A stretch of 64,000 nucleotides of DNA from a virus, in the IMG/VR virus record IMGVR_UViG_3300046777_001793, positions 1 through 64,000 of that record; one strand, written 5' to 3'. The notes beneath the pieces were generated by a model. The model did no database searches, had not been told where the DNA came from, and saw only the letters and a list, made by a program, of their open reading frames with translations. Made by a program: the position numbers and the translations under genes. Shown piece after piece: positions 1 through 64,000 of this stretch; the first letter of the stretch is position 1, and the number at the start of each line of letters is the position of its first letter.

Positions 1-1274
1 GTTGATACAGATGAAATAGATATATTCTTAAACATTGTATTAAGAATAGAAAAAATATTTTCATTTGATAAAGCCTGTTTTGATAACTCACCATTTGGTA
101 ATTTGTATTTAATATTCTTATCGGTAAGCATTTTAAATACAACATCAATAATATTATCATTAACAAACTCATCTAATTTTATTCCTGAAACTTCAAGTTT
201 TTGTGTAGAGTTTTCAGGAATAACATTAAGTCTTCTTGATTTTCCTTCTCATACTTTATGTACTTCTACTTTATCAAGATTAGAAATATTAGAAAGATTT
301 GTTCTTGTTTTAAAAACATTTTCTAAAAACCCTGAAGAACTTTCTTTTGTATTTATAGGCAAGAAAACATTTTTACCAGCAGCCAAGTTTTCTTTAACTG
401 ATTCAATAGTTTGTAAGTGTAACTGAAATGCTTCTTTAACTCTTTTTTCAGCTTCAGGTCTTGACATTTTATATTTTTCTAAAAATATATCTACAAGAGC
501 TTCTAACTTAAATGAAAATTCTTTAGCTGTTGTTTTAACCCAATAAACAGGAACACTACCTTCTTCAGAAACATTACCTTGTGAATCAAATGAAACAATC
601 TCATCCTTGTTATTAACAAGAACCATAACTAAATCATCTGATAAGAAATTCTTTTCTGTACTTAATGTTTTAAATCCAGACAGATCTTTAAACAGCATAG
701 CTTTAAAACGCAATCCTGCAGCATTTTCAGACTTAATAACATTTACTGTTACAGCAGTAGTCAAAGTATTATTTTCATCTTTTACATTATCCTTAAATGA
801 TAAAGCAGATGAAACTTTTGTATCCTGGTTTTCAGTTTTACTAAACAAAAATGAAACAGCATCAAATCTAAAATCTTCTTCTTGTTCAACAGGAACAGTA
901 GGTATAATAGAAACTTTACCAATTGCTGAATTTAATCTTGTTAAAACTCCAACTAAAGAATCAAGATCTTTAAGACCTTCAATTACCTGTTTCTTAAAAT
1001 AATCAACATCATCCTTTAATTTTTTATTAGAACTAAAAACTAATTTTTCTTCTAATATCTTTGGAAGAACAGTCAAATGCTGAAGAACTAATTCTTTTAG
1101 TTCATCTTCTGTTAATTCAGAATTGGCAAAATCTTTAATTGCTTCATCATAAAACTCTTTCAATAAAGCAGAAAAAGAAGCCTTATCTAGGGCTTCTTGT
1201 TTCATTTTTTCTGCAACCGTATCAAAATAAGCGTAAAATAATTTAACCGAGTCAGGTGTTATACAAATTTTCAT
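1..1274 (-). CDS. Large late virion-associated protein, partial, with an in-frame TGA
   Basis: Unrecognised protein at the distal end of the late operon; its C-terminus lies beyond the window. It starts at ATG 1274, two bases after the TAG of the 2125-aa gene, so the two are coupled. A TGA at 249-251 ends a 341-codon frame, but the same frame then stays open for over 80 codons to the window edge with the same Lys/Asn/Ile-rich composition. Context VEVHKV-(TGA)-EGKSRRLNV reads smoothly if TGA is Trp. The next ATG in that frame is about 44 codons on, so simple re-initiation would lose coding-like sequence. It may be a recoded or leaky TGA, a point mutation, or a sequencing error. By position it is probably a virion cargo or RNA-polymerase-region protein. 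Confidence 0.6.
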
Positions 1275-1275
1275 G

Positions 1276-4200
1276 CTACTTACAAGTATTTAATTTTTCT
1301 TCAGGAATAGCAATCCCTTCTTTCATAAACTTACCAAAGTTATTAAAAACATTTAAAAGTGAATTACTAATATTTTTAAAATCTTCTTTATTCTCAAATG
1401 ACAAGCCATCTTTAGATTTAACAGATTCTCCAATAGTAACTACATCTGAAACCATTAATGGTAAATCTTCAAATGTAGCTGTCATTACATTTGTTGTATT
1501 TAATTCTTGTAATTGAACTTGTCTATTTAAAAGACCAGGAAGAACTCTGTAAGCCTTATTATTAATAATAAGAATTTCATTTGAATTATCCGTAGAAAAC
1601 CTAGAAATTTTATTAACCATTTCTCTTGAAAAATTTTCCATTTGTTTTGTTGTAACAAGTTTACCTAACCTAAATGCAGCAAGAGTAACTATTAAATTTA
1701 ACAATGTAGGTTTTTCATCTAATCTTTTTACAGCAGTATTATAATAAATATAACGAGGTTTATTTTTAGAATTTTCAGGTTGAGAAAATAACAAATCTGT
1801 TGCTAAAGTTTCAGCATCATTCATTAAGTCTTCATTTAACTGATATTCTTCTATAACTTCAGGTTTAGATTCTTCTTGTTCTTGCTCTTCTTCTTTTGAC
1901 TCTTCTGATTTTTCTTCTTTAACACCCATTTCAGCTTTAAACTCATCAGAGCCTAAATATTTTGCAGTATATTTATGATACTCTTCAAAATACTTTTGAC
2001 CTTCTTCACTTGCATAAAATTCAATCAATGCTGTTTCCTGTTGAGTTTCATTTAAGAAATAATCTTGTTCATCTTTATACATGTCTTCAAGGTATTGTTT
2101 ACCTTCTTCAGAGTTCATATAAGATTCCCATTCATTAGCTGTGTCTATTTGCACATTAAGTTCTTCACCAGCAGCATTTTCAGCTTGTCTTTTTTGTTGT
2201 TCATTATATTCTTCATTTAACGCTTTAACAATATCAAAAGCTGTTTCAATCATTTCAGAAATTGAATTATGATTTTTAAGAACCTCAATACCATATTTTT
2301 CAGAATTATCAACATCTTTAAGAAGTTCATTATCTTCAAAAATAGTATCAAGTGATCCTTTACCAGTTGGACTTATAAATGATCTTTTTCTTCTTGTTTC
2401 AATTTCTTGTTCACTACCGGTTACTTGAGATTCAATAAATTCTTTTGTTACTCTACCACCACCTAAAAAGAATTGAAGTGCCAAAAGTTCTTTGTCTAGT
2501 TCACTATTACCAATAACTTGGTATCTTAGAGCAACTTCTCTTTTTTGTGCTTTAGATACAGCACTCTCTACAGTTGCTTCTTTTTTAGCTTTTGGTGCTC
2601 TTACGCTAGGTTCTACAAGTCTAATCTTATACATTGTACCAATAAGTTGTTCACCTTTTTTAGTTTTGGCCATTGTAATTCTAAATGGTAAACCAGAAGC
2701 ACGCAACTTTTTATTTATTTTGTTTGCTGCTGTAGGAAACAATCTTTTTTGAGAATCTAATTCAATAAATAAATCAACTAATTTATTTAATGATTCTAAT
2801 TTGTTAGAAGTAAAATCAACTTTATCAACAATTAATGAACCTTCTTTTGCTGCAGTTTGCTTGATAGTCTTTATTTGGTTAATCAAAGCAACCTTATCTT
2901 CCATCAATAAAAGTTCAGGAAAATAAGTTTCATAAAAAACAACATGAGATCTTGGTACTGAAACTTTAACAGGTTTTTCTTTTTTAGTATTATCCTTTTT
3001 AGTAATAGTAATTACATCATAAATATTTTTCTTTGCTAATAATTCTCTATTGTTCTTAATAGTTTTTCCAACTTTATCTAATCTTTCTTTCTCTCTTTCT
3101 TCTTGATCAAGTTCAATAGAAATCATTTCAGCCATTTCCTTATCATACTTCTTCTGTGCTCTTTGTTGTTTAAGTAGTTTCTTTCTTTGAATAACTTCAA
3201 ACACATCAGAAATAGTAATTTCTTTAGCACGTAATTGAGTAAACAATTTGTCAACTTGCTTATTTGTTAAAAGCTCAATATCTTCAAATGGTAAACCAGC
3301 TTTATCCAATCTCAACATTAATATATCTCTATTGGATGTTGGTGCTTTTTCTACAGCGTTTTGTTTTCTTTGAGCTTTACCTTCATCAATACTTTCTTGC
3401 CATTGTTGTTTTCTTTTTTCTCTAAGAATTTTTGCATCTTCAATGGTTTTCTCATTCTCTAACAGGATACGGTTCTCATCAGAAATAGCAAATGTATTCT
3501 CATTATGCTCTTTAAGCATTTTAATGACAACAGGATTTTCTGCAATAATAGTTCTTACTTGCTCTTGCTCAAACTCTGTTAAATTCATTATGTCTTTACC
3601 ATAGATTTTATTTAACTCATTAACTACATCTGTTGGTAGAGCTTTAAAAGGAGCATTCTCATTAAGTATGATATTACCATATATATCAGTATCTGCTTCT
3701 CTATTAACAGGAATAAATGGTGCTTGTCTAACTTGCTCTTCAGCAGGAACATATTCATTCAATTCAAGAGTTAAGTCATTTATCTCAATGTTCAATTTAG
3801 CAATAAGATTTTTCAATCTTGATGCTTTTCTAAATGACATAGCTTTATTTAACTTAGAACCAGAAATTCCACTTAATTCAGTTTGATACCTTTGTAGTTC
3901 AGCTTTCTTATCTGCAATTTCATTTCTCAAAAAGTCTTCTCTATCAATAGGCTCTTCTTCCTCTTGTTCAGCAGACTCATTTAAAAAATCCAATGGTGGT
4001 AAAGGCTCAACAACTTCTTCTTCATCTATTACTTCTTCTGCTTTGATAAGTTCACCATCTGTAACCGCAACTTTTGTTAAATAAACAGCTCTGTCAACCA
4101 AAGTCTTATTATTCAACGTAGCTTTTATAATACGCTTAATTAACGCACTCAATGTAAACCAAAGGCTTTTTGTGTCTATGTTACTATCATCATTCACTCT

Positions 4201-7200
4201 CTGCATCAATCTCTGCAAATCTCGGTTATTCATAGCTTCTACCAAGAATATTACAGGATCATTAAAGAAACCATCATTGATTTGTCCTAGTTCTCTTGTA
4301 GCGGCTTCTTTTGCTTGTTGCATAAGTAATGTTACTTCCCCTGCAAATTCAGGATCAGATATGACTTTTTTAGCAACCTTGTCTTGCAACAAAGCAACAG
4401 TAAACAAACCTTCAAATGATAAACGTGTATTCCTAAATTCAGAACCAGCAAATCTTAAATCAATAGTAGTAACACCATCTTTAAAAGTAATTGGCATTTC
4501 TGCATTGGTAACAAATCTTATTACACCCCCTTTGTCAAGTAACTCTTCTAGTATCTCTACATCTGTAGCTCTTAGGTTTCCTGATTTAAGAACACGTTTA
4601 ATAAGACTCTTACCTGATGGCGTAGATAAGTCTATATCTTCATCCATCTTTAGTCTATACTCTCTTATTATTTCCTTTACTGTTCTATTGTCTTTTTCTG
4701 CTCTATAAGCCCCAGCTCTTGTAATAGATGATTTATCATTAGCAATCTTCTTGTTCTTTACATTCTTGTAAATAGCTTCAATTATTCTGTGTACTTCTGC
4801 TTCTTCTTCCGGAGTAGCTCTTTTATTAGTAACAGCATTATAAATCCTAGATGGCATTATACCTCTTTCCACAAGGTCATCAATCTCATTCATGTCAAAG
4901 ATTAAACCTTTTTCAGTAAGTATCTGCATCAGTTTACTTGCTTTCTTTCTTTCTTCAAAAGCATCTAATGAATCTTTTATTTGAGCTTCAAGTCTTGCAA
5001 TCTTACTCTTATTAGATTTCTCTGCTGCATCCATAAAGCGGTTAGCGTATTCAGGATTGTTTAAGAAGTTGATATGGTCTTGTAAATGCTCATTGTCTTT
5101 TGTTAGCATGTGGTAATCAAATACTGATTCCACAACATCATTTAAAAGTTCAGGATTTCTTCTAAACTTTGGAGTAAATGTAGATGCGTAATCAAGTAAA
5201 GCTCTATTTACCTGGTCATACATTTCTTCAATAGAATCAATGTTACCTTTGTCAGATGCTTTCTTAGCTTCTGAAATACCTTCTTTCAATGCTTTTAATG
5301 CATTAAGTCTTTCCTGTAATGTAGCAAGTTCTTTTTTGCTTTCAGGTCTTGAAGAATTTATATCTTTTATTGATTTAATTTCAGTATTTAACAACTCAAT
5401 ACTTCTATCCATTTCTTTTGTAGATAAAAGTGCTTGTTTGTCTAGTGAATTTAAATCAAGCATAGAAGATGCATTTGCAATTTTTTCTTCTATACTTTTA
5501 GTTCTTTCTAAGTTATTAAGTATTGTAGCATTAGAAAAAAGTAATTCTTTCTTTAATTCTTGAGATGCTTGATACTTATGGTATTTTTCAAAATACTGTG
5601 GATCTTTTTTAGAAAGTAATCTAGGATTAATTGGATCAACAAAGTTCTGATTAATCTCATCATTTACAGCTCTAAGTTTTCTTAATGTTAAAGCTTTACC
5701 TTTTAAGTTAGCTCTAACACCTTCCACATTATCTTCAGTAATATCAGTTCTCTTTAAAGCTTCATTCAAAGTTTGAATATCTGCTTTATTAGCAAGAGCT
5801 TCTAAATGGTCAACCATATCACCATCAGCATTAGAATCAATAAGCATTTTAGCTTGAATGGTGAAAGACTTATCTTGGTAATCTTTTACCTTTTTAATAT
5901 CACCTTCTTTTATTGCTTCTTCTAATTTTTCCTGAATTTCTACTTGTTGGAATAATGGTTTATTGATAACATCATAAGCTTTATCTAAATTTGCTTGAAA
6001 AGTTGCATTTAATATTTTAGCAATCTTTTCATTTCTAAGATTTGCTTGGTCTTGTTGCTCTCTATATGATTTTGATAAACTTCTATATCCTTTACCTAAA
6101 GCAAACTTTTGAACACCTTGAGTAATCATTGAAACAGGAGATGCCATAAAGCCCATTAAAGCACCGGCCCAGAATGTAGTTCCTTCTTGTCCATCTTTAG
6201 GTCTAAATTTAAACTCTAAGTCATTTCCAACAAAATCTACATGATCAGATAAGTCATTAAACAATGTATTAAAATAACCACCTTCATTTTGTTTTGTAGG
6301 TTTTGTTCTTCTTACATAAGCTTGAGCACCTTGAGCAATTGCATCTTGTTCTAACTCTTGAAAACCTTCAGCGTAATTCCCTAATGTTACTCTTGCAAGG
6401 TTAGTAGGATTAAATGTTTTTATTGTCCAATTTTTAAAACCTCTACCAAGATTTATACCTAAGTTTTCTGTAACAAAACTTGCGTTAGCTTTACCAATGT
6501 TACGCATTGTATTTCTACCAGCTTCAACACTTCTCAACCAATTATTATTGAACTTCATGTTTCTGAAAATATTATCAAACGCTATAGCATTAGTAGCATA
6601 TATTAAACCAAAGTTACCCATATAAGTTTGAGTGCGCACTTTGTCAGCTTCTACTCTAAGCAAGTCCATTTGTTCATCTGATAGAGGAGCACCGCCATTT
6701 TGAGCTTTAAGTTCTTTAGTTCTAGTTTCAAGATACTCATCTCTATTCATATCAGCTTCTAATCTTGATTCACCATGAGTCATAGTAAATTTTCTTGCAT
6801 CTCTATATAGAGCACCAGCACCATTAACAGTTTTAACCAAACCATTAATGTCACTCATTTTATCAAGATCTTTTAAAAATGTAGCAGTATTACCAACTGG
6901 GTTTAATCCTTTAAGAATATCAGTTCCAAACTCTTTTGCACCTTTAGCAACTTTTTGACCAAAGTTCATTGTTTGATATGCTTCTTGAGCTCTTTCAATA
7001 TTAGATAAGTCTTGCATGACTTCTAAATGAGTTCTGCCACCACCAGCAATCCTTGCTAATTTACTTGAACCTAATTTAGTAAATGCAGTATTTAATCCTC
7101 TACCAAGTTTACCGCCTGTTAAAAATAAACCAGCACCACCTGTTAAAGCACCAAGAGCAAGTTCTTCAGCAGCAACCGCACCAATAATACCAGCAGTATA

Positions 7201-7653
7201 ACCAGCAGACAACCATGTATTACCCCAAAAGCTAACATCTCTACGGTTATCAATTGAGTAATCTTGCATTATATCTGCAAACTTTTTTGATGAATCTTTA
7301 GATTGAATAGAACCTAAAGCAACAGTATCTTGAAAACCTACACCGGCAAGTTTAAAAAAACCTTTTGTACTTCTTGCTAATTCTTGACTATTAGTTGTTC
7401 TTAAATTATAATATTCAGCATTATCTCTAGTTATATCAAAACCAAGTTTACCAAATGTTTTTGAATCATAAGTAAGGTATCTATCATAATCTGTTTGAGA
7501 TAAGTTTACCTTACTAGCTGTCATTTTAGAAACATCAAACTGTCTATCTTTGGCATATTTTATGTCAACTTTTCTAGCTGCTCTATCAAAAGCATCACTA
7601 TTTTTATCAATAACTTTAGGTTTATTGTTAGTAGGATTTACACTTTTAGCCAT
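1276..7653 (-). CDS. Giant virion cargo/ejection protein (2125 aa)
   Basis: Very large late protein, in the position where crAss-like phages encode capsid-packaged proteins that are ejected with the DNA. A hydrophobic, Gly/Ala-rich stretch at residues about 146-180 and a second one following FWAGALMGF could insert into membrane. Most of the rest is charged and helical with long Lys/Glu-rich coiled-coil-like segments, including very acidic runs such as EEEEPIDRED and EEEQEQEESK. No catalytic motif was recognised. The only DxD-like string (NADGDM) lacks the context of the crAss virion RNA polymerase. Ends with TAG just before the next start. Function as a periplasm-spanning or pore component is inference. 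Confidence 0.75.
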   Translation of the reverse strand: MAKSVNPTNNKPKVIDKNSDAFDRAARKVDIKYAKDRQFDVSKMTASKVNLSQTDYDRYLTYDSKTFGKLGFDITRDNAEYYNLRTTNSQELARSTKGFFKLAGVGFQDTVALGSIQSKDSSKKFADIMQDYSIDNRRDVSFWGNTWLSAGYTAGIIGAVAAEELALGALTGGAGLFLTGGKLGRGLNTAFTKLGSSKLARIAGGGRTHLEVMQDLSNIERAQEAYQTMNFGQKVAKGAKEFGTDILKGLNPVGNTATFLKDLDKMSDINGLVKTVNGAGALYRDARKFTMTHGESRLEADMNRDEYLETRTKELKAQNGGAPLSDEQMDLLRVEADKVRTQTYMGNFGLIYATNAIAFDNIFRNMKFNNNWLRSVEAGRNTMRNIGKANASFVTENLGINLGRGFKNWTIKTFNPTNLARVTLGNYAEGFQELEQDAIAQGAQAYVRRTKPTKQNEGGYFNTLFNDLSDHVDFVGNDLEFKFRPKDGQEGTTFWAGALMGFMASPVSMITQGVQKFALGKGYRSLSKSYREQQDQANLRNEKIAKILNATFQANLDKAYDVINKPLFQQVEIQEKLEEAIKEGDIKKVKDYQDKSFTIQAKMLIDSNADGDMVDHLEALANKADIQTLNEALKRTDITEDNVEGVRANLKGKALTLRKLRAVNDEINQNFVDPINPRLLSKKDPQYFEKYHKYQASQELKKELLFSNATILNNLERTKSIEEKIANASSMLDLNSLDKQALLSTKEMDRSIELLNTEIKSIKDINSSRPESKKELATLQERLNALKALKEGISEAKKASDKGNIDSIEEMYDQVNRALLDYASTFTPKFRRNPELLNDVVESVFDYHMLTKDNEHLQDHINFLNNPEYANRFMDAAEKSNKSKIARLEAQIKDSLDAFEERKKASKLMQILTEKGLIFDMNEIDDLVERGIMPSRIYNAVTNKRATPEEEAEVHRIIEAIYKNVKNKKIANDKSSITRAGAYRAEKDNRTVKEIIREYRLKMDEDIDLSTPSGKSLIKRVLKSGNLRATDVEILEELLDKGGVIRFVTNAEMPITFKDGVTTIDLRFAGSEFRNTRLSFEGLFTVALLQDKVAKKVISDPEFAGEVTLLMQQAKEAATRELGQINDGFFNDPVIFLVEAMNNRDLQRLMQRVNDDSNIDTKSLWFTLSALIKRIIKATLNNKTLVDRAVYLTKVAVTDGELIKAEEVIDEEEVVEPLPPLDFLNESAEQEEEEPIDREDFLRNEIADKKAELQRYQTELSGISGSKLNKAMSFRKASRLKNLIAKLNIEINDLTLELNEYVPAEEQVRQAPFIPVNREADTDIYGNIILNENAPFKALPTDVVNELNKIYGKDIMNLTEFEQEQVRTIIAENPVVIKMLKEHNENTFAISDENRILLENEKTIEDAKILREKRKQQWQESIDEGKAQRKQNAVEKAPTSNRDILMLRLDKAGLPFEDIELLTNKQVDKLFTQLRAKEITISDVFEVIQRKKLLKQQRAQKKYDKEMAEMISIELDQEEREKERLDKVGKTIKNNRELLAKKNIYDVITITKKDNTKKEKPVKVSVPRSHVVFYETYFPELLLMEDKVALINQIKTIKQTAAKEGSLIVDKVDFTSNKLESLNKLVDLFIELDSQKRLFPTAANKINKKLRASGLPFRITMAKTKKGEQLIGTMYKIRLVEPSVRAPKAKKEATVESAVSKAQKREVALRYQVIGNSELDKELLALQFFLGGGRVTKEFIESQVTGSEQEIETRRKRSFISPTGKGSLDTIFEDNELLKDVDNSEKYGIEVLKNHNSISEMIETAFDIVKALNEEYNEQQKRQAENAAGEELNVQIDTANEWESYMNSEEGKQYLEDMYKDEQDYFLNETQQETALIEFYASEEGQKYFEEYHKYTAKYLGSDEFKAEMGVKEEKSEESKEEEQEQEESKPEVIEEYQLNEDLMNDAETLATDLLFSQPENSKNKPRYIYYNTAVKRLDEKPTLLNLIVTLAAFRLGKLVTTKQMENFSREMVNKISRFSTDNSNEILIINNKAYRVLPGLLNRQVQLQELNTTNVMTATFEDLPLMVSDVVTIGESVKSKDGLSFENKEDFKNISNSLLNVFNNFGKFMKEGIAIPEEKLNTCK

Positions 7654-7656
7654 GTT

Positions 7657-9849
7657 TTAAAAATTTATTGTTTTAAGTTGATTAAGATAATCATCAATTA
7701 CTTCTTGTGCTTTAACTTCAGCATCTTTTATATTTAATGTTGAATTATAACCTAAAAAAACTCTTTTTTCTTTTTCAATAGCTGTTCCATTTTCATCATT
7801 CCCATTTATAAACAAAACTAATTCTTTTATTTGAGTCTTTGGATTATACTCAATACGCGGTCTTCCAATTATAGCAGTATTTCCATTAGCATCTTTGTCA
7901 TTAAATTCAGGTAAAACTTTTTCACCTTTCATCCTAAATGTATTTTCATGACGGTCAATTGCAGCTGCTTTATAAAATGGATCATTCTTAGCTTTTGATT
8001 TAGGAACATACAGCTGAAGAACTTCATTTGTTTTTCTATCTCTAATAACATAAGATGAATAATCTTTATTACCTACATTTTTTAAGAAAGTAACAGCAAC
8101 ATCTTTTCTGGGTTTTGAGAAAAATGTTTTATAAGCTTTTTCAGCATCATCTGAAGTCTTTTCATCATCTTCATATGCTGGACCAAAACTAGCAAGTGTA
8201 TCTAAAAAACCACCTCTATCTTCTTTTCCTGCTGATATATCAACTTTAGATTTAGTGAAATTTCCTTTGCTGTGAAGTTCAGCTCTAATGTCACCATCTA
8301 TTTCACCATTCTCATTAAAAATCATATCTAATACTGATTGAGCATAGTTATGTTTTGGTGAATTACCACCAGCTTTAACAACATACTTTTTGTCTTTATC
8401 CAAAGTCATATCTACACCAACATATTCTGTTAACATAGTTTCTTCATTACCCATGTTAAATGCATAAGCGGTATGCTCTAAACCTTTGATTTTTTTCATA
8501 TCAACCTTGTTGTACCCCAATCTGTAGTTTTTAGTCATTTCTTTGTACATGTTAGCTACAGCTTCTTTTGTTTCAACATCAATATTATTACCACCTGCAG
8601 CCCAGTTGCCACCTTTTTGATATGCTTCTGCCATTTTTTTATTTCTAATATCTTTTGTTACAGCATTAGAAAACTCCGTAAAACTCTTTACTTTATAAAC
8701 AGCATCCTCGCCTTCTCCTTCAACCTTAAATAAAGATTTATAGTATTTGTTTTTAACAATTAAATCTCTAGCTACATCAGCAGATATTAAATTTTTAGAT
8801 TTCTTAAAATCATCATAATCTTTAATTGAAGTTTCAATTACATCTAAATCTTTATGGTAGTATCTAGCATCTTTTGAAAAGTTATTTTTGTATTGAGAAA
8901 AAATATTCATTGAACCATAGTAACCTAAGTTTTCAGAAATATTAGCCATAGACTTTCTTTCTTCTTTTATGATATTTAATTTTTCATCTAATGTTTTAAC
9001 TTTAGCTAATTTGTTAATTATACGTTGAGAAACTTCTTTATTCTCTTTATTAGCATCTCCATATTTAGCAACATGAGAAAGAATTTGTAAGTTATAATCA
9101 TAAGCTCTTTTCTTTTCATCTGCATTTTTAGAACTACTAGTAGCATAAGCTAATGATTTTTTAGACCAATCAGCAACTACAGTAGAAACTTCTTTACGTA
9201 ATCCTTTTTGCCAATTATCATCATAACCTTTTAAATCAAAATAAGCCCAAGAAATATCTCTATTTGGATTACCTTCTTTATCAGAAGCTTTATAAGTTTT
9301 TAATGGATTACCTTGCTTATCAACTTTTACTCTAGGGTTTTCATCTTCTATATCAAATTGTTCTTGCTTTAACAATCTAAAGTTACCATCATTTGATATT
9401 TTATACCTTGATTGTTTATTATTTGTCAACTCTTGAATTAATTCCCAATTATTTTGAGCTTCTTTTAGACCAGTTTCAAACAATTTATTATCACGTGCTT
9501 TAATACCAGCACCAACAGAATATGCTCCTTTTTGCAACTTTTGTATAGCTTTCTTTAATTCAGGATTAGCCTCATCATCATTAAGAATTTGGTCATACCT
9601 TCCACTATAAGCTCTCATCAAATACCCATAATCTTGATAAGTAAAATCAAGAGGTTTTCCATCAGCACCTTTTAATTTATCAAGTGTGGGTTGAACAGTA
9701 GTTAACCAATCTTTTTTTTGATTATTTACAGCTGCAGGTTTTTGTTCAGTAGAATTTGAAACAACAGTTGCATCAGGTTTAACTAATTCTGAAGAATTTA
9801 TACGTTTTTCGTATGCTTCTAACTGTTTTAGTGAAGGTCTATATCCCAT
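7657..9849 (-). CDS. Large virion cargo protein (730 aa)
   Basis: No family recognised. A hydrophilic, Lys/Asn/Asp-rich protein with predicted helical character and no clear membrane segment or signal peptide. It lies three bases upstream of the 2125-aa gene and eight bases after the 590-aa gene, so these form one operon of packaged proteins. Size, composition and position match the internal cargo proteins of crAss-like virions. The role as an ejected internal protein is inferred from position only. Confidence 0.7.
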   Translation of the reverse strand: MGYRPSLKQLEAYEKRINSSELVKPDATVVSNSTEQKPAAVNNQKKDWLTTVQPTLDKLKGADGKPLDFTYQDYGYLMRAYSGRYDQILNDDEANPELKKAIQKLQKGAYSVGAGIKARDNKLFETGLKEAQNNWELIQELTNNKQSRYKISNDGNFRLLKQEQFDIEDENPRVKVDKQGNPLKTYKASDKEGNPNRDISWAYFDLKGYDDNWQKGLRKEVSTVVADWSKKSLAYATSSSKNADEKKRAYDYNLQILSHVAKYGDANKENKEVSQRIINKLAKVKTLDEKLNIIKEERKSMANISENLGYYGSMNIFSQYKNNFSKDARYYHKDLDVIETSIKDYDDFKKSKNLISADVARDLIVKNKYYKSLFKVEGEGEDAVYKVKSFTEFSNAVTKDIRNKKMAEAYQKGGNWAAGGNNIDVETKEAVANMYKEMTKNYRLGYNKVDMKKIKGLEHTAYAFNMGNEETMLTEYVGVDMTLDKDKKYVVKAGGNSPKHNYAQSVLDMIFNENGEIDGDIRAELHSKGNFTKSKVDISAGKEDRGGFLDTLASFGPAYEDDEKTSDDAEKAYKTFFSKPRKDVAVTFLKNVGNKDYSSYVIRDRKTNEVLQLYVPKSKAKNDPFYKAAAIDRHENTFRMKGEKVLPEFNDKDANGNTAIIGRPRIEYNPKTQIKELVLFINGNDENGTAIEKEKRVFLGYNSTLNIKDAEVKAQEVIDDYLNQLKTINF

Positions 9850-9857
9850 AATATTAT

Positions 9858-11630
9858 TTATAAAAATTGATTTAATTTATCAAAACTGTTATTTTTTTTA
9901 TAAAAATTCCATAAATATAAATCAGTAAATCCCGCATCATTATATTTTTTAAGATTTATTTGATCATACTTTTTATATTTAGTTGGATCAGTTTTTTTCT
10001 GTTTAGCCCAAAATGCATCAACTTGATTTTTTTGAGTTTGATTTAAGGTTTCATAATTAAGAACTTCATCTGGATATGGTAACGGAACATCTTTCTTTTT
10101 AGACTGTAAAACAATAGCATTAGCTTCTTGTTTTAATTTAACTAATTCTTGTCTTGCATCTTTATGTGCCTTTTTCCATTTAGCAATATTAACATCATTT
10201 CCAGTTGGAAAATTACTACTAGCTAACTTTTGTTCAGCAAGTTTTTCATTTAAAACACTATTAAAATCAAAATCATTAACTGCTTTTCTAGCTGAATCAA
10301 TTTTACTTTGAATAGCTTGTGTATCTTTTGCTTTTTTATCATCATCTCCATCTCCGTCATCATCTCCATCACCAATACCATTTTTCTTTTTCCAAAGAGC
10401 ATAGTCTTTTTTATTAGAAAGTTTTGTTTGTTCTAAAGCAACATCATATTGATGTTTAATTCTCATCTTAGCAAACTCACTTTCTTTAAGTTCTGTTTCT
10501 TCACTTGCCATTGCAATAGATTCAGCAGACTTAGATATAGCATTAAACATAGCATTTATACCAGCTCTTGTATCAAAAGAATCATTAATCAAACTTAAAC
10601 CAGCTTGATTATTCATACTTAATCTTGCATTATGAGCCATCTCTAAATACTGATCTGCAATTTGTGTATTCTTACGCAATTCAATAACCTCTAAAGCTTT
10701 TTGATATTCTTTAGTACCTTCTTTTAATTGACCTTTTCTGCTTAACTCTTCATACTCTGCAACCTTTTCATCTAAGTAATCTAAATCAACACTTAATTCA
10801 TTTGCTTTTTCTTGAAGTTCTAATTCTAATTGATCACTATTTTTTTCATGGAATAATACTTGAGCTTCTTCAAAAGTTTTTGCTTCACCATTTGCAAGCA
10901 TTGTTTGTACAGCATCCATTCTTTGAACATATTGCTGTGCTTTATACATAGCTTTAACATTAGGATCATTTCCTATTGAATCACTAAATAAAGCAGTTAA
11001 TGGTTTTACAGCAGCTTCTCCATTCTTTGTAGTAACAATATAGTTACCAGAAACAGCATCATGCTTTACACCAACCCACTTTTCTTTAGCAATTTTTTGA
11101 GCTCTAGCATTAACATCAATATAAGGAATGTATTCCACAGCATCCATTCCCAATGCTTCATCTCTTGATGCATTTAGAAATTCTTGCTTTTTATAAGCCA
11201 TATATTTATCACCTTCTTCCCACCATTGTCCACCACATTTTTCTGGATCAGTACAACCTTTTAAAGTTTGACCTTTTTGATATTCACTATTAAACTTTTC
11301 AGTCCAAACAATATCATTAAGTAAATACTTGTTAGTATAAAATGATTTAAACATTCCAGTTGCTTGTTCTACATTAGAATCTAATGAGAAATCCATTGTT
11401 CCTAATGTTCTTAAATCTTGAGCTATCTGTTTAAAAAATTGATCCTTTGCTTCTTTGTTTTCTGTTCTTGAAACTTCAGAATCTAAAATAGAACCATATA
11501 AGTCAGTAACTTTTCTTTTGTTAGTTTTATATGCAGATTCCGAAGCTTGCAGTAACTGTAAGTTAAACTGTAAGTTAGGCTTTGTTGGTTGTAGTCCTGT
11601 AACGTAATCTTTTTGAGAATAAGTTGCCAT
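9858..11630 (-). CDS. Coiled-coil virion cargo protein (590 aa)
   Basis: Unrecognised late protein with extensive helical, Gln/Glu/Lys-rich sequence. It contains a short, very acidic linker (GDGDDDGDGDDDKKAKD, encoded near 10330-10375) that separates a larger N-terminal part from a helical C-terminal part. No signal peptide or transmembrane segment. It sits in the run of packaged-protein genes between the 741-aa and 730-aa proteins. The acidic linker could be flexible or bind cations. Cargo or ejection role is inferred from context. Confidence 0.7.
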   Translation of the reverse strand: MATYSQKDYVTGLQPTKPNLQFNLQLLQASESAYKTNKRKVTDLYGSILDSEVSRTENKEAKDQFFKQIAQDLRTLGTMDFSLDSNVEQATGMFKSFYTNKYLLNDIVWTEKFNSEYQKGQTLKGCTDPEKCGGQWWEEGDKYMAYKKQEFLNASRDEALGMDAVEYIPYIDVNARAQKIAKEKWVGVKHDAVSGNYIVTTKNGEAAVKPLTALFSDSIGNDPNVKAMYKAQQYVQRMDAVQTMLANGEAKTFEEAQVLFHEKNSDQLELELQEKANELSVDLDYLDEKVAEYEELSRKGQLKEGTKEYQKALEVIELRKNTQIADQYLEMAHNARLSMNNQAGLSLINDSFDTRAGINAMFNAISKSAESIAMASEETELKESEFAKMRIKHQYDVALEQTKLSNKKDYALWKKKNGIGDGDDDGDGDDDKKAKDTQAIQSKIDSARKAVNDFDFNSVLNEKLAEQKLASSNFPTGNDVNIAKWKKAHKDARQELVKLKQEANAIVLQSKKKDVPLPYPDEVLNYETLNQTQKNQVDAFWAKQKKTDPTKYKKYDQINLKKYNDAGFTDLYLWNFYKKNNSFDKLNQFL

Positions 11631-11679
11631 CTATTAATGTTTTTGTAAATATATTAATTATAAAATAACCAAAAATTGT

Positions 11680-13905
11680 TTATTGATTAGTAGGATTATT
11701 TTGTTCTTCATCAGTTAAAGACTTATCTGTCTTTTTACCCATTTGAATTGCCACAAGTTTTAATGCTAAATCTCTATCTCCAACTTTCTTAAATGCTTTT
11801 TGGTATTCTTCATAAGCATTTGTAGTTGCAGCAGTAGTTGCTTCAAATGGATTTTTATCAGTAACAAAATATTTAAGACCTGTAACAGGATCAATTTTAT
11901 AATGCTCTTGCATAGTATTGACATTGTAAATACCAGATGCATTTTCTAAAGCATTATTCTTCATTCCTGTAATCATATCTTTAGCTTTAGCAATAGAGTC
12001 CATGAAGTTCTGCATAGTATTATTTACTTTATCTGCATAACCTTCATTGCTTGCTGCTCTTGCTGCATTTAATTGATTATAGGTTTGAGCCTGTTGTTGG
12101 TTATTAATAGTTTCTTGTGAAACATTTTTATCAGAGTAGTTACTAATTTCATTTGCTGCTTGTCCATAAGCTTGAGCAAATAATGATGTAATATTAGATG
12201 CAGTAGATTGTGGATTTCCAAACGCAGTAAGACCTGCAACACCTTGTCCTAATTGTTCATTAGTATTAGCAATTGCTCTTTCCATAGAATAATATGGAAC
12301 TTTTCCTGAAGTCATGTCTAATGGTGCTTGATATGGCATTAACATTCTAATGTCATTCTTTGCACCAATTGCTCTATTTAAAGAGTTAATATCTTCTCTT
12401 CTGAATCCATAAGGATTATCATTCCAGTTAGGAGCAATACCTTTTAATTTTCCTGGATCATAAGGAGTATCTTCTTTTCCTGGAAGAGGGGTTATTTCTT
12501 CTTTTTTTTCAGGTTCACTATATTGAATTGCATCAAAGTGATCATAACCTGAAAGACTGTCATTTCCTAAATATTTTCTATATTGATCTTTTGGAAACTT
12601 TGACTCAATTGCACTAGTAAGTTTAGCAAAATTCTTTTTATAGAAATCATCGCTATTATACTCATCATCAGATACACCTGTTGTTCCCAAGTAAGACATA
12701 AATTCTTTTCTTGTAGCACCAGTTGATTTGTGTTGATCAGCAATATCTAATGCAGCTAATTCTGCTTCTTCTTTAGATTTACCAGCTTTTATTTGTTTAT
12801 ATAACTCTTTAGAATAGATATATCTTTTTTCAAACATTTCTGGTGTAAATCCACCAACAAATGAACCTGCTCCGGCTCTATTTTTATTTTTAGGATTTGC
12901 TACAGAATAAATATTATCTGCTTGTTGTGAAGCTACTGAATATTGTGTTGTTGCAAGTTTACCTGGACCAGCTTGATTAAATACTTTTGATAAAATCATT
13001 CTATCCTTAAATGAAGGCTGAAATGTATTTTTTATATCAATAGTACCATTTTTATGCTTTACAATTTGTCCAGCACTAATAGCATCTGCAATTATCTGAT
13101 TTGCTCTTTCGTCAAAAGTTTTATTAGCAGGATCTTTTGCTACCCAATCTTGTACAGTTCCAGGTCCAGATTGAGTGTCATCAATTTTTATTTGTTTTCC
13201 TCTTCTAGCCATTGGTAGCTCACCACCATATTGCATAAACATATCTGATTGAGCATAAGTTGGATCTTCATCTTCATAATAATGTACTTGAGGATCACCA
13301 CCAAAATCTTTTCTTATTAACCCACCTAATGCTTTTTGAATTGTTTCATGTGCTTGGTCAGCATCCTGTTGAGATAAACCAAATACTTTATCAGGCTCTA
13401 AACCAGTCTTATCAAAAAATGATTGTGAATCAGGAACATCTTCCATTCCCTTTAAAGATTCTTGATAAAGCTTTGCAGCATCTAATTTAAAACGTGCATT
13501 ATCTAAATTCTTTTCAGCAGAAACTTTAGCAATTTTATCAGCATTCTTATCTAATAGAATTGCTTTAGATTCATTTACAACACCAACAAGAGGTCTTACT
13601 AAATCAGCAATAGTAAGTTTCTTTTTAGATTCAAATCCAAAAAAGTCAAGGACTTCTTTGTCCTTAACTTTAAGTTTGTCAGAATATATAAAAGATGAAC
13701 CTTTTGTCTTACCATCTCCTGTAGGAAGATTCAAAGGAGTTCCACCTTGGCTGTGTTTTTTACCAGCCGCATTATACAACTCAAATATGTTATTTGTAGG
13801 GTCTTGTTTAGTAAATACTACTTCACCTTTTTCTACCTCTACATTTGACTTCTTTCTTTCCTCTGGCTTTAAAGAAGTGTTTATGTTTTGTTTTAATTTT
13901 CTCAT
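11680..13905 (-). CDS. Large virion cargo protein with GG motifs (741 aa)
   Basis: The N-terminal region (VEVEKGEVVF, then KHSQGGTPLNLP and FIYSD) follows a pattern I associate with large structural proteins of Bacteroidota phages, where a Val-Glu-x-Gly-Glu stretch precedes HxQGG and a YSD. Further on are ALGGLIRKDFGG and QYGGEL, the same aromatic or hydrophobic GG motif that recurs in the upstream 1307-aa protein. The rest is Asn/Gln/Ala-rich and probably helical. Start ATG lies five bases after the upstream stop. It is likely a packaged virion protein; GG sites could be processing sites (inference). Confidence 0.7.
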   Translation of the reverse strand: MRKLKQNINTSLKPEERKKSNVEVEKGEVVFTKQDPTNNIFELYNAAGKKHSQGGTPLNLPTGDGKTKGSSFIYSDKLKVKDKEVLDFFGFESKKKLTIADLVRPLVGVVNESKAILLDKNADKIAKVSAEKNLDNARFKLDAAKLYQESLKGMEDVPDSQSFFDKTGLEPDKVFGLSQQDADQAHETIQKALGGLIRKDFGGDPQVHYYEDEDPTYAQSDMFMQYGGELPMARRGKQIKIDDTQSGPGTVQDWVAKDPANKTFDERANQIIADAISAGQIVKHKNGTIDIKNTFQPSFKDRMILSKVFNQAGPGKLATTQYSVASQQADNIYSVANPKNKNRAGAGSFVGGFTPEMFEKRYIYSKELYKQIKAGKSKEEAELAALDIADQHKSTGATRKEFMSYLGTTGVSDDEYNSDDFYKKNFAKLTSAIESKFPKDQYRKYLGNDSLSGYDHFDAIQYSEPEKKEEITPLPGKEDTPYDPGKLKGIAPNWNDNPYGFRREDINSLNRAIGAKNDIRMLMPYQAPLDMTSGKVPYYSMERAIANTNEQLGQGVAGLTAFGNPQSTASNITSLFAQAYGQAANEISNYSDKNVSQETINNQQQAQTYNQLNAARAASNEGYADKVNNTMQNFMDSIAKAKDMITGMKNNALENASGIYNVNTMQEHYKIDPVTGLKYFVTDKNPFEATTAATTNAYEEYQKAFKKVGDRDLALKLVAIQMGKKTDKSLTDEEQNNPTNQ

Positions 13906-13910
13906 GACAA

Positions 13911-16900
13911 TTAGATTAAGTCATCAATATTATAACCAGCTTCTTTAAGAATATCTAACTCTTCTTGAGTAAATGAATCCTTAGTAATTGTTCCACCCAA
14001 TGCATAAAGCTGTCTATAGAATGTTCCTTCAGCATCAGTAGGGTTAAAGATAGTTGTTGGTCCTTGGTCATTAGGAACAAATTCTCCTTGTGGTCCATAT
14101 AAACCTCTACTCATGTCTTCATAACTTTGAGGTTTAAATGAATTTACAGAAGAGAATCTATCAGAATCATTCATTCTATCTTGAACATCTAAATTATTTA
14201 GTTTAGAAGAAAGCCAATCCATACCTTGAATAGCAGAATCACCAGCAGCATCCCAATCTATTTTAAACTTATCTTCATAAGTTACTTTACCATTACCTGA
14301 TTTCTTGTCTGTCATTGGTTGCCCTACAAACGCTTTAGGAAGATTTCCACCAAAAGCCATAACAATTTTTTGAGCAGCGTTATATAAATCTTGAGAATCT
14401 ATTTCACCACCATAAGTTTTTTGTTCAGTAGTAGGTGTAGGTGTTCTAAAAGTATAATCTGAACCAAATAAATCACCAGCATTAAGGATTTTTCCTGTTT
14501 CATTAGATTCTCTTGCTAGTCTTCTAGTTTCTCTGCGAGATAAACTAGGAAAAGCTTCTCTATAATAACCTTTAAGATCTCTTCTTGAAATATCATCATC
14601 ACCCTTAAATCTTTCACTAGGATCTATATAAGTACCTTGATAAATATTTTCATAATCTTTATAATTACCACTAGTACCTTGTAAAGCAGCAAACTTTTCA
14701 TTTTTAGCTTTTAATTTATCTGCTTCTGATAAATCCTTTCTTATTACATCAAAACCTTCATCAAGTTTATTATCAAAAGTTTCTCTGTTTTTTTTAGCAA
14801 CTTGTTTTTTTATTTCTTCAGCTCTTTTTGCTTCATCAAGTTTTGCTTCTTTTCTTTCTTCTGGAGAAAACACATCATAAGATGAAGATGCATCTTTAGG
14901 TCTATTTATAACACCAGTCATAAGATCACCTGTATTTAAAGTTTCTCTTGTCAACTGTCTTCTTTCTTTTCTTGTTAAATTTGGAAAAGCTTCTTTATAA
15001 TAGTTTTTAACATCTCTTCTTCCAATATTTTCATCACCTTCAAATTCTTTAGATGGATCTAAATAAGTTCCAGCGTAAGGATTACTTTGTCCAGGTACTC
15101 CTTGATAAGCTAAATAATTATATTTAGCATTTATTTCATCAGTAGGACCTTTTAATTTTATATCATTACCATCTAAATTTTCAACATAATTATCAGCTTG
15201 ATCTCTTTCAAAATCCAAACCTCTTTGTCTTTCTTTTTCTTCTTGTCTTAATTGTCTTCTTGATGGTTGATAATCAAATGAAACTAGTTCACCATTTTTA
15301 TTAATACCTCTTGTATTATCATCATTAGTAAAAGTAACATCATTTGAAGAATTTGTTTTTGCATTTGGATTAGTTACTAAATTTGGATCTACGGTTGTTT
15401 TATTTGGATCTACGGTTGTTTTATTTGGATCTGCAGTAGTAATAGCACCAGGAACATCCCAATCTACATCAAAAGAAAATTTTCTTTTAAACAAACCTTT
15501 TTGTATATCACCATGCTTAACCCTATATTTTGCATCTGGATCATTTGATAAAGGTATATTAGAAAAATCCCATTTACCGTCTTTCCAGCCACTATTATTT
15601 ATTAATCTACTAAATAGACTTGGTCCTCCAAAAACTCCATTATTAGGAATAAATGGCATACCCATCACATTAGGATTAGAAGCCATTTTGCTCCACATTG
15701 CCATTTGATCTTGAGCTTGAGTAGCACCTTGCAAATATTCAGAGTATTTTTTAAATTCAGGATCATCTTTATATTTTTCCATTAATGCTTTCATCTCATC
15801 ACCCCATCCAGCCTTTGGTAAAGCACCGGTATCTTTTACTCCAGCATCAAACGCATTGTCCAACATAGACATGTGAGTATTACGCTTTAGCACATTAGCA
15901 AACTCCAAGTTTCTTTTTGCGGCAACACTACCTGAATCAGTATCAGATGTAACATTACCACCTAAAGCTTTACGCATGATTTCTCTTACGTAACCGCCAT
16001 AAGCTTGTTGAGGTATTTCTTGAGCTTCTTCTTGTGGGTTTGATGCAGCACCTTCCATTTGCTCTTCTCCTTGAGATTGCATTTGTTGTTGACCACCTTG
16101 CATCACTTCTTGAATAAGCCCTTGTGCTTCTTCTTGTGGCATACCCATTTGAGTTAAGACCTGCATAATTGCTTCAGGCGGAACTTGATTTTCCAATAAC
16201 GCTTTAACAACATCAACCGGTTGAGCACCTTGCTGAACCATTTGTTGAACCATCTGCATAACTTGTTGCATAGGATCTCCACCACCTTGTTGAGGTGCTT
16301 GTCCTTGTTGTTGCATCATAGCCATTTCTTCAGGAGAAGGTTGTCCACCATCAGGGTATTTATGCATACCACCCAAAGCCATAACTTGTTCTTGTGCTTC
16401 AGTAGGTTTTTGTGTTTGTTGTAAGTCTTGTTCAGTAATTCCTAATTCCTGAAATACTTGCATAACTGATTCTTGGTCTAACTGTCCTTGTTGTACAGCT
16501 GCCATTAACTGTTGAGCTACATCACCTTTAGATGCGCCTTGTTGAATCATCTGTTGAACTTGTTGCATTAATTGTTCATTCATAGTTCCTCCGTTTTCTA
16601 ATTTATATCTAAATCCTACTTGTGGATTAAATAAAGAGCCTTCTTTAAATTCATTACTTATATTAAAAGACATTGGGTTATTTCTTCCACCATAATTAAC
16701 TCCTAAATTTAAATTAGGATTTAACATATCTTCTTTAGTAAATTCATTAGATCCAGCAACATTCAAATTTAAGTTTTTATTTATTGGCAGTCTATAAGAT
16801 GCATTAAAATTTGCATTATTAAATTCAGGCTTTTGATTATTAAAGCGAAAATAATTTGTGTTAAGTCCAGCATTAAATTTTTCATTTGGACTAGTATATC

Positions 16901-17834
16901 TTACTGAACTATTTATATCTGTATTAGTATTAAATTCCTCATCTCTAATAGGAGAAACTGTTTGACCTAATGTCCAGTTTCCTCTTTTTACATTTCCAGA
17001 AAAAGTAGGTGTAATTTTCCATTTACCATCTTCACCTTTTGTAAACTCATGTCTTGCTGAAAATGAATTATTTCCATCATCATAAGATAAAGTTGCATTT
17101 GGGCTAAAGCTGTAACTACCATCCTCTTGTTTTTGAAAACTATTATTACCCTCTAACGTAAAATTATTCTTTTGAACAAAAGCTGAAGTATTAGGATTAA
17201 AAGAAGGTTTGTTATTACTTTCAAAAGAATTGTTTGCTTTAAAACCAAAGCTTACATCACCAATACTACCATCATAACCAACTCTTTGGTTATTTAAATT
17301 AAATAAAAGTTTGTTTCTTTCTACATCATTTTTTAATGAAGCATCTGCACCAATACTAAAACCATTTTTATTATAATCAATAGATGTATTAAGACCAGTA
17401 ATACTTTTTGTATTGTCAGGATTTATTTCTGAATCTGTACTAAAGTTTAAACTAACATTATCATTAATAGGAGTAGGAACAAAAGATTTTAATTTAGATT
17501 GTTCTATTTTATCAATAATTTTTTTCTCTTTTTCTTTTTGTCCTATTAAATCATAATGTTGCTTTTCAAAACTTTTAATTACATTATTATTTTCTAAATC
17601 ATCTGGAGTTAAATAAATAGTACCAGTTTCAGGATCATAATAACTTTTAATTTCACCAGTTTCAGGATTTGGCTCCGCATCTCTAATTTTAGGTGTAATA
17701 GAATATTCTGAATCATGTGTATCTAAAGTAATAAACTCTTCTTTAGGTAATAAAGAAACTGTTTTTTTTATTTTAGATTTTACTAAACCACCGTAATCAA
17801 AAACATTCAATCCTAATTTTATTTTCTTGGCCAT
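13911..17834 (-). CDS. Virion protein with beta-barrel-like domain and Q-rich repeats (1307 aa)
   Basis: Residues about 125-412 are a run of alternating polar and aromatic short strands with Gly/Asn turns (for example GVNYGGRNNP and VGFRYKLENGG), the look of an outer-membrane beta-barrel. This is followed by Gln/Met-rich helical repeats (MQQVQQMIQQGAS and related) at about 418-620. The motif aromatic/hydrophobic-GG recurs at least eight times (DYGGLV, ENGGTM, ALGGMH, AYGGYV, ALGGNV, TYGGEI, AFGGNL, ALGGTI). A tandem heptad VDPNKTT occurs in the middle. In the C-terminal half two related segments (RRDVKNYYKEAFPNLTR and RRDLKGYYREAFPSLSR) show an internal duplication. It lies directly after the muzzle-like gene. 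A channel role during ejection is inference. Confidence 0.7.
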   Translation of the reverse strand: MAKKIKLGLNVFDYGGLVKSKIKKTVSLLPKEEFITLDTHDSEYSITPKIRDAEPNPETGEIKSYYDPETGTIYLTPDDLENNNVIKSFEKQHYDLIGQKEKEKKIIDKIEQSKLKSFVPTPINDNVSLNFSTDSEINPDNTKSITGLNTSIDYNKNGFSIGADASLKNDVERNKLLFNLNNQRVGYDGSIGDVSFGFKANNSFESNNKPSFNPNTSAFVQKNNFTLEGNNSFQKQEDGSYSFSPNATLSYDDGNNSFSARHEFTKGEDGKWKITPTFSGNVKRGNWTLGQTVSPIRDEEFNTNTDINSSVRYTSPNEKFNAGLNTNYFRFNNQKPEFNNANFNASYRLPINKNLNLNVAGSNEFTKEDMLNPNLNLGVNYGGRNNPMSFNISNEFKEGSLFNPQVGFRYKLENGGTMNEQLMQQVQQMIQQGASKGDVAQQLMAAVQQGQLDQESVMQVFQELGITEQDLQQTQKPTEAQEQVMALGGMHKYPDGGQPSPEEMAMMQQQGQAPQQGGGDPMQQVMQMVQQMVQQGAQPVDVVKALLENQVPPEAIMQVLTQMGMPQEEAQGLIQEVMQGGQQQMQSQGEEQMEGAASNPQEEAQEIPQQAYGGYVREIMRKALGGNVTSDTDSGSVAAKRNLEFANVLKRNTHMSMLDNAFDAGVKDTGALPKAGWGDEMKALMEKYKDDPEFKKYSEYLQGATQAQDQMAMWSKMASNPNVMGMPFIPNNGVFGGPSLFSRLINNSGWKDGKWDFSNIPLSNDPDAKYRVKHGDIQKGLFKRKFSFDVDWDVPGAITTADPNKTTVDPNKTTVDPNLVTNPNAKTNSSNDVTFTNDDNTRGINKNGELVSFDYQPSRRQLRQEEKERQRGLDFERDQADNYVENLDGNDIKLKGPTDEINAKYNYLAYQGVPGQSNPYAGTYLDPSKEFEGDENIGRRDVKNYYKEAFPNLTRKERRQLTRETLNTGDLMTGVINRPKDASSSYDVFSPEERKEAKLDEAKRAEEIKKQVAKKNRETFDNKLDEGFDVIRKDLSEADKLKAKNEKFAALQGTSGNYKDYENIYQGTYIDPSERFKGDDDISRRDLKGYYREAFPSLSRRETRRLARESNETGKILNAGDLFGSDYTFRTPTPTTEQKTYGGEIDSQDLYNAAQKIVMAFGGNLPKAFVGQPMTDKKSGNGKVTYEDKFKIDWDAAGDSAIQGMDWLSSKLNNLDVQDRMNDSDRFSSVNSFKPQSYEDMSRGLYGPQGEFVPNDQGPTTIFNPTDAEGTFYRQLYALGGTITKDSFTQEELDILKEAGYNIDDLI

Positions 17835-17881
17835 AAATACAATATAATAAAAATTTATGAAATATCTTAACTATTAAAAAG

Positions 17882-20800
17882 TTACCTTGGTGATAAATGT
17901 TGGTTAGCAAATGCAACACTAATGAGCATTTCAACATTATCACATACTTCTCTTTTTAATAAAACCTTGTTATTAAAATGTCTAAATTTCTTTCTTTGGA
18001 AATCTTCTTTTTTATAATTTAGGTTTTTAAAGTTAAGGTTGCGAATATAACCATTTGGTTCTGTATTCCATATAGTTTCATCTGCATCTATATACTCACC
18101 TCTATTCTTAGTTATATCCCAAAACTGATTGAATCTGTATTGTTGTTCTTCTTTAGAGAAAAGAATTTCAATAATACCAATTCCAACTTTTGGATACTCT
18201 AATAACTTTTTAATATCATTCTTTGGTTCTAGTGCAAGCTTTAACAAACCAGAACATTGTTCAGAGTTATGTATTACAGCATAATCAAAGTTATGGTCAA
18301 GTATATGGAATCTATCATAACAGTTAGATGAATACTTATAGCTTTCTAAATAGTATTCAATGTTTCTAATTGTAGATACAGCAAACTTGTTATCTAATTG
18401 AAACTCTACTTCAAAAGGATAATCAACTCCATAAAAATTACAGAATTTTTGACAACTCTTATTATGTTTCCAAATAGTAGCTCCCTTTGTTGTTAAGAAA
18501 CTATTCTTACCACTAAAAGATAAATCAGGATACCAGTCATGATATGAAACAAACTCTTCTGCTTTTGGATCATAACTTAATGTAAAAGATGCTTCTTGAA
18601 AATAATAAGGGTTATCTAAATACGTTGAAAACCCATCAATAGAAAACACACCGTTTCCTAAATATTCTTTGGTTGAGTTTTTAAATTCATCTTTAAGCTT
18701 GTAGTCTTTTTTAGAAAAATAAACCAACATGTAATCATTGTCATAAACAGTTTGGCAACCAATACCAGCAATAGGATTATCTAATCTATCAAAAGTAGGA
18801 AAATCTTCTAACAACTGAAATGGTAAATATCTGTTTAACCAGTAGCGGTTATTTTTTAATGATACTTCTTTTAATCCACCTGCATACACAAATATCTTAC
18901 CTTGGTTTGTACTCATCCAAAATATACCGTTAGGTGTATTTACAACAGATAATCCATTCTGACAAGAACCATACTCCAATGATTTATCAGAATGAGAAAT
19001 ACGTTGTAATTCTCTTGCAAATAAACCACCATCTCCAATAAGTAATTTAGTACCATTGCTTGTTTGTAATTCATCAACACCTGGTAACATTGCCGGTGGT
19101 TCATTTTCAAAGAACATCATAGCACCAGTTCTATCTACAGGTTTTATGTTTACAACTTTACTTGAGAAATCTTTATAGTTGTTTGGTAAGAATATTGACC
19201 ATGCATTTTTCTTTGCCAAAGTTTCTTGTGGTAAAGAATAAAGCACTCTATTCTTTCTTGTAGTATAACATGTTTCTGCTAGATTTGGATTGTATTTTAA
19301 ATCTTGTAATACTCCCCATGGAACTTTAGCATGCGGTAAATAATTTTCACATAAACTCCTATCTAATTTGTAGAAGTTATCTGCTTTAATAATACGCATG
19401 TTAAATAAAGATGTAATATCATTCTGAATAGGATAATGTTTTTTAGCATCTTCATCTTCCCAATCTCTACAGTCTATATTTAATTCTGATTCAACAAAGA
19501 AATTTTTTACTCCTGAATTAAACAAGTACATGTAGCAATTTTTTAACATGAAGTTTCCTGTATCATCTTTTCTATCAAAACATGCTAAGTCAGATGGAGA
19601 TTTAATTGTTTCTAAAAAACTTGAAAATTTTAAATCTTTTATTGCTTTAACAAGACCATCACCAATACTCTTAGAAAACTCACTTAAATTAAATGGTGTA
19701 CTGTTCATCCAAAATGAAGTGTAGTCAAACATTTTATACTTAGTGTAATCAAATGCCATTCCATCATTTTGTAATGATTCTAACCAATTAGTAAAATAAA
19801 ATAAAGTATTTTTTTCAGAATAAGTTCCAATGTAAGTATCACCACCAAAAATAACATCTGATGTAAATGTGTCACTAGCTTTAACAATATCTACTTCAAA
19901 ATGCTGTGTCTTTGTTGGAATCATCTTAATAGAATTTAATTGACCATACTGTCTTCTATTTGGATTTTTAAATGCAACATAATGAGATGCAGCTAAAGCT
20001 CTTTTAGTATCAAACCTTTCATCCATTGCAACTTGAGAAAGTCTTTGTGGCCTAGATACATCAGTTACTCCTTTTGTATTTTCAACATCTTCAAATGTAT
20101 TAAACATTGCAGTAGTTGGTCTAAATACATTATTAACAATGTAGTTGTCTTGGAAGTCTTGCATTTGACTTGACAAGTATCTTGCATCATCAATCTTTCT
20201 TCTTCTATTTTTAGCTTCAGGAACATGCATTCCTGTGTAATCACATGAAGAAACATATTGATAAGCAAACTGATTATAATCACTTAATGCTTTTATTAAC
20301 TCTAATGTACTATTTGTTCCTGTTGTAACATTAGTTAAAAACATTGGGATAGCTTGAAGTATTTTTAAAGGTCTTGGTGTTTGGTCTTGATCTTCATAAA
20401 TTTCATCTTGAGAACCAGAAACAATTGTTGAGCCAGGTTGAGCAGTAGTTTTAATAGTTTTATCTAAAGCCCTTTCGGCAATACCATAAGTATTTGTTCC
20501 CAAAATAGCATCAAGAATTTTTGAAGCATCTGTTGCTTTTACAACATTTGCTGCTATTTGCGATCCTGATGCAGTTGCTCTAAGGGGAGTAGTAATTGGT
20601 ATTATAAAAGGAATACCTATAGCATTATTTCCTAAACCTGTTGCTGCAGCATAAGATTCACCATAAGGTAAATTAGAACTATCAATTTTATAACCATTAT
20701 ACACTTGACTTTTCTTACCATAATTTTTTGTTAAAGCGTAACCTATACCTGCAATGAACCCCATCAATAAAGCAAAGTCAGTAAAAAACTTATGTTTAGG

Positions 20801-22840
20801 ATGGTCCGTTGCTTCAATAAATCTACCTTGACTATATCCATAAGAAACACCATATATTTTTAATTCAGATGCGTTAAGAAACGGTCTTGCAAATTGCAAG
20901 TCTGGTGAGTTTATTGTAAAGTGTTTTTTACTATATGTATCATTAGGTACATGATTTTTTAATCCACCAAATGTATCATATTGAGTTTTCTTTTTTGAAA
21001 TAAAAGGATCTGCTGATAAATCATTATAAGGATAATTTGGATATAAACCTTTACGTTTAGTAATTTTAGAAGGTAAATTATATTGAAACATATTATTAAT
21101 AAGTCCTTTGTAGAATACAGTTTTGTTTCCATCTCTTGAACTTCTTAATATTTCATACCCTACAATATTTTTTAATACTCTTCCTTTATTGTCAACAGGC
21201 GGTTTTATGTTAGAAAAACTTACACCAAGTATATTTATTTTTTGACCATCATTAGAATAGTGATTTGTTACATCTGAAAAAGCACCACCATGATTTAAAA
21301 AGTTTTCTGGAAATTTATGATGTCTAATTGGTTTACCACATAAATCATATTCATCTGTACCAGGATCTGACCAAGGATTAGCAGTTGCATTCCATACTTG
21401 AGGATTATTATCAGGATATAATTCTAATGATTCATAATATCCCATTAAACCTTCATGTCTTACAATACCACCATCTTCTAAAATAGTATCAGGACTTTTA
21501 GTATATACAGCAGTATTAAATAACTCAAATACTTTAGGAGTGTAATCTTCAATAACATTATCTTGAAAACCTGATGCAGTAGCATTTTCCATTAATATTG
21601 CACCAGCACCACCAGCATCAGCAGTTGTTCCATATTCAGTAGCAGGTCTTCCTGGAATGTGATATGCCATAGATTTATCTCCGGTGTTATATATCCATCT
21701 AATAAAAAATGCATATACTTCATCACGCATATACCCAACTTTATTACCGCCATTTTTATAATAGTCTTTTGGATATTCTACAACATTCCAATGAGCTCTA
21801 ATTTGATTTGCTAATGGTTGATAATTAAAATCAAATTTATCAGTAGGAGTTACTCTTAATAAGTATTTTCCAGTTGCATAAATTGCTTCAGATTTATCCG
21901 GAACTGTTGTAATTATTCCAAGTTCTTGTAATGGAACAACAGGAAGTTCAAGGTTTACATTATCTACAGTAACTGAATTGATTCCTGTGCTATAAGTACC
22001 AATATGTCTTGCAACAGTTTTTTCTGCAATTGTAGATACTAATACTAACATGTATTCATCAAACATATCAGTATCAAGATTAAAAATATCAACTGTAATA
22101 CTTCCATTTACACCATCATGTGTAAATAAAGATATAGTATTTGACATTGATGTATAATCAGTAACTTTCTGTCCATTTATTAAATAAGCAAGATGAACGT
22201 GATATGTACCATTACCTAATGTACCAATACCATCACCTTTTTTTACTTTAGCGTAAGGAGTTTTAAATGTAGATTCTAATCTTAATTTTTCACAATCTAA
22301 AATCTTTTCATCATTAGCATCTAATTTAGGTGTGCAAATTTTACAACCATCATCATCTGTGCATTCTTCAACCCATGGAATGTTTTGTAAATCCATAATT
22401 CTATCTGGGTTTCTTCCGTCAGCCCAAACAATATCATGACTACAAAAAGCATTAGCTTTAGCAACACCTTTGATTAAATTAGTTGATTTAAAGCCTAAAC
22501 AACTACTTCTAACTAATCTTTCATAAGAACATGTTTCTTCAGTAAACAATCCTATTTCAGACATATAATTATTGGTAGAAAAAATAACCCAAATATCTTT
22601 TTCAACATGAATGTTTCCAATAATATTAAAAGGAGCTGATGCACAAAACTCATTAGCTGGCTCATTAGATAATTTACCTAAATCACCTTTGCGAGAATTA
22701 TTAATTGCATTTCTGGCATAAGTCCAAGCATTTTCCGGTAAATGATAATCATTAACATCTGTTACCATTGCTTTATCAAAAGCAGCAGCGGATTGAATAG
22801 ATGTATCAGGTGATGCAGATTTCTTTTTTTTCTTTGCCAT
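17882..22840 (-). CDS. Muzzle/tail-nozzle-like structural protein (1652 aa)
   Basis: Large, mostly beta-rich protein with many aromatic residues and a mid-region hydrophobic patch (FALLMGFIAGIGYAL, Gly/Ala-rich flanks). A C-terminal part with GIFWMSTNQGKIFVYAGGL and similar strand pairs resembles beta-propeller tail-nozzle proteins such as the P22 gp10 type. It follows the two small ring or tubular proteins and precedes the cargo genes, the position of the crAss-like muzzle. The start is a plain ATG followed by a Lys-rich run (KKKKKS). Assignment rests on size, neighbours and strand pattern; homology was not tested. Confidence 0.65.
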   Translation of the reverse strand: MAKKKKKSASPDTSIQSAAAFDKAMVTDVNDYHLPENAWTYARNAINNSRKGDLGKLSNEPANEFCASAPFNIIGNIHVEKDIWVIFSTNNYMSEIGLFTEETCSYERLVRSSCLGFKSTNLIKGVAKANAFCSHDIVWADGRNPDRIMDLQNIPWVEECTDDDGCKICTPKLDANDEKILDCEKLRLESTFKTPYAKVKKGDGIGTLGNGTYHVHLAYLINGQKVTDYTSMSNTISLFTHDGVNGSITVDIFNLDTDMFDEYMLVLVSTIAEKTVARHIGTYSTGINSVTVDNVNLELPVVPLQELGIITTVPDKSEAIYATGKYLLRVTPTDKFDFNYQPLANQIRAHWNVVEYPKDYYKNGGNKVGYMRDEVYAFFIRWIYNTGDKSMAYHIPGRPATEYGTTADAGGAGAILMENATASGFQDNVIEDYTPKVFELFNTAVYTKSPDTILEDGGIVRHEGLMGYYESLELYPDNNPQVWNATANPWSDPGTDEYDLCGKPIRHHKFPENFLNHGGAFSDVTNHYSNDGQKINILGVSFSNIKPPVDNKGRVLKNIVGYEILRSSRDGNKTVFYKGLINNMFQYNLPSKITKRKGLYPNYPYNDLSADPFISKKKTQYDTFGGLKNHVPNDTYSKKHFTINSPDLQFARPFLNASELKIYGVSYGYSQGRFIEATDHPKHKFFTDFALLMGFIAGIGYALTKNYGKKSQVYNGYKIDSSNLPYGESYAAATGLGNNAIGIPFIIPITTPLRATASGSQIAANVVKATDASKILDAILGTNTYGIAERALDKTIKTTAQPGSTIVSGSQDEIYEDQDQTPRPLKILQAIPMFLTNVTTGTNSTLELIKALSDYNQFAYQYVSSCDYTGMHVPEAKNRRRKIDDARYLSSQMQDFQDNYIVNNVFRPTTAMFNTFEDVENTKGVTDVSRPQRLSQVAMDERFDTKRALAASHYVAFKNPNRRQYGQLNSIKMIPTKTQHFEVDIVKASDTFTSDVIFGGDTYIGTYSEKNTLFYFTNWLESLQNDGMAFDYTKYKMFDYTSFWMNSTPFNLSEFSKSIGDGLVKAIKDLKFSSFLETIKSPSDLACFDRKDDTGNFMLKNCYMYLFNSGVKNFFVESELNIDCRDWEDEDAKKHYPIQNDITSLFNMRIIKADNFYKLDRSLCENYLPHAKVPWGVLQDLKYNPNLAETCYTTRKNRVLYSLPQETLAKKNAWSIFLPNNYKDFSSKVVNIKPVDRTGAMMFFENEPPAMLPGVDELQTSNGTKLLIGDGGLFARELQRISHSDKSLEYGSCQNGLSVVNTPNGIFWMSTNQGKIFVYAGGLKEVSLKNNRYWLNRYLPFQLLEDFPTFDRLDNPIAGIGCQTVYDNDYMLVYFSKKDYKLKDEFKNSTKEYLGNGVFSIDGFSTYLDNPYYFQEASFTLSYDPKAEEFVSYHDWYPDLSFSGKNSFLTTKGATIWKHNKSCQKFCNFYGVDYPFEVEFQLDNKFAVSTIRNIEYYLESYKYSSNCYDRFHILDHNFDYAVIHNSEQCSGLLKLALEPKNDIKKLLEYPKVGIGIIEILFSKEEQQYRFNQFWDITKNRGEYIDADETIWNTEPNGYIRNLNFKNLNYKKEDFQRKKFRHFNNKVLLKREVCDNVEMLISVAFANQHLSPR

Positions 22841-22842
22841 AA

Positions 22843-23781
22843 TTATAATCTTCTAAACATGTCATAATAATTTGAGTATTGTGATTTTCTATTCACTTCC
22901 CAAATTCTTCTTAATTCATTAAAGTCTGGAGTATTAACCAATGAGTAAGCATTATTTCTTGCTGCTCTCAATCTTTGTTCAATTAATTGAATTTGCATTT
23001 GGTTAACATTTTCTCCATTCATTATCATATTTTCAAGAACACGTTGTTTTACAGCGTACTCATAAAATTCATTTAACAAGTCATGGTCAGGAACAAGTAA
23101 GTTTCCTTCTTCATCTTCCATTAAACCTTGATAGTTAATATAAATTTTTCCTGTTTGAAATGAAGGATAAATAAATCCATTTTTAATATATGCTGAATTT
23201 CTTACTTGCCATTTTTTATTTGGACAATCCATATCAACAACATCTCCATTATCAATTATTCTTAATGGATAAAACTCATTCCATGTTCTTGTTTCATACT
23301 TTAATTTTTGAATCAAGACTGTTTGCTCTCCTTTACAATTTAAATGAACATTACATGGAGTATTACAGTTACAAGTTGATGTTTGATTTCCACAACTATT
23401 ACATGAAACAGTTGGTGCATTAACAACAGGATCAGCACATATATTTATTTCACCTACACCTGGATTATATAATTGCTGAACAGGAACTCTTTCTGTATGT
23501 GTTCCTGATATAATAGGTTCAGTCCTAGTATGCTTTGAAAGCATAAATGCAAAATTCAAAACATTAAAGTTATTAGGAAGCTTACCTTTACCTTTTTCAA
23601 TATCAATAATAGCTTCACTTGTTTTAAAGATTTTTAATCCAAGTTCATAGTTACATCTTTTTGCAACCTTAATAAACTCTTGTGGATTAATAAAATCTTC
23701 TAAATAGTAACTTTTAAAATCAGATTGAATCTCTGCCAATAATTGGTCATAGGTTCTGTATTGTAAATTGTATGTAGCCAT
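22843..23781 (-). CDS. Tail ring/tubular protein candidate (312 aa)
   Basis: Helical N-terminal half (YDQLLAEIQSDFKSYYLEDFINPQEFIKVAKRCNYELG) with an inserted Cys-rich segment around residues 115-150 (CNSCGNQTSTCNCNTPCNVHLNC), which could bind metal. The C-terminal half has short strands and then helices. Size and position between the 223-aa protein and the muzzle-like protein fit the ring or tail-tube-like components of crAss-like short tails. Its start overlaps the upstream stop by one base, so the pair is translationally coupled. Specific ring number cannot be assigned. Confidence 0.6.
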   Translation of the reverse strand: MATYNLQYRTYDQLLAEIQSDFKSYYLEDFINPQEFIKVAKRCNYELGLKIFKTSEAIIDIEKGKGKLPNNFNVLNFAFMLSKHTRTEPIISGTHTERVPVQQLYNPGVGEINICADPVVNAPTVSCNSCGNQTSTCNCNTPCNVHLNCKGEQTVLIQKLKYETRTWNEFYPLRIIDNGDVVDMDCPNKKWQVRNSAYIKNGFIYPSFQTGKIYINYQGLMEDEEGNLLVPDHDLLNEFYEYAVKQRVLENMIMNGENVNQMQIQLIEQRLRAARNNAYSLVNTPDFNELRRIWEVNRKSQYSNYYDMFRRL

Positions 23782-24452
23782 TATCTATTAATATTTACGG
23801 AGTCATCATTTGTATCAGAAGGAATATTTAAAGGAGATAAAATATCTTGAGCTGCCATTCCCTCAATTTCAGCAATAAGATATTCTGGTAGGTTTAGATT
23901 TTTTTGTTGCATTATTGTACAATCAACATCATCTTGATTACAAAACCCATCAATAGGATCTTCAAACATTGCTTCTATTTGTACAGCTTCCCATTTAATA
24001 TCTGGAAAATATAAAAAACCATTTCTATACCAAAAATAATGACACTTGTTGTATTTAAAATTTGTTGAGTTTGTCATTGCTACATAAACAACAGGATTAA
24101 TTTGCTGAAATGTATCAGAACCATCAACAGGACCAATATTTCTAAATATAGGACCTAAACTACCTTGAAATACTTTTGGTAGTTTTTCTTTAGTTCTCAT
24201 TATTTTACAACCTGTTTTTATACCAACACAGTTTGCTTCAATTTTATCTACTTCAATTAATTCTACATAAGGAAGTAATTCAAATAAAGAATCATACTTT
24301 ACTATTTTATTCTCATTATCTTGTCTTCTTATTATAGCTTTAGCAAATGAGATAAACTTGCTGTATAAGTATCTATCAGTAACAAAAGCATCTTCAGTAG
24401 ATGCCTTAATTTTTTCTCTTAATCTTGATACACATTCCCCTATTGTAGTCAT
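23781..24452 (-). CDS. Tail tubular/ring protein candidate (223 aa)
   Basis: N-terminal helical segment (TIGECVSRLREKIKASTEDAFVTDRYLYSKFISFAKAIIRR, split here for description) resembles the start of head-tail adaptor or P22 gp4-like proteins, where a helical bundle is followed by a beta domain. The middle and C-terminal parts are beta-rich. Coupled to the downstream 312-aa gene by a one-base overlap and preceded by the 158-aa gene. A ring or adaptor role is inferred from architecture and position. Confidence 0.6.
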   Translation of the reverse strand: MTTIGECVSRLREKIKASTEDAFVTDRYLYSKFISFAKAIIRRQDNENKIVKYDSLFELLPYVELIEVDKIEANCVGIKTGCKIMRTKEKLPKVFQGSLGPIFRNIGPVDGSDTFQQINPVVYVAMTNSTNFKYNKCHYFWYRNGFLYFPDIKWEAVQIEAMFEDPIDGFCNQDDVDCTIMQQKNLNLPEYLIAEIEGMAAQDILSPLNIPSDTNDDSVNINR

Positions 24453-24453
24453 G

Positions 24454-24930
24454 TTATTTCTTTTTATTTATTAATAAACATCTTTGCCAGTTCTTTTTGA
24501 AATATGCAGATGCAGTTTTTTTAAAGTTGCGCATTGGTTCAAAACTATAGAGTGTCATAAATTTTGGCTGTAAACCTTTTGTAACTAATGAGAATCTAAT
24601 GTTCATTATATTATTATCAGTTTCCCAATTTCTATGTCTTATAATCTTACCAGCAAGCATTGATGCTCTAAAATCAATTGGTCTTTTTTCTGAAACACCT
24701 TTATTTATTATAGTGATAACTCCTAAATTTTGTGGTAATAAAATACCATAAATATTTCTTTGGGTTTCTTCAATCAACTTATTGTTAAAGCAACGTATTA
24801 TTTTTAAAATGTCTTCTTTCTTTTGTCTATTGTGTTCAGGATACTTCTTATTAAATTCAGTTACTTCCTTACTTTCAATTATCCTACCTTTTTTTTCAGT
24901 AACTCTTTTTGCATTCAAGTCAACATTCAT
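24454..24930 (-). CDS. Conserved-type tail-module protein (158 aa)
   Basis: Basic protein with a C-terminal SFEPMRNFKKTASAYFKKNW pattern. I associate this FxPxRxxK type of C-terminus with small proteins near tail genes of large Bacteroidota phages. A longer frame begins at a TTG at 24954, but that overlaps the promoter-like sequence GTATATTATTA, so ATG 24930 (MNVDLN) is preferred. It is the first gene after a tandem terminator region and begins a new late transcription unit. Function unknown. Confidence 0.6.
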   Translation of the reverse strand: MNVDLNAKRVTEKKGRIIESKEVTEFNKKYPEHNRQKKEDILKIIRCFNNKLIEETQRNIYGILLPQNLGVITIINKGVSEKRPIDFRASMLAGKIIRHRNWETDNNIMNIRFSLVTKGLQPKFMTLYSFEPMRNFKKTASAYFKKNWQRCLLINKKK

Positions 24931-24933
24931 AAC

Positions 24934-24944
24934 TAATAATATAC
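24934..24944 (-). promoter_or_regulatory. Promoter-like box GTATATTATTA
   Basis: Minus-strand GTATATTATTA lies between the tandem terminators and ATG 24930. The identical 11-mer precedes the 56163 gene, and a close relative (GTATATTCTTT) precedes the 37730 gene; each of these genes starts a transcription unit. The spacing to ATG 24930 is very short, which would give an almost leaderless mRNA. Promoter activity is inference. Confidence 0.35.
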
Positions 24945-24979
24945 TAATTTGCAATCAAAAATACAAATTAAAAGGGTAA

Positions 24980-25003
24980 TAAAAAACCCATCCGTAGATG
25001 GGC
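24980..25003 (-). terminator. Intrinsic terminator A of tandem pair
   Basis: On the minus strand GCCCATC-tac-GGATGGG is followed by TTTTTTA. It is the second of two terminators behind the fibre operon. Confidence 0.8.
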
Positions 25004-25018
25004 TATTTCAAACAAAGG

Positions 25019-25051
25019 TTAAAAAACAACCCTCAATTTCTCAAGGGTTGC
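25019..25051 (-). terminator. Intrinsic terminator B of tandem pair
   Basis: Minus strand CAACCCT and AGGGTTG arms (25044-25050 with 25027-25033), a 10-nt loop, then a T-run. It directly follows the 525-aa tail-collar gene. Flanking sequences ACAAAGGTT (25012-25020) and AACCTTTGT (25075-25083) are complementary and could form an enclosing stem. Confidence 0.8.
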
Positions 25052-25088
25052 TTCATGTCAGTCACATTTCAACCAACCTTTGTGACAT

Positions 25089-26666
25089 TTAAAATTTAAT
25101 CATATAACGCATAACAAGTGTAGCTTGTACAACAGGAAAATCAATTTGAGCATCACCTGTTAAATCAAATGGTTGTGGTGCTGCCACACCCGCAGATCCT
25201 GTAGTACCAGTAATAGGGTGAGTATGATCTGGAGCAAAAGAAACAATGTTATTACCTGTATCATTTGGATCATTATTACCAACAGTATATGGATCTCCTG
25301 TATAAAGTTGATCAAATTTAACATCAACTGTTAATCCTTGATTAGATGAAGTACATAATGCACAGTTATCATATTTAAGTTTATGACTATGTGCACCACC
25401 ATCTCCTGCTGCCAATGTGCCAGCAGTATGACTATGTGCAGGTAGATTAGCTTCAGTTAATGAACCTTCAACAGCAAGAGGAATTGTTTCAGTTACATCA
25501 TTATCACCAATAGTTTGACCAGTAGTTGCATTACCTATAGTAGTACCAAAATTACCAGGTCCAGCAATTACTTTACCATTTAAGTTAGGTAATTTAAATG
25601 TACCGGCTGCAGATGTACCATAAGTAGATCCTAATACAGCAGCTAAGGCTGGATACAAATCGCTTGATTTTGCAGTACCATTACACTCTAACCAACCATC
25701 AGGTGGTGCAGCAGATCCTGCAAATGGAGCAATCATACCAACAGGAAAACATCCACAACCTGATCCTGGTGCTGGTGTTACACCACCGCCACCACCAGTA
25801 CCACCACCTGTTCCACCTGTTCCACCACATTCATCTTCAGGGTTTACGTTTGCAGGTTCTGCAATACATGGAACATTATAACATATAGTAAGTTCTGAAT
25901 TTGCTGCATTAGCAATACCATTTCCAGCAATAAAGTTTACAACTAAAACAACACCAATACCGGTTGTGTTTTTAGATGCAACTTTAAAAATACCAAAATT
26001 GGTTGAGTCAACTGTATTAGTTAATTGTATAGTTGATTCTATAGCTATACTATTTACCCAAGGTTCTGCGTTGTTTGCTGTAGCAACAGTTCCTGAATAA
26101 CCAAGCATAGATGTTTTACTTATTTCAATTGAAGTAACACCATCAAAATTATTACTTCCAAGTACTCTATATGAACCAGGTACTAAAACAGTTCCTTGTT
26201 CATTTTTAAATATCATACAGTTTGCACCTGGAGCACCAGGATCACCTTTATCACCCTTTTCTCCTTGTTCTCCTTGCTCACCTGCAGGAATATCAAAATT
26301 AAATACAACATTTGATGGAGTAGATCCAACCAAGTCAACAAAAGCAGGTTGCGTTGATGGAACTTGTGTTGTAGTTCCTATTTGTACAGTAGGAAAACCA
26401 CCGTTAGTTCCTTTCAAACTATTTAAAAAATCTTGTTGTGTTCCTGTATTACCTTGAGCTAACCAAACTTGATATGCGGACAATCCAGTATCACCTTTTG
26501 CACCACCAGGTCCTTGAGGACCAGCCGGCCCTTGAATACCTTGTGGTCCAGGTACAGCAACACCAGTACCAGTAGCACCTTTAGGACCTTGTTTACCTCT
26601 AGGCCCTCTTCTTACAAATGCATCATCATTGCACTCACAAACTATTTTATTACATTTTTTACACAT
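25089..26666 (-). CDS. Tail fibre with collagen-like repeats and tail-collar domain (525 aa)
   Basis: N-terminal CxxC pairs (CKKC, CECN), a Gly-X-Y collagen-like stretch at about 20-60, and a second at 128-147. A beta domain at about 165-255 (SKTSMLGYSG ... DSTNFGIFKV) is shared with the 615-aa fibre. A Gly-rich hinge near 280-295 is followed by a phage tail-collar domain at about 308-370 (PVGMIAPFAGSAAPPDGWLEC, then GTFKLPNLNGKVIAG). The C-terminal region has His-rich turns (PAHSHTAG, GAHSHK, PDHTHP), which are common in trimeric fibres with metal sites. Likely a distal receptor-binding fibre. Last gene of the fibre operon. Confidence 0.8.
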   Translation of the reverse strand: MCKKCNKIVCECNDDAFVRRGPRGKQGPKGATGTGVAVPGPQGIQGPAGPQGPGGAKGDTGLSAYQVWLAQGNTGTQQDFLNSLKGTNGGFPTVQIGTTTQVPSTQPAFVDLVGSTPSNVVFNFDIPAGEQGEQGEKGDKGDPGAPGANCMIFKNEQGTVLVPGSYRVLGSNNFDGVTSIEISKTSMLGYSGTVATANNAEPWVNSIAIESTIQLTNTVDSTNFGIFKVASKNTTGIGVVLVVNFIAGNGIANAANSELTICYNVPCIAEPANVNPEDECGGTGGTGGGTGGGGGVTPAPGSGCGCFPVGMIAPFAGSAAPPDGWLECNGTAKSSDLYPALAAVLGSTYGTSAAGTFKLPNLNGKVIAGPGNFGTTIGNATTGQTIGDNDVTETIPLAVEGSLTEANLPAHSHTAGTLAAGDGGAHSHKLKYDNCALCTSSNQGLTVDVKFDQLYTGDPYTVGNNDPNDTGNNIVSFAPDHTHPITGTTGSAGVAAPQPFDLTGDAQIDFPVVQATLVMRYMIKF

Positions 26667-26675
26667 ATCTTTTTA

Positions 26676-27956
26676 TTAAGGAATTGGAGTTTCAGAACAA
26701 GGTGTTACTATAGGACAAACAGGAGCACCATTACAAAAATCAGCAGTTGAACCATCAGCACAATATGGAACATAAGGTTCTCCTGTTGAAGGATCTATAT
26801 CATTAGGAATAGGAACAGACTTATTAATCATTAAACTTGTTGAAAATATAACGTATGGTTCTAATTTTGCATAAGTATCTCCAGTATGAGCCAAAGGTTC
26901 AATAGAAGTTGTTCCAGGTTGATATAAAAATTCTTCTTTAAATTTTTCTACAGGATTAGTTGAACCTGTAAGACTCATATCATAAATTTCAATTCCAGTT
27001 GAAACAGGAGTACCACTACCATCATTTTCACCTTTTATTTTAAGAACATGATTTCCTGCAGGTAAGTTAATAGGAACAACATACCAAAAACGAAAATTGT
27101 ATGAATCAGTAACTTGAGCTACAGGTATAAAAGAACCTGTTCCATTTATTTGTAATTCAATATAACAATTATTATCTCCAGAAAACCCAATGTGATATGT
27201 TTTATTAGAAGTTAAATTTAAACAATATTTAAACTCATAAGGTGTAGTATCATTTTGATTTATATCAGCATAACTTAAAGTTGCACCAGAACTCCAATTA
27301 GTTGTGTCTTGAATTGGTGATAAATTAAAAGGACTTACTGTATTAGCAGATATGTTACTTAAAGCTTGGTGTTTTTTAAATGTTCCTGAAACAGTATCAT
27401 AATATAAAACTTCATCATTAATAGCATAAGCTTTTTTTCTATCCCATGCTCTTGAAGTGTATTTAGCTACACCACAATTAACTAATCTGTATTTCCATAA
27501 ATCAGATAAAAAAGTACTTGGTGCAATAATAGAGTTTAAAGCACCACCATAATATAACTGGGTTTCTGAATTTTGAGTTATACCTGTAGTTTGATTCCAA
27601 ACTTGTTCATCATATAAAGCTAAACCATATTGGCCATAACTTCCGTTATCAGCTCCTTGTCCAATTACAACAAGCGTTCCATCATAAAATGCAGGAGTAT
27701 ATTGTTCACATAAACCAGTTAAAGGATTTTTAGTGTATCCTGGTGGACAAAAACATTCCGGTTCAATACATCTCATGCGTACCCATGCATTACCATCATA
27801 ATATTTAATTACTCTTTGTTCAGGATCTAATAATTCAAATGTTCCGTGTGGTGGAGTTTCAGGTGTAGAGTTAGGTCTTAATATACGTATTTCAGTCTGA
27901 CAAGGATCTACCCAATCAGTTCCATCATATACTTTATAATTACATTTCTTTGCCAT
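26676..27956 (-). CDS. Tail-fibre or adhesin protein (426 aa)
   Basis: N-terminal MAKKCNYKVYDGTDWVDPC and KYYDGNAWVRM repeat the YDGxxWV pattern seen in fibre-associated domains, followed by a Cys-rich patch (CIEPECFCPPGYT). The central and C-terminal parts are beta-rich with a jelly-roll-like carbohydrate-binding look (NKTYHIGFSGDNNCYIELQING ... LPAGNHVLKIKGEND, partially quoted). C-terminal tail is Cys/Pro-rich. It lies between two collagen-like fibres in the operon and probably contributes to host binding. No exact family recognised. Confidence 0.65.
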   Translation of the reverse strand: MAKKCNYKVYDGTDWVDPCQTEIRILRPNSTPETPPHGTFELLDPEQRVIKYYDGNAWVRMRCIEPECFCPPGYTKNPLTGLCEQYTPAFYDGTLVVIGQGADNGSYGQYGLALYDEQVWNQTTGITQNSETQLYYGGALNSIIAPSTFLSDLWKYRLVNCGVAKYTSRAWDRKKAYAINDEVLYYDTVSGTFKKHQALSNISANTVSPFNLSPIQDTTNWSSGATLSYADINQNDTTPYEFKYCLNLTSNKTYHIGFSGDNNCYIELQINGTGSFIPVAQVTDSYNFRFWYVVPINLPAGNHVLKIKGENDGSGTPVSTGIEIYDMSLTGSTNPVEKFKEEFLYQPGTTSIEPLAHTGDTYAKLEPYVIFSTSLMINKSVPIPNDIDPSTGEPYVPYCADGSTADFCNGAPVCPIVTPCSETPIP

Positions 27957-27959
27957 AAA

Positions 27960-28583
27960 CTATCCTTTAATCCAAATATCTCCTGGTCTAAGTATATCTC
28001 CTTGATATACTCCTGATATATCAACTTGATCAACTGTAAATCCAGGTATGTCTGCATATTGTGTAATTACATCACCATCTGAAGGTTGATTTTGCTGTAC
28101 AAAGACAGCAACACCTCTTCCTGATTTACCATTAACACCATTTAAAATTTGAAATTCACTTATAGGAGTAGTAGTTTCACCATTATAAACAGTAATAATT
28201 GTTCCACCTTGTTTTTGATCACCAAGCGTTGGACTATAAACACCACCTGTATAATTACCATTTTTACCTGGAGCTCCGGGCAATCCATCTTTACCATCTG
28301 CACCTGCCGCACCAGCAACACCATCAACACCAGGTCCACCTGGAGTTCCTGGAGGCCCTACTGTTCCTGGTTCACCTTTATCCCCTTTATCTCCTTTTGG
28401 TCCTTGATCTCCCTTATCACCTTTTGGCCCTTGTGGCCCTTCAGGTCCTTGTGGGCCAGCAGGTCCGGTTGCACCATTTGCACCATTATTACCCTTATCA
28501 CCTTTATCACCTTTATATCCACGCGGACCTCTTAAACCTCTGCAAGATTCACCGCATTCATCATGTTCACAATTTTTTCCCAT
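27960..28583 (-). CDS. Collagen-like fibre protein (207 aa)
   Basis: After a Cys-containing start (CEHDECGESCRG) comes a long run of Gly-X-Y triplets, residues about 17-110, rich in GDKGD and GPQGP units, which in phages forms a trimeric collagen-like shaft. A short beta C-terminal part (YNGETTTPISEFQILNG ... GDIWIKG) may be the trimerisation tip. Ends with TAG, four bases before the next ATG. The repeats produce long spurious frames on the plus strand. Confidence 0.8.
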   Translation of the reverse strand: MGKNCEHDECGESCRGLRGPRGYKGDKGDKGNNGANGATGPAGPQGPEGPQGPKGDKGDQGPKGDKGDKGEPGTVGPPGTPGGPGVDGVAGAAGADGKDGLPGAPGKNGNYTGGVYSPTLGDQKQGGTIITVYNGETTTPISEFQILNGVNGKSGRGVAVFVQQNQPSDGDVITQYADIPGFTVDQVDISGVYQGDILRPGDIWIKG

Positions 28584-28592
28584 AATACAAAA

Positions 28593-29198
28593 TTAATAAT
28601 GAAATTTAATAACAGGTCTGCTAGAGCTTACTGTACCATTTCCTGTAACAGGAAAAGTAAAAGAGGACTTTTTAGCAACGCTATTTGGTGCAGTCATATA
28701 ACTTGTACCACCAACAGCGGAACTCCAATCACCCCAATTATTTTCCCAAACTAATAATAAATTTTTAGTTCCATCATAAACAAATGGAGTATCAAAAGTA
28801 ATATTATACCAAGCATTATTAGTATTAATAAGTTGATTAAATGTATTCTTTACAGTTATTAATCCTGATAAGCCTACTTCTGAAAAACTCATATCTGGAG
28901 TAGTGTCAAATTGGGATGCTGTAACATTACCCATTTTGATTAATTGATTAGGATAACTAATAGGAAGAGGAAAACTTCTAAAATAAACTTCTATACCAGT
29001 AATAGTTTTTGCAGCACCTAATTCCGCTGTAGTAAATATCATTGCTGATTTACCATAGTCTTCCCCATATACAATTGGTAATTGGTAAACTAAATTACCA
29101 GGAGTTCCCAATTGTAATGTTGCACCAACTACAGGTGGGGTTGTTCCCCCACCACCACTAGTATCTCTATGTCTTAATATTCCTAATTGAGCAATCAT
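28593..29198 (-). CDS. Adhesin-domain protein, host-like fold (201 aa)
   Basis: After a Gly/Thr/Pro hinge (SGGGGTTPPVV), the single domain follows a pattern known from secreted Bacteroidota adhesins: ITGIEVYFRSF, then KMGNVTASQF, then AWYNITFDTPFVYDGTKNLL, then VWENNWGDW. The combination of an itemised offset strand and PFxYdGtxNLL is the key evidence. It sits inside the fibre operon, so a receptor-binding or glycan-binding role is likely, possibly captured from a host surface protein. Confidence 0.6.
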   Translation of the reverse strand: MIAQLGILRHRDTSGGGGTTPPVVGATLQLGTPGNLVYQLPIVYGEDYGKSAMIFTTAELGAAKTITGIEVYFRSFPLPISYPNQLIKMGNVTASQFDTTPDMSFSEVGLSGLITVKNTFNQLINTNNAWYNITFDTPFVYDGTKNLLLVWENNWGDWSSAVGGTSYMTAPNSVAKKSSFTFPVTGNGTVSSSRPVIKFHY

Positions 29199-29201
29199 AA
29201 T

Positions 29202-31049
29202 TTATATTTTTGTGTCGCCACCTAAAAACCAATCATTTCCATTTCTAGTTAATGTAACAAATGAATATTGAGCACGTAATCTTTTTTCACCACCTGTTGA
29301 ATATAAATTTTGAATCACACTACCAAAACCACCAACACTACCAGGATTACCACCGTATATAGACACTTCACCAACATTTCTTCTTACTATTACACAACTA
29401 AAATTTGTATTTGTTGGTACATCTGTAGGACCTGCATCATACAAACCTTTAGCTGTAGATATTACTATATCACTTGTATTATTACAATATATAATAGAAT
29501 TATTAAAACCTTCATTTAAAATAAGGTTTGAAGTTATTGTATAAATATCAGGTCTAGTGTAACTATGCCATTTAAAATTTGCAATAAACATACCAGGATC
29601 ACCTGGATCTGGTGTGTTATATGTATATTTCCATACAAAAACTGCATGAAGATCTGTATCATAAACTTCTAACCCTATATCATTAAATCCTAAAGTAGAG
29701 TTTAGAGCCAATCTTCCAGCTGTATTTAATTGAAGCATTTTATACGGATTAGAAAGTTGAGTTCCAGCTCCCCAAACACCACTTGTTTTTGGACCAAAAA
29801 TATTCCAAGTAACTGTATTCAAAAAGAAATCTCCATCTACACCTTGTCCGTTAGTTGGATTTACCGTTCCATTTAAAATAGTCTTACCGTTTAATCCAGC
29901 TGCACCAGTAGCACCAGTAGGACCAGCTACACCAGCAGGTCCTGTAGCACCAGTAAGTCCTTGAGCACCTCTTTTAGAATATGATACTGCATAAAACTCA
30001 CCACTACTTCTTGAACCATTAGCTGCAAGTACAGTTACATTAAATGTTGTATAAGCTGAATCATTACCTGCTATACTACTAACTAAAAATATTCCAAATT
30101 TTGTAGAATCATCAATATTTACAACTTCTATAATATCTCCAACAGCAATTCCAGATACCCATGAACTTGCATTACTTGTTGCAGCATTATTTCCTGTATA
30201 ACCAAGTTTTGAAGTTTTACTAATTCCAAACTGTGTTGCTGAACCAAAAACATTATTATCTCCGCCAATATCACCTAATGTTGTAATGTGATTACCAGAT
30301 CTATAAACTAAAGCATTTGATGCTAAAGCACCTCTTGCGCCATCAGCACCATTAGTACCATTTGTTCCATTAGTACCATTTGTTCCAGGTAAACCTGTAG
30401 GTCCTTGTGGCCCTGTAGCACCTGTAGCACCTGTTGGCCCTTGAGGACCAGTTGCTCCTTGTTGTGCTAGTAAAGCCCATTCTGTACCATTAGCTGTTGG
30501 AGTTACACCAGTAACAGGTCCTGTGTGAACCCAATAAGAAGCTCCGTTATAACTTACAGTATCATTTTCAACATAAGTTGTTGATGCATTATAAAACCCT
30601 CTCCAAGTTAATCCAGCAGGAGAAACACCAGCAGGACCAGTTGGACCAGTTGGTCCTTGTGGTCCTGTTAATCCTTGTGGACCTATTGCACCAGTTGGTC
30701 CTTTTAATAATACACCAGTACCCCAGTTAGTTCCAGATTTTGGACCAAATAATGTACTAGATATTGTATTAAGATAAAAATCTCCATCTACACCTATAAA
30801 TGCAGGTGGATCAAGAACACCATTTAATATAGTATTTCCATCTACACCATCTACACCATCATTTCCTGTATTACCTGGTATAAATACATCTTCCCATGCA
30901 CCTACATTTTCTCGCCAAAGTTTATATACTTCAGGATCTACTCCATTATCAATACAGTATAATACAAATTCAGCAGTTCCTCCAACAGGTAAATCACCTA
31001 TTGAAGAAACTCTTACTAATTGTATGCTTGAGTTACTTAAAATTCCCAT
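29202..31049 (-). CDS. Multidomain collagen-like tail fibre (615 aa)
   Basis: Order of parts: N-terminal attachment region; a first LNGVLDPPxxxGVDGDFYLNT...FGPK module; collagen-like triplets (GPTGAIGPQGLTG and more); a carbohydrate-binding-like module (LTWRGFYNASTTYVENDTVSYNGASYW pattern, aromatic W/Y and D-V-Y spacing like CBM5/12); more collagen and NGT repeats; the SKTSKLGYTG...DSTKFGIFLV beta domain shared with the 525-aa fibre; another collagen block; a second ILNGTVNPxxxQGVDGDFFLNT...FGPK module; and a C-terminal beta region. It is the most mosaic fibre in the operon, likely host-range determining. Confidence 0.75.
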   Translation of the reverse strand: MGILSNSSIQLVRVSSIGDLPVGGTAEFVLYCIDNGVDPEVYKLWRENVGAWEDVFIPGNTGNDGVDGVDGNTILNGVLDPPAFIGVDGDFYLNTISSTLFGPKSGTNWGTGVLLKGPTGAIGPQGLTGPQGPTGPTGPAGVSPAGLTWRGFYNASTTYVENDTVSYNGASYWVHTGPVTGVTPTANGTEWALLAQQGATGPQGPTGATGATGPQGPTGLPGTNGTNGTNGTNGADGARGALASNALVYRSGNHITTLGDIGGDNNVFGSATQFGISKTSKLGYTGNNAATSNASSWVSGIAVGDIIEVVNIDDSTKFGIFLVSSIAGNDSAYTTFNVTVLAANGSRSSGEFYAVSYSKRGAQGLTGATGPAGVAGPTGATGAAGLNGKTILNGTVNPTNGQGVDGDFFLNTVTWNIFGPKTSGVWGAGTQLSNPYKMLQLNTAGRLALNSTLGFNDIGLEVYDTDLHAVFVWKYTYNTPDPGDPGMFIANFKWHSYTRPDIYTITSNLILNEGFNNSIIYCNNTSDIVISTAKGLYDAGPTDVPTNTNFSCVIVRRNVGEVSIYGGNPGSVGGFGSVIQNLYSTGGEKRLRAQYSFVTLTRNGNDWFLGGDTKI

Positions 31050-31055
31050 AGTCTA

Positions 31056-32840
31056 TTAAATATTTACAGTTTGTTCAGCATCAAATGCATCATAATATGA
31101 TAATTTAACTACTTGTGCTGCATTTTTATATATTTTACAATTATAATTATTATAAACATGTGAAGCTGTAGCAAAATTGATACCTGTTACATCTGAAATA
31201 AAATCATTTAACTTAAAGTTGTTTCCTACTGTTATCCCATCTACCTTTTTGCTAAAGCTATTATCAGAAAAAAATGTTCCAATTGTAGAGTTAATAAAAG
31301 GAGCTAAAATAACATTACCAACAGGTTCATTAGAAATATTATTTTTTCCAAAATTATCTCCACACACATTATCTAAAAAGTGAGGACCTAAATCATTTTT
31401 TGCAGTATAATTTCCAAATGCATTGTCTTTACATAAAACACCAGTATTATAATTAAAAAGACCGCCTACAACATTTCCAGTAAACTCATCAAATCTATTG
31501 TTTTTAAACTCTCCTTGAGATGAATTATCTTCCATTTTTAAAATGTTGTTATATTCAAAAGTAGGATTACCAACAGTAGATGTAAAGTTTTTAATTTTTC
31601 CAGAAATATTATTTACAAAATTTTGACCGTTAAAGTTTATATTTTCAACATGATCAATAAAATTATGAGAAATTTCACTTGATGCAATTATTATTGTATC
31701 TGTTATAGAATTTGTAAATTGATTGTTTTCAATTGCACTTGCTCTTAATGTTAAATCAATACCATTGTTTAATATGTTGTTTGCATTTAAACCTGTTGAA
31801 CTCATAGTAATATTAATATTTCTATAAGACATTTTTAAATTCAAACATTCGCTTGATTTAATAGTTACATTTCTTACAGCACCCAAAATAGTACATTCTT
31901 TTGCTGAACCTAAAAACACAATATTTGGTAAATCAAAATCAGGAGAAAGAGGATCTGCATTTTCTAAAACGGTATTAACCATAATCTTGTTATTAAAACA
32001 AGATGTATAAGTATTACCAAACACAGTTGTTTCAATAAAAGGTGTGCCTAAAGCAGAAGCATATACATTAATATATTCAGAATTTGATAAATATCTTTTA
32101 AATAAAATATTTCTAAAGTCAAAATTACATTCATTACCTTGACTATCTTTTCTATAAACTATTCTACCTTTTGTAGATCCACCTGTTTTTGGAAGTGTAT
32201 ATAGAAAGTCATAGTAAATAATATCCTTTGGAAATGCAGGTTGAAAAGCAATAGGTGATAATGTGTTTGTAGTTATTGCTATAACAATTAATGGTTGAAT
32301 AGGTCCTGATTTAATATTTGGTATTAAGATGGGTGTATTTCCATCAGTAGCATAATCAGGTTGTTCATATATAGTTTGAAAATCATTTATCAAATAATAT
32401 TGACCTGGTGAAAATGCATTTGTTGATTGAAGAGTTGACATTTCTGACCAAGTTCTAGAAACAATATTTGAACCATTAGGAATTGATGTAATTAAAGTTT
32501 GAGCCCAATCAACAACTTTTTCAATAGCTACATTTAATGTATCTCCTTCTTCAAATACTAATGTATTTGTTAAAGGTAAGTTAGCATTTTTATCACCTGA
32601 AGCATGAGTCTTATTACAGAAAAAATCTACAATTCTAGATTGAACTTCTGATAAAGAATCTCCTGTTTCATAAACAGTTTCATTTTTACATTCTTTTCCA
32701 TCTCCTGTATATATAACACATTCTGTAGGAATTATTTCAGGACATGGAGATGGTGTAGGGCAATTAACAGCACCACATGTTTCACAATGTACATTTTCTA
32801 ATGTACTATTTTGATTTGCATTGCAAGTTGGACAACTCAT
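31056..32840 (-). CDS. Tailspike-like beta-helix fibre protein (594 aa)
   Basis: Cys-rich N-terminus (CPTCNANQN, CETCGAVNCP) and then ECVIYTGDGKECKN...GDSLSEVQSRI, a pattern also present in the upstream 171-aa protein, which suggests a common virion-attachment segment. From about residue 230 onward the protein is a series of short Asn/Phe-rich repeats (NNQFTNSI, SHNFIDHV, NNRFDEFTGN, KDNAFGNYT, LDNVCGDNFGKNN), the spacing expected for a right-handed beta-helix. Probably a receptor-binding or depolymerase-like spike; no catalytic site can be assigned. Confidence 0.7.
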   Translation of the reverse strand: MSCPTCNANQNSTLENVHCETCGAVNCPTPSPCPEIIPTECVIYTGDGKECKNETVYETGDSLSEVQSRIVDFFCNKTHASGDKNANLPLTNTLVFEEGDTLNVAIEKVVDWAQTLITSIPNGSNIVSRTWSEMSTLQSTNAFSPGQYYLINDFQTIYEQPDYATDGNTPILIPNIKSGPIQPLIVIAITTNTLSPIAFQPAFPKDIIYYDFLYTLPKTGGSTKGRIVYRKDSQGNECNFDFRNILFKRYLSNSEYINVYASALGTPFIETTVFGNTYTSCFNNKIMVNTVLENADPLSPDFDLPNIVFLGSAKECTILGAVRNVTIKSSECLNLKMSYRNINITMSSTGLNANNILNNGIDLTLRASAIENNQFTNSITDTIIIASSEISHNFIDHVENINFNGQNFVNNISGKIKNFTSTVGNPTFEYNNILKMEDNSSQGEFKNNRFDEFTGNVVGGLFNYNTGVLCKDNAFGNYTAKNDLGPHFLDNVCGDNFGKNNISNEPVGNVILAPFINSTIGTFFSDNSFSKKVDGITVGNNFKLNDFISDVTGINFATASHVYNNYNCKIYKNAAQVVKLSYYDAFDAEQTVNI

Positions 32841-32842
32841 AA

Positions 32843-34306
32843 TTATACTATTGATTTAGTTTGTAAATAATCTCTATATCCACTAGTTGTAAAAAAATAA
32901 ATATCACAACCAATGCATTTAATTACTAGACCATATTCATAAAAGATATTTCCAAAAAAGTAATCAATTTGTTCTTTTGTAACTTCAGGGTTTGCTCTTT
33001 TAAAATTATCTAAAATAATACCTATACCACTTCTAGAATTAAATGAGTTTGCTTCTATTATATCGCCATACTTACTATAAGTAGAATCTGAAGTAGCATC
33101 ATATCTAAGTCTTTGAAGACTTTCATTGAAATTTGTTTTACAGCAAGGTGGTGTTTTGTCATACAAATCAAAACAAGGTTCTCTTCTTAATACTGTATCA
33201 CAATCTTCTTGAAAATTAAAATCAGGAAAAAAAGTATAAGTTGAAATTGTTGATGAATTTGCAACCCAAGTAGTATCATCAGAAAAAGCAATGTTTGTGT
33301 TATCTGAATACTTTGTTTCAGCAAGATTTTCCATTAACCAAACTTGAGTTCCAATCTTAACTGTAGCATACACTTTTCCATCATTTCCTGTATAGGAAGA
33401 TATTAAAGTTGGATTTTCTAATGAACTACTTCCGTCAACTAATGTTAGTTCTTGTAAAGTAGCAGGTCTAACTAAACGTATTGATAAACCTCTTTTTTTA
33501 TCAAGACCAATAATATTAGCATTAGAATCAGAATTTAATATTTTTAAAGCAATAGCTTTTGTTGAATCAGTAGGATCAACTGTAGTAGTCCACATTGAAA
33601 AAGAATATCTAAGTTGATCATACGTTCCTGTTTCATCCATAAAGCCTGCTCCTAATGCACTAAATTTACTTTTATTAGTTGCACCAACATTAGCTTGCCA
33701 ATGAGATGTTGAATTAGATTCACCAAGTTCTTTTAATTTACCGCCAGCCTCAAATGTTCCGCCTAAATAATTTACTAATAAATTTAAATCTAATTGACTT
33801 GGTATTTTCCAACCATCTATGGCATTAACAACACTTTTTGTTCCACTAATAACATTAAAGTTATATAAATGACCATAACCAAAACAAATTGCTTTATTTC
33901 TTGTTAAAATAAATGTATCATCTTGATAATCAATCAACTGATCATTAGGTAAAGCTAAATTTACACAACATTCAAATTTTCTTGAAGCATCAAATAAAAG
34001 TTCATGATGTTGAGGATTATCATTATTTAATCCATCATACACTATAATACTTTTGAATTGAGTATAAGAACCTAAAAAATAAAAACCATGTTCTGAATTA
34101 CAATCAGGACAACAATACTTACTGTTAACATTTGAAAGTATAATGCTATCATTATTCATTAATGTTGAATAAGCATCTCTATAAATATCAGCACTTGATA
34201 AATCACCATCTCTTGCAATATTATGAAGTAAACCCATAAGATAATTTAATGGGTTAATGCATAATGATACATCACATGGTACAATATTTTCTTTTACACA
34301 TTCCAT
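32843..34306 (-). CDS. FISUMP-domain fibre protein (487 aa)
   Basis: Contains the pattern of the Fibrobacter succinogenes major paralogous (FISUMP) domain: an early WKIPSQLDLNLLVNYLGG segment and later YTGNDGKVYATVKIGTQVW followed by MENLAETKYSD. Such domains are widespread in secreted Bacteroidota proteins. N-terminal and C-terminal segments contain Cys pairs (CCPDC, PPCC, CIGCDIYFF). It lies between a 171-aa attachment-like protein and the beta-helix spike. Likely part of the host-recognition apparatus. Confidence 0.75.
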   Translation of the reverse strand: MECVKENIVPCDVSLCINPLNYLMGLLHNIARDGDLSSADIYRDAYSTLMNNDSIILSNVNSKYCCPDCNSEHGFYFLGSYTQFKSIIVYDGLNNDNPQHHELLFDASRKFECCVNLALPNDQLIDYQDDTFILTRNKAICFGYGHLYNFNVISGTKSVVNAIDGWKIPSQLDLNLLVNYLGGTFEAGGKLKELGESNSTSHWQANVGATNKSKFSALGAGFMDETGTYDQLRYSFSMWTTTVDPTDSTKAIALKILNSDSNANIIGLDKKRGLSIRLVRPATLQELTLVDGSSSLENPTLISSYTGNDGKVYATVKIGTQVWLMENLAETKYSDNTNIAFSDDTTWVANSSTISTYTFFPDFNFQEDCDTVLRREPCFDLYDKTPPCCKTNFNESLQRLRYDATSDSTYSKYGDIIEANSFNSRSGIGIILDNFKRANPEVTKEQIDYFFGNIFYEYGLVIKCIGCDIYFFTTSGYRDYLQTKSIV

Positions 34307-34307
34307 A

Positions 34308-34823
34308 TTACACTCCAGTTATTGAATTAACAGTTGATTCAAGGTTAGAAACTTTAGATGTTAAGTTTGCAATAGTTGCATTTAAATTTGCAATAGTTGC
34401 AGTTTGATTACAAACATATTGTCCTAATACTCCAACCATAGTATCAATTGAAACAAATGAACCACCAGCTAAACCTTGTAAACAAGTTGCAACACCTACT
34501 TCTACATCAGCTAATGATTCTGCTGTTACAGGTGCAGTTGTTGTATTTTTTATTTCACAAATTTCATCAATGATTATTTGAAACAATTCATTAAAAGTTT
34601 CAGGCGGACAATCAGTTAAATCCAAACAAGAAAAATCCAAATTCTTTGGACTTAATTGCTCCATGATTTTACATATCTTATCTGCAATTCCTGCAACTAC
34701 ATCAGAAACTGTATCACCATTACATAGATTTAAGAATGGTATAGAAGGTCCTTGCCACACAACACAATTACTTGATGTTGTAGCGCAACCTGATGGTTTT
34801 GTATTTTTTGGTATTCCGGACAT
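34308..34823 (-). CDS. Fibre-attachment-like protein (171 aa)
   Basis: N-terminal region SSNCVVWQG...LCNGDTVSDVVAGIADKICK parallels the ECVIYTG...GDSLSEVQSRIVDFF segment of the 594-aa spike, so both probably share a docking element. The C-terminus is a short coiled coil with a heptad-like duplication (TATIANLNATIANLTSKVSNLESTV split in repeats of about 7), likely a trimerising stalk. Located at the head of the large fibre genes. Role as an adaptor is inference. Confidence 0.6.
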   Translation of the reverse strand: MSGIPKNTKPSGCATTSSNCVVWQGPSIPFLNLCNGDTVSDVVAGIADKICKIMEQLSPKNLDFSCLDLTDCPPETFNELFQIIIDEICEIKNTTTAPVTAESLADVEVGVATCLQGLAGGSFVSIDTMVGVLGQYVCNQTATIANLNATIANLTSKVSNLESTVNSITGV

Positions 34824-34850
34824 AATATAATATAATAAATTTTTTGCAGT

Positions 34851-35420
34851 TTAACAAGTTGGACAATGAGTTTTTGAACTATCAATTAAATCTAACTTGA
34901 GTATGTTAAAGTTTAGTTTTGCTGTAAACATATCTTGCGGACAGCAAAATTTAACACCCATTCTTTCTGATAACATATTTTGATACATAGCTGTAGCAAA
35001 ATCACACATTACAGAAACAGCACGTTTAGGATCTACATCATTTGGTAAAGCTGGTTCAGCATATACTGTTCTTCCTGTGCTAGTAATTATTGCTGGTTTT
35101 GATTTAGGTTTATTAGTATCAAATTCAGCCTCTAATAAAAACTCTGAATAGTTTAATAACTCATAATCATCAGCACATTCAATCTCTTCTAATCTATAAC
35201 AACCTTCAATTGAAACCTCATCAATTGTTTTAAAGCTTGTCATTTTTTTGGTAACAATCTTTTCAGGATCTAAATTGTTATTATAAGTTCCATCATAAAT
35301 AAATGCAGTAGGTTTACCATTTACAGTTATTGGTTCATTTGAATCACAACAAACTATAATGTAAAAAATACGGTTAGTATCTCCAAATGAAAAAGATACA
35401 AATTCATTAGATTGTGCCAT
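34851..35420 (-). CDS. Unknown fibre-operon protein (189 aa)
   Basis: Not recognised. Starts MAQSNEFVSFSFGDTNRIF and has Cys residues spread through it, including FCCPQ and a C-terminal HCPTC, suggesting metal or disulfide links. Two bases after the Zn-ribbon-like mini-gene. No membrane segment or signal peptide. Confidence 0.6.
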   Translation of the reverse strand: MAQSNEFVSFSFGDTNRIFYIIVCCDSNEPITVNGKPTAFIYDGTYNNNLDPEKIVTKKMTSFKTIDEVSIEGCYRLEEIECADDYELLNYSEFLLEAEFDTNKPKSKPAIITSTGRTVYAEPALPNDVDPKRAVSVMCDFATAMYQNMLSERMGVKFCCPQDMFTAKLNFNILKLDLIDSSKTHCPTC

Positions 35421-35421
35421 T

Positions 35422-35601
35422 TTATTCTTTTTTATTAAACCTATTTGGATCTAAATCTGCAATAGGTGTAACCGGAGTTACTTCTTGTTGTTTTAATACT
35501 ATACTTACACATTTTGAACAAACAACCCTATTGTTTGCCATTGTGATTAAATAACTACCTGTACATGTACAAGTATTACAATTAGGACACGTTCTTGCCA
35601 T
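35422..35601 (-). CDS. Small Cys-rich zinc-ribbon-like protein (59 aa)
   Basis: The longer open frame extends upstream into the preceding gene, but ATG 35601 (MARTCPNCNTCTC) directly follows that gene's TAA and is the natural start. Cys pattern CPNCNTCTC and later CSKC suggests one zinc site. A Pro/Thr/Asp-rich tail follows. Small Cys-rich proteins of this type are common in the fibre region of such phages. Function unknown. Confidence 0.6.
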   Translation of the reverse strand: MARTCPNCNTCTCTGSYLITMANNRVVCSKCVSIVLKQQEVTPVTPIADLDPNRFNKKE

Positions 35602-35602
35602 C

Positions 35603-36148
35603 TTAGTATAATTTACATGAATACTCTGATAATAACTTGTTAGCGTAATTATATAAAGCCATTCCTGCATCAACATCACTACAATATTCTACTTTAGCTT
35701 TTGCTGCTTCAACATAATTATCAATTAATGTCAATTGTTGCATTTTTTTTCCAACTTCAACACTTGGTTCACAAGCTCCTAATGTAAGGTTACACCATTC
35801 TCTTTTTAGTTTTTGCTTTAACACAGACACACGTAAGTGGTCATATTCCACATAAACTTTTTCATTTGGTGATTGAGAATACTTTACTGTATAAACACCA
35901 TCAGGAATTGGTTGTGATTCTGTACCACAATCTTCTTTTTGTAAACCTAAATCACAAGCTGTCAGATTTAAAATAAAATCTTTTGGTAATTCTGAAAGAG
36001 TTACACAATCATTAAATCCAGGAACAGAAATTTGTAATGTAGGACACACTCTTGGTACAAGATCATTGTAAGTTGAAATGTCTTCAATTCTTAAAACACA
36101 CTCTGCTAAAATATCAGGAATGTTTAGGTTTAATTTGTTTGCTAACAT
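35603..36148 (-). CDS. Unknown structural-module protein (181 aa)
   Basis: Unrecognised; first gene of the fibre transcription unit. The longest frame starts at a TTG within the -7-like box, so ATG 36148 (MLANKLNLNIP) is preferred. Begins with LNIPDILAECVLRIEDIS and ends in a helical segment (DNYVEAAKAKVEYC). Eight Cys residues. Possibly a tail-assembly or fibre-base component. Confidence 0.6.
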   Translation of the reverse strand: MLANKLNLNIPDILAECVLRIEDISTYNDLVPRVCPTLQISVPGFNDCVTLSELPKDFILNLTACDLGLQKEDCGTESQPIPDGVYTVKYSQSPNEKVYVEYDHLRVSVLKQKLKREWCNLTLGACEPSVEVGKKMQQLTLIDNYVEAAKAKVEYCSDVDAGMALYNYANKLLSEYSCKLY

Positions 36149-36154
36149 AATGGT

Positions 36155-36162
36155 CAAATATA
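36155..36162 (-). promoter_or_regulatory. Bacteroidota-type -7 element (TATATTTG)
   Basis: Exact match to TAnnTTTG on the minus strand, just downstream of the terminator at 36163-36203 and six bases before ATG 36148. No clear -33 TTTG was located. It would give a nearly leaderless transcript. Confidence 0.4.
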
Positions 36163-36203
36163 TAAAAAAAATGGAGAATAGAGAAACCCCCTACTCTCCA
36201 TTT
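36163..36203 (-). terminator. Intrinsic terminator after the 501-aa structural gene
   Basis: Minus strand AATGGAGA arm at 36195-36202 pairs with TCTCCATT at 36170-36177, followed by a run of seven T. It separates the 501-aa gene from the fibre operon. Confidence 0.85.
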
Positions 36204-36224
36204 TAGAGTTTTTAAAAACCTATC

Positions 36225-37730
36225 TTATAATGCATCATACACATAAGGAGTGTGAGCATCAGATTGCAATGTAATTGGGTTATTTGCTTGAGCTAAGAAA
36301 TTAGCAACAAATGTTTCAAATGCAGTTGCAGCACCAAACGTATTTGGTATATAGATAGTCAATGCGTATTGATCATTGTCAAATACACCTGAAGGGTTAC
36401 TTACTCTTGGAACTGAATGTACCAATACGTAACGTGTATATTTAACATTTCTATCTACAGCATCATAGATGTCATTTCCTTGGTTGATTTCACGTAAACG
36501 CATATCATCATGGAAATGATTTGTCAAATAAGACTCATCTAATATGATGTTACGTAAAACTGACTCACCGTAACCTTGACCTTGGTATCCAGGAGTTTCT
36601 TCAACTGTACATAAACCTTCAAACTCACATGGTAAACCTGCTAAGTCAACTAATTGAGCTTTGATACGTACAATCTCTCTTTCATAAAAATCAGATTTTT
36701 GGAAAGATGTTTTACCAAACTTAGTTTCAACGTAAGCACCTTCTAAACGTAAACCAGCAGTTTTACCTGCAACGTGAGCTGGAGCAGTAGCTTCATAAGC
36801 TTCCATAGCAGCTAATGTATCTAACTTAGTTCCATCTTCAGCATAAACAATTGGTTTAACAAAATCTTTTAAGAATACATCATTCAAGATTTGTTTAGCC
36901 CAGTTGATCATAACTAAAGTAGAGTTTACAGGAGATGGTGCAGCACCAGGAGCACAGCATCCTGTGTAAGCAGCTAATCTACGGTAAGCATCATGATTCA
37001 AGAAACGTAATACAGGAGAACCCCATAAGTTTACTTGTAAGTTATATGTTTCGCCACATAAAAACTCAAAATCACATACAGCAGTTAATGTAAATGTTGC
37101 TGGAGTACCAGTTCCAGGAGTATAAGTAACTACATCACCTACTTTGTATCCTTTACCTCTATTAACAATAGAAACCGCTGTAACAACGTTACCTGCAACA
37201 GTAATTTTAATTGTTAATCCTGTACCAGAACCACCTGTAGTAGCTAAACCACCTACAACTGAAGAAGTACCGTTGGTTAAACCTGAACCAGGAGTTGTAA
37301 TTACAATACCAGTATGGTAGTTAGTGTTACCAATGTGAACAACATTTTGTTCTGCATCAGCACCTACTGATTTGTAAAATGCATTTACAAAACGTGGGTT
37401 AATAAGTTTTGACTTATTTGATTCAGCATAACCACCATGGAAAGGACCAATTTTATCATTAGTCAACAATGAAGTTGAAGCTAAAATTAAAGGTTTTCCT
37501 GGGTTAGCAGTTACCCATGCATTATCAACAGAAACATAAGTATTTGCTGTAAAGAAACCAAATACTTTCTTGTCAGCAACTTCTGTACCTAATTGTGCAT
37601 TTTGTGCTAACTCTTTTGTATGAAGACCTGCAGTTAACAAGAATCCATCTTCTACACTAACACCACCAGTGTTAAACGTAGGCTTTGTACCTAAAAATGA
37701 TTTGCGGTACGCATGATTAAAATAACTCAT
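36225..37730 (-). CDS. Abundant virion structural protein (501 aa)
   Basis: Monocistronic gene with its own upstream AT-rich promoter region and downstream terminator, typical for a high-copy structural protein. Its translated start MSYFNHAYRKSFLGTKPTFN is followed by a mixed alpha/beta body. Residues about 145-225 look like an inserted beta domain rich in Gly/Thr (GSGTGLTIKITV ... NRGKGYKVGDVVTYTPG), a module known as a surface-exposed insertion in phage structural proteins. Position after head genes suggests a collar, auxiliary capsid or tail-ring protein. Precise role not assigned. Confidence 0.7.
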   Translation of the reverse strand: MSYFNHAYRKSFLGTKPTFNTGGVSVEDGFLLTAGLHTKELAQNAQLGTEVADKKVFGFFTANTYVSVDNAWVTANPGKPLILASTSLLTNDKIGPFHGGYAESNKSKLINPRFVNAFYKSVGADAEQNVVHIGNTNYHTGIVITTPGSGLTNGTSSVVGGLATTGGSGTGLTIKITVAGNVVTAVSIVNRGKGYKVGDVVTYTPGTGTPATFTLTAVCDFEFLCGETYNLQVNLWGSPVLRFLNHDAYRRLAAYTGCCAPGAAPSPVNSTLVMINWAKQILNDVFLKDFVKPIVYAEDGTKLDTLAAMEAYEATAPAHVAGKTAGLRLEGAYVETKFGKTSFQKSDFYEREIVRIKAQLVDLAGLPCEFEGLCTVEETPGYQGQGYGESVLRNIILDESYLTNHFHDDMRLREINQGNDIYDAVDRNVKYTRYVLVHSVPRVSNPSGVFDNDQYALTIYIPNTFGAATAFETFVANFLAQANNPITLQSDAHTPYVYDAL

Positions 37731-37759
37731 TTTTTATTTTTTTAATTAATAAACAATAT

Positions 37760-37770
37760 AAAGAATATAC
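37760..37770 (-). promoter_or_regulatory. Promoter-like box GTATATTCTTT
   Basis: Variant of the GTATATTATTA box seen at 24934 and 56180, about 30 bases upstream of ATG 37730. No terminator precedes it, so it may add expression on top of readthrough. Confidence 0.3.
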
Positions 37771-37795
37771 TAAAAAATTTTTAATTATCAAAATT

Positions 37796-37933
37796 TTAGC
37801 AACTTCCTTTTTTCATTGAACCACCCATTTTCTTTTTTGGAGTAGCTTTTTGCATCCATGGTGGCATTTTTTTACCACTAGCTGCTGCTGCTTTTGCAGG
37901 TTTTTTAGCCGAAGCTTTTTTCATTGTAGCCAT
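37796..37933 (-). CDS. Lys-rich mini-protein (45 aa)
   Basis: Short gene starting MATMKKASAKKPAKAAAASGKK, Lys/Ala-rich, with a Met/Pro/Trp patch (MPPWMQK) and a C-terminal GGSMKKGSC. It starts two bases after the stop of the preceding mini-gene, which supports real translation. Likely a small virion or DNA-associated protein, by analogy with other Lys-rich phage mini-proteins. Confidence 0.55.
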   Translation of the reverse strand: MATMKKASAKKPAKAAAASGKKMPPWMQKATPKKKMGGSMKKGSC

Positions 37934-37935
37934 TT

Positions 37936-38082
37936 TTATTTGTTTTTAGATTTAATTTTTTTCTCTTGTTTAAGCATTTCTTTTGTAGGTTTTTTACCAG
38001 AACCTTTATTGTCACGTATATTATCCCACAAACCTCTTTGTGAAACACTACCGTCTTTTCTTTTTAACATTTGCTTTGCCAT
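37936..38082 (-). CDS. Lys-rich mini-protein (48 aa)
   Basis: MAKQMLKRKDGSVSQRGLWDN... ending with a highly basic tail (KQEKKIKSKNK). Starts one base after the stop of the ferritin-like gene and is directly followed by another Lys-rich gene. The KRKDGSVSQRGLWDNIR part is a pattern common in small phage proteins; function unknown. Confidence 0.6.
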   Translation of the reverse strand: MAKQMLKRKDGSVSQRGLWDNIRDNKGSGKKPTKEMLKQEKKIKSKNK

Positions 38083-38083
38083 C

Positions 38084-38527
38084 TTATGAAAGGAATGTTA
38101 ATTTGTACATTAATGAATTGATACTTGATTTTGCAGTATCTAAATCATTTACAATTTCAGAATAACACATGTATTCTTGTAATTCGCAAATCATTGCTTT
38201 TAATTCTTTAGCATAAGCAATACCTTCTTCTTTAGTATTTAAAGTACGTGGTGTAATCTCTACATAAGAAAGTAATTCACATGTAGCACCTTGATATTGT
38301 TCTGCTAATGTATCTGCATGACCAGGTAATGCATCATAAATTTCATTTAATGCTGCGTGTGCTGCATAAGATCCAGGACCTGTAATTTTTAAATGTAACT
38401 TATGAAATGCAGTTCTTGCATTCATTAATTCAGAAACACAAGCAGCAGTCATTGATGAACAATCTTTTAATGTTTGTTGCATCACCGGTTGTCTTGAAAA
38501 CAATAAGTTTCTTTTTGGAGCATCCAT
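38084..38527 (-). CDS. Ferritin/Dps-like phage protein (147 aa)
   Basis: The segment NARTAFHKLHLKITG-PGSYAAHAALNEIYDALPGHADTLAEQYQG follows the spacing of phage ferritin-like proteins of the DUF5856 type: LHxK/W, then YAxHxAL, then YD...D.LxExYQG. Predicted all-helical four-helix bundle. Key His, Asp and Glu residues of a ferroxidase or Dps-like site are partly present. It lies in a group of small head-associated genes. It may be a virion or assembly protein rather than an iron store. Fold call is fairly strong, role is inference. Confidence 0.65.
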   Translation of the reverse strand: MDAPKRNLLFSRQPVMQQTLKDCSSMTAACVSELMNARTAFHKLHLKITGPGSYAAHAALNEIYDALPGHADTLAEQYQGATCELLSYVEITPRTLNTKEEGIAYAKELKAMICELQEYMCYSEIVNDLDTAKSSINSLMYKLTFLS

Positions 38528-38532
38528 TATTA

Positions 38533-39234
38533 TTAGTTATTAGTTTCTACGTAATTATCAGTTAATTGATTTGCTGTAATATTTTCAATATCTCCTGCAA
38601 TTATTTTAGATGCTTCATCAATAAATAATTCTACCAAATCATCTTTAAATTCTGATTCTACAGTTTTCTTTGATGATTCTCCTGTGTAAGGATTAGACAC
38701 ACCAATAATTTCAATCTTATTAGGGAATCTATAATAAACAAGATTACCTGATGTAATTTCAAATTCATTATTGGTATAGACTTTTACTTTGTTATTTGCA
38801 AGGTTGCAAAAAGTTTCAGCCCATTGAAAATTTGGTTTACGGTGATGATTTCTAAGTAGCTCATCTGTATCACCTTCTCTACTTAAATAAATCATCATAG
38901 GTCTTTCATCACAACAACCAGATTTAGCTTTAGCATTAATACGCTTCCATTCCATAAAGTCTTTTGGAATATCTGCTTGATAAAATCCATCTTTCTTTTT
39001 TAAAGCTAAAGGTTTTTCTATAAGTAAAACTTGAAGATCTGTGATTCTTCTTTTAGAAGATTCATCTCCTTCTTTAAAGTGGTTATAACCATGTAAGTTT
39101 CTTCTTACCCAAGATATAGTTGCTTTATTAAAGGCTTCTACAATTCTCCAATCAGTAATGTTATCATAATCATTACTGGCAAGTTTATTTAACCTTTGTC
39201 TTACTTTTAATAGAATAACCTGATTTGAAATCAT
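38533..39234 (-). CDS. Head-tail connector candidate (233 aa)
   Basis: N-terminal helical region (LLKVRQRLNKLASNDYDNITDWRIVEAFNKA pattern) followed by a beta-rich body and a C-terminal helical part (ELFIDEASKIIAGD) fits head-tail adaptor or P22 gp4-like proteins. Start ATG overlaps the stop of the preceding Lys-rich gene by one base (TAATG). The order after portal, scaffold and capsid also supports a connector. No specific homolog assigned. Confidence 0.6.
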   Translation of the reverse strand: MISNQVILLKVRQRLNKLASNDYDNITDWRIVEAFNKATISWVRRNLHGYNHFKEGDESSKRRITDLQVLLIEKPLALKKKDGFYQADIPKDFMEWKRINAKAKSGCCDERPMMIYLSREGDTDELLRNHHRKPNFQWAETFCNLANNKVKVYTNNEFEITSGNLVYYRFPNKIEIIGVSNPYTGESSKKTVESEFKDDLVELFIDEASKIIAGDIENITANQLTDNYVETNN

Positions 39235-39398
39235 TACTTAACTTTTTTTAAATTAGGGTTTTTTGCCTTAGCTGCCGGAGATGCTTTGCGAGCAGAAGCT
39301 GCAAGTATTGCACCTGCAGCTTTCTCACTTATACCTTGTTTCTTAGCAATGTTTTTTTGAGCTGCTTTAAAGCCCATTCCTTTTTTAACTTTTGCCAT
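39234..39398 (-). CDS. Lys/Ala-rich mini-protein (54 aa)
   Basis: MAKVKKGMGFKAAQKNIAKK... with AAGAILAASARKASPAAKAKNP. I recognise this pattern (FKAAQKKIA...AAGAILAAxxRKASPxAKxxNP) as one found in many phages' small basic proteins, often near head genes. It overlaps the connector start by one base and begins one base after the stop of another Lys-rich gene. Probably a small virion protein. Confidence 0.7.
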   Translation of the reverse strand: MAKVKKGMGFKAAQKNIAKKQGISEKAAGAILAASARKASPAAKAKNPNLKKVK

Positions 39399-39399
39399 T

Positions 39400-39543
39400 T
39401 TACTTTTTACGTTTTACTTTTCCACCATAACGCATTTCATCAAGACCTTGTGAAACAGGTTTGCTAAAATTTTTAACTATTTTTCCACCATCACCCATTT
39501 TAGGTAATGATTTTTTTTTAACTGGTTTTTTAATTGCCGACAT
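39400..39543 (-). CDS. Lys-rich mini-protein (47 aa)
   Basis: MSAIKKPVKKKSLPKMGDGGKIV... and RYGGKVKRKK at the C-terminus. Ten bases after the stop of the 329-aa gene and one base before the next start. Very basic; contains GDGG and YGGK motifs that resemble the GG motifs of the large cargo proteins. Confidence 0.6.
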   Translation of the reverse strand: MSAIKKPVKKKSLPKMGDGGKIVKNFSKPVSQGLDEMRYGGKVKRKK

Positions 39544-39554
39544 GTTATTTAATT

Positions 39555-40544
39555 TTATTGAGCCCACATTTGTTCAACTTTAGCCATTAATGTGTCAAGG
39601 ACATCATCATTAGCTGGATTTTTCAAGAACTCTAATGCTTCAGCAGTATTTCTACCCATTAATGCATTAGAAGAAGTTTCATAAAGAACACCATCAGACT
39701 TAGCAGCAATAAATTTAACAAAGACAGCATCTTTGATTATTGCTTTAAGTTTTAAGTCTTCATTACTCATTTCAGATAAATCAATGAAATTTTGAGCTGC
39801 ACGCTTAACGCTTCCTTCAAAACTTAAACCATTGATGTATCTATCTAAATTGCTGTAAATAGTATCAGCCAATGTTCTATTGGTATATTGAATACTATTA
39901 CCATCAATTGATTTAATGATATAGAATAATTTTCTTTGCTCATCATCAGCCATTTCATCAAGGATTGATAATGCGCGGTTACGGATTTTAGTAACAGAAA
40001 TTTTAGATGCAACTGTATCTATCTCTCTATCTAAATACCACTTCTTGTTGAATTTTCTTGCATCATCATAAGATGGAGCAACAAGTGAAAATCCACCACC
40101 TTCTACCGCTTTGATAATCATTAAGTGATCAAGGTTGTTTGCTGGATCAAGAATTAAATCATCATTTCCTAATTTCAACATTAACTTACCAAACACTTCT
40201 GTATTATCAGAACGGAAGGTTTCTACTTTAGTCCAAAAATCTTTATCTTCTGGATCTATCTGATTAAATGCTCTTTCTCTTTCAAGGGTAGCAACTGTTT
40301 CTCTAATGTCTTTAATAACAGCAGCTTTTTTCTTTTCATCCTTAATTGATTTTACATAAGGAGCAAATTCATTAAGACCTGTTAAATAAACAGTTCTACC
40401 ATTTTGTTCAATTGCCGCTAAACTTTCAACTTGAAAAGTATTAGGGAATACTACATAATTGTAATTTTCCAATCCCATATTTTCAATGGTTGGATCACAA
40501 TAAGCTTTAATTCTAACTTTTGATGTTTTTGAATTTTGTGTCAT
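39555..40544 (-). CDS. Head-module protein of unknown function (329 aa)
   Basis: Mostly helical, charged protein; not recognised as a named family. A longer frame begins at a TTG (40571) that lies inside a TAnnTTTG box, so ATG 40544 (MTQNSKTSKVRIKAYCD) is preferred. It heads a transcription unit between the small accessory gene and the mini-protein cluster. The leader has ACCAACCAACAAAAA, shared with the scaffold-capsid unit, which suggests common regulation with capsid genes. Confidence 0.6.
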   Translation of the reverse strand: MTQNSKTSKVRIKAYCDPTIENMGLENYNYVVFPNTFQVESLAAIEQNGRTVYLTGLNEFAPYVKSIKDEKKKAAVIKDIRETVATLERERAFNQIDPEDKDFWTKVETFRSDNTEVFGKLMLKLGNDDLILDPANNLDHLMIIKAVEGGGFSLVAPSYDDARKFNKKWYLDREIDTVASKISVTKIRNRALSILDEMADDEQRKLFYIIKSIDGNSIQYTNRTLADTIYSNLDRYINGLSFEGSVKRAAQNFIDLSEMSNEDLKLKAIIKDAVFVKFIAAKSDGVLYETSSNALMGRNTAEALEFLKNPANDDVLDTLMAKVEQMWAQ

Positions 40545-40568
40545 AATTTTTGTTGGTTGGTTTTCTGA

Positions 40569-40576
40569 CAAATTTA
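40569..40576 (-). promoter_or_regulatory. Bacteroidota-type -7 element (TAAATTTG)
   Basis: Minus-strand TAAATTTG immediately after the terminator T-run at 40576-40607 and 24 bases before ATG 40544. The leader that follows contains TCAG then ACCAACCAACAAAAA, matching the leader of the scaffold-capsid unit at 43846. Confidence 0.45.
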
Positions 40577-40607
40577 ATAAAAAAGCAGGCCAATTTAATG
40601 ACCTGCT
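40576..40607 (-). terminator. Intrinsic terminator after the 85-aa gene
   Basis: Minus strand AGCAGGTC-attaaatt-GGCCTGCT followed by TTTTTTATT; one wobble pair. Confidence 0.85.
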
Positions 40608-40612
40608 AAATT

Positions 40613-40870
40613 TTATGATAATGCATTAATAATTGCATTAAGTTTAGATTCAATTGCATCTAAACGTGTTTCTACTTCTCCTCTTAGACCTGTTACAGTT
40701 GTACCAGCTAAATCAGTAGATGCAGGTAATACTCCTACTGTACTTACAGCTTTAGCAAGATTTTCTAAAGCAGCATTAACATGTGCAATACGTGCAAATG
40801 CGTGTTCAGAAAAAGGTGCTTTTTCCAATACTGGATCTGGACTTTGAGTTTTTACTTTAGTAATTGACAT
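40613..40870 (-). CDS. Small capsid-associated protein (85 aa)
   Basis: MSITKVKTQSPDPVLEKAPFSEHAFARIAHVNAALENLAK pattern followed by a short coiled coil (VETRLDAIESKLNAIINAL). Own terminator behind and the capsid terminator in front make it a distinct short transcript, as expected for an abundant head decoration or head-fibre part. No family recognised. Confidence 0.6.
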   Translation of the reverse strand: MSITKVKTQSPDPVLEKAPFSEHAFARIAHVNAALENLAKAVSTVGVLPASTDLAGTTVTGLRGEVETRLDAIESKLNAIINALS

Positions 40871-40883
40871 AGTTTTATTGTTT

Positions 40884-40914
40884 TAAAAAAGAAACCGGCA
40901 CTGAACCGGTTTCT
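40884..40914 (-). terminator. Intrinsic terminator after the major capsid gene
   Basis: Minus strand GAAACCGG-ttcagtg-CCGGTTTC followed by TTTTTTA. A perfect 8-bp stem, 20 bases after the capsid stop. Confidence 0.9.
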
Positions 40915-40932
40915 TTATATTAATAACTAAGA

Positions 40933-42549
40933 TTATAATGAACCACCTGTTAATGGGTTTCTCATAACAATCTTCAATACTTTAGTAGGATCTTCTACTT
41001 TGATTGCAGGCATTGCCTGTGTCATGTAGATTTGGTATCCGTTAAAGTTACCAGAAGATTGGAATCCTTGTGTTCTTCCCATGTAATCCATAGTACCGTT
41101 CACATATCTCCATTGTAACTCTTTGTTCCAAGCACATTTTAACAATTTGATGTTGTCACTTCCGTTTTCAGTAACATCAAAGATGATGAATGAATAAGAA
41201 GATAAACGGAATCCATCAATTAATGGGTTCTCAATCTCATTGTTTTGTAAGTTATCAAACGCTGGGTTCAATACAAACTTAATGTTTGCTAAGAAAGGAA
41301 TAGTGTAAGATGTGAAAGAGAATCCAAATCCTAAGTCCATTCCTGTGTTTGTTACAGCACCAAGTTCTTTAGCATTCATTACTAATCCTGAAGACATTGC
41401 TTCACGTTTGATAGCTTCATTGATCATTTTCATACCACCCATACCAGTTTGAACAATAAGTTCTCTTTGTGGATCTGGACCTTGGAAGTCAACTTTACCA
41501 TTGTAGAAGTTGAAGATCTCTGAACGGAATACATCTAAACGGAAATCAGCTTTGTTGTAAACGTGTTTGAAAGACAAGTCTAATTGTTTCCAAAGACCTA
41601 CAGACAATCTGATGTCATCTGGACCATCTTGCTTGATTCTACCACCTTTACCCCACATAAGGTAAGTTTCAATATCATAAGCAATTTTAGAAAGGTGAGC
41701 AGCTTCCATTTTAGTGATGAAAGATTTAACAAGGTTTCCATTGTCAATAGCTTTCTTCACATAGTCTTTACCTTTAGTAGCAACCATTCCTTCTAATGTG
41801 TTCACAGATGGATCAACATTTGTATCAAAGTTTTTCCAAATTTCCATTACTGGAACTGAACCATCAGCTTTCATACCACCCATTTCCATCAATTTAACTC
41901 TTGAAGAAACTGTGTAGTGTACGTGCGCATCTGCATTACCTACATAGTTGTAGAACTCACGAGTTGAATGAGTCATAGAAAGATCTGAATACTTCTCACC
42001 ATATTCTCCTTTAGCAGAACCTACTCTGAAGAAATAAGTTTGAGATGTCAAGAATTTATCAGCAGGGAAAACTCTTGTAGAGTCCAAGTTTGGCATTTGA
42101 ACTGTATAGATGAAACCATCACCTACATCCAAGATGTCAGCATCAGTAATGAATAATTCAATACCATTGAATTTATCATAAGTGATGATGTCACCATGTC
42201 CAAATGTTCTCTTGTTTAACTTGATGCGGAATGGAGTTCCATCTGCACCAATGTCAGAACCTGTTTCAATATTTTCAACTACGTATGGTAACTCTTCAGA
42301 AACTGGAGTAGTCCATTTGTACTCACCTCTTGGGTGGTTTACTTCAATTACGTTTTTACCGTTAAAAGAAGACATTTTGTACAATGGCATCTCTACTTTC
42401 TTAACCTGTGCCCATAACTCAATTGGTCCTAAATCATCAGGTTGTGCATCCTTCATCAAGTTCATCAAGTGAAATGAATCAACATGAGAAGTAGCTTGAT
42501 AACTGTTCTCTCTTAAAAAGAGGCCGTTATTTAAAACTGGTGTACTCAT
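40933..42549 (-). CDS. Major capsid protein (538 aa)
   Basis: HK97-fold-type major capsid protein of crAss-like phages by position, size and composition. It follows the portal and a scaffold-like protein, ends at a strong terminator, and has the even, well-ordered composition of a capsid protein unlike the Lys/Asn-rich neighbours. N-terminus STPVLNNGLFLRENSYQATSHVDSFHLM, then a long beta-rich body; C-terminus RNPLTGGSL. The N-terminal LNNGLFLRE pattern fits crAss-like capsid proteins as I recall them. Coordination with the scaffold gene (32-base gap) suggests coupled expression. Confidence 0.8.
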   Translation of the reverse strand: MSTPVLNNGLFLRENSYQATSHVDSFHLMNLMKDAQPDDLGPIELWAQVKKVEMPLYKMSSFNGKNVIEVNHPRGEYKWTTPVSEELPYVVENIETGSDIGADGTPFRIKLNKRTFGHGDIITYDKFNGIELFITDADILDVGDGFIYTVQMPNLDSTRVFPADKFLTSQTYFFRVGSAKGEYGEKYSDLSMTHSTREFYNYVGNADAHVHYTVSSRVKLMEMGGMKADGSVPVMEIWKNFDTNVDPSVNTLEGMVATKGKDYVKKAIDNGNLVKSFITKMEAAHLSKIAYDIETYLMWGKGGRIKQDGPDDIRLSVGLWKQLDLSFKHVYNKADFRLDVFRSEIFNFYNGKVDFQGPDPQRELIVQTGMGGMKMINEAIKREAMSSGLVMNAKELGAVTNTGMDLGFGFSFTSYTIPFLANIKFVLNPAFDNLQNNEIENPLIDGFRLSSYSFIIFDVTENGSDNIKLLKCAWNKELQWRYVNGTMDYMGRTQGFQSSGNFNGYQIYMTQAMPAIKVEDPTKVLKIVMRNPLTGGSL

Positions 42550-42580
42550 TTTTATTTATTTATTTAATTGTGTTACTAAT

Positions 42581-43846
42581 TTATCTTGAGAAAATGCTTC
42601 TTCCTGTTCTCTGAATAGGAGCTTTCCTAGTTGCAGATGCAGGTTTATCATTTTGCTCTATTTGTGAACTTGATGCATTTCTGTTAGCACCTTGTTCTGT
42701 TCTTAACAGCCTTGCTGTTTTTTCATTTGTTGTTTTCTCAACAGTTTTCTTAATTGAGTCTTTATAGTTTACTGGATCTGCCAATAACCATAAAGCTTCA
42801 GCTACTAATGAGAAATTTGGATTTGGTCCAAATTGATGCTGCTCTAACAAATACCCTAACGCATTGGTTGGTTTACCTTCTGCTGTTTGGTATCTTGATG
42901 AATCTGTTAAACCGTAGTATAACATATTCTGAACTTTCTCATTTAAAGGAATACCATTCAAGTTTGCAGTTTGTAAAGTTTTAATTACAGTATTTGAATA
43001 CTGTTGTTTAGCTTGTTCTTTACGTGTTTTAGCTTCTTGTTGTTCTTTTAATTTTTCTTGAACAATTTCAGCTTGTTTTGCATCTAACTTCGGTTTATAC
43101 CTTTCAGCATATTTCTTTAAATCACCTCTGTCTTTAATTAGGTTAATCTCATCTTCTAATTCTTCAATAGAATCATAAGTTCCTAAAGCGTTATACCATT
43201 GTCTAATAATAGACTCTTGGTCTTCTTCTTTTTCAACATCAAGTTCAAATGTTTCATGAACTCTTGATAATTGTTGAAAAACAGCTTTAGTATCTTGACC
43301 ACCATCTAATGCATACTTAACTACAGCTTGAACATCTTCCGGCAAAGTTTTAAATAATTCTATTGGTGCTTCTTGAGCAACAGTAGAAATTTTGCTTTCA
43401 ATGTTTGCCTGAATTAATTCCTCAAAATCATCAACTGTATAATCAGCTAAAGCTTTCCCATCATCAAATGGAGCAAGAACGCCTTTTTCAATTAAGCGGT
43501 TTGCTGCTTCAACCATAGCATCTTTTACAAGCTTTGGTCTTCCACCTTTGTTTACTGGAGCATCATCTTCTTCTTGATCATCATTTAAATCTTCATCAAG
43601 AATCTGATCTGTTACAGCTTTAACAACATCTTCAGGTGCATCTTTAAGTTTATCTCCATCTAAATCATCATCCATAAAAGATAAATCTGGTTTAGAATCA
43701 GATAATACAGTTTTAGGTGCATCATCAGCTGTTGTAACAATTGAATCAGATAATCCTAGCAAGGCATCTAAATTGTCAAAGTCCACTTCTTGCACTTGCG
43801 CACTTGAAGCTGCAGCCGCTGCTGCTTGTTTTTCTTCTTCTGTCAT
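42581..43846 (-). CDS. Scaffold-like head assembly protein (421 aa)
   Basis: Acidic N-terminus (LGLSDSIVTTADD, FMDDDLDGDKLKD, DLNDDQEEDD) and long helical, Gln/Glu/Lys-rich centre (AKQAEIVQEKLKEQQEAKTRK type), ending in a basic tail (RKAPIQRTGRSIFSR). This charge layout, and location between portal and capsid, are those of phage scaffolding proteins. It begins its own transcription unit after the portal terminator. The basic C-terminus could bind the capsid protein. Confidence 0.7.
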   Translation of the reverse strand: MTEEEKQAAAAAASSAQVQEVDFDNLDALLGLSDSIVTTADDAPKTVLSDSKPDLSFMDDDLDGDKLKDAPEDVVKAVTDQILDEDLNDDQEEDDAPVNKGGRPKLVKDAMVEAANRLIEKGVLAPFDDGKALADYTVDDFEELIQANIESKISTVAQEAPIELFKTLPEDVQAVVKYALDGGQDTKAVFQQLSRVHETFELDVEKEEDQESIIRQWYNALGTYDSIEELEDEINLIKDRGDLKKYAERYKPKLDAKQAEIVQEKLKEQQEAKTRKEQAKQQYSNTVIKTLQTANLNGIPLNEKVQNMLYYGLTDSSRYQTAEGKPTNALGYLLEQHQFGPNPNFSLVAEALWLLADPVNYKDSIKKTVEKTTNEKTARLLRTEQGANRNASSSQIEQNDKPASATRKAPIQRTGRSIFSR

Positions 43847-43889
43847 GTTTTTTTTGTTGGTTGGTTATTAACTGACTATATATAATATA

Positions 43890-43897
43890 AACAAATT
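43890..43897 (-). promoter_or_regulatory. Bacteroidota-type -7 element (TAAATTTG)
   Basis: Minus-strand TAAATTTG between the portal terminator and ATG 43846. The leader after it includes GTCAG and ACCAACCAACAAAAA, as at 40569. Likely drives scaffold and capsid. Confidence 0.45.
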
Positions 43898-43937
43898 TAT
43901 TTGATTTTAAATATAATATGTTTAACTATTTTAGGTT

Positions 43938-43980
43938 TAAAAAAAATTTTTGTGGATTATATGACAATAATCCACAAAAA
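43938..43980 (-). terminator. Intrinsic terminator after the portal gene
   Basis: Minus strand TTTTTGTGGATTAT-(6 nt)-ATAATCCACAAAAA, a perfect 14-bp stem, followed by TTTTTTT. Confidence 0.95.
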
Positions 43981-43982
43981 CA

Positions 43983-46721
43983 TTACTTATTAGGTTTTTT
44001 CCCATCATATTTATTCTTGTTCTCACGCGCAATGGCAAATTCAATTTGCTTATTTCTTTGGTCTGCCATTAACTTTTCTTTCTCAAGGTCTAATTTTTGT
44101 TGAGCTAATGAATTTTTACTAGATTCTTTTTCCTTGTTAAAATTCATTGTTTCTTTATATTGTTCAGATTGTTGTACTTGTTTTAAAGCATCCATGTAAT
44201 CTGATTGTTGGTTTTGGTTAACATCTTGCATAGCACCGTATCCAGCAGATTTAATTTCAGCTTCAAGTAATCTTGCTCTACGGTCTTTTTCTTTCTCTCT
44301 TGACTCATGATCAAACTCCATTTGCTGTTCTTGTTTTCTTGCTTGAATTTCAGCTTCTTGCATTTGTCTTTCTTGTTCAGCTTGTTGTTGTCTTTGTTCA
44401 TCAGCTTTCTTCTCAATAACTTTAAGAGCATTGTTAAGAGTTCCAATAGAATCAGCTTGCATGATTTTACCTAAATCATAAATACTTGCACCTGTTGTAT
44501 TATTTGTCATAAACAACTGTTTTAATTGCTCAAGTATTGTTCTTTGATTTGCATTGGTCTGACAATATACATTGATGTCTGCTAATAATAAATCAGTACC
44601 ATTTATTTCAAAATTGGTTCTTTCATCATCAGCAGTCATTCCTTTTAACTTAATTACTCCTTCACTTGATAAATAGAATTGAGCAAGGTCTGTTCTCATT
44701 CTATGTACTCTTGGCATTAAGTGGTCACAGAATTGTGAGAAATAAACTTCTGTTTGAACGTAAGATGCACTAACAGCTTGTTCTACTCCTGTAGCAGTAT
44801 TAATTTGCCCCATTTGCATTCCCATACGTTGTGGTGTTAAACCAATTATTTCCATTGCTTGTTGCTTGAAATAATTAGCCAACTGTATTCTACCCAATAA
44901 TCTATTTGTTTGCTCAAGATTTAATTGTTGGTAGTGTTGGAAGTTTGTTGGACTTTCTGTATTTGCTATACTAGGATCTAACGGTAACATTGAAAAGTCT
45001 TTCATTGCTACATACGCTTTAGCAAGATTTGCTCTACCCCAATCTTCACCCATAGAATGTTTTGGTAAAGCATTTTGGTCAAGTACCACTACTGTTCCAA
45101 TCTCATCAATAAGTATATCAGAAATTTGATTGTTTACAATATTAAATCCAATTTGTGCTGGTTTAAGTAAATCTACAACAGACATAGACTTACTATTTCT
45201 ATCAGAGAAAACTCTACCTTCAATTGGAAGTTTTGCACCATACATTGTGCTGTCACCTTTGAACTGAAATTTTAATGGACCAGGTGTAGGTTTATCAATA
45301 CCAATATAAATTGGATCAAAATCAGAATCAGTTGTAGAATTAAAAATAGTTCTGTTGTTTCCTATCTTAACACCACCCCATACTTGATTAATCCATATCC
45401 ATTCAATATGATCTCCAAAAATTAAATTTTCAGCAGTCTTATTTTTATTAAATGTGTTGTTATATAATGGTTTATTATGTGTCTTGTAGTTCTCATCAAC
45501 TATATCTGTAAATACTCCACCATCTTCTCCAATAGATGTCAAGTAACCAACTTTACGTTGTGTTTTCCAATATGCTGTAGTAACACGTAACATACCAGCA
45601 TTATTCAACAATCCTGTGTGTTCACTTTGTCCTACAATCCATGAAACAATATCATGTGTATCATAATGGTTATCCAAGAAAGATAAGTGTCTTTTCATAT
45701 CAACACCAGACTTTCTATTATGCTCATAAGTAGAATCAGAATCATACAATGAACCATCATTAGGAATACCATCCATCATAAATCTAGCAGAACGTGCTGG
45801 ATGTAATAATTCTAATGTTTGAATTTGTTCATCAGTCATTATGTAACCAAACTTATCAATAACATCTGCTATTGTAAGCATTTCAATAAATCCAGCCCAG
45901 TTAGCTTGAGAAATATATTGAACATTTGGTGACTTATGGTAAAATGTTAATGGTGGATTTAATACTTCAATATCATAATCAGTATCAAACATTCTAAAAT
46001 GAAAAAATGCTGAATCTGTAATTATCATATCTCTAAATGCTAATTCTTCTAACTCATCCATTGAAAATCTATTGACATCAATGTTATGTTGTTTAGCAGC
46101 CCATTGTTCAGAAAGTGTTTGGTATTTTTTAGAATAAAACTCTGAAATTTCTGGAAGTTGTTTTATAGCATCAGGGTTTAATTTTTCTTGTGCTTGTGGA
46201 GAATTAGGATCTAATCCCATCTTTAATAATTCCTGTAACATTTTTGCTTTGGCATCTTCAATAAGAGCATTTGCTAAAGCTTCAGTTTTTTTCTCCATTA
46301 TTTCATTATAGGAATACTCATCAATTGCTCTATAGTCAATCTTAGTATTTCTTTTAGCAAACTCTGAAGTTAGTACATTTACAATGTTAGGAATAATAGG
46401 ATAAAATTTAAGTTCTAATGCTGAATCTTCGTGGTATTGTGTTAACACATCAACCATCTCTGCATATTCATTTTGTTCTGAAGGAATGTAATCTGATTTA
46501 TCAATTGTACCTTTTGCAAGTTTGTAGTTTTTCATTAACCTTCTAGCTTTACCAAAGATTTGTTTGATTCCCTGCCACTCCATCCAATCAAGATTATGTC
46601 TTGTCCACTCATCATCTTTTTCACTAACTGGTAAAAATTGTATAGGTTGAGTAAAGACACCAAACTTATTGTTTTTAGTCTTCTTACCTTTTTTTATACT
46701 TAAAGCATTAATTACTTCCAT
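43983..46721 (-). CDS. Portal protein (912 aa)
   Basis: Large portal directly downstream of TerL, with a one-base TAATG overlap. N-terminal half includes WGGVKIGNNRTIFNS and GPLKFQFKGDSTMYGAKLPIEG, typical of portal wing and stem; the region GINIVNNQISDILIDEIG... (actual text FNIVNNQISDILIDEIG) and AMEIIGLTPQRMGMQMGQINTATG match large portal proteins of P22-type podoviruses. The C-terminus is a long, charged coiled coil (about residues 750-880, rich in EQERQMQEAEIQARKQEQQ), a barrel-like extension common in crAss-like and P22 portals. Confident by position and pattern. Confidence 0.85.
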   Translation of the reverse strand: MEVINALSIKKGKKTKNNKFGVFTQPIQFLPVSEKDDEWTRHNLDWMEWQGIKQIFGKARRLMKNYKLAKGTIDKSDYIPSEQNEYAEMVDVLTQYHEDSALELKFYPIIPNIVNVLTSEFAKRNTKIDYRAIDEYSYNEIMEKKTEALANALIEDAKAKMLQELLKMGLDPNSPQAQEKLNPDAIKQLPEISEFYSKKYQTLSEQWAAKQHNIDVNRFSMDELEELAFRDMIITDSAFFHFRMFDTDYDIEVLNPPLTFYHKSPNVQYISQANWAGFIEMLTIADVIDKFGYIMTDEQIQTLELLHPARSARFMMDGIPNDGSLYDSDSTYEHNRKSGVDMKRHLSFLDNHYDTHDIVSWIVGQSEHTGLLNNAGMLRVTTAYWKTQRKVGYLTSIGEDGGVFTDIVDENYKTHNKPLYNNTFNKNKTAENLIFGDHIEWIWINQVWGGVKIGNNRTIFNSTTDSDFDPIYIGIDKPTPGPLKFQFKGDSTMYGAKLPIEGRVFSDRNSKSMSVVDLLKPAQIGFNIVNNQISDILIDEIGTVVVLDQNALPKHSMGEDWGRANLAKAYVAMKDFSMLPLDPSIANTESPTNFQHYQQLNLEQTNRLLGRIQLANYFKQQAMEIIGLTPQRMGMQMGQINTATGVEQAVSASYVQTEVYFSQFCDHLMPRVHRMRTDLAQFYLSSEGVIKLKGMTADDERTNFEINGTDLLLADINVYCQTNANQRTILEQLKQLFMTNNTTGASIYDLGKIMQADSIGTLNNALKVIEKKADEQRQQQAEQERQMQEAEIQARKQEQQMEFDHESREKEKDRRARLLEAEIKSAGYGAMQDVNQNQQSDYMDALKQVQQSEQYKETMNFNKEKESSKNSLAQQKLDLEKEKLMADQRNKQIEFAIARENKNKYDGKKPNK

Positions 46722-48946
46722 TATCTAATATTTTTAAAAGGGTTTCTTACTCTTACACTTGTATTTCCAGCATAGGAACTTTTACCCAAATTTTTAAAAG
46801 GTGATCTATTTAATTTACTGAATTTTTCTGAATTATCCAAATGACGGTCATCTTCATACTCAATACGTTTCTTAATACCTCTACCTGATTCTTGAATTTT
46901 AACAAAGGTAATCAAAGCACCCAAAGAAACCAACCTATCCACGTTGACTCCTGGTTGATATGCTTCCATTTCAATCATGGCCATTTTGTCCGGTATTCTA
47001 CTAATTCCATAAAGTGTTTTGAATACTTTACCATTGTCATCTTTCTCAACATCTAATTCTTCCTTAATAAACTCAATAAGGTAACTTAACATTGTGCTTT
47101 TAAAGATGGTAGATACGTTTCTCCAACCATAAGTTTGAAACTGTGTTTTAGATTGCTGTATCTCTTTTGATAAAACCATTTGGGTAGAAGGAACAAGATA
47201 TTTTTGCTTTTTCTTAAATTGCATGTATTGAATAAATAAACCTACGTTATTTTCAACCAATGTCCAAGCATCATACCATTGAATAATTAATTCTAATTGT
47301 TCATGGGTTTTATTAATATCATCATATCTACCACACCATGCTGCAACTATTTTACCACCCTCTACAAATGTTTCTATTTCTCCATGAACTGAACGCTGTA
47401 CCAACACAGGATTCTTGTAAACATAAATAGAACATAATGATTCAGATGTTACAGTTTTACCCTCACCTACTGGATCGACAGATGCATAATAAGTTGTACA
47501 AAATTCTCTGTCTTCATCAGGTAATTCCCATACTTGAATAGCACCGGTTTTGTCTTCAGCATTTTTTGGAATTGGAAATTCTGTAATTGGAGCTTTTTTA
47601 GTTAACTCTGCAACAACCTCTCCGGTATTAGAAAAAGCTAATTTATATGTTTGAAAAGGATATAATCCTTCCTCAATGTCACGTTTATTTGTCTTTACAA
47701 CTTGTAATGGAAATATACTTTCTCCTCTATATGCAAATGCTTCTTCTAATGTAGTTGGATGCTGTGATACACGTAATTGATAGATTTCAGGATCTAAATC
47801 TTTCTTCCATTTTATCCTGTTTCTTTCACAAGCTTCTAATGCTTCTTCTACAAGTGAATTACCAAACTCATCAATATATGGCGGCATTGACCATTGCTCT
47901 GGTATAAACATACCTGTATATGCAACAGTTCCTTTGTCATCCATGTATTTATTTCTTACAGAATAAAAATCATTTGCTTCTGGAGCATACATGAATTTTT
48001 TCAAAGGTTCACATTGATCTAAGTCACCCACAGAACCAGCTGCACAAAATAAACCTGTAGTTAAATCTCCTGACTCAAATGCTGGGCGCATGAACTCATA
48101 AGTTTTATCCATGGTTTTTGCTACACCGGCTTCTTCATAAAAAAACAAGGTACATAAACCCCCTACACCTGCTGTATCTGATTGCTCAAAAGATGTAGCT
48201 TTAAGAACACCTTTTCTACCTTTTTCAGTTTTTCTACCATTTTCTACATACTCAATTTTTTGTTGCCATCCCCCAACATTACCTGGGTTCATTGGTCTAT
48301 ACCATGCAGTATGCTCATTTAAGAAGTTTCTATATTCTTGTAAGATTTTCCAAGTACCTGTTTCTCCTGTTACGTATGCACTAAGAGATGCACCAATTTT
48401 TAATACTGGTGATTGTTCAAACCAAAGGATATTAATCAGTTTAGCAGCGTGGTATAATGAAGAACCAAACTGTCTTTTCTTTAATGTTACAGCGTGTTTA
48501 TAATTTAATTCTGCTAACCAATTGTATAATGCTAAATGTAACTGACCATCCCAAATATCAGTAAAGTCATCTTTCTTTTTCTTTTTATCTTGAATCTTCA
48601 CAAAATTTATGAAGAAATAATAATCTCTTGGTAAATACCAACTTTTTCCATTATTGGTAAAGAATGCTCCTTTTCTTGATTTTAATTTTTCAGCATCCCA
48701 ATATTTAATGAAATCTCTTGTTCCATCAAGAGCATCACAATAATATCCTTCTTTTTTAAAATATAAAGCTGGAGCTTGAAACATTTTAACTGTTTCATCA
48801 AACGCATATTCTCCAGGTTCTTTAAAATAATTATTTTCTAAATCTTTGGTAAAAGTTTCTCTTGACTCATAAGATTTGTAAGTCCATACCCCATTGTCAT
48901 AATGAGGTATGTCTTCATAGATTTCACCTAAATCATCATTCTTCAT
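46721..48946 (-). CDS. terL: Terminase large subunit (741 aa)
   Basis: Packaging motor with an N-terminal ATPase and C-terminal nuclease. Walker-A-like KKRQFGSS at residues 156-163; Walker B LCTLFFYEEAG at 264-274 with the catalytic EE pair; a coupling-like TTGLFCAAGS near 296-304; a nuclease-start motif YYASVDPVGEGK with Asp491. These are the known signatures of TerL. Follows a 170-aa protein and is coupled to the portal. Confidence 0.9.
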   Translation of the reverse strand: MKNDDLGEIYEDIPHYDNGVWTYKSYESRETFTKDLENNYFKEPGEYAFDETVKMFQAPALYFKKEGYYCDALDGTRDFIKYWDAEKLKSRKGAFFTNNGKSWYLPRDYYFFINFVKIQDKKKKKDDFTDIWDGQLHLALYNWLAELNYKHAVTLKKRQFGSSLYHAAKLINILWFEQSPVLKIGASLSAYVTGETGTWKILQEYRNFLNEHTAWYRPMNPGNVGGWQQKIEYVENGRKTEKGRKGVLKATSFEQSDTAGVGGLCTLFFYEEAGVAKTMDKTYEFMRPAFESGDLTTGLFCAAGSVGDLDQCEPLKKFMYAPEANDFYSVRNKYMDDKGTVAYTGMFIPEQWSMPPYIDEFGNSLVEEALEACERNRIKWKKDLDPEIYQLRVSQHPTTLEEAFAYRGESIFPLQVVKTNKRDIEEGLYPFQTYKLAFSNTGEVVAELTKKAPITEFPIPKNAEDKTGAIQVWELPDEDREFCTTYYASVDPVGEGKTVTSESLCSIYVYKNPVLVQRSVHGEIETFVEGGKIVAAWCGRYDDINKTHEQLELIIQWYDAWTLVENNVGLFIQYMQFKKKQKYLVPSTQMVLSKEIQQSKTQFQTYGWRNVSTIFKSTMLSYLIEFIKEELDVEKDDNGKVFKTLYGISRIPDKMAMIEMEAYQPGVNVDRLVSLGALITFVKIQESGRGIKKRIEYEDDRHLDNSEKFSKLNRSPFKNLGKSSYAGNTSVRVRNPFKNIR

Positions 48947-48948
48947 AA

Positions 48949-49461
48949 TTAATCATCATAACTTAAACGTGAACCACCTCTTGCTCTTGATGATTGTTCT
49001 TCTTCTAAATCCTTGGCAACACCTTTAAAAGATTTACGGATATTATCAAAGTTTTTAGCTGCTTGAACAATAGCAGAAATATTACCATCTCTACCATCAG
49101 AAATATCTTGAGTTTCTAAATATAACGCAAGTTTATCAAGCATAGTAGCAAAACCATTATATGCCCTAACAGTAGGAGTTTCATATAAATCTTTTGCTTT
49201 ATCTAACGCTTTAACAATTAATGGATCTTCTACTGAAAAATCAGCACCTAAATCTCTAAGTATTTCAATATCCAAATCTTCTGACGGTCTATTAAAATAA
49301 GGATTTTCTGCACTTCTACATGACATGTAGAAAACAAATGCCAATATTTTTAAGTAGTTATCAGGATAGTTATCTATGACTTCCTTAAACTGTTTTATGT
49401 TATAACAATGTTCTGTTGCTAAAACTTTATCTCCACGTAATTCAAATAATTTAATGCTCAT
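48949..49461 (-). CDS. Packaging-module protein of unknown function (170 aa)
   Basis: Helical, acidic protein with a basic C-terminal tail (SSRARGGSRLSYDD). It lies between the PD-(D/E)XK nuclease and TerL and overlaps the nuclease by 11 bases. A small terminase role is possible from position, but no helix-turn-helix motif is clear. Confidence 0.6.
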   Translation of the reverse strand: MSIKLFELRGDKVLATEHCYNIKQFKEVIDNYPDNYLKILAFVFYMSCRSAENPYFNRPSEDLDIEILRDLGADFSVEDPLIVKALDKAKDLYETPTVRAYNGFATMLDKLALYLETQDISDGRDGNISAIVQAAKNFDNIRKSFKGVAKDLEEEQSSRARGGSRLSYDD

Positions 49462-50287
49462 TTTTCTTTAATTTATGGCGGTTAATTTTTAAATAATTAA
49501 ATAATGCATTTACTTCCTTTTTTAAATAAGGAACAGCATGAGGTGTTACAGCTTTTACAATAGGATTATTATCCTTATCTAATTTTGTAACAGGATAACC
49601 ATTTTTATCAATATGGTCAATTTCAAACTCTATATGTTCAATTTGCATAATTCCTGGTTCTAAATTATAATTATGCTTTAACATCATGAACATGTAGATT
49701 GAAAGTTGTAAAGAGTAATCATTAAAATTACAGTCATCTAAATGTGACAAAGGACCAAGCATTTTTTTAGTCTTTGTTCCCATTTTAAATCCTTCTTTTT
49801 TAATCTCTTTATTAGTTTTAAAGTCATACAAATCAATTGTATCACCAACAACTTCAACTCTATCTGCTTGTCCACATATACCTGCTGATTTTAAATATAT
49901 AAAATGTTCAGGATATATTCCAGGAACTAATGCTTGTTCAGGAGCAATTTTTACAGGTCCATCCATTAAAGGATGAATTATTGGTAAATCTAATCCCCTA
50001 CGTGTAATTGTATTACAAGACAAAATATCTTTTTCTCTTTGGTCATGATACCAAGAACCTAATGTTACAGCTCTAGTGTTTTCTGCTTTCCAAATTGCTC
50101 TAATTTCTTCAGGAGTTTTACCGCAATACTTAGGGTTCTTTCCTTTAGAACATGATTCAGACATTTTGATTTCATCAAAAGGTTCTTTAAAAAAGTGGAT
50201 AAGTCTTGTAACACTTATCCAGTCTATATTATCAGATGCATCTATACTTTCATATTTATGCTCATCTGCGTAAAATTTAATTGCCAT
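49451..50287 (-). CDS. PD-(D/E)XK-family nuclease (278 aa)
   Basis: RecB-like nuclease motifs in order: GSWYHDQ with His81; ICGQADRVEVVG with Asp142; IDLYDFKTNKE with Asp155 and Lys157; and YSLQLSIYMFM with Gln194. This is the order His-Asp-ExK-QxxxY known for Cas4/RecB-type nucleases. The gene sits directly before the terminase genes, where it may process concatemers or recombination intermediates. The identity of the fold is well supported, the exact role is inferred. Confidence 0.85.
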   Translation of the reverse strand: MAIKFYADEHKYESIDASDNIDWISVTRLIHFFKEPFDEIKMSESCSKGKNPKYCGKTPEEIRAIWKAENTRAVTLGSWYHDQREKDILSCNTITRRGLDLPIIHPLMDGPVKIAPEQALVPGIYPEHFIYLKSAGICGQADRVEVVGDTIDLYDFKTNKEIKKEGFKMGTKTKKMLGPLSHLDDCNFNDYSLQLSIYMFMMLKHNYNLEPGIMQIEHIEFEIDHIDKNGYPVTKLDKDNNPIVKAVTPHAVPYLKKEVNALFNYLKINRHKLKKNEH

Positions 50288-50288
50288 A

Positions 50289-50585
50289 TTACTTATCTTG
50301 TAAATTTTTATATATTATTTCTCTTGCCATTCTTGCAGTTTCAAAATCAGAACTATGTAACATTGATTTTAATTTAAAATACTGTTTACTAGTAATTATT
50401 TCTAATGCCAGAATATCTCCAAGATTTTCAAAAACTGTATCAGCTATTGACTTAGTAATTGATGCTGATGCTGATGCCATATCTATAGATATTGGTTTAT
50501 TCATTTTATGAATATAAATTAAATCGCTTGCACTCATTCCATTAGGAATTGAGTTTACATCTATTACAGCACTATTCTGGAACAT
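50289..50585 (-). CDS. Unknown small packaging-module protein (98 aa)
   Basis: Not recognised. N-terminal strand and turn (NSAVIDVNSIPNGMSASDLIYIHK) followed by helices (DMASASASITKSIADTVFENLGDILALEI). Overlaps the upstream Cys-rich gene by 14 bases and ends one base before the nuclease start. Soluble, no signal peptide. Confidence 0.55.
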   Translation of the reverse strand: MFQNSAVIDVNSIPNGMSASDLIYIHKMNKPISIDMASASASITKSIADTVFENLGDILALEIITSKQYFKLKSMLHSSDFETARMAREIIYKNLQDK

Positions 50586-50889
50586 CTTCTCTTAATTTTT
50601 GCTGTAACAAATACTCTTCTTCAAATGTAAGGACTGGTTTCCATTTAGGTTCAGATAAAGGACATTCTGATGAAAGAGAACGTACTTTTAATTTTAATGA
50701 ACATCCACAATGACCACAACAAGGCCCTGATCCTGGAACAGCACACTCACCATCATAATTTACACATCCTTTACAAAATGCTAATCTTTCTTGAGCAATT
50801 TCTTCAATGTGATCAGTTTTAAAGATATTGTTTTTAATACCTTCAATAATCTGATTTCTATTCTTCCATATTTTTATTACGTTTTTCAT
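50572..50889 (-). CDS. Cys-rich zinc-binding protein (105 aa)
   Basis: Central cluster FCKGCVNYDGECAVPGSGPCCGHCGCSLKLK followed by SSECPL gives eight or nine Cys for one or two zinc sites; flanked by helices. Similar small Cys-rich proteins occur near terminase genes in Bacteroidota phages. Overlaps both neighbours. Ends with TAG. Could be a DNA-binding accessory factor; not tested. Confidence 0.65.
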   Translation of the reverse strand: MKNVIKIWKNRNQIIEGIKNNIFKTDHIEEIAQERLAFCKGCVNYDGECAVPGSGPCCGHCGCSLKLKVRSLSSECPLSEPKWKPVLTFEEEYLLQQKLREDVPE

Positions 50890-51223
50890 ACAATGGTCTA
50901 TAATAATTATTACATCTTTCTAAAGCTTCTTCTAATTTAAATTGCATCTCTTTATTATAATTATACTTAACAAGTTTTTTAAAGTCATCCGGCTCTTTAC
51001 TTGCTAGTAATTTTTTTAAGAACTCTAATTTAAATTTTAATTTCTTTCTGCTAATCTTAAATATTCCAAAATTGTGAACTAAAAGAGTTGGGTGTTCTAA
51101 TGATTCAACTTTCTTTTTTAAAGTATCATAATAAAAATCTACTACATCTTTTACCAATTCTTCAGAAAGACCTAACTCTTTTGCAGTTTCAGGAATTAAT
51201 TTATTTGCCTTGGTTGGTGTCAT
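50858..51223 (-). CDS. IHF/HU-like DNA-bending protein (121 aa)
   Basis: The N-terminal pattern TKANKLIPETAKELGLSEELVKDVVDFYYDTLKKKVESLEHPTLLVHNFGIFKISRKKL (quoted in parts) follows the HU/IHF fold: two helices, then a strand with xxxGxFxxxxR/K. A truncated arm and an extra helical tail replace the usual long arm. IHF-like subunits are known in crAss-like phages near packaging genes. Overlaps the downstream Cys-rich gene. DNA-bending during packaging is inference. Confidence 0.65.
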   Translation of the reverse strand: MTPTKANKLIPETAKELGLSEELVKDVVDFYYDTLKKKVESLEHPTLLVHNFGIFKISRKKLKFKLEFLKKLLASKEPDDFKKLVKYNYNKEMQFKLEEALERCNNYYRPLYEKRNKNMEE

Positions 51224-51575
51224 GGTGATACACTTTTAAATTCAATACAATTGTTCCCTCTGTTAAAATTGACAACTCACTATTTAATGTTATTGTCTTG
51301 TTTCCCATTCCACTTCTTACAACTAAATTGTCTTTGATGCATTTTACCATAAAATTTCTTGCAGTTTGCACATTTCCAAATATTCCTTCTGTAACAGTTT
51401 GCTCACAAAAATCAGAAAGAAACATACTTCCATACATTCCCAATAAAGCAAGGCAGTCCTGTTGAGCAGGACTTAACCTTATTTTATTTAGAAAACAATG
51501 CATGTTAATTTGATATTTAATAATATCAAGCATTGTCATTGGAACAATCTTATTGATCACTTTCGCTGTTGCCAT
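51201..51575 (-). CDS. Winged-helix-like protein (124 aa)
   Basis: LSPAQQDCLALLGMYGSMFLSDFCE ... NVQTARNFMVKCIKDNLVVRSGMGNKTITLN fits helix-turn-helix with a beta wing. Overlaps the upstream coiled-coil gene by 26 bases and the IHF-like gene by 23 bases. Could be a small terminase or regulator; conservation has not been tested. Confidence 0.55.
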   Translation of the reverse strand: MATAKVINKIVPMTMLDIIKYQINMHCFLNKIRLSPAQQDCLALLGMYGSMFLSDFCEQTVTEGIFGNVQTARNFMVKCIKDNLVVRSGMGNKTITLNSELSILTEGTIVLNLKVYHHDTNQGK

Positions 51576-51792
51576 TTTCCTCTGGTTTTTCTTGTACTGA
51601 TAACTGTAACTGAATGAATTTCACTCTGTTTTCTAATTGTCTAAATTTAGCTTCTTCAATGTCTGCTTTTAAAGTTTCATACTTTTTTTGTGCTTCTAAA
51701 AAAGGTAATTGCTCTTTATAGAATTTAAGCATGTTTTCTTTATATGCTTTAATCTCTTCAGCTGTTGGTTCTTGGTTGGTGTTTTCTGACAT
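51550..51792 (-). CDS. Coiled-coil small protein (80 aa)
   Basis: Highly charged helix from residue 8 to 65 (AEEIKAYKENMLKFYKEQLPFLEAQKKYETL pattern). First gene of the packaging transcription unit. Its 5 prime coding segment resembles, in sequence, the TCAGAAAAC..CCAACC leader of the 40544 gene. Function unknown. Confidence 0.6.
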   Translation of the reverse strand: MSENTNQEPTAEEIKAYKENMLKFYKEQLPFLEAQKKYETLKADIEEAKFRQLENRVKFIQLQLSVQEKPEENGNSESDQ

Positions 51793-51819
51793 GATTTAAC
51801 TTTTAAATGTTTAACACTA

Positions 51820-51827
51820 CAAATATA
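51820..51827 (-). promoter_or_regulatory. Bacteroidota-type -7 element (TATATTTG)
   Basis: Minus-strand TATATTTG about 28 bases upstream of ATG 51792 and just after the 51842-51872 terminator. Expected to start the packaging unit. Confidence 0.5.
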
Positions 51828-51841
51828 TAATTATTTTCTAT

Positions 51842-51872
51842 ATAAAAAAAAGCACCCCATTTGGAGTGCTTT
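51842..51872 (-). terminator. Intrinsic terminator after the 97-aa gene
   Basis: Minus strand AGCACTCC-aaat-GGGGTGCT with one mismatch, then TTTTTTT. Confidence 0.85.
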
Positions 51873-51894
51873 AACTTTTGACATATTGATTGAT

Positions 51895-52188
51895 TTATTT
51901 TAATCTCTTATTGTTACCTTTTCCGTTTCTTGCTCTGTTGCTTGATGCTTTTTCACTTACAAGTTTTCCAGATTTTGTATGAGATTTATCTTTGCCATCT
52001 CCATTACCATAAGTTCCATCTTTACGGTTTGCTTTATTCAAAGATTCTCTGTAGTTTTTTCTTTCTTCAGTAGAGTGATATGCTTTATTGTAAGCATTCT
52101 TTTTAGCTCTTGCTTCAGGATTTTCTTGAAAATATTTTGCAGACTTTGAATTACCTTTCTTAGAACCTGCCAATCCGTTTCTAGCCAT
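51895..52188 (-). CDS. Basic conserved-type small phage protein (97 aa)
   Basis: Lys/Asn/Arg-rich with KKNAYNKAYHSTEERKNYRESLNKANR and then YGNGDGKDKSHTKSGKLV. The GNGDGKDxSH stretch is a pattern I have seen in many unrelated phages' small basic proteins of unknown function. Disordered C-terminus. Overlaps by one base the stop of the transpeptidase-like gene. Could bind DNA or RNA. Confidence 0.7.
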   Translation of the reverse strand: MARNGLAGSKKGNSKSAKYFQENPEARAKKNAYNKAYHSTEERKNYRESLNKANRKDGTYGNGDGKDKSHTKSGKLVSEKASSNRARNGKGNNKRLK

Positions 52189-52790
52189 TAGTCATTCCAT
52201 TCTTGAAGTAAACAATATGTAACTGATTTTTGATCCTTAAAGAACTTATTAATTGTTTGATTAAACTTTTGTACATCAGGTACAACCTGACATCCAGCAG
52301 ACCAACCATTAATATCTTCAGGAACATAAGTGGATTTAGAATCAAAAGAAACTGTGTGAAAATTAATACCTTTCCATTGAAACGTATTTAATGGTCCAAT
52401 TTCTTCAGCTTTATTATCTCTATCTCCATCTCTATATCCAAGGAATTTACCAATTTGAAGTAATGCTGGCATTTTTTTCAAATGCATTCCATATCTCCAA
52501 ACTCCATAGTACCACTCATTAGCTTTAATGACAGCAGCACCAACTTTGTTGTATTTTAGAAAACCACCTTTTAAAATTGGAACACCTGGATTTGTAGTTC
52601 CATGAAGAAGTGTAACAAATTGCTCACCACAAAAAATATAAAACTTATCATCATATTTATTTGGAGCATCTTCATTAGATCTAACACCAACTATCCAATA
52701 GTTTGATGGTAAAGCCTGAAAAGAAGGTAAAGATTTAACTCTATCTAATATTTCAGTATTTGTATATGTTCTTACACTAGTTTTGCTCAT
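52188..52790 (-). CDS. L,D-transpeptidase-fold cell-wall enzyme (200 aa)
   Basis: GINFHTVSFDSKS...NGWSAGCQVVP gives the YkuD-type catalytic pattern: His145, then Ser-Ala-Gly-Cys167 about 20 residues on, with a following Gln instead of the usual Arg/His. The region GFLKYNKVGAAVIKANEWYYGVWRYGMH resembles the typical upstream strand. In phages, such proteins act on peptidoglycan cross-links, probably as a lysis enzyme or spanin-associated protein. The longest frame begins at a TTG; ATG 52790 (MSKTSV) is preferred and overlaps the small membrane protein by 14 bases. Confidence 0.65.
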   Translation of the reverse strand: MSKTSVRTYTNTEILDRVKSLPSFQALPSNYWIVGVRSNEDAPNKYDDKFYIFCGEQFVTLLHGTTNPGVPILKGGFLKYNKVGAAVIKANEWYYGVWRYGMHLKKMPALLQIGKFLGYRDGDRDNKAEEIGPLNTFQWKGINFHTVSFDSKSTYVPEDINGWSAGCQVVPDVQKFNQTINKFFKDQKSVTYCLLQEWND

Positions 52791-53004
52791 TGCTAAATCC
52801 GTCTTCAACTGTTAATTGACTAATTGCTGCTATTGTACCACCTATTGTTGCTAAATATCCTGATGCTGTAACAATAACAGCTGGAAGTGCTACTGGTGAA
52901 GCCATAATTGCCGCAGAAACACCTGCTGCAACTAAACCTATACTTTGAACCTTTTTCCAAAACTTTGGTGTTGGAGAACTGATTCTTTCTAATAATTTTT
53001 TCAT
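52777..53004 (-). CDS. Small lysis-module membrane protein (75 aa)
   Basis: Basic amphipathic N-terminus (KKLLERISSPTPKFWKKVQ), then two hydrophobic segments rich in Gly/Ala (IGLVAAGVSAAIMASPVAL and AVIVTASGYLATIGGTIAAI). Probably a second holin-like or pinholin-like protein. Starts a new unit behind a terminator. Ends with TAG. Confidence 0.65.
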   Translation of the reverse strand: MKKLLERISSPTPKFWKKVQSIGLVAAGVSAAIMASPVALPAVIVTASGYLATIGGTIAAISQLTVEDGFSNEQN

Positions 53005-53031
53005 AGCTTATTTGTTTTTTGTAAAAGTAGC

Positions 53032-53062
53032 AAAATAAAAAATCCTCTCAAAAGAGAGGACT
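53032..53062 (-). terminator. Intrinsic terminator after the holin gene
   Basis: Minus strand TCCTCTC-tttt-GAGAGGA, then TTTTTTATTTT; perfect 7-bp stem. Confidence 0.9.
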
Positions 53063-53068
53063 AATTAT

Positions 53069-53548
53069 TTATTTATTCTTTAATGTGGATAAAAATGAAT
53101 CCGAGATTTTTATGAATGAGTTCCTCAAATACTTTAAGAACTGTGTGATAATGTCATAGTCTTCAACATCTTTCTTAGTTCTTATAGCTATTGAGTTACT
53201 TATTATACTTATTGTTTCACTACATATTAAAATTTTAATAGAGATATTTACAAGTAATTTGAAGTCATAACCTAAACCTTTTCCTGTTAATGCAACAACC
53301 ATTGGAATTAAAATAAATGTAATCTTTGCCAGAAAACCTAAAAGTAAAATCTTAAATTTAAATTGACGGTAATCAATTCTAAAGGTTTTTACTGTACCAA
53401 AAAGTGTATCAATACACATTAAGGTTGCTAAGATTGTAATTGCTTCTATATCTATTTTTAGATACATAAACATTCCATATAAGAACATTTTTAATTCATT
53501 TGTTGATTTCATTATTATATTAAACATTTTAAATAGTTTAGGTTTCAT
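53069..53548 (-). CDS. Phage holin (159 aa)
   Basis: Four hydrophobic segments: LKMFLYGMFMYLKIDIEA, ITILATLMCIDTLFGTVKTF, LLLGFLAKITFILIPMVVAL and LLVNISIKILICSETISIISN. The D-TLFGTVKTFR sequence following a hydrophobic stretch is the signature of the phage_holin_4 (toxin-secretion/phage-lysis holin) family. Basic C-terminus. Three bases after the NlpC/P60-like gene, so lysis functions are grouped. Confidence 0.8.
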   Translation of the reverse strand: MKPKLFKMFNIIMKSTNELKMFLYGMFMYLKIDIEAITILATLMCIDTLFGTVKTFRIDYRQFKFKILLLGFLAKITFILIPMVVALTGKGLGYDFKLLVNISIKILICSETISIISNSIAIRTKKDVEDYDIITQFLKYLRNSFIKISDSFLSTLKNK

Positions 53549-53551
53549 AAT

Positions 53552-54040
53552 TTACAATGTTTGATAATTTCTTAACTTACACCAATTAAACAAATCTTCA
53601 GGTGACATTTTGAAATAATCAGGAATCTCATAAACCCAAGCTACAAATTCAGAACAATACATTTTTTCTTCTTTATTTCCTGCTTCTTTCCAGTTACCTG
53701 TTAATAATTTCCAGGGTTGTCTAATTAATAGACTTTCTAAATCATAAGCAGTATGTCCAACTTTTGATAAAGCTCTTTTTGATATAACCTCACCATCTTC
53801 TTTAGTCAAAAGCGGATTTCTATTTATGATGTAAAAATACTTATATTTTTTTTGCCATTCTTCAAATGGTCTGACATTTACTCCGTCTTTTTGCGCATCA
53901 ATAATATAAGGTTGCCCCCATATTTCAATATACAATGCTGTATGAGAAACTTTAGATTTAGTAAAAAGTTTTATCAGTTTACTAATCAATCTGTTTCCAC
54001 TACAATGTAGTATATCTCCAGGTTTTAATATTGTTTCCAT
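53552..54040 (-). CDS. Permuted NlpC/P60-like hydrolase (162 aa)
   Basis: Follows the YiiX/permuted papain-fold pattern: PGDILHCSG, then KVSHTALYIE with His33, then MYCSEFVAWVY with Cys129. In this circularly permuted family the His lies before the Cys. It is likely a cell-wall amidase or endolysin adjoining the holin. No signal peptide, so export would depend on the holin. Two bases after the 80-aa gene. Confidence 0.75.
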   Translation of the reverse strand: METILKPGDILHCSGNRLISKLIKLFTKSKVSHTALYIEIWGQPYIIDAQKDGVNVRPFEEWQKKYKYFYIINRNPLLTKEDGEVISKRALSKVGHTAYDLESLLIRQPWKLLTGNWKEAGNKEEKMYCSEFVAWVYEIPDYFKMSPEDLFNWCKLRNYQTL

Positions 54041-54041
54041 T

Positions 54042-54284
54042 TTATAATTCGTATAAATTTTTTATTTCACTACTTACACTTTCTAATTGATTAAATTTCT
54101 CAAATAATATTGGTGTCATTAATTCAATTCTTTGAGCTATTTGTGAATCTACATCTGATTTATTTTCTAAACTACAATTAGAAGCAATAAAATCTTCTAT
54201 TTCTGGATCACTTGGTCTTAAACTTAAATTTATAAAACCGTTTTCATCTATATAATGTGTTGAAGTTAATATAAATTTTTTCAT
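54042..54284 (-). CDS. Unknown small protein (80 aa)
   Basis: Acidic protein, MKKFILTSTHYIDENGFINLSLRP pattern followed by helices; not recognised. Lies in the lysis/fibre unit between the fibre-like gene and the hydrolase. Confidence 0.5.
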   Translation of the reverse strand: MKKFILTSTHYIDENGFINLSLRPSDPEIEDFIASNCSLENKSDVDSQIAQRIELMTPILFEKFNQLESVSSEIKNLYEL

Positions 54285-54295
54285 GCATTTAAGTT

Positions 54296-55915
54296 TTAAA
54301 AGTTATAAACACCAAGAATTTTAACATCAAATCTTCCTGAAGAAGATACACCACCACCACCTGTACCCATAGATCTACCAGCTTGATAAGCAAGTAATGT
54401 TGAAGCATCTGGTAAGTTTGTAGTAATAGTTCCTTCAGCAATAGCTCCTGTTTCTCTATTAATTACAGAATATTTAACTTCAGATGAACCTGGAGCATTA
54501 TAAAACCTTACATAATACATAGTTGTTGAAACAGCTCCTGATGTTCTATTAGCAGGAAAACCAGAACCTAAATCAATTTTAGTTGCTGTTCCTGATGCAT
54601 CATTATGCATTATTTGCAAGTTGGCATCACCTGAATCATTTGCTAAAGCAATAATATTTGTTAATGCAGAAGGTTGTAAATTACTTATAGTACCTATAGC
54701 TAGGTTTGTTACTGATGAAGTTAATCCCCAAAAATTATGAGCACCTACTGCATAATTTGTATCTGCTATACCAAATTCACCTACAAATAAAAATCCTGCT
54801 GTGATTGACCATAATGCTGCTGATGTTCTCATACAACAATAGTTTCCTGTTCCAGTAACAGATGGCTCAAAACGCATTGTTATTTGTCTTGTCCTAAAGT
54901 TTGTAACAGCAACTGTGTTTGCACCTTGAGTACCTGAAAGGTTATTTGTGATACCACCTAATGTATCTATAGTTGTAGAGTTAGCTCTAAAAGTAACACC
55001 TCTAAAAACTTCATTACCTGTTAAATCAGGGATTAAACTTTGAGAACTTGCTGGTGCTATTGGAATATTTAAAGTATCATCAATTAATGTTGCTGCACCA
55101 GTTCCTTCAGTAGTAAGTGTAAGTAATGATGAAATTTTTGCATGTTTCCAAAGATTGTCTGCGGTATCTCTATAGAGTACACCTTTGTTAATATAAGTAG
55201 GTAATGATACATCATGTAATTCATCAAGTTCATAACCATTTTGAACTTTAACAAATATTTCACCGTTGTTTACATTTACTCTAGTTACAACACCAAGATA
55301 AACTAAATGTGCTGGAGCAACAGGTTTATTTGCTAAACCGTAAATTAAATTACCATCTATACCTAACCAAACCGGATCATTTACTTGAGCTAAAGAAGTG
55401 TCTAAACCTTCAAGTCTTCCTTCAGTAATAACTTTTCCAATTCCATTTAAAGCAAGGTCTTGAAAAAGTAAACCTAATGTTTTACTTGATGTTGCTTCAC
55501 TAGCATTACTAGCTTTAGCAACAATTACATTTGTTCCATCTGAACCAGATACATAAACAGCCTGACCTTTAGAAATTGCAACACCTGCTTTTACAGTTTG
55601 TTGGATTTTTTCTGAAGGTAATGTTTCAGGTTTATTTAAAATAAGTGCATCACCTGAAACTGCATTCCAATCTGATTGAACATTTGCTTCAGCTCCTTCT
55701 TGTATTCCAGTTAATTTAGTTTTTTCTGCTGCAGAAAATAAACCTGCGTTTGTACTGTCAGCTAATAAAATAGTTGCATCACTTCCTGAATCTGAAGTAA
55801 TAACTCCATTTGATATACCTGGAACAAATGCTAAGTTAGCACCACCCCCAGCACCACCAGAAGGTGCTTCATAATAGTCTAACTTTCCTGTATGTGGGTT
55901 GTACTTGTAAGGCAT
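54296..55915 (-). CDS. Fibre or head-fibre protein (539 aa)
   Basis: Starts MPYKYNPHTGKLDYYEAPSG, a fibre-type N-terminus with PHTGKLDYY and a Gly-rich hinge. A repeat-like LFSAAEKTKLTGIQEGAEANVQSDWNA unit is the pattern found in tail fibres and in T4 short-tail-fibre-like proteins. Then Gly/Val/Ala-rich beta modules and a C-terminal beta domain with GGGGVSSSGRFDVKILGVYNF. Ordered next to the lysis genes, apart from the main fibre operon. Could be a head fibre or a second adhesin. Confidence 0.7.
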   Translation of the reverse strand: MPYKYNPHTGKLDYYEAPSGGAGGGANLAFVPGISNGVITSDSGSDATILLADSTNAGLFSAAEKTKLTGIQEGAEANVQSDWNAVSGDALILNKPETLPSEKIQQTVKAGVAISKGQAVYVSGSDGTNVIVAKASNASEATSSKTLGLLFQDLALNGIGKVITEGRLEGLDTSLAQVNDPVWLGIDGNLIYGLANKPVAPAHLVYLGVVTRVNVNNGEIFVKVQNGYELDELHDVSLPTYINKGVLYRDTADNLWKHAKISSLLTLTTEGTGAATLIDDTLNIPIAPASSQSLIPDLTGNEVFRGVTFRANSTTIDTLGGITNNLSGTQGANTVAVTNFRTRQITMRFEPSVTGTGNYCCMRTSAALWSITAGFLFVGEFGIADTNYAVGAHNFWGLTSSVTNLAIGTISNLQPSALTNIIALANDSGDANLQIMHNDASGTATKIDLGSGFPANRTSGAVSTTMYYVRFYNAPGSSEVKYSVINRETGAIAEGTITTNLPDASTLLAYQAGRSMGTGGGGVSSSGRFDVKILGVYNF

Positions 55916-55917
55916 AA

Positions 55918-56163
55918 TTATTGAATTGTAATTTTTGTAACTCTTGATCCATCTACTAATGGATTTTCATATTCTATATTTTCAATTACAGAACCTTTTC
56001 TTGTATCAGCACAATAATGTTTAATTTGAGTAACATTAGTTGTTGTTCCACCATACGTAAATTCTCTAACGTATCCTGGTGAATTTTGTATTTCTATAAG
56101 CTTTGAGTTTCCTTTACCCAAAAGCATTAATAAATTTGTCTGAAATGATCTATCAAAAAACAT
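55918..56163 (-). CDS. Unknown small protein (81 aa)
   Basis: Beta-rich, with KGNSKLIEIQNSPGYVREFTYGG and a C-terminal VDGSRVTKITIQ. First gene of the lysis/fibre unit; downstream of the bidirectional-looking terminator. Two bases before the fibre start. Function unknown. Confidence 0.55.
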   Translation of the reverse strand: MFFDRSFQTNLLMLLGKGNSKLIEIQNSPGYVREFTYGGTTTNVTQIKHYCADTRKGSVIENIEYENPLVDGSRVTKITIQ

Positions 56164-56179
56164 AATCTTTGTGTTTACT

Positions 56180-56190
56180 TAATAATATAC
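56180..56190 (-). promoter_or_regulatory. Promoter-like box GTATATTATTA
   Basis: Identical 11-mer to that upstream of the 24930 gene, here 17 bases before ATG 56163 and after the terminator at 56206-56235. Possible late promoter class. Confidence 0.4.
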
Positions 56191-56205
56191 AAAAAAATAT
56201 TGGAA

Positions 56206-56235
56206 TAAAAAAACCCCTACCAAAGGTAAGGGCTT
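56206..56235 (-). terminator. Intrinsic terminator after the early block
   Basis: Stem of GCCCTTACC and GGTAGGGGT with one mismatch and flanking T-runs on both strands (T-run after the stem on either strand), so it may work bidirectionally. It separates the early genes (56240 to 60253) from the lysis/fibre unit. Confidence 0.85.
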
Positions 56236-56239
56236 TTTT

Positions 56240-56521
56240 TTAATAGATTGCAATCACATCAGATTCTTTGGCGACATAGTAAATTTTACCATTCATGTCA
56301 AAGGTATCACAGTAACTTAACTGCTTTGGTGTGATAAGGACTTTATCTCCTACTTTTACTTTCTCAACATCTACTCCTGTAAAAGCTACAGGTAATTCAG
56401 AGAATTTTTTTACAATCTCATCTTCAAGTTGTTTTTTTGCTTCTGGCAATAACTCAATTCCTGAAGGTCTTTCTTCAATCACAGGTCTTTCAATAATGAC
56501 CAATTTTCCTAAAAATTTCAT
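56240..56521 (-). CDS. GroES-like co-chaperonin (93 aa)
   Basis: Start MKFLGKLVIIERP, then SGIELLPEAKKQLEDEI, then VDVEKVKVGDKVLITPKQLSYCDTFDMNGKIYYVAKESDVIAIY. The order of strand, mobile-loop-like LLPEAK, GDKVLI and final ESDVIAIY matches GroES, with length close to the 97-aa host protein. Phages encode such co-chaperonins (T4 gp31 being the known case) to help fold a large capsid protein. It is the last gene of the early block, just before the terminator. Confidence 0.7.
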   Translation of the reverse strand: MKFLGKLVIIERPVIEERPSGIELLPEAKKQLEDEIVKKFSELPVAFTGVDVEKVKVGDKVLITPKQLSYCDTFDMNGKIYYVAKESDVIAIY

Positions 56522-56524
56522 TTC

Positions 56525-56791
56525 TTAATATTTAAGAGTTAATACTTTAACTACACTCATTTGTGCATTTAACACTTCACCGATCGCATGATTATAAAGT
56601 GTATCTGCTAATGGAGAAGCACCCAGATTTTTTGCTCTGTACTCTTGTTCCAAAAGATCTGCTGCTTTAGCAAATAATATTTTTGCTTGTGCTACTTTAT
56701 CATCTGCTGAAGGATTAAAATTTAATCCTACCAATTGCTCTCCAAACGTTAGAGATCTTACTTCTACTTCCATTTTACCTTCTACTACCAT
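56525..56791 (-). CDS. Small Acb2/Tad1-hairpin-like protein candidate (88 aa)
   Basis: LTFGEQLVGLNFNPSADDKVAQAKILFAKAADLL... and DTLYNHAIGEVLNAQMSVVKVLTLKY match the pattern I recall for a common family of small phage proteins (TFGEKAVGxxFNPSxxxxVxxxKxxxAxxIDLL and AITExxxAQMWAVKAxTW). That family is linked to the Acb2/Tad1 hairpin fold, whose members sequester defence nucleotides. Two predicted helices. The recognition is by memory, so medium confidence. Within the early block with another candidate at 57509. Confidence 0.55.
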   Translation of the reverse strand: MVVEGKMEVEVRSLTFGEQLVGLNFNPSADDKVAQAKILFAKAADLLEQEYRAKNLGASPLADTLYNHAIGEVLNAQMSVVKVLTLKY

Positions 56792-56792
56792 C

Positions 56793-56888
56793 TTACTTAG
56801 ATTTTGTGATTTTTGTTTTTACTATTACTAAATGCTGAAGCCATCCTTTTAAAGCTTCAATCTTTGCTTTGTTTCCTGTTTTACTCAT
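56793..56888 (-). CDS. Micro-ORF (31 aa)
   Basis: MSKTGNKAKIEALKGWLQHLVIVKTKITKSK, a basic helical peptide. Starts one base after the preceding stop and ends one base before the next start, exactly filling the gap, which supports coding. Function unknown; may be a regulatory leader. Confidence 0.45.
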   Translation of the reverse strand: MSKTGNKAKIEALKGWLQHLVIVKTKITKSK

Positions 56889-56889
56889 G

Positions 56890-57519
56890 TTATTTGATTT
56901 TTGATAAGTTACGTAATCTTTCCAAAACATCTTGGCCATTGTGGCCATCAAAAGGATATTTTGCTTTTTCTTCTACAGGTATTTGGAATAAATCCCAATC
57001 TTCTTCTTTGTAGTGATTGGTTATCATTCCATCTGGTAACATTGCTACTACAATAAACCATCCGCCACCAAAACATTCTTTTCCATCATGATGTTTCCAT
57101 GACTTATGAACATCATATTTGCAATGATTATATGGTTGCCCTGTGTTTTTCCATTTTGGATTCCACAATTTATTTGCAGCCCACTCATTGAACAATGCAG
57201 CATTGTACATTTTTCTGAAATCATACAACTCATTGTATGTATGGTATCCATCAGAAAATTCTCCAATCTCTGCTTCAGTTGCATAAGTCATTTCAAAGAT
57301 GTCTGGTTTGCATGCGTAAAACTCACCCTTTACCCCTTTTATAACATAATCTTCAAGACTTGCTCTCATGCTACCTTCCAATGTATGAATAAACAATGCA
57401 TCACCTTGGAACTCAATATCATTTCCTGCAAATGCTCTAATTTCATTTGCATTTAATCCTGTCCATTGAACAGCTTCTATTACTACTGGTTTCTTTGCGT
57501 ATTTCATACTACTTTTCAT
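56890..57519 (-). CDS. PGDYG-like plus WDGH-type phage protein (209 aa)
   Basis: A longer frame extends upstream into the overlapping gene; ATG 57519 ([19 protein letters not shown]) has AAGGT a few bases before it and is preferred, with ATG 57507 as the alternative. N-terminal domain [20 protein letters not shown] then [22 protein letters not shown] is a common phage domain (pattern KPVxxEAxQWTG ... DYxIKGVxGEFYPCKPDIFExTY). C-terminal domain [15 protein letters not shown] ... [20 protein letters not shown] and [16 protein letters not shown] is another common phage domain. Two-domain fusion; both unknown in function. Confidence 0.65.
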
Positions 57520-57862
57520 TTTTACCTTCAACTTGTCTTCTCTGTCTATCCTTAGTTCTTGCATCTTGCCAATGAATTGCTTCTTCAATCTTTGTGATTG
57601 ATAAAGCATTTTCTCTACAAGGAAAAGCTTCATTTAGACTTTGAAATAAACATTTAACATATTTCAACATGTCTAATGCTTGACAACCATTTACACCCAC
57701 TTCAGAAATAGGATCTGATTGAATTGTAAATTTCACTACTGGTGCAACACCTTTTACATCTTCTGCATTTTCAATTTGAATAAAATTTATTAAATGCATC
57801 TCTTGTGATGTGCTATCCATTTCTCTTTCAAGAAGATTTCTTGCTTTTTCTACGTGCCTCAT
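57509..57862 (-). CDS. Acb2/Tad1-family-like anti-defence candidate (117 aa)
   Basis: C-terminal segment [45 protein letters not shown] (residues 57-100) follows the pattern P-x-R-E-x-S/A-L-A/S-L/I-T-K-L/I-E-E-A-I/M-x-W seen in the Acb2/Tad1 hairpin family. In Acb2 the two-helix hairpin forms hexamers that sequester cyclic nucleotides of CBASS. The N-terminal 45 residues are extra compared with the 90-aa family norm. It overlaps the next gene. An anti-CBASS or anti-Thoeris function is inference. Confidence 0.6.
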
Positions 57863-58251
57863 TATTTATTTCTTTTTCTGTAAGACTTCAAGATTGCTAA
57901 GTAGTTGATTGCATCATCAATAGTATCATCTACCGCTTCATCTTTTACCATTCCCTCTTTATCTAACAATGTAGATATGCGTGACATTTTATCCATTAAT
58001 CTCACCAAAATTCCACGTTCAACCGGAACACCAGCAATTGTAGAATTTCTAAAGTTTGCATAAGGATCTTTGTTACTACCCCCATAGTCATGATTTTTTC
58101 TTACTGCTGTAGCAAGACAATCAGAAAAGGTTTTTTCCATGTCATGAAGTAATGGGTTTACTTCTAACTTCTTAAGAGTTACAGGTCCGCAAACAGCTCC
58201 AACCTTTGCTTCAATTTCTGCAAGTTCTTTTAACACTTTTTCTTCAGCCAT
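57862..58251 (-). CDS. Nucleotide-modification-associated domain 1 (DUF1599) protein (129 aa)
   Basis: KNHDYGGSNKDPYANFRNSTIAGVPVERGILVRLMDKMSRISTLL with VKDEAVDDTIDDAINYLAIL (quoted in parts) follows the Nmad1/DUF1599 pattern: KNxDYxG, dPYxNF, GxxVRxxDKxSRxxxL, VxDExxxDTxxDxxNY. Such proteins are associated with phage base or nucleotide modification, with a MazG-like helical fold. One-base overlap with the next gene. Exact reaction unknown. Confidence 0.7.
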   Translation of the reverse strand: MAEEKVLKELAEIEAKVGAVCGPVTLKKLEVNPLLHDMEKTFSDCLATAVRKNHDYGGSNKDPYANFRNSTIAGVPVERGILVRLMDKMSRISTLLDKEGMVKDEAVDDTIDDAINYLAILKSYRKRNK

Positions 58252-58253
58252 AT

Positions 58254-58685
58254 TTATTTTATTAATTGGTTACTTTTTAATATTTCACATACTTGCTCAA
58301 AAATCCATTCAGTCAAGTATGCTTCAAACTCTACTTCTACCTTATTCAGAAAGAAGATTCTTCTTATGTGTTGCATTATGTGTACAATCTCATGAACCAA
58401 TGTTTTTAAAATATTATCATCAATCTTTCTAATCACCAATGACAAATAATAATTACCTTCTTCAGTCTGATAATATTCTACATAAGCATCTGTGTAAATC
58501 TTTACATCATCATATCCATCAAATACCTCATTGACTAATTTATGCATATCCTTATCAAAATGTTTGCGTAAACTTTTCATATTTTTTACGCCACATATAA
58601 ACAAGAACTCTTGATTAATCAAAGGTATCTTGATAGACTCAACTATCTCATTTGATTTTGTAGAATTTCCCAAGGATGTTTGCAT
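58254..58685 (-). CDS. Zincin-like metalloprotease-fold protein (143 aa)
   Basis: HEIVHIMQH at residues 98-106 is an HExxH zinc motif; VEVEFEAYLTEWIF, about 20 residues later, can supply a third ligand Glu. This resembles a minimal SprT/ImmA-like zincin. The long N-terminal part is beta-rich. It overlaps the GIY-YIG gene by 38 bases. Might cleave a host repressor or a phage precursor; substrate unknown. No signal peptide. Confidence 0.6.
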   Translation of the reverse strand: MQTSLGNSTKSNEIVESIKIPLINQEFLFICGVKNMKSLRKHFDKDMHKLVNEVFDGYDDVKIYTDAYVEYYQTEEGNYYLSLVIRKIDDNILKTLVHEIVHIMQHIRRIFFLNKVEVEFEAYLTEWIFEQVCEILKSNQLIK

Positions 58686-59070
58686 TTAAAAATTCATCAC
58701 TCTCCAATACACCATAAGCAAATTGATATTTACACTCCATGTAAGTCAACTCTGTTGCAGAGAAACAGATATGTAACATATCACGCTTTAGCACAATACC
58801 ATCTTTATGGGCTTGTTTCAATATCTCATTACTACTGAAATAATTTTGATAAGCAGCTTTTTTCTGAATAGTGTATTTTTTCAAACGCTTGTCTGTTACA
58901 GCAGCCAATTCCCTTTTACCCATCTTCTTTTTTGTCTGTGAATAAAAGTTCTTCTTACCAATATATCTCACAGACTTTCCATCAACAATACCACTTATCT
59001 CATAGATAAATCCTACTGCATTATCTGGAATGTCACTATCCTTAAACTCTTTACCTTGATACAACCACAT
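58648..59070 (-). CDS. GIY-YIG-like endonuclease (140 aa)
   Basis: NAVGFIYEISGIVDGKSVRYIGKKNFYSQTKKK gives GIY (residues 20-22, here FIY) and YIG (36-38) with downstream KK and a later conserved-type segment LAAVTDKRLKKYT. GIY-YIG-type proteins of this length occur in many phages as homing or recombination nucleases. TGA stop; a second TGA follows three codons later. Start ATG lies inside the preceding membrane-protein gene (20-base overlap). Confidence 0.65.
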   Translation of the reverse strand: MWLYQGKEFKDSDIPDNAVGFIYEISGIVDGKSVRYIGKKNFYSQTKKKMGKRELAAVTDKRLKKYTIQKKAAYQNYFSSNEILKQAHKDGIVLKRDMLHICFSATELTYMECKYQFAYGVLESDEFLNANILGKFYKIK

Positions 59071-59218
59071 AAATAAGAATTATTATAATTAATACTACTA
59101 TGAACAAAAAAGGAACAAGACATCCACCATGAACTCTACCCTCATAATCATCCCAATCATCCAATCCCTGTATATAAACCTCATTGTATTTAAAATCTGT
59201 GTTTTGCTCTTCTGCCAT
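59051..59218 (-). CDS. Small tail-anchored membrane protein (55 aa)
   Basis: MAEEQNTDFKYNEVYIQGLDDWDDYEGR, then a hydrophobic segment CLVPFLFIVVLIIIILIYVVV and SR. Acidic N-terminal half with two Trp/Asp clusters and a C-terminal membrane segment, so it is probably anchored in the inner membrane. Overlaps the GIY-YIG start by 20 bases and the preceding ORF by 29 bases. Function unknown, possibly host takeover or lysis timing. Confidence 0.6.
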   Translation of the reverse strand: MAEEQNTDFKYNEVYIQGLDDWDDYEGRVHGGCLVPFLFIVVLIIIILIYVVVSR

Positions 59219-59435
59219 AATTTAATGTTTGTTTACTAAATGCGTGTGTTGTACTAAAGTGATGTGCTGAAACAACAAAGTCATGTGGATTTTTGTATCT
59301 CTTTTCCACTCTTTGTCCAACTGCAACCTCTACAAACTTTGGAAAAAACTGATTAAGTTCTACTCCTATGCAATACGTTCCTATAAAAAGTTTCTTCTTG
59401 CACATATCACTAAATACAGTAATTGCTCTAATCAT
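59190..59435 (-). CDS. Unknown small protein (81 aa)
   Basis: The longest frame begins at a TTG; ATG 59435 (MIRAITVFSDMCKKK) overlaps the upstream TGA (TGATG), indicating coupling. Basic C-terminus with HHFSTTHAFS and GRRAKHRF. Unrecognised. Confidence 0.5.
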   Translation of the reverse strand: MIRAITVFSDMCKKKLFIGTYCIGVELNQFFPKFVEVAVGQRVEKRYKNPHDFVVSAHHFSTTHAFSKQTLNYGRRAKHRF

Positions 59436-59692
59436 CAGCTCCCACAATTTAAACAACCCTCATCATCATCTTCTTCCGGATGAGTTTCAATTCTAGGATT
59501 TAGAATTTTTTTCAACTCATAAATCTCCTGTTGTATATCTCCATCCTGGAAAATATCACCAGTCAATTGCGTTCTCAATTCCGCAATCTTTGCTTTGATT
59601 TCATTTTCTTCCATACTTTCTAGCTCTTTGTACTTTTTTAAACATTCTCTTACCTTCCTTTTCCATCTTGTGTTTCTTATACTCAAACTCAT
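59435..59692 (-). CDS. Coiled-coil Cys-tailed small protein (85 aa)
   Basis: MSLSIRNTRWKRKVRECLKKYKELESMEENEIKAKIAELRTQL, a charged helical protein, ends in an acidic EEDDDEGCLNCGS with a Cys pair. Its 5 prime half overlaps, in a different frame, the lipoprotein gene at 59601-59744. TGA stop followed at once by another TGA. No membrane segment. Confidence 0.5.
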   Translation of the reverse strand: MSLSIRNTRWKRKVRECLKKYKELESMEENEIKAKIAELRTQLTGDIFQDGDIQQEIYELKKILNPRIETHPEEDDDEGCLNCGS

Positions 59693-59744
59693 TCATTGGA
59701 GCACATGCTGAAATAAAAAGAAACAATATCATTACTCTATACAT
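59601..59744 (-). CDS. Nested small lipoprotein (47 aa)
   Basis: MYRVMILFLFISACAPMNEF has a typical short lipoprotein signal with a lipobox (FISAC, Cys14), followed by a basic tail (KKHKMEKEGKR...). It starts 13 bases inside the end of the RepL-like gene and runs out of frame across the first 92 bases of the coiled-coil gene. TGA stop. Small lipoproteins of this size can act in superinfection exclusion or as o-spanins; function not determined. It was not listed as a long open frame because of its length. Confidence 0.55.
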   Translation of the reverse strand: MYRVMILFLFISACAPMNEFEYKKHKMEKEGKRMFKKVQRARKYGRK

Positions 59745-60253
59745 TCCTTCTTTTTAAATTTTTCAAACACATCAAACACCTTATTCTCAAAAACCTTTCT
59801 CTTTCTTGACAAAAATGGATTCAGCATATAACACACACGCACCTCACCATAAATCCTACCCTTAATCTGATATAACACCCCAGCAGAAACCAAACGTGTA
59901 ATCAACTTCATAAACATGCTCTTTGATGAAATCTCTAAATACTTTTGTAGAGATTCATTTGTATGAGGTATAGTATTATTAAATACAATGTTCAAAGGAG
60001 TCTTTGTAACAACACTCATCTTAATCACATTTGCAAGATCACTATTGTTCAACAACTTTGTTAATTCCAATAAAGCTTCAGTTTCTAATACAGCATAATC
60101 ATTAGAAGTAATCATACTCATACCAGTTTCCTTACTCACATTAACTCCTTCAGGAACTTCAGCCAATACCTTAACCTCACCTGTAACCTCATCTACATAA
60201 GATTCCAAATCTAACTCCACGTTACTCTTTAAGGACTTTACTTTAGCACTCAT
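59732..60253 (-). CDS. RepL-like replication initiator (173 aa)
   Basis: Helix-turn-helix region near residues 95-150: LQKYLEISSKSMFMKLITRLVSAGVLYQIKGRIYGEVRVCYMLNPFLSRKRK. A two-helix recognition unit followed by a wing and the xYMLNP sequence matches RepL-type plasmid initiators (YMxNP before a final basic segment). The gene follows four iterons and a -7-like promoter box, as in iteron plasmids that autoregulate their initiator. A repressor-only role is an alternative. RepL-type genes have been noted in crAss-like phages. Confidence 0.65.
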   Translation of the reverse strand: MSAKVKSLKSNVELDLESYVDEVTGEVKVLAEVPEGVNVSKETGMSMITSNDYAVLETEALLELTKLLNNSDLANVIKMSVVTKTPLNIVFNNTIPHTNESLQKYLEISSKSMFMKLITRLVSAGVLYQIKGRIYGEVRVCYMLNPFLSRKRKVFENKVFDVFEKFKKKECIE

Positions 60254-60273
60254 CTGTCATTTCATTTACAGGA

Positions 60274-60281
60274 CAAATATA
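60274..60281 (-). promoter_or_regulatory. -7 element (TATATTTG) of the RepL-like gene
   Basis: Minus-strand TATATTTG 21 bases before ATG 60253. Iteron 1 begins two bases upstream (60283), so a protein bound there would cover the promoter. Confidence 0.5.
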
Positions 60282-60282
60282 A

Positions 60283-60379
60283 CTAAAAATAACACTTTTG
60301 TGCTAAAAATAACACTTTATTTTTTACCCAGGTGCTAAAAATAACACCTGTGAGCCTTGTGAGGTGCTAAAAATAACAC
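60283..60379. repeat. Four iterons CTAAAAATAACAC
   Basis: Exact 13-bp copies at 60283-60295, 60303-60315, 60335-60347 and 60367-60379, all in the same orientation. Start spacings are 20, 32 and 32 bp, close to 2, 3 and 3 helical turns. Copies 3 and 4 extend to an imperfect dyad (AGGTG before and CACCT after). Typical arrangement for iteron initiator binding. Confidence 0.85.
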
Positions 60380-60560
60380 CTGATAAAAACCCCCACAACC
60401 CTTGAAAACATTGGGCTATCCCCCCATCCTAAGCAAAAACGTACTTATTCTTATTTAGGAGCACATGATGCTAACGCTATAAAGAGAAATTCATGTGTGT
60501 GGCGGAGAATGGGTATATTGAAAATTATGGATATAATGGTGTGTATGGGTCCTTCCATTA

Positions 60561-60577
60561 TTTGCCCCCCGGGCAAA
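60561..60577. repeat. GC-rich palindrome TTTGCCC-CCC-GGGCAAA
   Basis: Perfect 7-bp arms with a 3-base centre, unusual in this AT-rich genome; may be a single-strand initiation or protein-binding hairpin in the origin region. Confidence 0.6.
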
Positions 60578-60774
60578 CACAATGTCAGGTGTACCCCCTA
60601 GGCAAGCAGCAGGCACAGAGGTTATTGTTATAGCATAATGACATTAATTTTCTCCAGGGAAGAAGTTTGTGTGCCAGAGGAGAAGGGTGCTTGTCAAGAG
60701 AGTGCTTGGGAAGCAGAGCAAGAGAAGAGAGTGACACAGGAAGGAAGATGCAGGGCAAGGTCTTATTCTATATT

Positions 60775-60796
60775 AATGACCTCTCGGTCATTTTAA
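60775..60796 (+). promoter_or_regulatory. Hairpin with T-run upstream of the first plus-strand gene
   Basis: AATGACC-tctc-GGTCATT followed by TTTT, ending 12 bases before ATG 60808. Could be a transcription attenuator or terminator guarding plus-strand genes. Confidence 0.5.
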
Positions 60797-60807
60797 ATTT
60801 TATAATT

Positions 60808-60990
60808 ATGAAAAATTTTTCAGTAAGAGAAATGATTATCATACTAAATGTTGTGGTAATCATTGCATTAGCAGGTTCATTGACTGCTTTATGCATTACA
60901 ACTAATGTTGTGTTTGTGTACACCTTTGTGTGCACAGCACCAGTTGCTATGCTTTGTGTTTTAATACTTGATAAGTATGAGAAACAATAA
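60808..60990 (+). CDS. Small two-TM membrane protein (60 aa)
   Basis: ATG 60808 (MKNFSVREMIIILNVVVIIALAGS) follows the hairpin; the longer frame upstream is Arg/Gly/Glu-rich from the purine island and unlikely to be translated. Two hydrophobic segments (residues about 9-30 and 34-55). Overlaps the lipoprotein start by 14 bases. Function unknown. Confidence 0.55.
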   Translation: MKNFSVREMIIILNVVVIIALAGSLTALCITTNVVFVYTFVCTAPVAMLCVLILDKYEKQ

Positions 60991-61282
60991 TTTGAAAAGG
61001 GGAGCTTCCGTAGGGAAGTTCTACCTTTACACTATGGTTATTATAACCATAGTATTAATATTTATAATGAGTTCTTGTTCTAAAGGAACATACTATAAGT
61101 ATGCCTACATAGATTGTAGGAAACAAGATGTGGTTACAACTCATTTGATTCCAGTTAACCACACCTTATCTGATGCAGAGATTAACCAAAGACTCTCTGT
61201 ATATAGAGCTGAAAGAAACAGTTATGTCCTTATGGATACAATTGTATTGGAAACAGCTTCTACATTATTTATGTTAAAATAA
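60977..61282 (+). CDS. Lipoprotein (101 aa)
   Basis: Start at ATG 60977 (MRNNNLKRG). Signal region FYLYTMVIITIVLIFIMSSC gives a lipobox-like Ser-Ser-Cys near residue 34, then SKGTYYKY. The mature part is soluble with RLSVYRAERNSYVLMDTIVLE. Probably exported to the outer membrane by the host pathway. An 11-bp palindrome (61031-61053) lies in its coding region. Confidence 0.6.
   Translation: MRNNNLKRGASVGKFYLYTMVIITIVLIFIMSSCSKGTYYKYAYIDCRKQDVVTTHLIPVNHTLSDAEINQRLSVYRAERNSYVLMDTIVLETASTLFMLK
61031..61053 (+). repeat. Perfect inverted repeat inside the lipoprotein gene
   Basis: ACTATGGTTAT and ATAACCATAGT separated by one base. The stem lies in the part encoding the signal peptide, so it may control translation. 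Confidence 0.6.
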
Positions 61283-61287
61283 TTATT

Positions 61288-61455
61288 ATGAAAAAGAAAA
61301 TAGAAAAGGCACTATTATATATAGTGTCAATCATACTAGTGCTTGTTGGATTAACAGGCACTATGTTACACAACCAACTAATTGGTTGTGTTAGTTTATT
61401 AATGTTCATTGCAGGAATAATTGCCTTTATAGGCACAATGAACAAGTATGAGTAA
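61288..61455 (+). CDS. Small two-TM membrane protein (55 aa)
   Basis: MKKKIEKALLYIVSIILVLVGLTGT followed by a second hydrophobic part (CVSLLMFIAGIIAFIGTM) and NKYE. The C-terminal KYE parallels the upstream 60-aa protein (DKYEKQ); the two may be paralogues. Short palindromes CACTAT/ATAGTG (61310, 61321) and CAACCAA/TTGGTTG (61371, 61382) occur in it. Confidence 0.55.
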   Translation: MKKKIEKALLYIVSIILVLVGLTGTMLHNQLIGCVSLLMFIAGIIAFIGTMNKYE

Positions 61456-61518
61456 GACATTCTTGACCACGCATTCTACTACGGTAGGTGTGTGGTCTTA
61501 CGCTTTAGGACAAACGTG

Positions 61519-62214
61519 TAACCTTTAATTCTATATCAATTACCTTTGGTAATTTTCCCAGTGCGTTACATTCACACCCATTGATAGGCTACGCCTATCA
61601 TCACCCACATCAAAGACAAGGCACACCAACAAAGAGATTACTATCATCAGCACCCAATGTAACACAGCAATGCACCGGCCTTCGGCCTATGCCTATCGGC
61701 ATCAACAATGTAATGTAATCTTACATTCTATACCAATTACCTTCGGTAATTACTTATTACAAAAAGTCCTGTTGCTGATTAACTGAACAAATGATGTTTC
61801 AGCAACAGGCATTATGTCGTTGTAGGTGTATTATTATAACCTTCTGTTTGCAGTTTTAGAATAAAACTGTTGTTTGTATGTTAGGCCTAAACATTCACCA
61901 CCAATACCATTAAGCGTATTGGGTATTCTCATTCAAGCAGATTGTATAAAGCAATGTTAAAAGGGTTGCAACCTTATGAGAATACAACAACTATGGGGGA
62001 AAGTCCTTTAAGGATACCAATTATTACCGTCTAACATTTGGTAATAACGGTGCGTAAAGCCATAGCGTGAATTAGAGATAGCCCTGATTATAGGGTGTTT
62101 GAGAATGAGTGACCAAGGTTAGTGGTTAGAGCATTTGGCTAATTAAGTGTCAACGAGATAGACACTATTTTTTCCTCACAACCTTTCATTCTAAACCAAC
62201 TACCTTCGGTAGTT
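61519..62214 (+). repeat. Three-copy hairpin repeat
   Basis: Palindromes AATTACC-TTT-GGTAATT (61538-61554), AATTACC-TTC-GGTAATT (61735-61751) and AACTACC-TTC-GGTAGTT (62198-62214), each preceded by ATTCTAwAyCA. The third copy changes a T-A pair to C-G on both arms, a compensatory change. Copies 1 and 3 also share an AACCTTTmATTCTA lead. Confidence 0.75.
62146..62173 (+). terminator. Intrinsic terminator within the putative RNA
   Basis: Plus strand AGTGTC (62146-62151) and GACACT (62161-62166), then a T-run (62168-62173). Confidence 0.75.
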
Positions 62215-62339
62215 CTTACGCTACGCGTCTTATGCTTTTGCATATATTCCTAAAATTTGGTTAGGGAATTAAAATAATTAACCAGCATTTATTAATTTTT
62301 AGAAACCTTGTGGTGTATAGGTCAACCCAATCTACGGTA

Positions 62340-63014
62340 ATGGAAACTTTAAACACATTAACCGCAAAAAAAGAGTTCATTAAAAACAATTTGGACAAAT
62401 TGTCTGATGAAACTCGCCCATCTGCATCTCAAATTAATGCTTTCAAGGCTGGTGACACAAACCACGTTGATGCTTTAGTAGAAGAGATTAACTCATTTGT
62501 TGCACCTGCAAATGATGTTATAGCAGATGAAACTGTTGAAAAAGTTGATACACTTGTGTATGAAACATTAACAACAGAATCAGGTGCAAGTGTTGAAGTT
62601 GTTTGGTTGCCATTCCTTAAATATGGAATGCGACAAGACAAACAAACACGCAAGGTTAGAACTAATTACCAATTTGGTTTTGGCTCTAACATAGTAACCA
62701 TTCAAAACTCTTTACTTGACCCAATCAAGAAGAGCATTGAAGTAGGTGCAATGTTCCCTATCAAGGTTGAAACTATTCAGCCTATTGTAGCAGAACGCAC
62801 TTATGGTTACGGTAAACAAGTATTCTCCGCAGGTATTGCTGAATTTGCTTGTGAGTTGTTGCTTGATGCACGTGCAGAGAAAATGGAAGAGTTGGAAGAA
62901 CTTTCTCAATTATCTGCGGAAGCACAAGAGATGGTTATTAAAGCAACCGCTTTAAGCCAAGCAGAGCAATACTTATTGAAGAAAGGTATTAAGTTACCTT
63001 CATCAATGAAATAG
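62340..63014 (+). CDS. Early protein of unknown function (224 aa)
   Basis: ATG 62340 (METLNTLTAKKEFIK) is preferred over an upstream ATG at 62310, which adds ten residues of poor quality. Alpha/beta protein with a helical C-terminus (ARAEKMEELEELSQLSAEAQEMVIKATALSQAEQYLLKKG pattern). No motif recognised. It is better ordered and less AT-biased than the intergenic flanks. Ends with TAG. Confidence 0.65.
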   Translation: METLNTLTAKKEFIKNNLDKLSDETRPSASQINAFKAGDTNHVDALVEEINSFVAPANDVIADETVEKVDTLVYETLTTESGASVEVVWLPFLKYGMRQDKQTRKVRTNYQFGFGSNIVTIQNSLLDPIKKSIEVGAMFPIKVETIQPIVAERTYGYGKQVFSAGIAEFACELLLDARAEKMEELEELSQLSAEAQEMVIKATALSQAEQYLLKKGIKLPSSMK

Positions 63015-63285
63015 AGATAATGGAGTGGTGTAACAACCACTCCTAATCTTTTTTGTGGGAGCTCTTTGAAACCTCCGGTTTCAGCCGCAAGGCAACCTTC
63101 CCTGAAATTACAGGCTGATTGCGTGTGTAGCGTAACGTATGGATGTTTAAATTACCGTTCCCATAATATGCAGGGTGTGACAATAACACCCAGAAATTAC
63201 CGTTCCCATGCGTGTGTAGCAACGCTTTAAAGGATAAATTACTATCATCATAACACAGTATCACATTTAAAAAACCCTAGAAAAA
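63015..63285. other. Intergenic region with repeated boxes
   Basis: Contains the palindrome GAAACC-TCC-GGTTTC (63068-63082) and two pairs of direct repeats: GCGTGTGTAGC (63121-63131 and 63210-63220) and AAATTACCGTTCCCAT (63149-63164 and 63194-63209). It could carry operators or a small RNA. No gene is supported. Confidence 0.55.
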
Positions 63286-63468
63286 ATGAACAATAACTTA
63301 ATGTTAACTGAAATAACACTCAACCCAAAAGAGTATTACCAGTTCAGATTACTAGCATTACAGCACAGAGTAATGTTCACAGTAGAGTGGACCAAACAAG
63401 GTGCATTAGTTTCTTGTGAAACTCCATTCCTAATTGCATTTGGTTACATCAATCAAGTAGAATTTTAA
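63286..63468 (+). CDS. Small early protein (60 aa)
   Basis: MNNNLMLTEITLNPKEYYQFRLLALQHRVMF... Soluble, not recognised. Leader contains AACCCTAGAAAAA, also found before the next gene. Good codon use for the genome. Confidence 0.5.
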   Translation: MNNNLMLTEITLNPKEYYQFRLLALQHRVMFTVEWTKQGALVSCETPFLIAFGYINQVEF

Positions 63469-63751
63469 TTAAATGACTATCAGCATTTTACATTTTGCCT
63501 TTTTACCTGTTTTCGCTTTTATATAGGCATTTTGTAATTTGCTGATTAATAACCGGTTAGTCTACTTGTTACACCGGTAAAACACAACAAAAATTACCAC
63601 TTTCAACTAAGAATTTAATTGATAACACACAAATTGTAGCAGATTGTGGTAAATTTTTTTGTGTAACGTGTTGATTTGTAAGTGTTTGGCGACCAGTCAC
63701 CCAAATCATCATATTTCATAAAACCCCTAAACCCTAAAAAATTTTAATAAT
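63469..63751. other. AT-rich intergenic region
   Basis: No gene. ACCGGT occurs twice, at about 63550-63555 and 63573-63578, and the AACCCTAAAAAAT leader lies before ATG 63752. No stem with a T-run was found. Confidence 0.4.
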
Positions 63752-64000
63752 ATGGCAATAAGACAGTTTATTACAGGCTTCAAGACCTTTGTAGTATTGA
63801 CTACTTGTATGTTAGCAATGCAGAACTTATACACAACAATACAGTATGGTAGGCTTAATGCTTACTATGACTTTGATGTTATAGATTGGTCTTTAATGAC
63901 TATATGTGTTCTCTTTAACTTATCTATTAGTGTTATTGATGCTATAACAACCACAGAAACGTGTATAATACAAACAGATACAGACACTTTATCATATCTG
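63752..64000 (+). CDS. Membrane protein, partial at window end
   Basis: MAIRQFITGFKTFVVLTTCMLAMQNLYTT starts a hydrophobic protein with two likely segments (FKTFVVLTTCMLAM and WSLMTICVLFNLSISVI). Continues past the window. Leader shares AACCCTA-type sequence with the 63286 gene. Confidence 0.5.
   Translation, partial: MAIRQFITGFKTFVVLTTCMLAMQNLYTTIQYGRLNAYYDFDVIDWSLMTICVLFNLSISVIDAITTTETCIIQTDTDTLSYL

Follow-up and report, generated by a model that had tools for sequence, protein, structure and literature searches.

Directly after the switch from late minus-strand genes (to 60253) to early plus-strand genes (from about 60.7 kb), a crAss-like phage genome contains 879 nt without genes (61461-62339), which raises the question whether this tract encodes a structured RNA and, if so, of which kind. 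The window analysed here, a stretch of 64,000 nt, is part of a 120,528-bp IMG/VR virus record (IMGVR_UViG_3300046777_001793). A preliminary description had proposed one large, ornate RNA spanning 61456-62339, comparable to the giant phage RNAs GOLLD and ROOL. Its starting point, the absence of genes over about 880 bases, was confirmed, as no open reading frame of at least 60 aa was detected on either strand in 61460-62310.

The phage belongs to the Crassvirales and is an aquatic crAss-like phage: its major capsid protein scores 98.7 bits against the Pfam Crassvirus capsid family, a match to the crAss muzzle family was obtained for one large late protein, and its terminase shares about 25% identity with those of uncultured crAss-like phages. 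Relatives of the capsid protein were found in hundreds of environmental viral contigs, and a blastn search in INPHARED revealed no close DNA relatives of the window. The top capsid match among the named phage records was Leptolyngbya phage Lbo-JY46 (PP438436.1, locus L313; 27% identity). Since the host of this phage is a cyanobacterium, the hosts of the aquatic group are perhaps not all Bacteroidota. The protein encoded downstream of the tract (224 aa) had no homologue in 30 related records and was thus dropped as an anchor for finding related loci.

Where the preliminary description had counted at least eight perfect inverted repeats of 6-11 bp, we detected 37 of at least 6 bp in 61456-62339, a 2.6-fold excess over dinucleotide-preserving shuffles (14.1 +/- 3.6), and 14 of at least 7 bp (shuffles 3.6 +/- 2.0). 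The longest, of 11 and 10 bp, both fall within RNA modules that proved to be conserved in the comparison with relatives. The entire tract also folds more stably than its shuffles (z = -5.2 on the plus and -5.1 on the minus strand). However, folding energy is non-discriminating here, since the neighbouring, mostly coding DNA (61001-61480) folds equally well or better, with z = -5.6 to -7.2 in places, and the relatives therefore had to decide on structure. Two perfect palindromes (61031-61053 and 61368-61391) are located in this stably folding coding DNA.

A DNA search of 30 related records yielded three short matches, all of them at window positions 61961-61987. The common sequence around these matches, UCUCAUYCAAGCAG ... 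AAGGGUUGCAACCUURUGAGA, defines module 1 (Table 1), whose 23-mer core occurs in at least 120 stretches of viral contigs; at least 119 distinct instances of the module were found in aquatic (lake, ocean) viral contigs. None of the contigs from 84,980 cellular species contained the core, the module sequences were detected in none of the INPHARED phages, and a model search of two named relatives was also negative.

Table 1. Predicted features of the gene-free tract and its downstream gene (window coordinates)
Feature	Position	Strand	Remarks
38-nt repeat, copy 1	61517..61554	+	hairpin AAUUACC-UUU-GGUAAUU
38-nt repeat, copy 2	61714..61751	+	immediately 5' of module 5; placement read from sequence
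Module 5	61768..61809	+	11-bp stem 61768-61778 / 61799-61809, conserved loop UUAACUGAACAAAUGAUGUU
Module 1	61924..61984	+	covariance model match 47.1 bits, window row in the training set of the model; independent support from BLAST-found relatives
P1 (outer stem of module 1)	61924-61931/61977-61984	+	
J1/2	61937-61940	+	GCAG; junction strand of module 1
P2	61941-61944/61952-61955	+	AUUG/CAAU, short in the window
P3	61961-61964/61972-61975	+	AAGG/CCUU, loop GUUGCAA
Pseudoknot	61966-61969 (UUGC)	+	J1/2 GCAG with UUGC of the P3 loop
Module 4	61984..62068	+	linker ACAACA; closing stem CUAUGG 61991-61996 / CCAUAG 62060-62065
Inner hairpins of module 4	62003-62015 and 62016-62051	+	
Intrinsic terminator	62146..62173	+	AGUGUC-N9-GACACU-A-UUUUUU; probable 3' end
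38-nt repeat, copy 3	62177..62214	+	immediately past the terminator; leader of the 224-aa gene
Next gene, 224 aa	62340..63014	+	start ATG 62340; weak PHROG 899 match, E=4e-4

Module 1 is predicted to form a junction that is locked by a loop-to-junction pseudoknot and bears an exchangeable arm, P2. With P1 left open, the outer stem occurs as UACUCUCA/UGAGAGUA, UACUCUUA/UAAGAGUA, UACUCUUG/CAAGAGUA, UACUCCUA/UAGGAGUA or UGUUCUUG/CAAGAACA instead of the UAUUCUCA/UGAGAAUA of the window, and six of its eight pairs show changes on both sides. Its cells are paired in 98.9% of cases (94.2% when shuffled, 32-45% when slid), a percentage that is inflated, and the variety of pair types less so, by the choice of instances with a near-complete P1. 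The two sides of the pseudoknot were not selected for mutual pairing, so that their support, like that of the relatives found by BLAST, is independent of this P1-dependent collection. GCAR in J1/2 faces UUGC in the loop in 106 of the instances listed, UAG faces UUA in three (L098, L118, L178) and GUAG faces UUAC in one (L112), with no crossed combination among the instances examined. Taking furthermore into account that the helix includes a G-U pair in nearly all instances, the pseudoknot appears to act as RNA. P3 is near-invariant, and the hairpin itself shows no covariation. A kissing dimer via the palindromic UUGCAA of the P3 loop was rejected as loops with UUAGAA or UUACAG lose the palindrome yet keep the pairing with J1/2.

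Module 5 consists of a stem with a conserved 20-nt loop and is followed by a conserved UUAUGU. An 18-nt loop sequence (at window position 61781) was found in other viral contigs, although some of these matches are due to chance and lie in coding DNA of unrelated phages. The stem sequence differs each time, and in nine of nine members, one of which (L267, a 262-kb contig) may be a chance match since it is without the typical 3' context, each strand pairs best with its own partner (mean -12.7 kcal/mol, compared to -5.2 kcal/mol for mismatched partners; n=9). Stem conservation with compensatory changes in related phages, named as decisive in the preliminary description, was thus found in P1, in the pseudoknot and in module 5.

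On its 3' side module 1 is joined to module 4. Window positions 61961-62073 match L111/L098 at 74% over 113 nt (E=1.7e-11), and the unit of module 1, ACAACA and module 4 occurs in six lineages (the window, L111/L274, L151/L272, L158, L261 and L308). An automatic alignment gave no covariation in the closing stem of module 4. All six units are followed by an intrinsic terminator, the T run of which begins 27-101 nt past module 4. The terminator of the window, already noted near the 3' end in the preliminary description, was missed by our automatic scan because of its 9-nt loop.

These features suggest an RNA in the order module 5, module 1, module 4 and terminator, but a smaller one than proposed. 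Since the likely transcript ends at the terminator, 62178-62339 is probably not part of it, and 61456-61755 shows no conservation in the relatives found. The tract has a length of 879 nt, but its conserved parts and the terminator delimit about 250-420 nt, and judging from the sequence the RNA is probably of this size, with a predicted end at about 62173, and not 700-880 nt long. The structured character of the proposed RNA is retained, but it is probably a series of short modules and not one giant molecule. As read from the sequence, the start of the module 1 and 4 unit in L158 and L151 closely follows a terminator-like hairpin that belongs to the gene before it, which would fit a separate small gene or a processed segment.

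The 38-nt repeat forms a hairpin of 7 bp with a 3-nt loop and is present in only three copies in the 120.5-kb record, bordering the gene-free units. Copy 2 may possibly represent the start of the RNA unit, and it is a matter of speculation that the repeats serve as promoter hairpins for a virion RNA polymerase. A scan for sigma-70-type promoters predicted fewer sites than in shuffles and identified no promoter. The three hairpins, of UUCG type, were rejected as part of the conserved RNA, as a variant-tolerant pattern detected none in viral contigs. A second gene-free stretch (63040-63290) contains repeated ATTACCGTTCCCAT.

The insert between J1/2 and P3 that holds P2 ranges from 5 to 156 nt and comprises 18 nt in the window. 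Among the 119 instances listed we distinguished 55 insert classes and 75 classes of 3' flank. The biggest insert classes (12, 12, 10 and 8 members) are combined with 11, 11, 9 and 8 flank classes, respectively, and the biggest flank class (8 members) with 8 insert classes. Arms and 3' flanks thus appear to combine almost freely in the manner of cassettes and to be swapped by the phages. In an aligned P2 class of 10 members compensatory changes were detected in 6 of 14 pairs, which together with the combinations of inserts and flanks indicates that the arms are at least partly structured domains swapped between loci. When all inserts are taken together, pairing of the two ends with their own partner is only slightly favoured (p = 0.02), arguing against P2 being one uniform stem. 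CCAAGCAGG and CAAGGGUUGCAACCUUG are candidate sites of recombination breakpoints.

Our best guess is an early RNA that acts in trans as a scaffold and bears a swappable arm. To this reading, a structured noncoding phage RNA of the early block, built from separable modules with an exchangeable arm and acting in trans instead of switching the next gene, we assign a probability of roughly 60%. The RNA would be transcribed early along with the gene block and end at about 62173, and module 1 would serve as a rigid scaffold presenting an arm that is replaced via recombination between phages. The RNA may then act as a scaffold or decoy; action in trans is preferred since the terminator separates it from the next gene in the window.

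The main rival, which we consider rather unlikely, is a cis-acting processing or leader element of a polycistronic early mRNA, such as a module for processing or ribozyme self-cleavage, or a structure between genes that confers 5' or 3' stability. Module 1 indeed hardly ever overlaps genes and nearly always shares their strand, as 110 of 113 instances are located outside open reading frames of at least 100 aa and 87 of 88 have the next gene of at least 100 aa in the same orientation; this also fits the preferred reading. In several relatives it lies about 40 nt ahead of a start codon, which leaves no room for a terminator and suits a leader or processing element; furthermore, tandem copies occur in L112, and in the early region of one relative a Hatchet self-cleaving ribozyme (L147:10327-10463, 82.2 bits) precedes module 1 by about 700 nt. 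However, what follows the unit in six lineages is a terminator and not a gene, and the 1-4 copies per genome are mostly clustered at one place instead of being distributed over many gene junctions. In several genomes this place lies a short distance past the late/early switch and is flanked on either side by homologous genes. Neither the window nor module 1 matches an Rfam model of a known self-cleaving ribozyme (E up to 5). For a leader or riboswitch one would expect a single conserved gene family immediately downstream and in the same transcript, whereas here a terminator precedes the next gene, the 3' flanks differ between phages and the 224-aa protein had no homologue in the 30 related records.

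Other elements were observed in the related phages. Module 2, likewise conserved (UGCACCA, a hairpin with a CCCAAGG loop, a variable arm and GAGUGCAGAGGG) is located at L107:3650-3850 and 4770-4850, on both sides of a GOLLD homologue, and at L151:8140-8290, and in it UGCAC/GUGCA alternates with UGUAC/GUACA. Mimicry of a Cas13b repeat, which the module 2 stem presumably resembles, was set aside as this stem varies between phages. Module 3 (CCACAAGGUUUCAGGCAUAAC..UGUAAAGCAG..GUUGACUUGUGG; L151:7663-7720 and, on the minus strand, L089:605-660) is often found directly 5' of module 1, and both of its stems apparently covary. Two related phages (L241:5010-5095, minus strand; L273:8497-8582) possess a tRNA-like gene for which an odd anticodon of 2 bases (tt) was called; in L241 it lies within the gene-free tract holding module 1.

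GOLLD exceeds about 800 nt, comprises a 5' cap and a 3' ring domain and forms a homo-multimeric nanocage. The structures of GOLLD and ROOL have been solved; to our knowledge, their function is not known. The Rfam family of GOLLD is RF02032 (Kretsch et al. 2025, PMC12286853). We also considered module 1 as the upstream domain of a GOLLD-type nanocage RNA, the 3' domain of which has been lost or has diverged in the window. GOLLD homologues below the gathering score were detected in crAss-like contigs (L107:4367-4761, 100.8 bits; L090:317-709, minus strand, 85.2 bits), where the GOLLD 3' domain follows module 1 at a distance of about 700-800 nt on the same strand and in one gene-free tract (L107 and L090/L123). 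In the corresponding early block of L281, from the same phage as L090, module 1 is followed downstream by the homologue, in the same order as in L107. The likeness to GOLLD in the preliminary description is consequently supported with respect to setting, but not an identity with GOLLD or ROOL. In the window no Rfam family, GOLLD and ROOL included, matched at the gathering score, and searching 60200-64000 up to E=5 yielded chance-level matches only, with no GOLLD, ROOL or ribozyme among them; a structured RNA without a recognised match had been expected. A search of the whole record and of the module 1 genomes, less sensitive and under-reporting in genome-wide counts since it missed the known copy in the L090 genome (G018), gave no GOLLD match in the record or in most of these genomes. 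Considering also the absence of the 23-mer from 84,980 cellular genomes and of the module sequences from INPHARED phages, a GOLLD remnant seems highly improbable.

Similarly improbable is a DNA-level element (replication origin, promoter hairpins or recombination site) with incidental RNA structure, since despite the equally stable folding of both strands, the confinement of the three 38-nt hairpin repeats to the tract and the exchange of P2 cassettes between flanks, in which the conserved core could help by serving as a site of recombination, the covariation and G-U pair of a loop-junction pseudoknot are meaningless for duplex DNA and the strand is fixed relative to the genes.

The trans-acting RNA may be part of a combinatorial system of aquatic crAss-like phages, a possibility that we put forward tentatively. 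Module 1 would provide a pseudoknotted socket, and phages would exchange both its structured P2 arm and its 3' partner, which may be module 2, 4 or 5 or a GOLLD RNA, the arm perhaps being the specific and rapidly selected part of an early RNA effector, for example a decoy or inhibitor of a host factor. A swapped part on a conserved scaffold points to what is selected, and module 1 offers a short RNA (about 60-130 nt) open to synthesis and testing.

Absent from Rfam and from the isolate-phage and cellular collections searched, the family appears to be previously uncatalogued; a literature search, with most subscription journals outside its reach, revealed no description of the module RNA, and an earlier one is possible. 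More than 100 lake and ocean phage sequences have pieces of this structured RNA in common. The Hatchet ribozyme (RF02678) is likewise a small conserved RNA in the same early region of L147 but differs in sequence and architecture, with no match in the window or module 1. ROOL is similar as a structured phage noncoding RNA whose function is not known, but its Rfam model does not match the window. With GOLLD, to which the new family is tied by position in two relatives, it shares phage-encoded, aquatic noncoding RNA with many stems and modular domains. In contrast to GOLLD, its modules were found neither in the cellular genomes nor in the isolate phages searched, and modules 1, 4 and 5 of the window are short, separable and terminator-ended; an arm swapped between otherwise different RNAs is a feature not familiar from GOLLD or ROOL.
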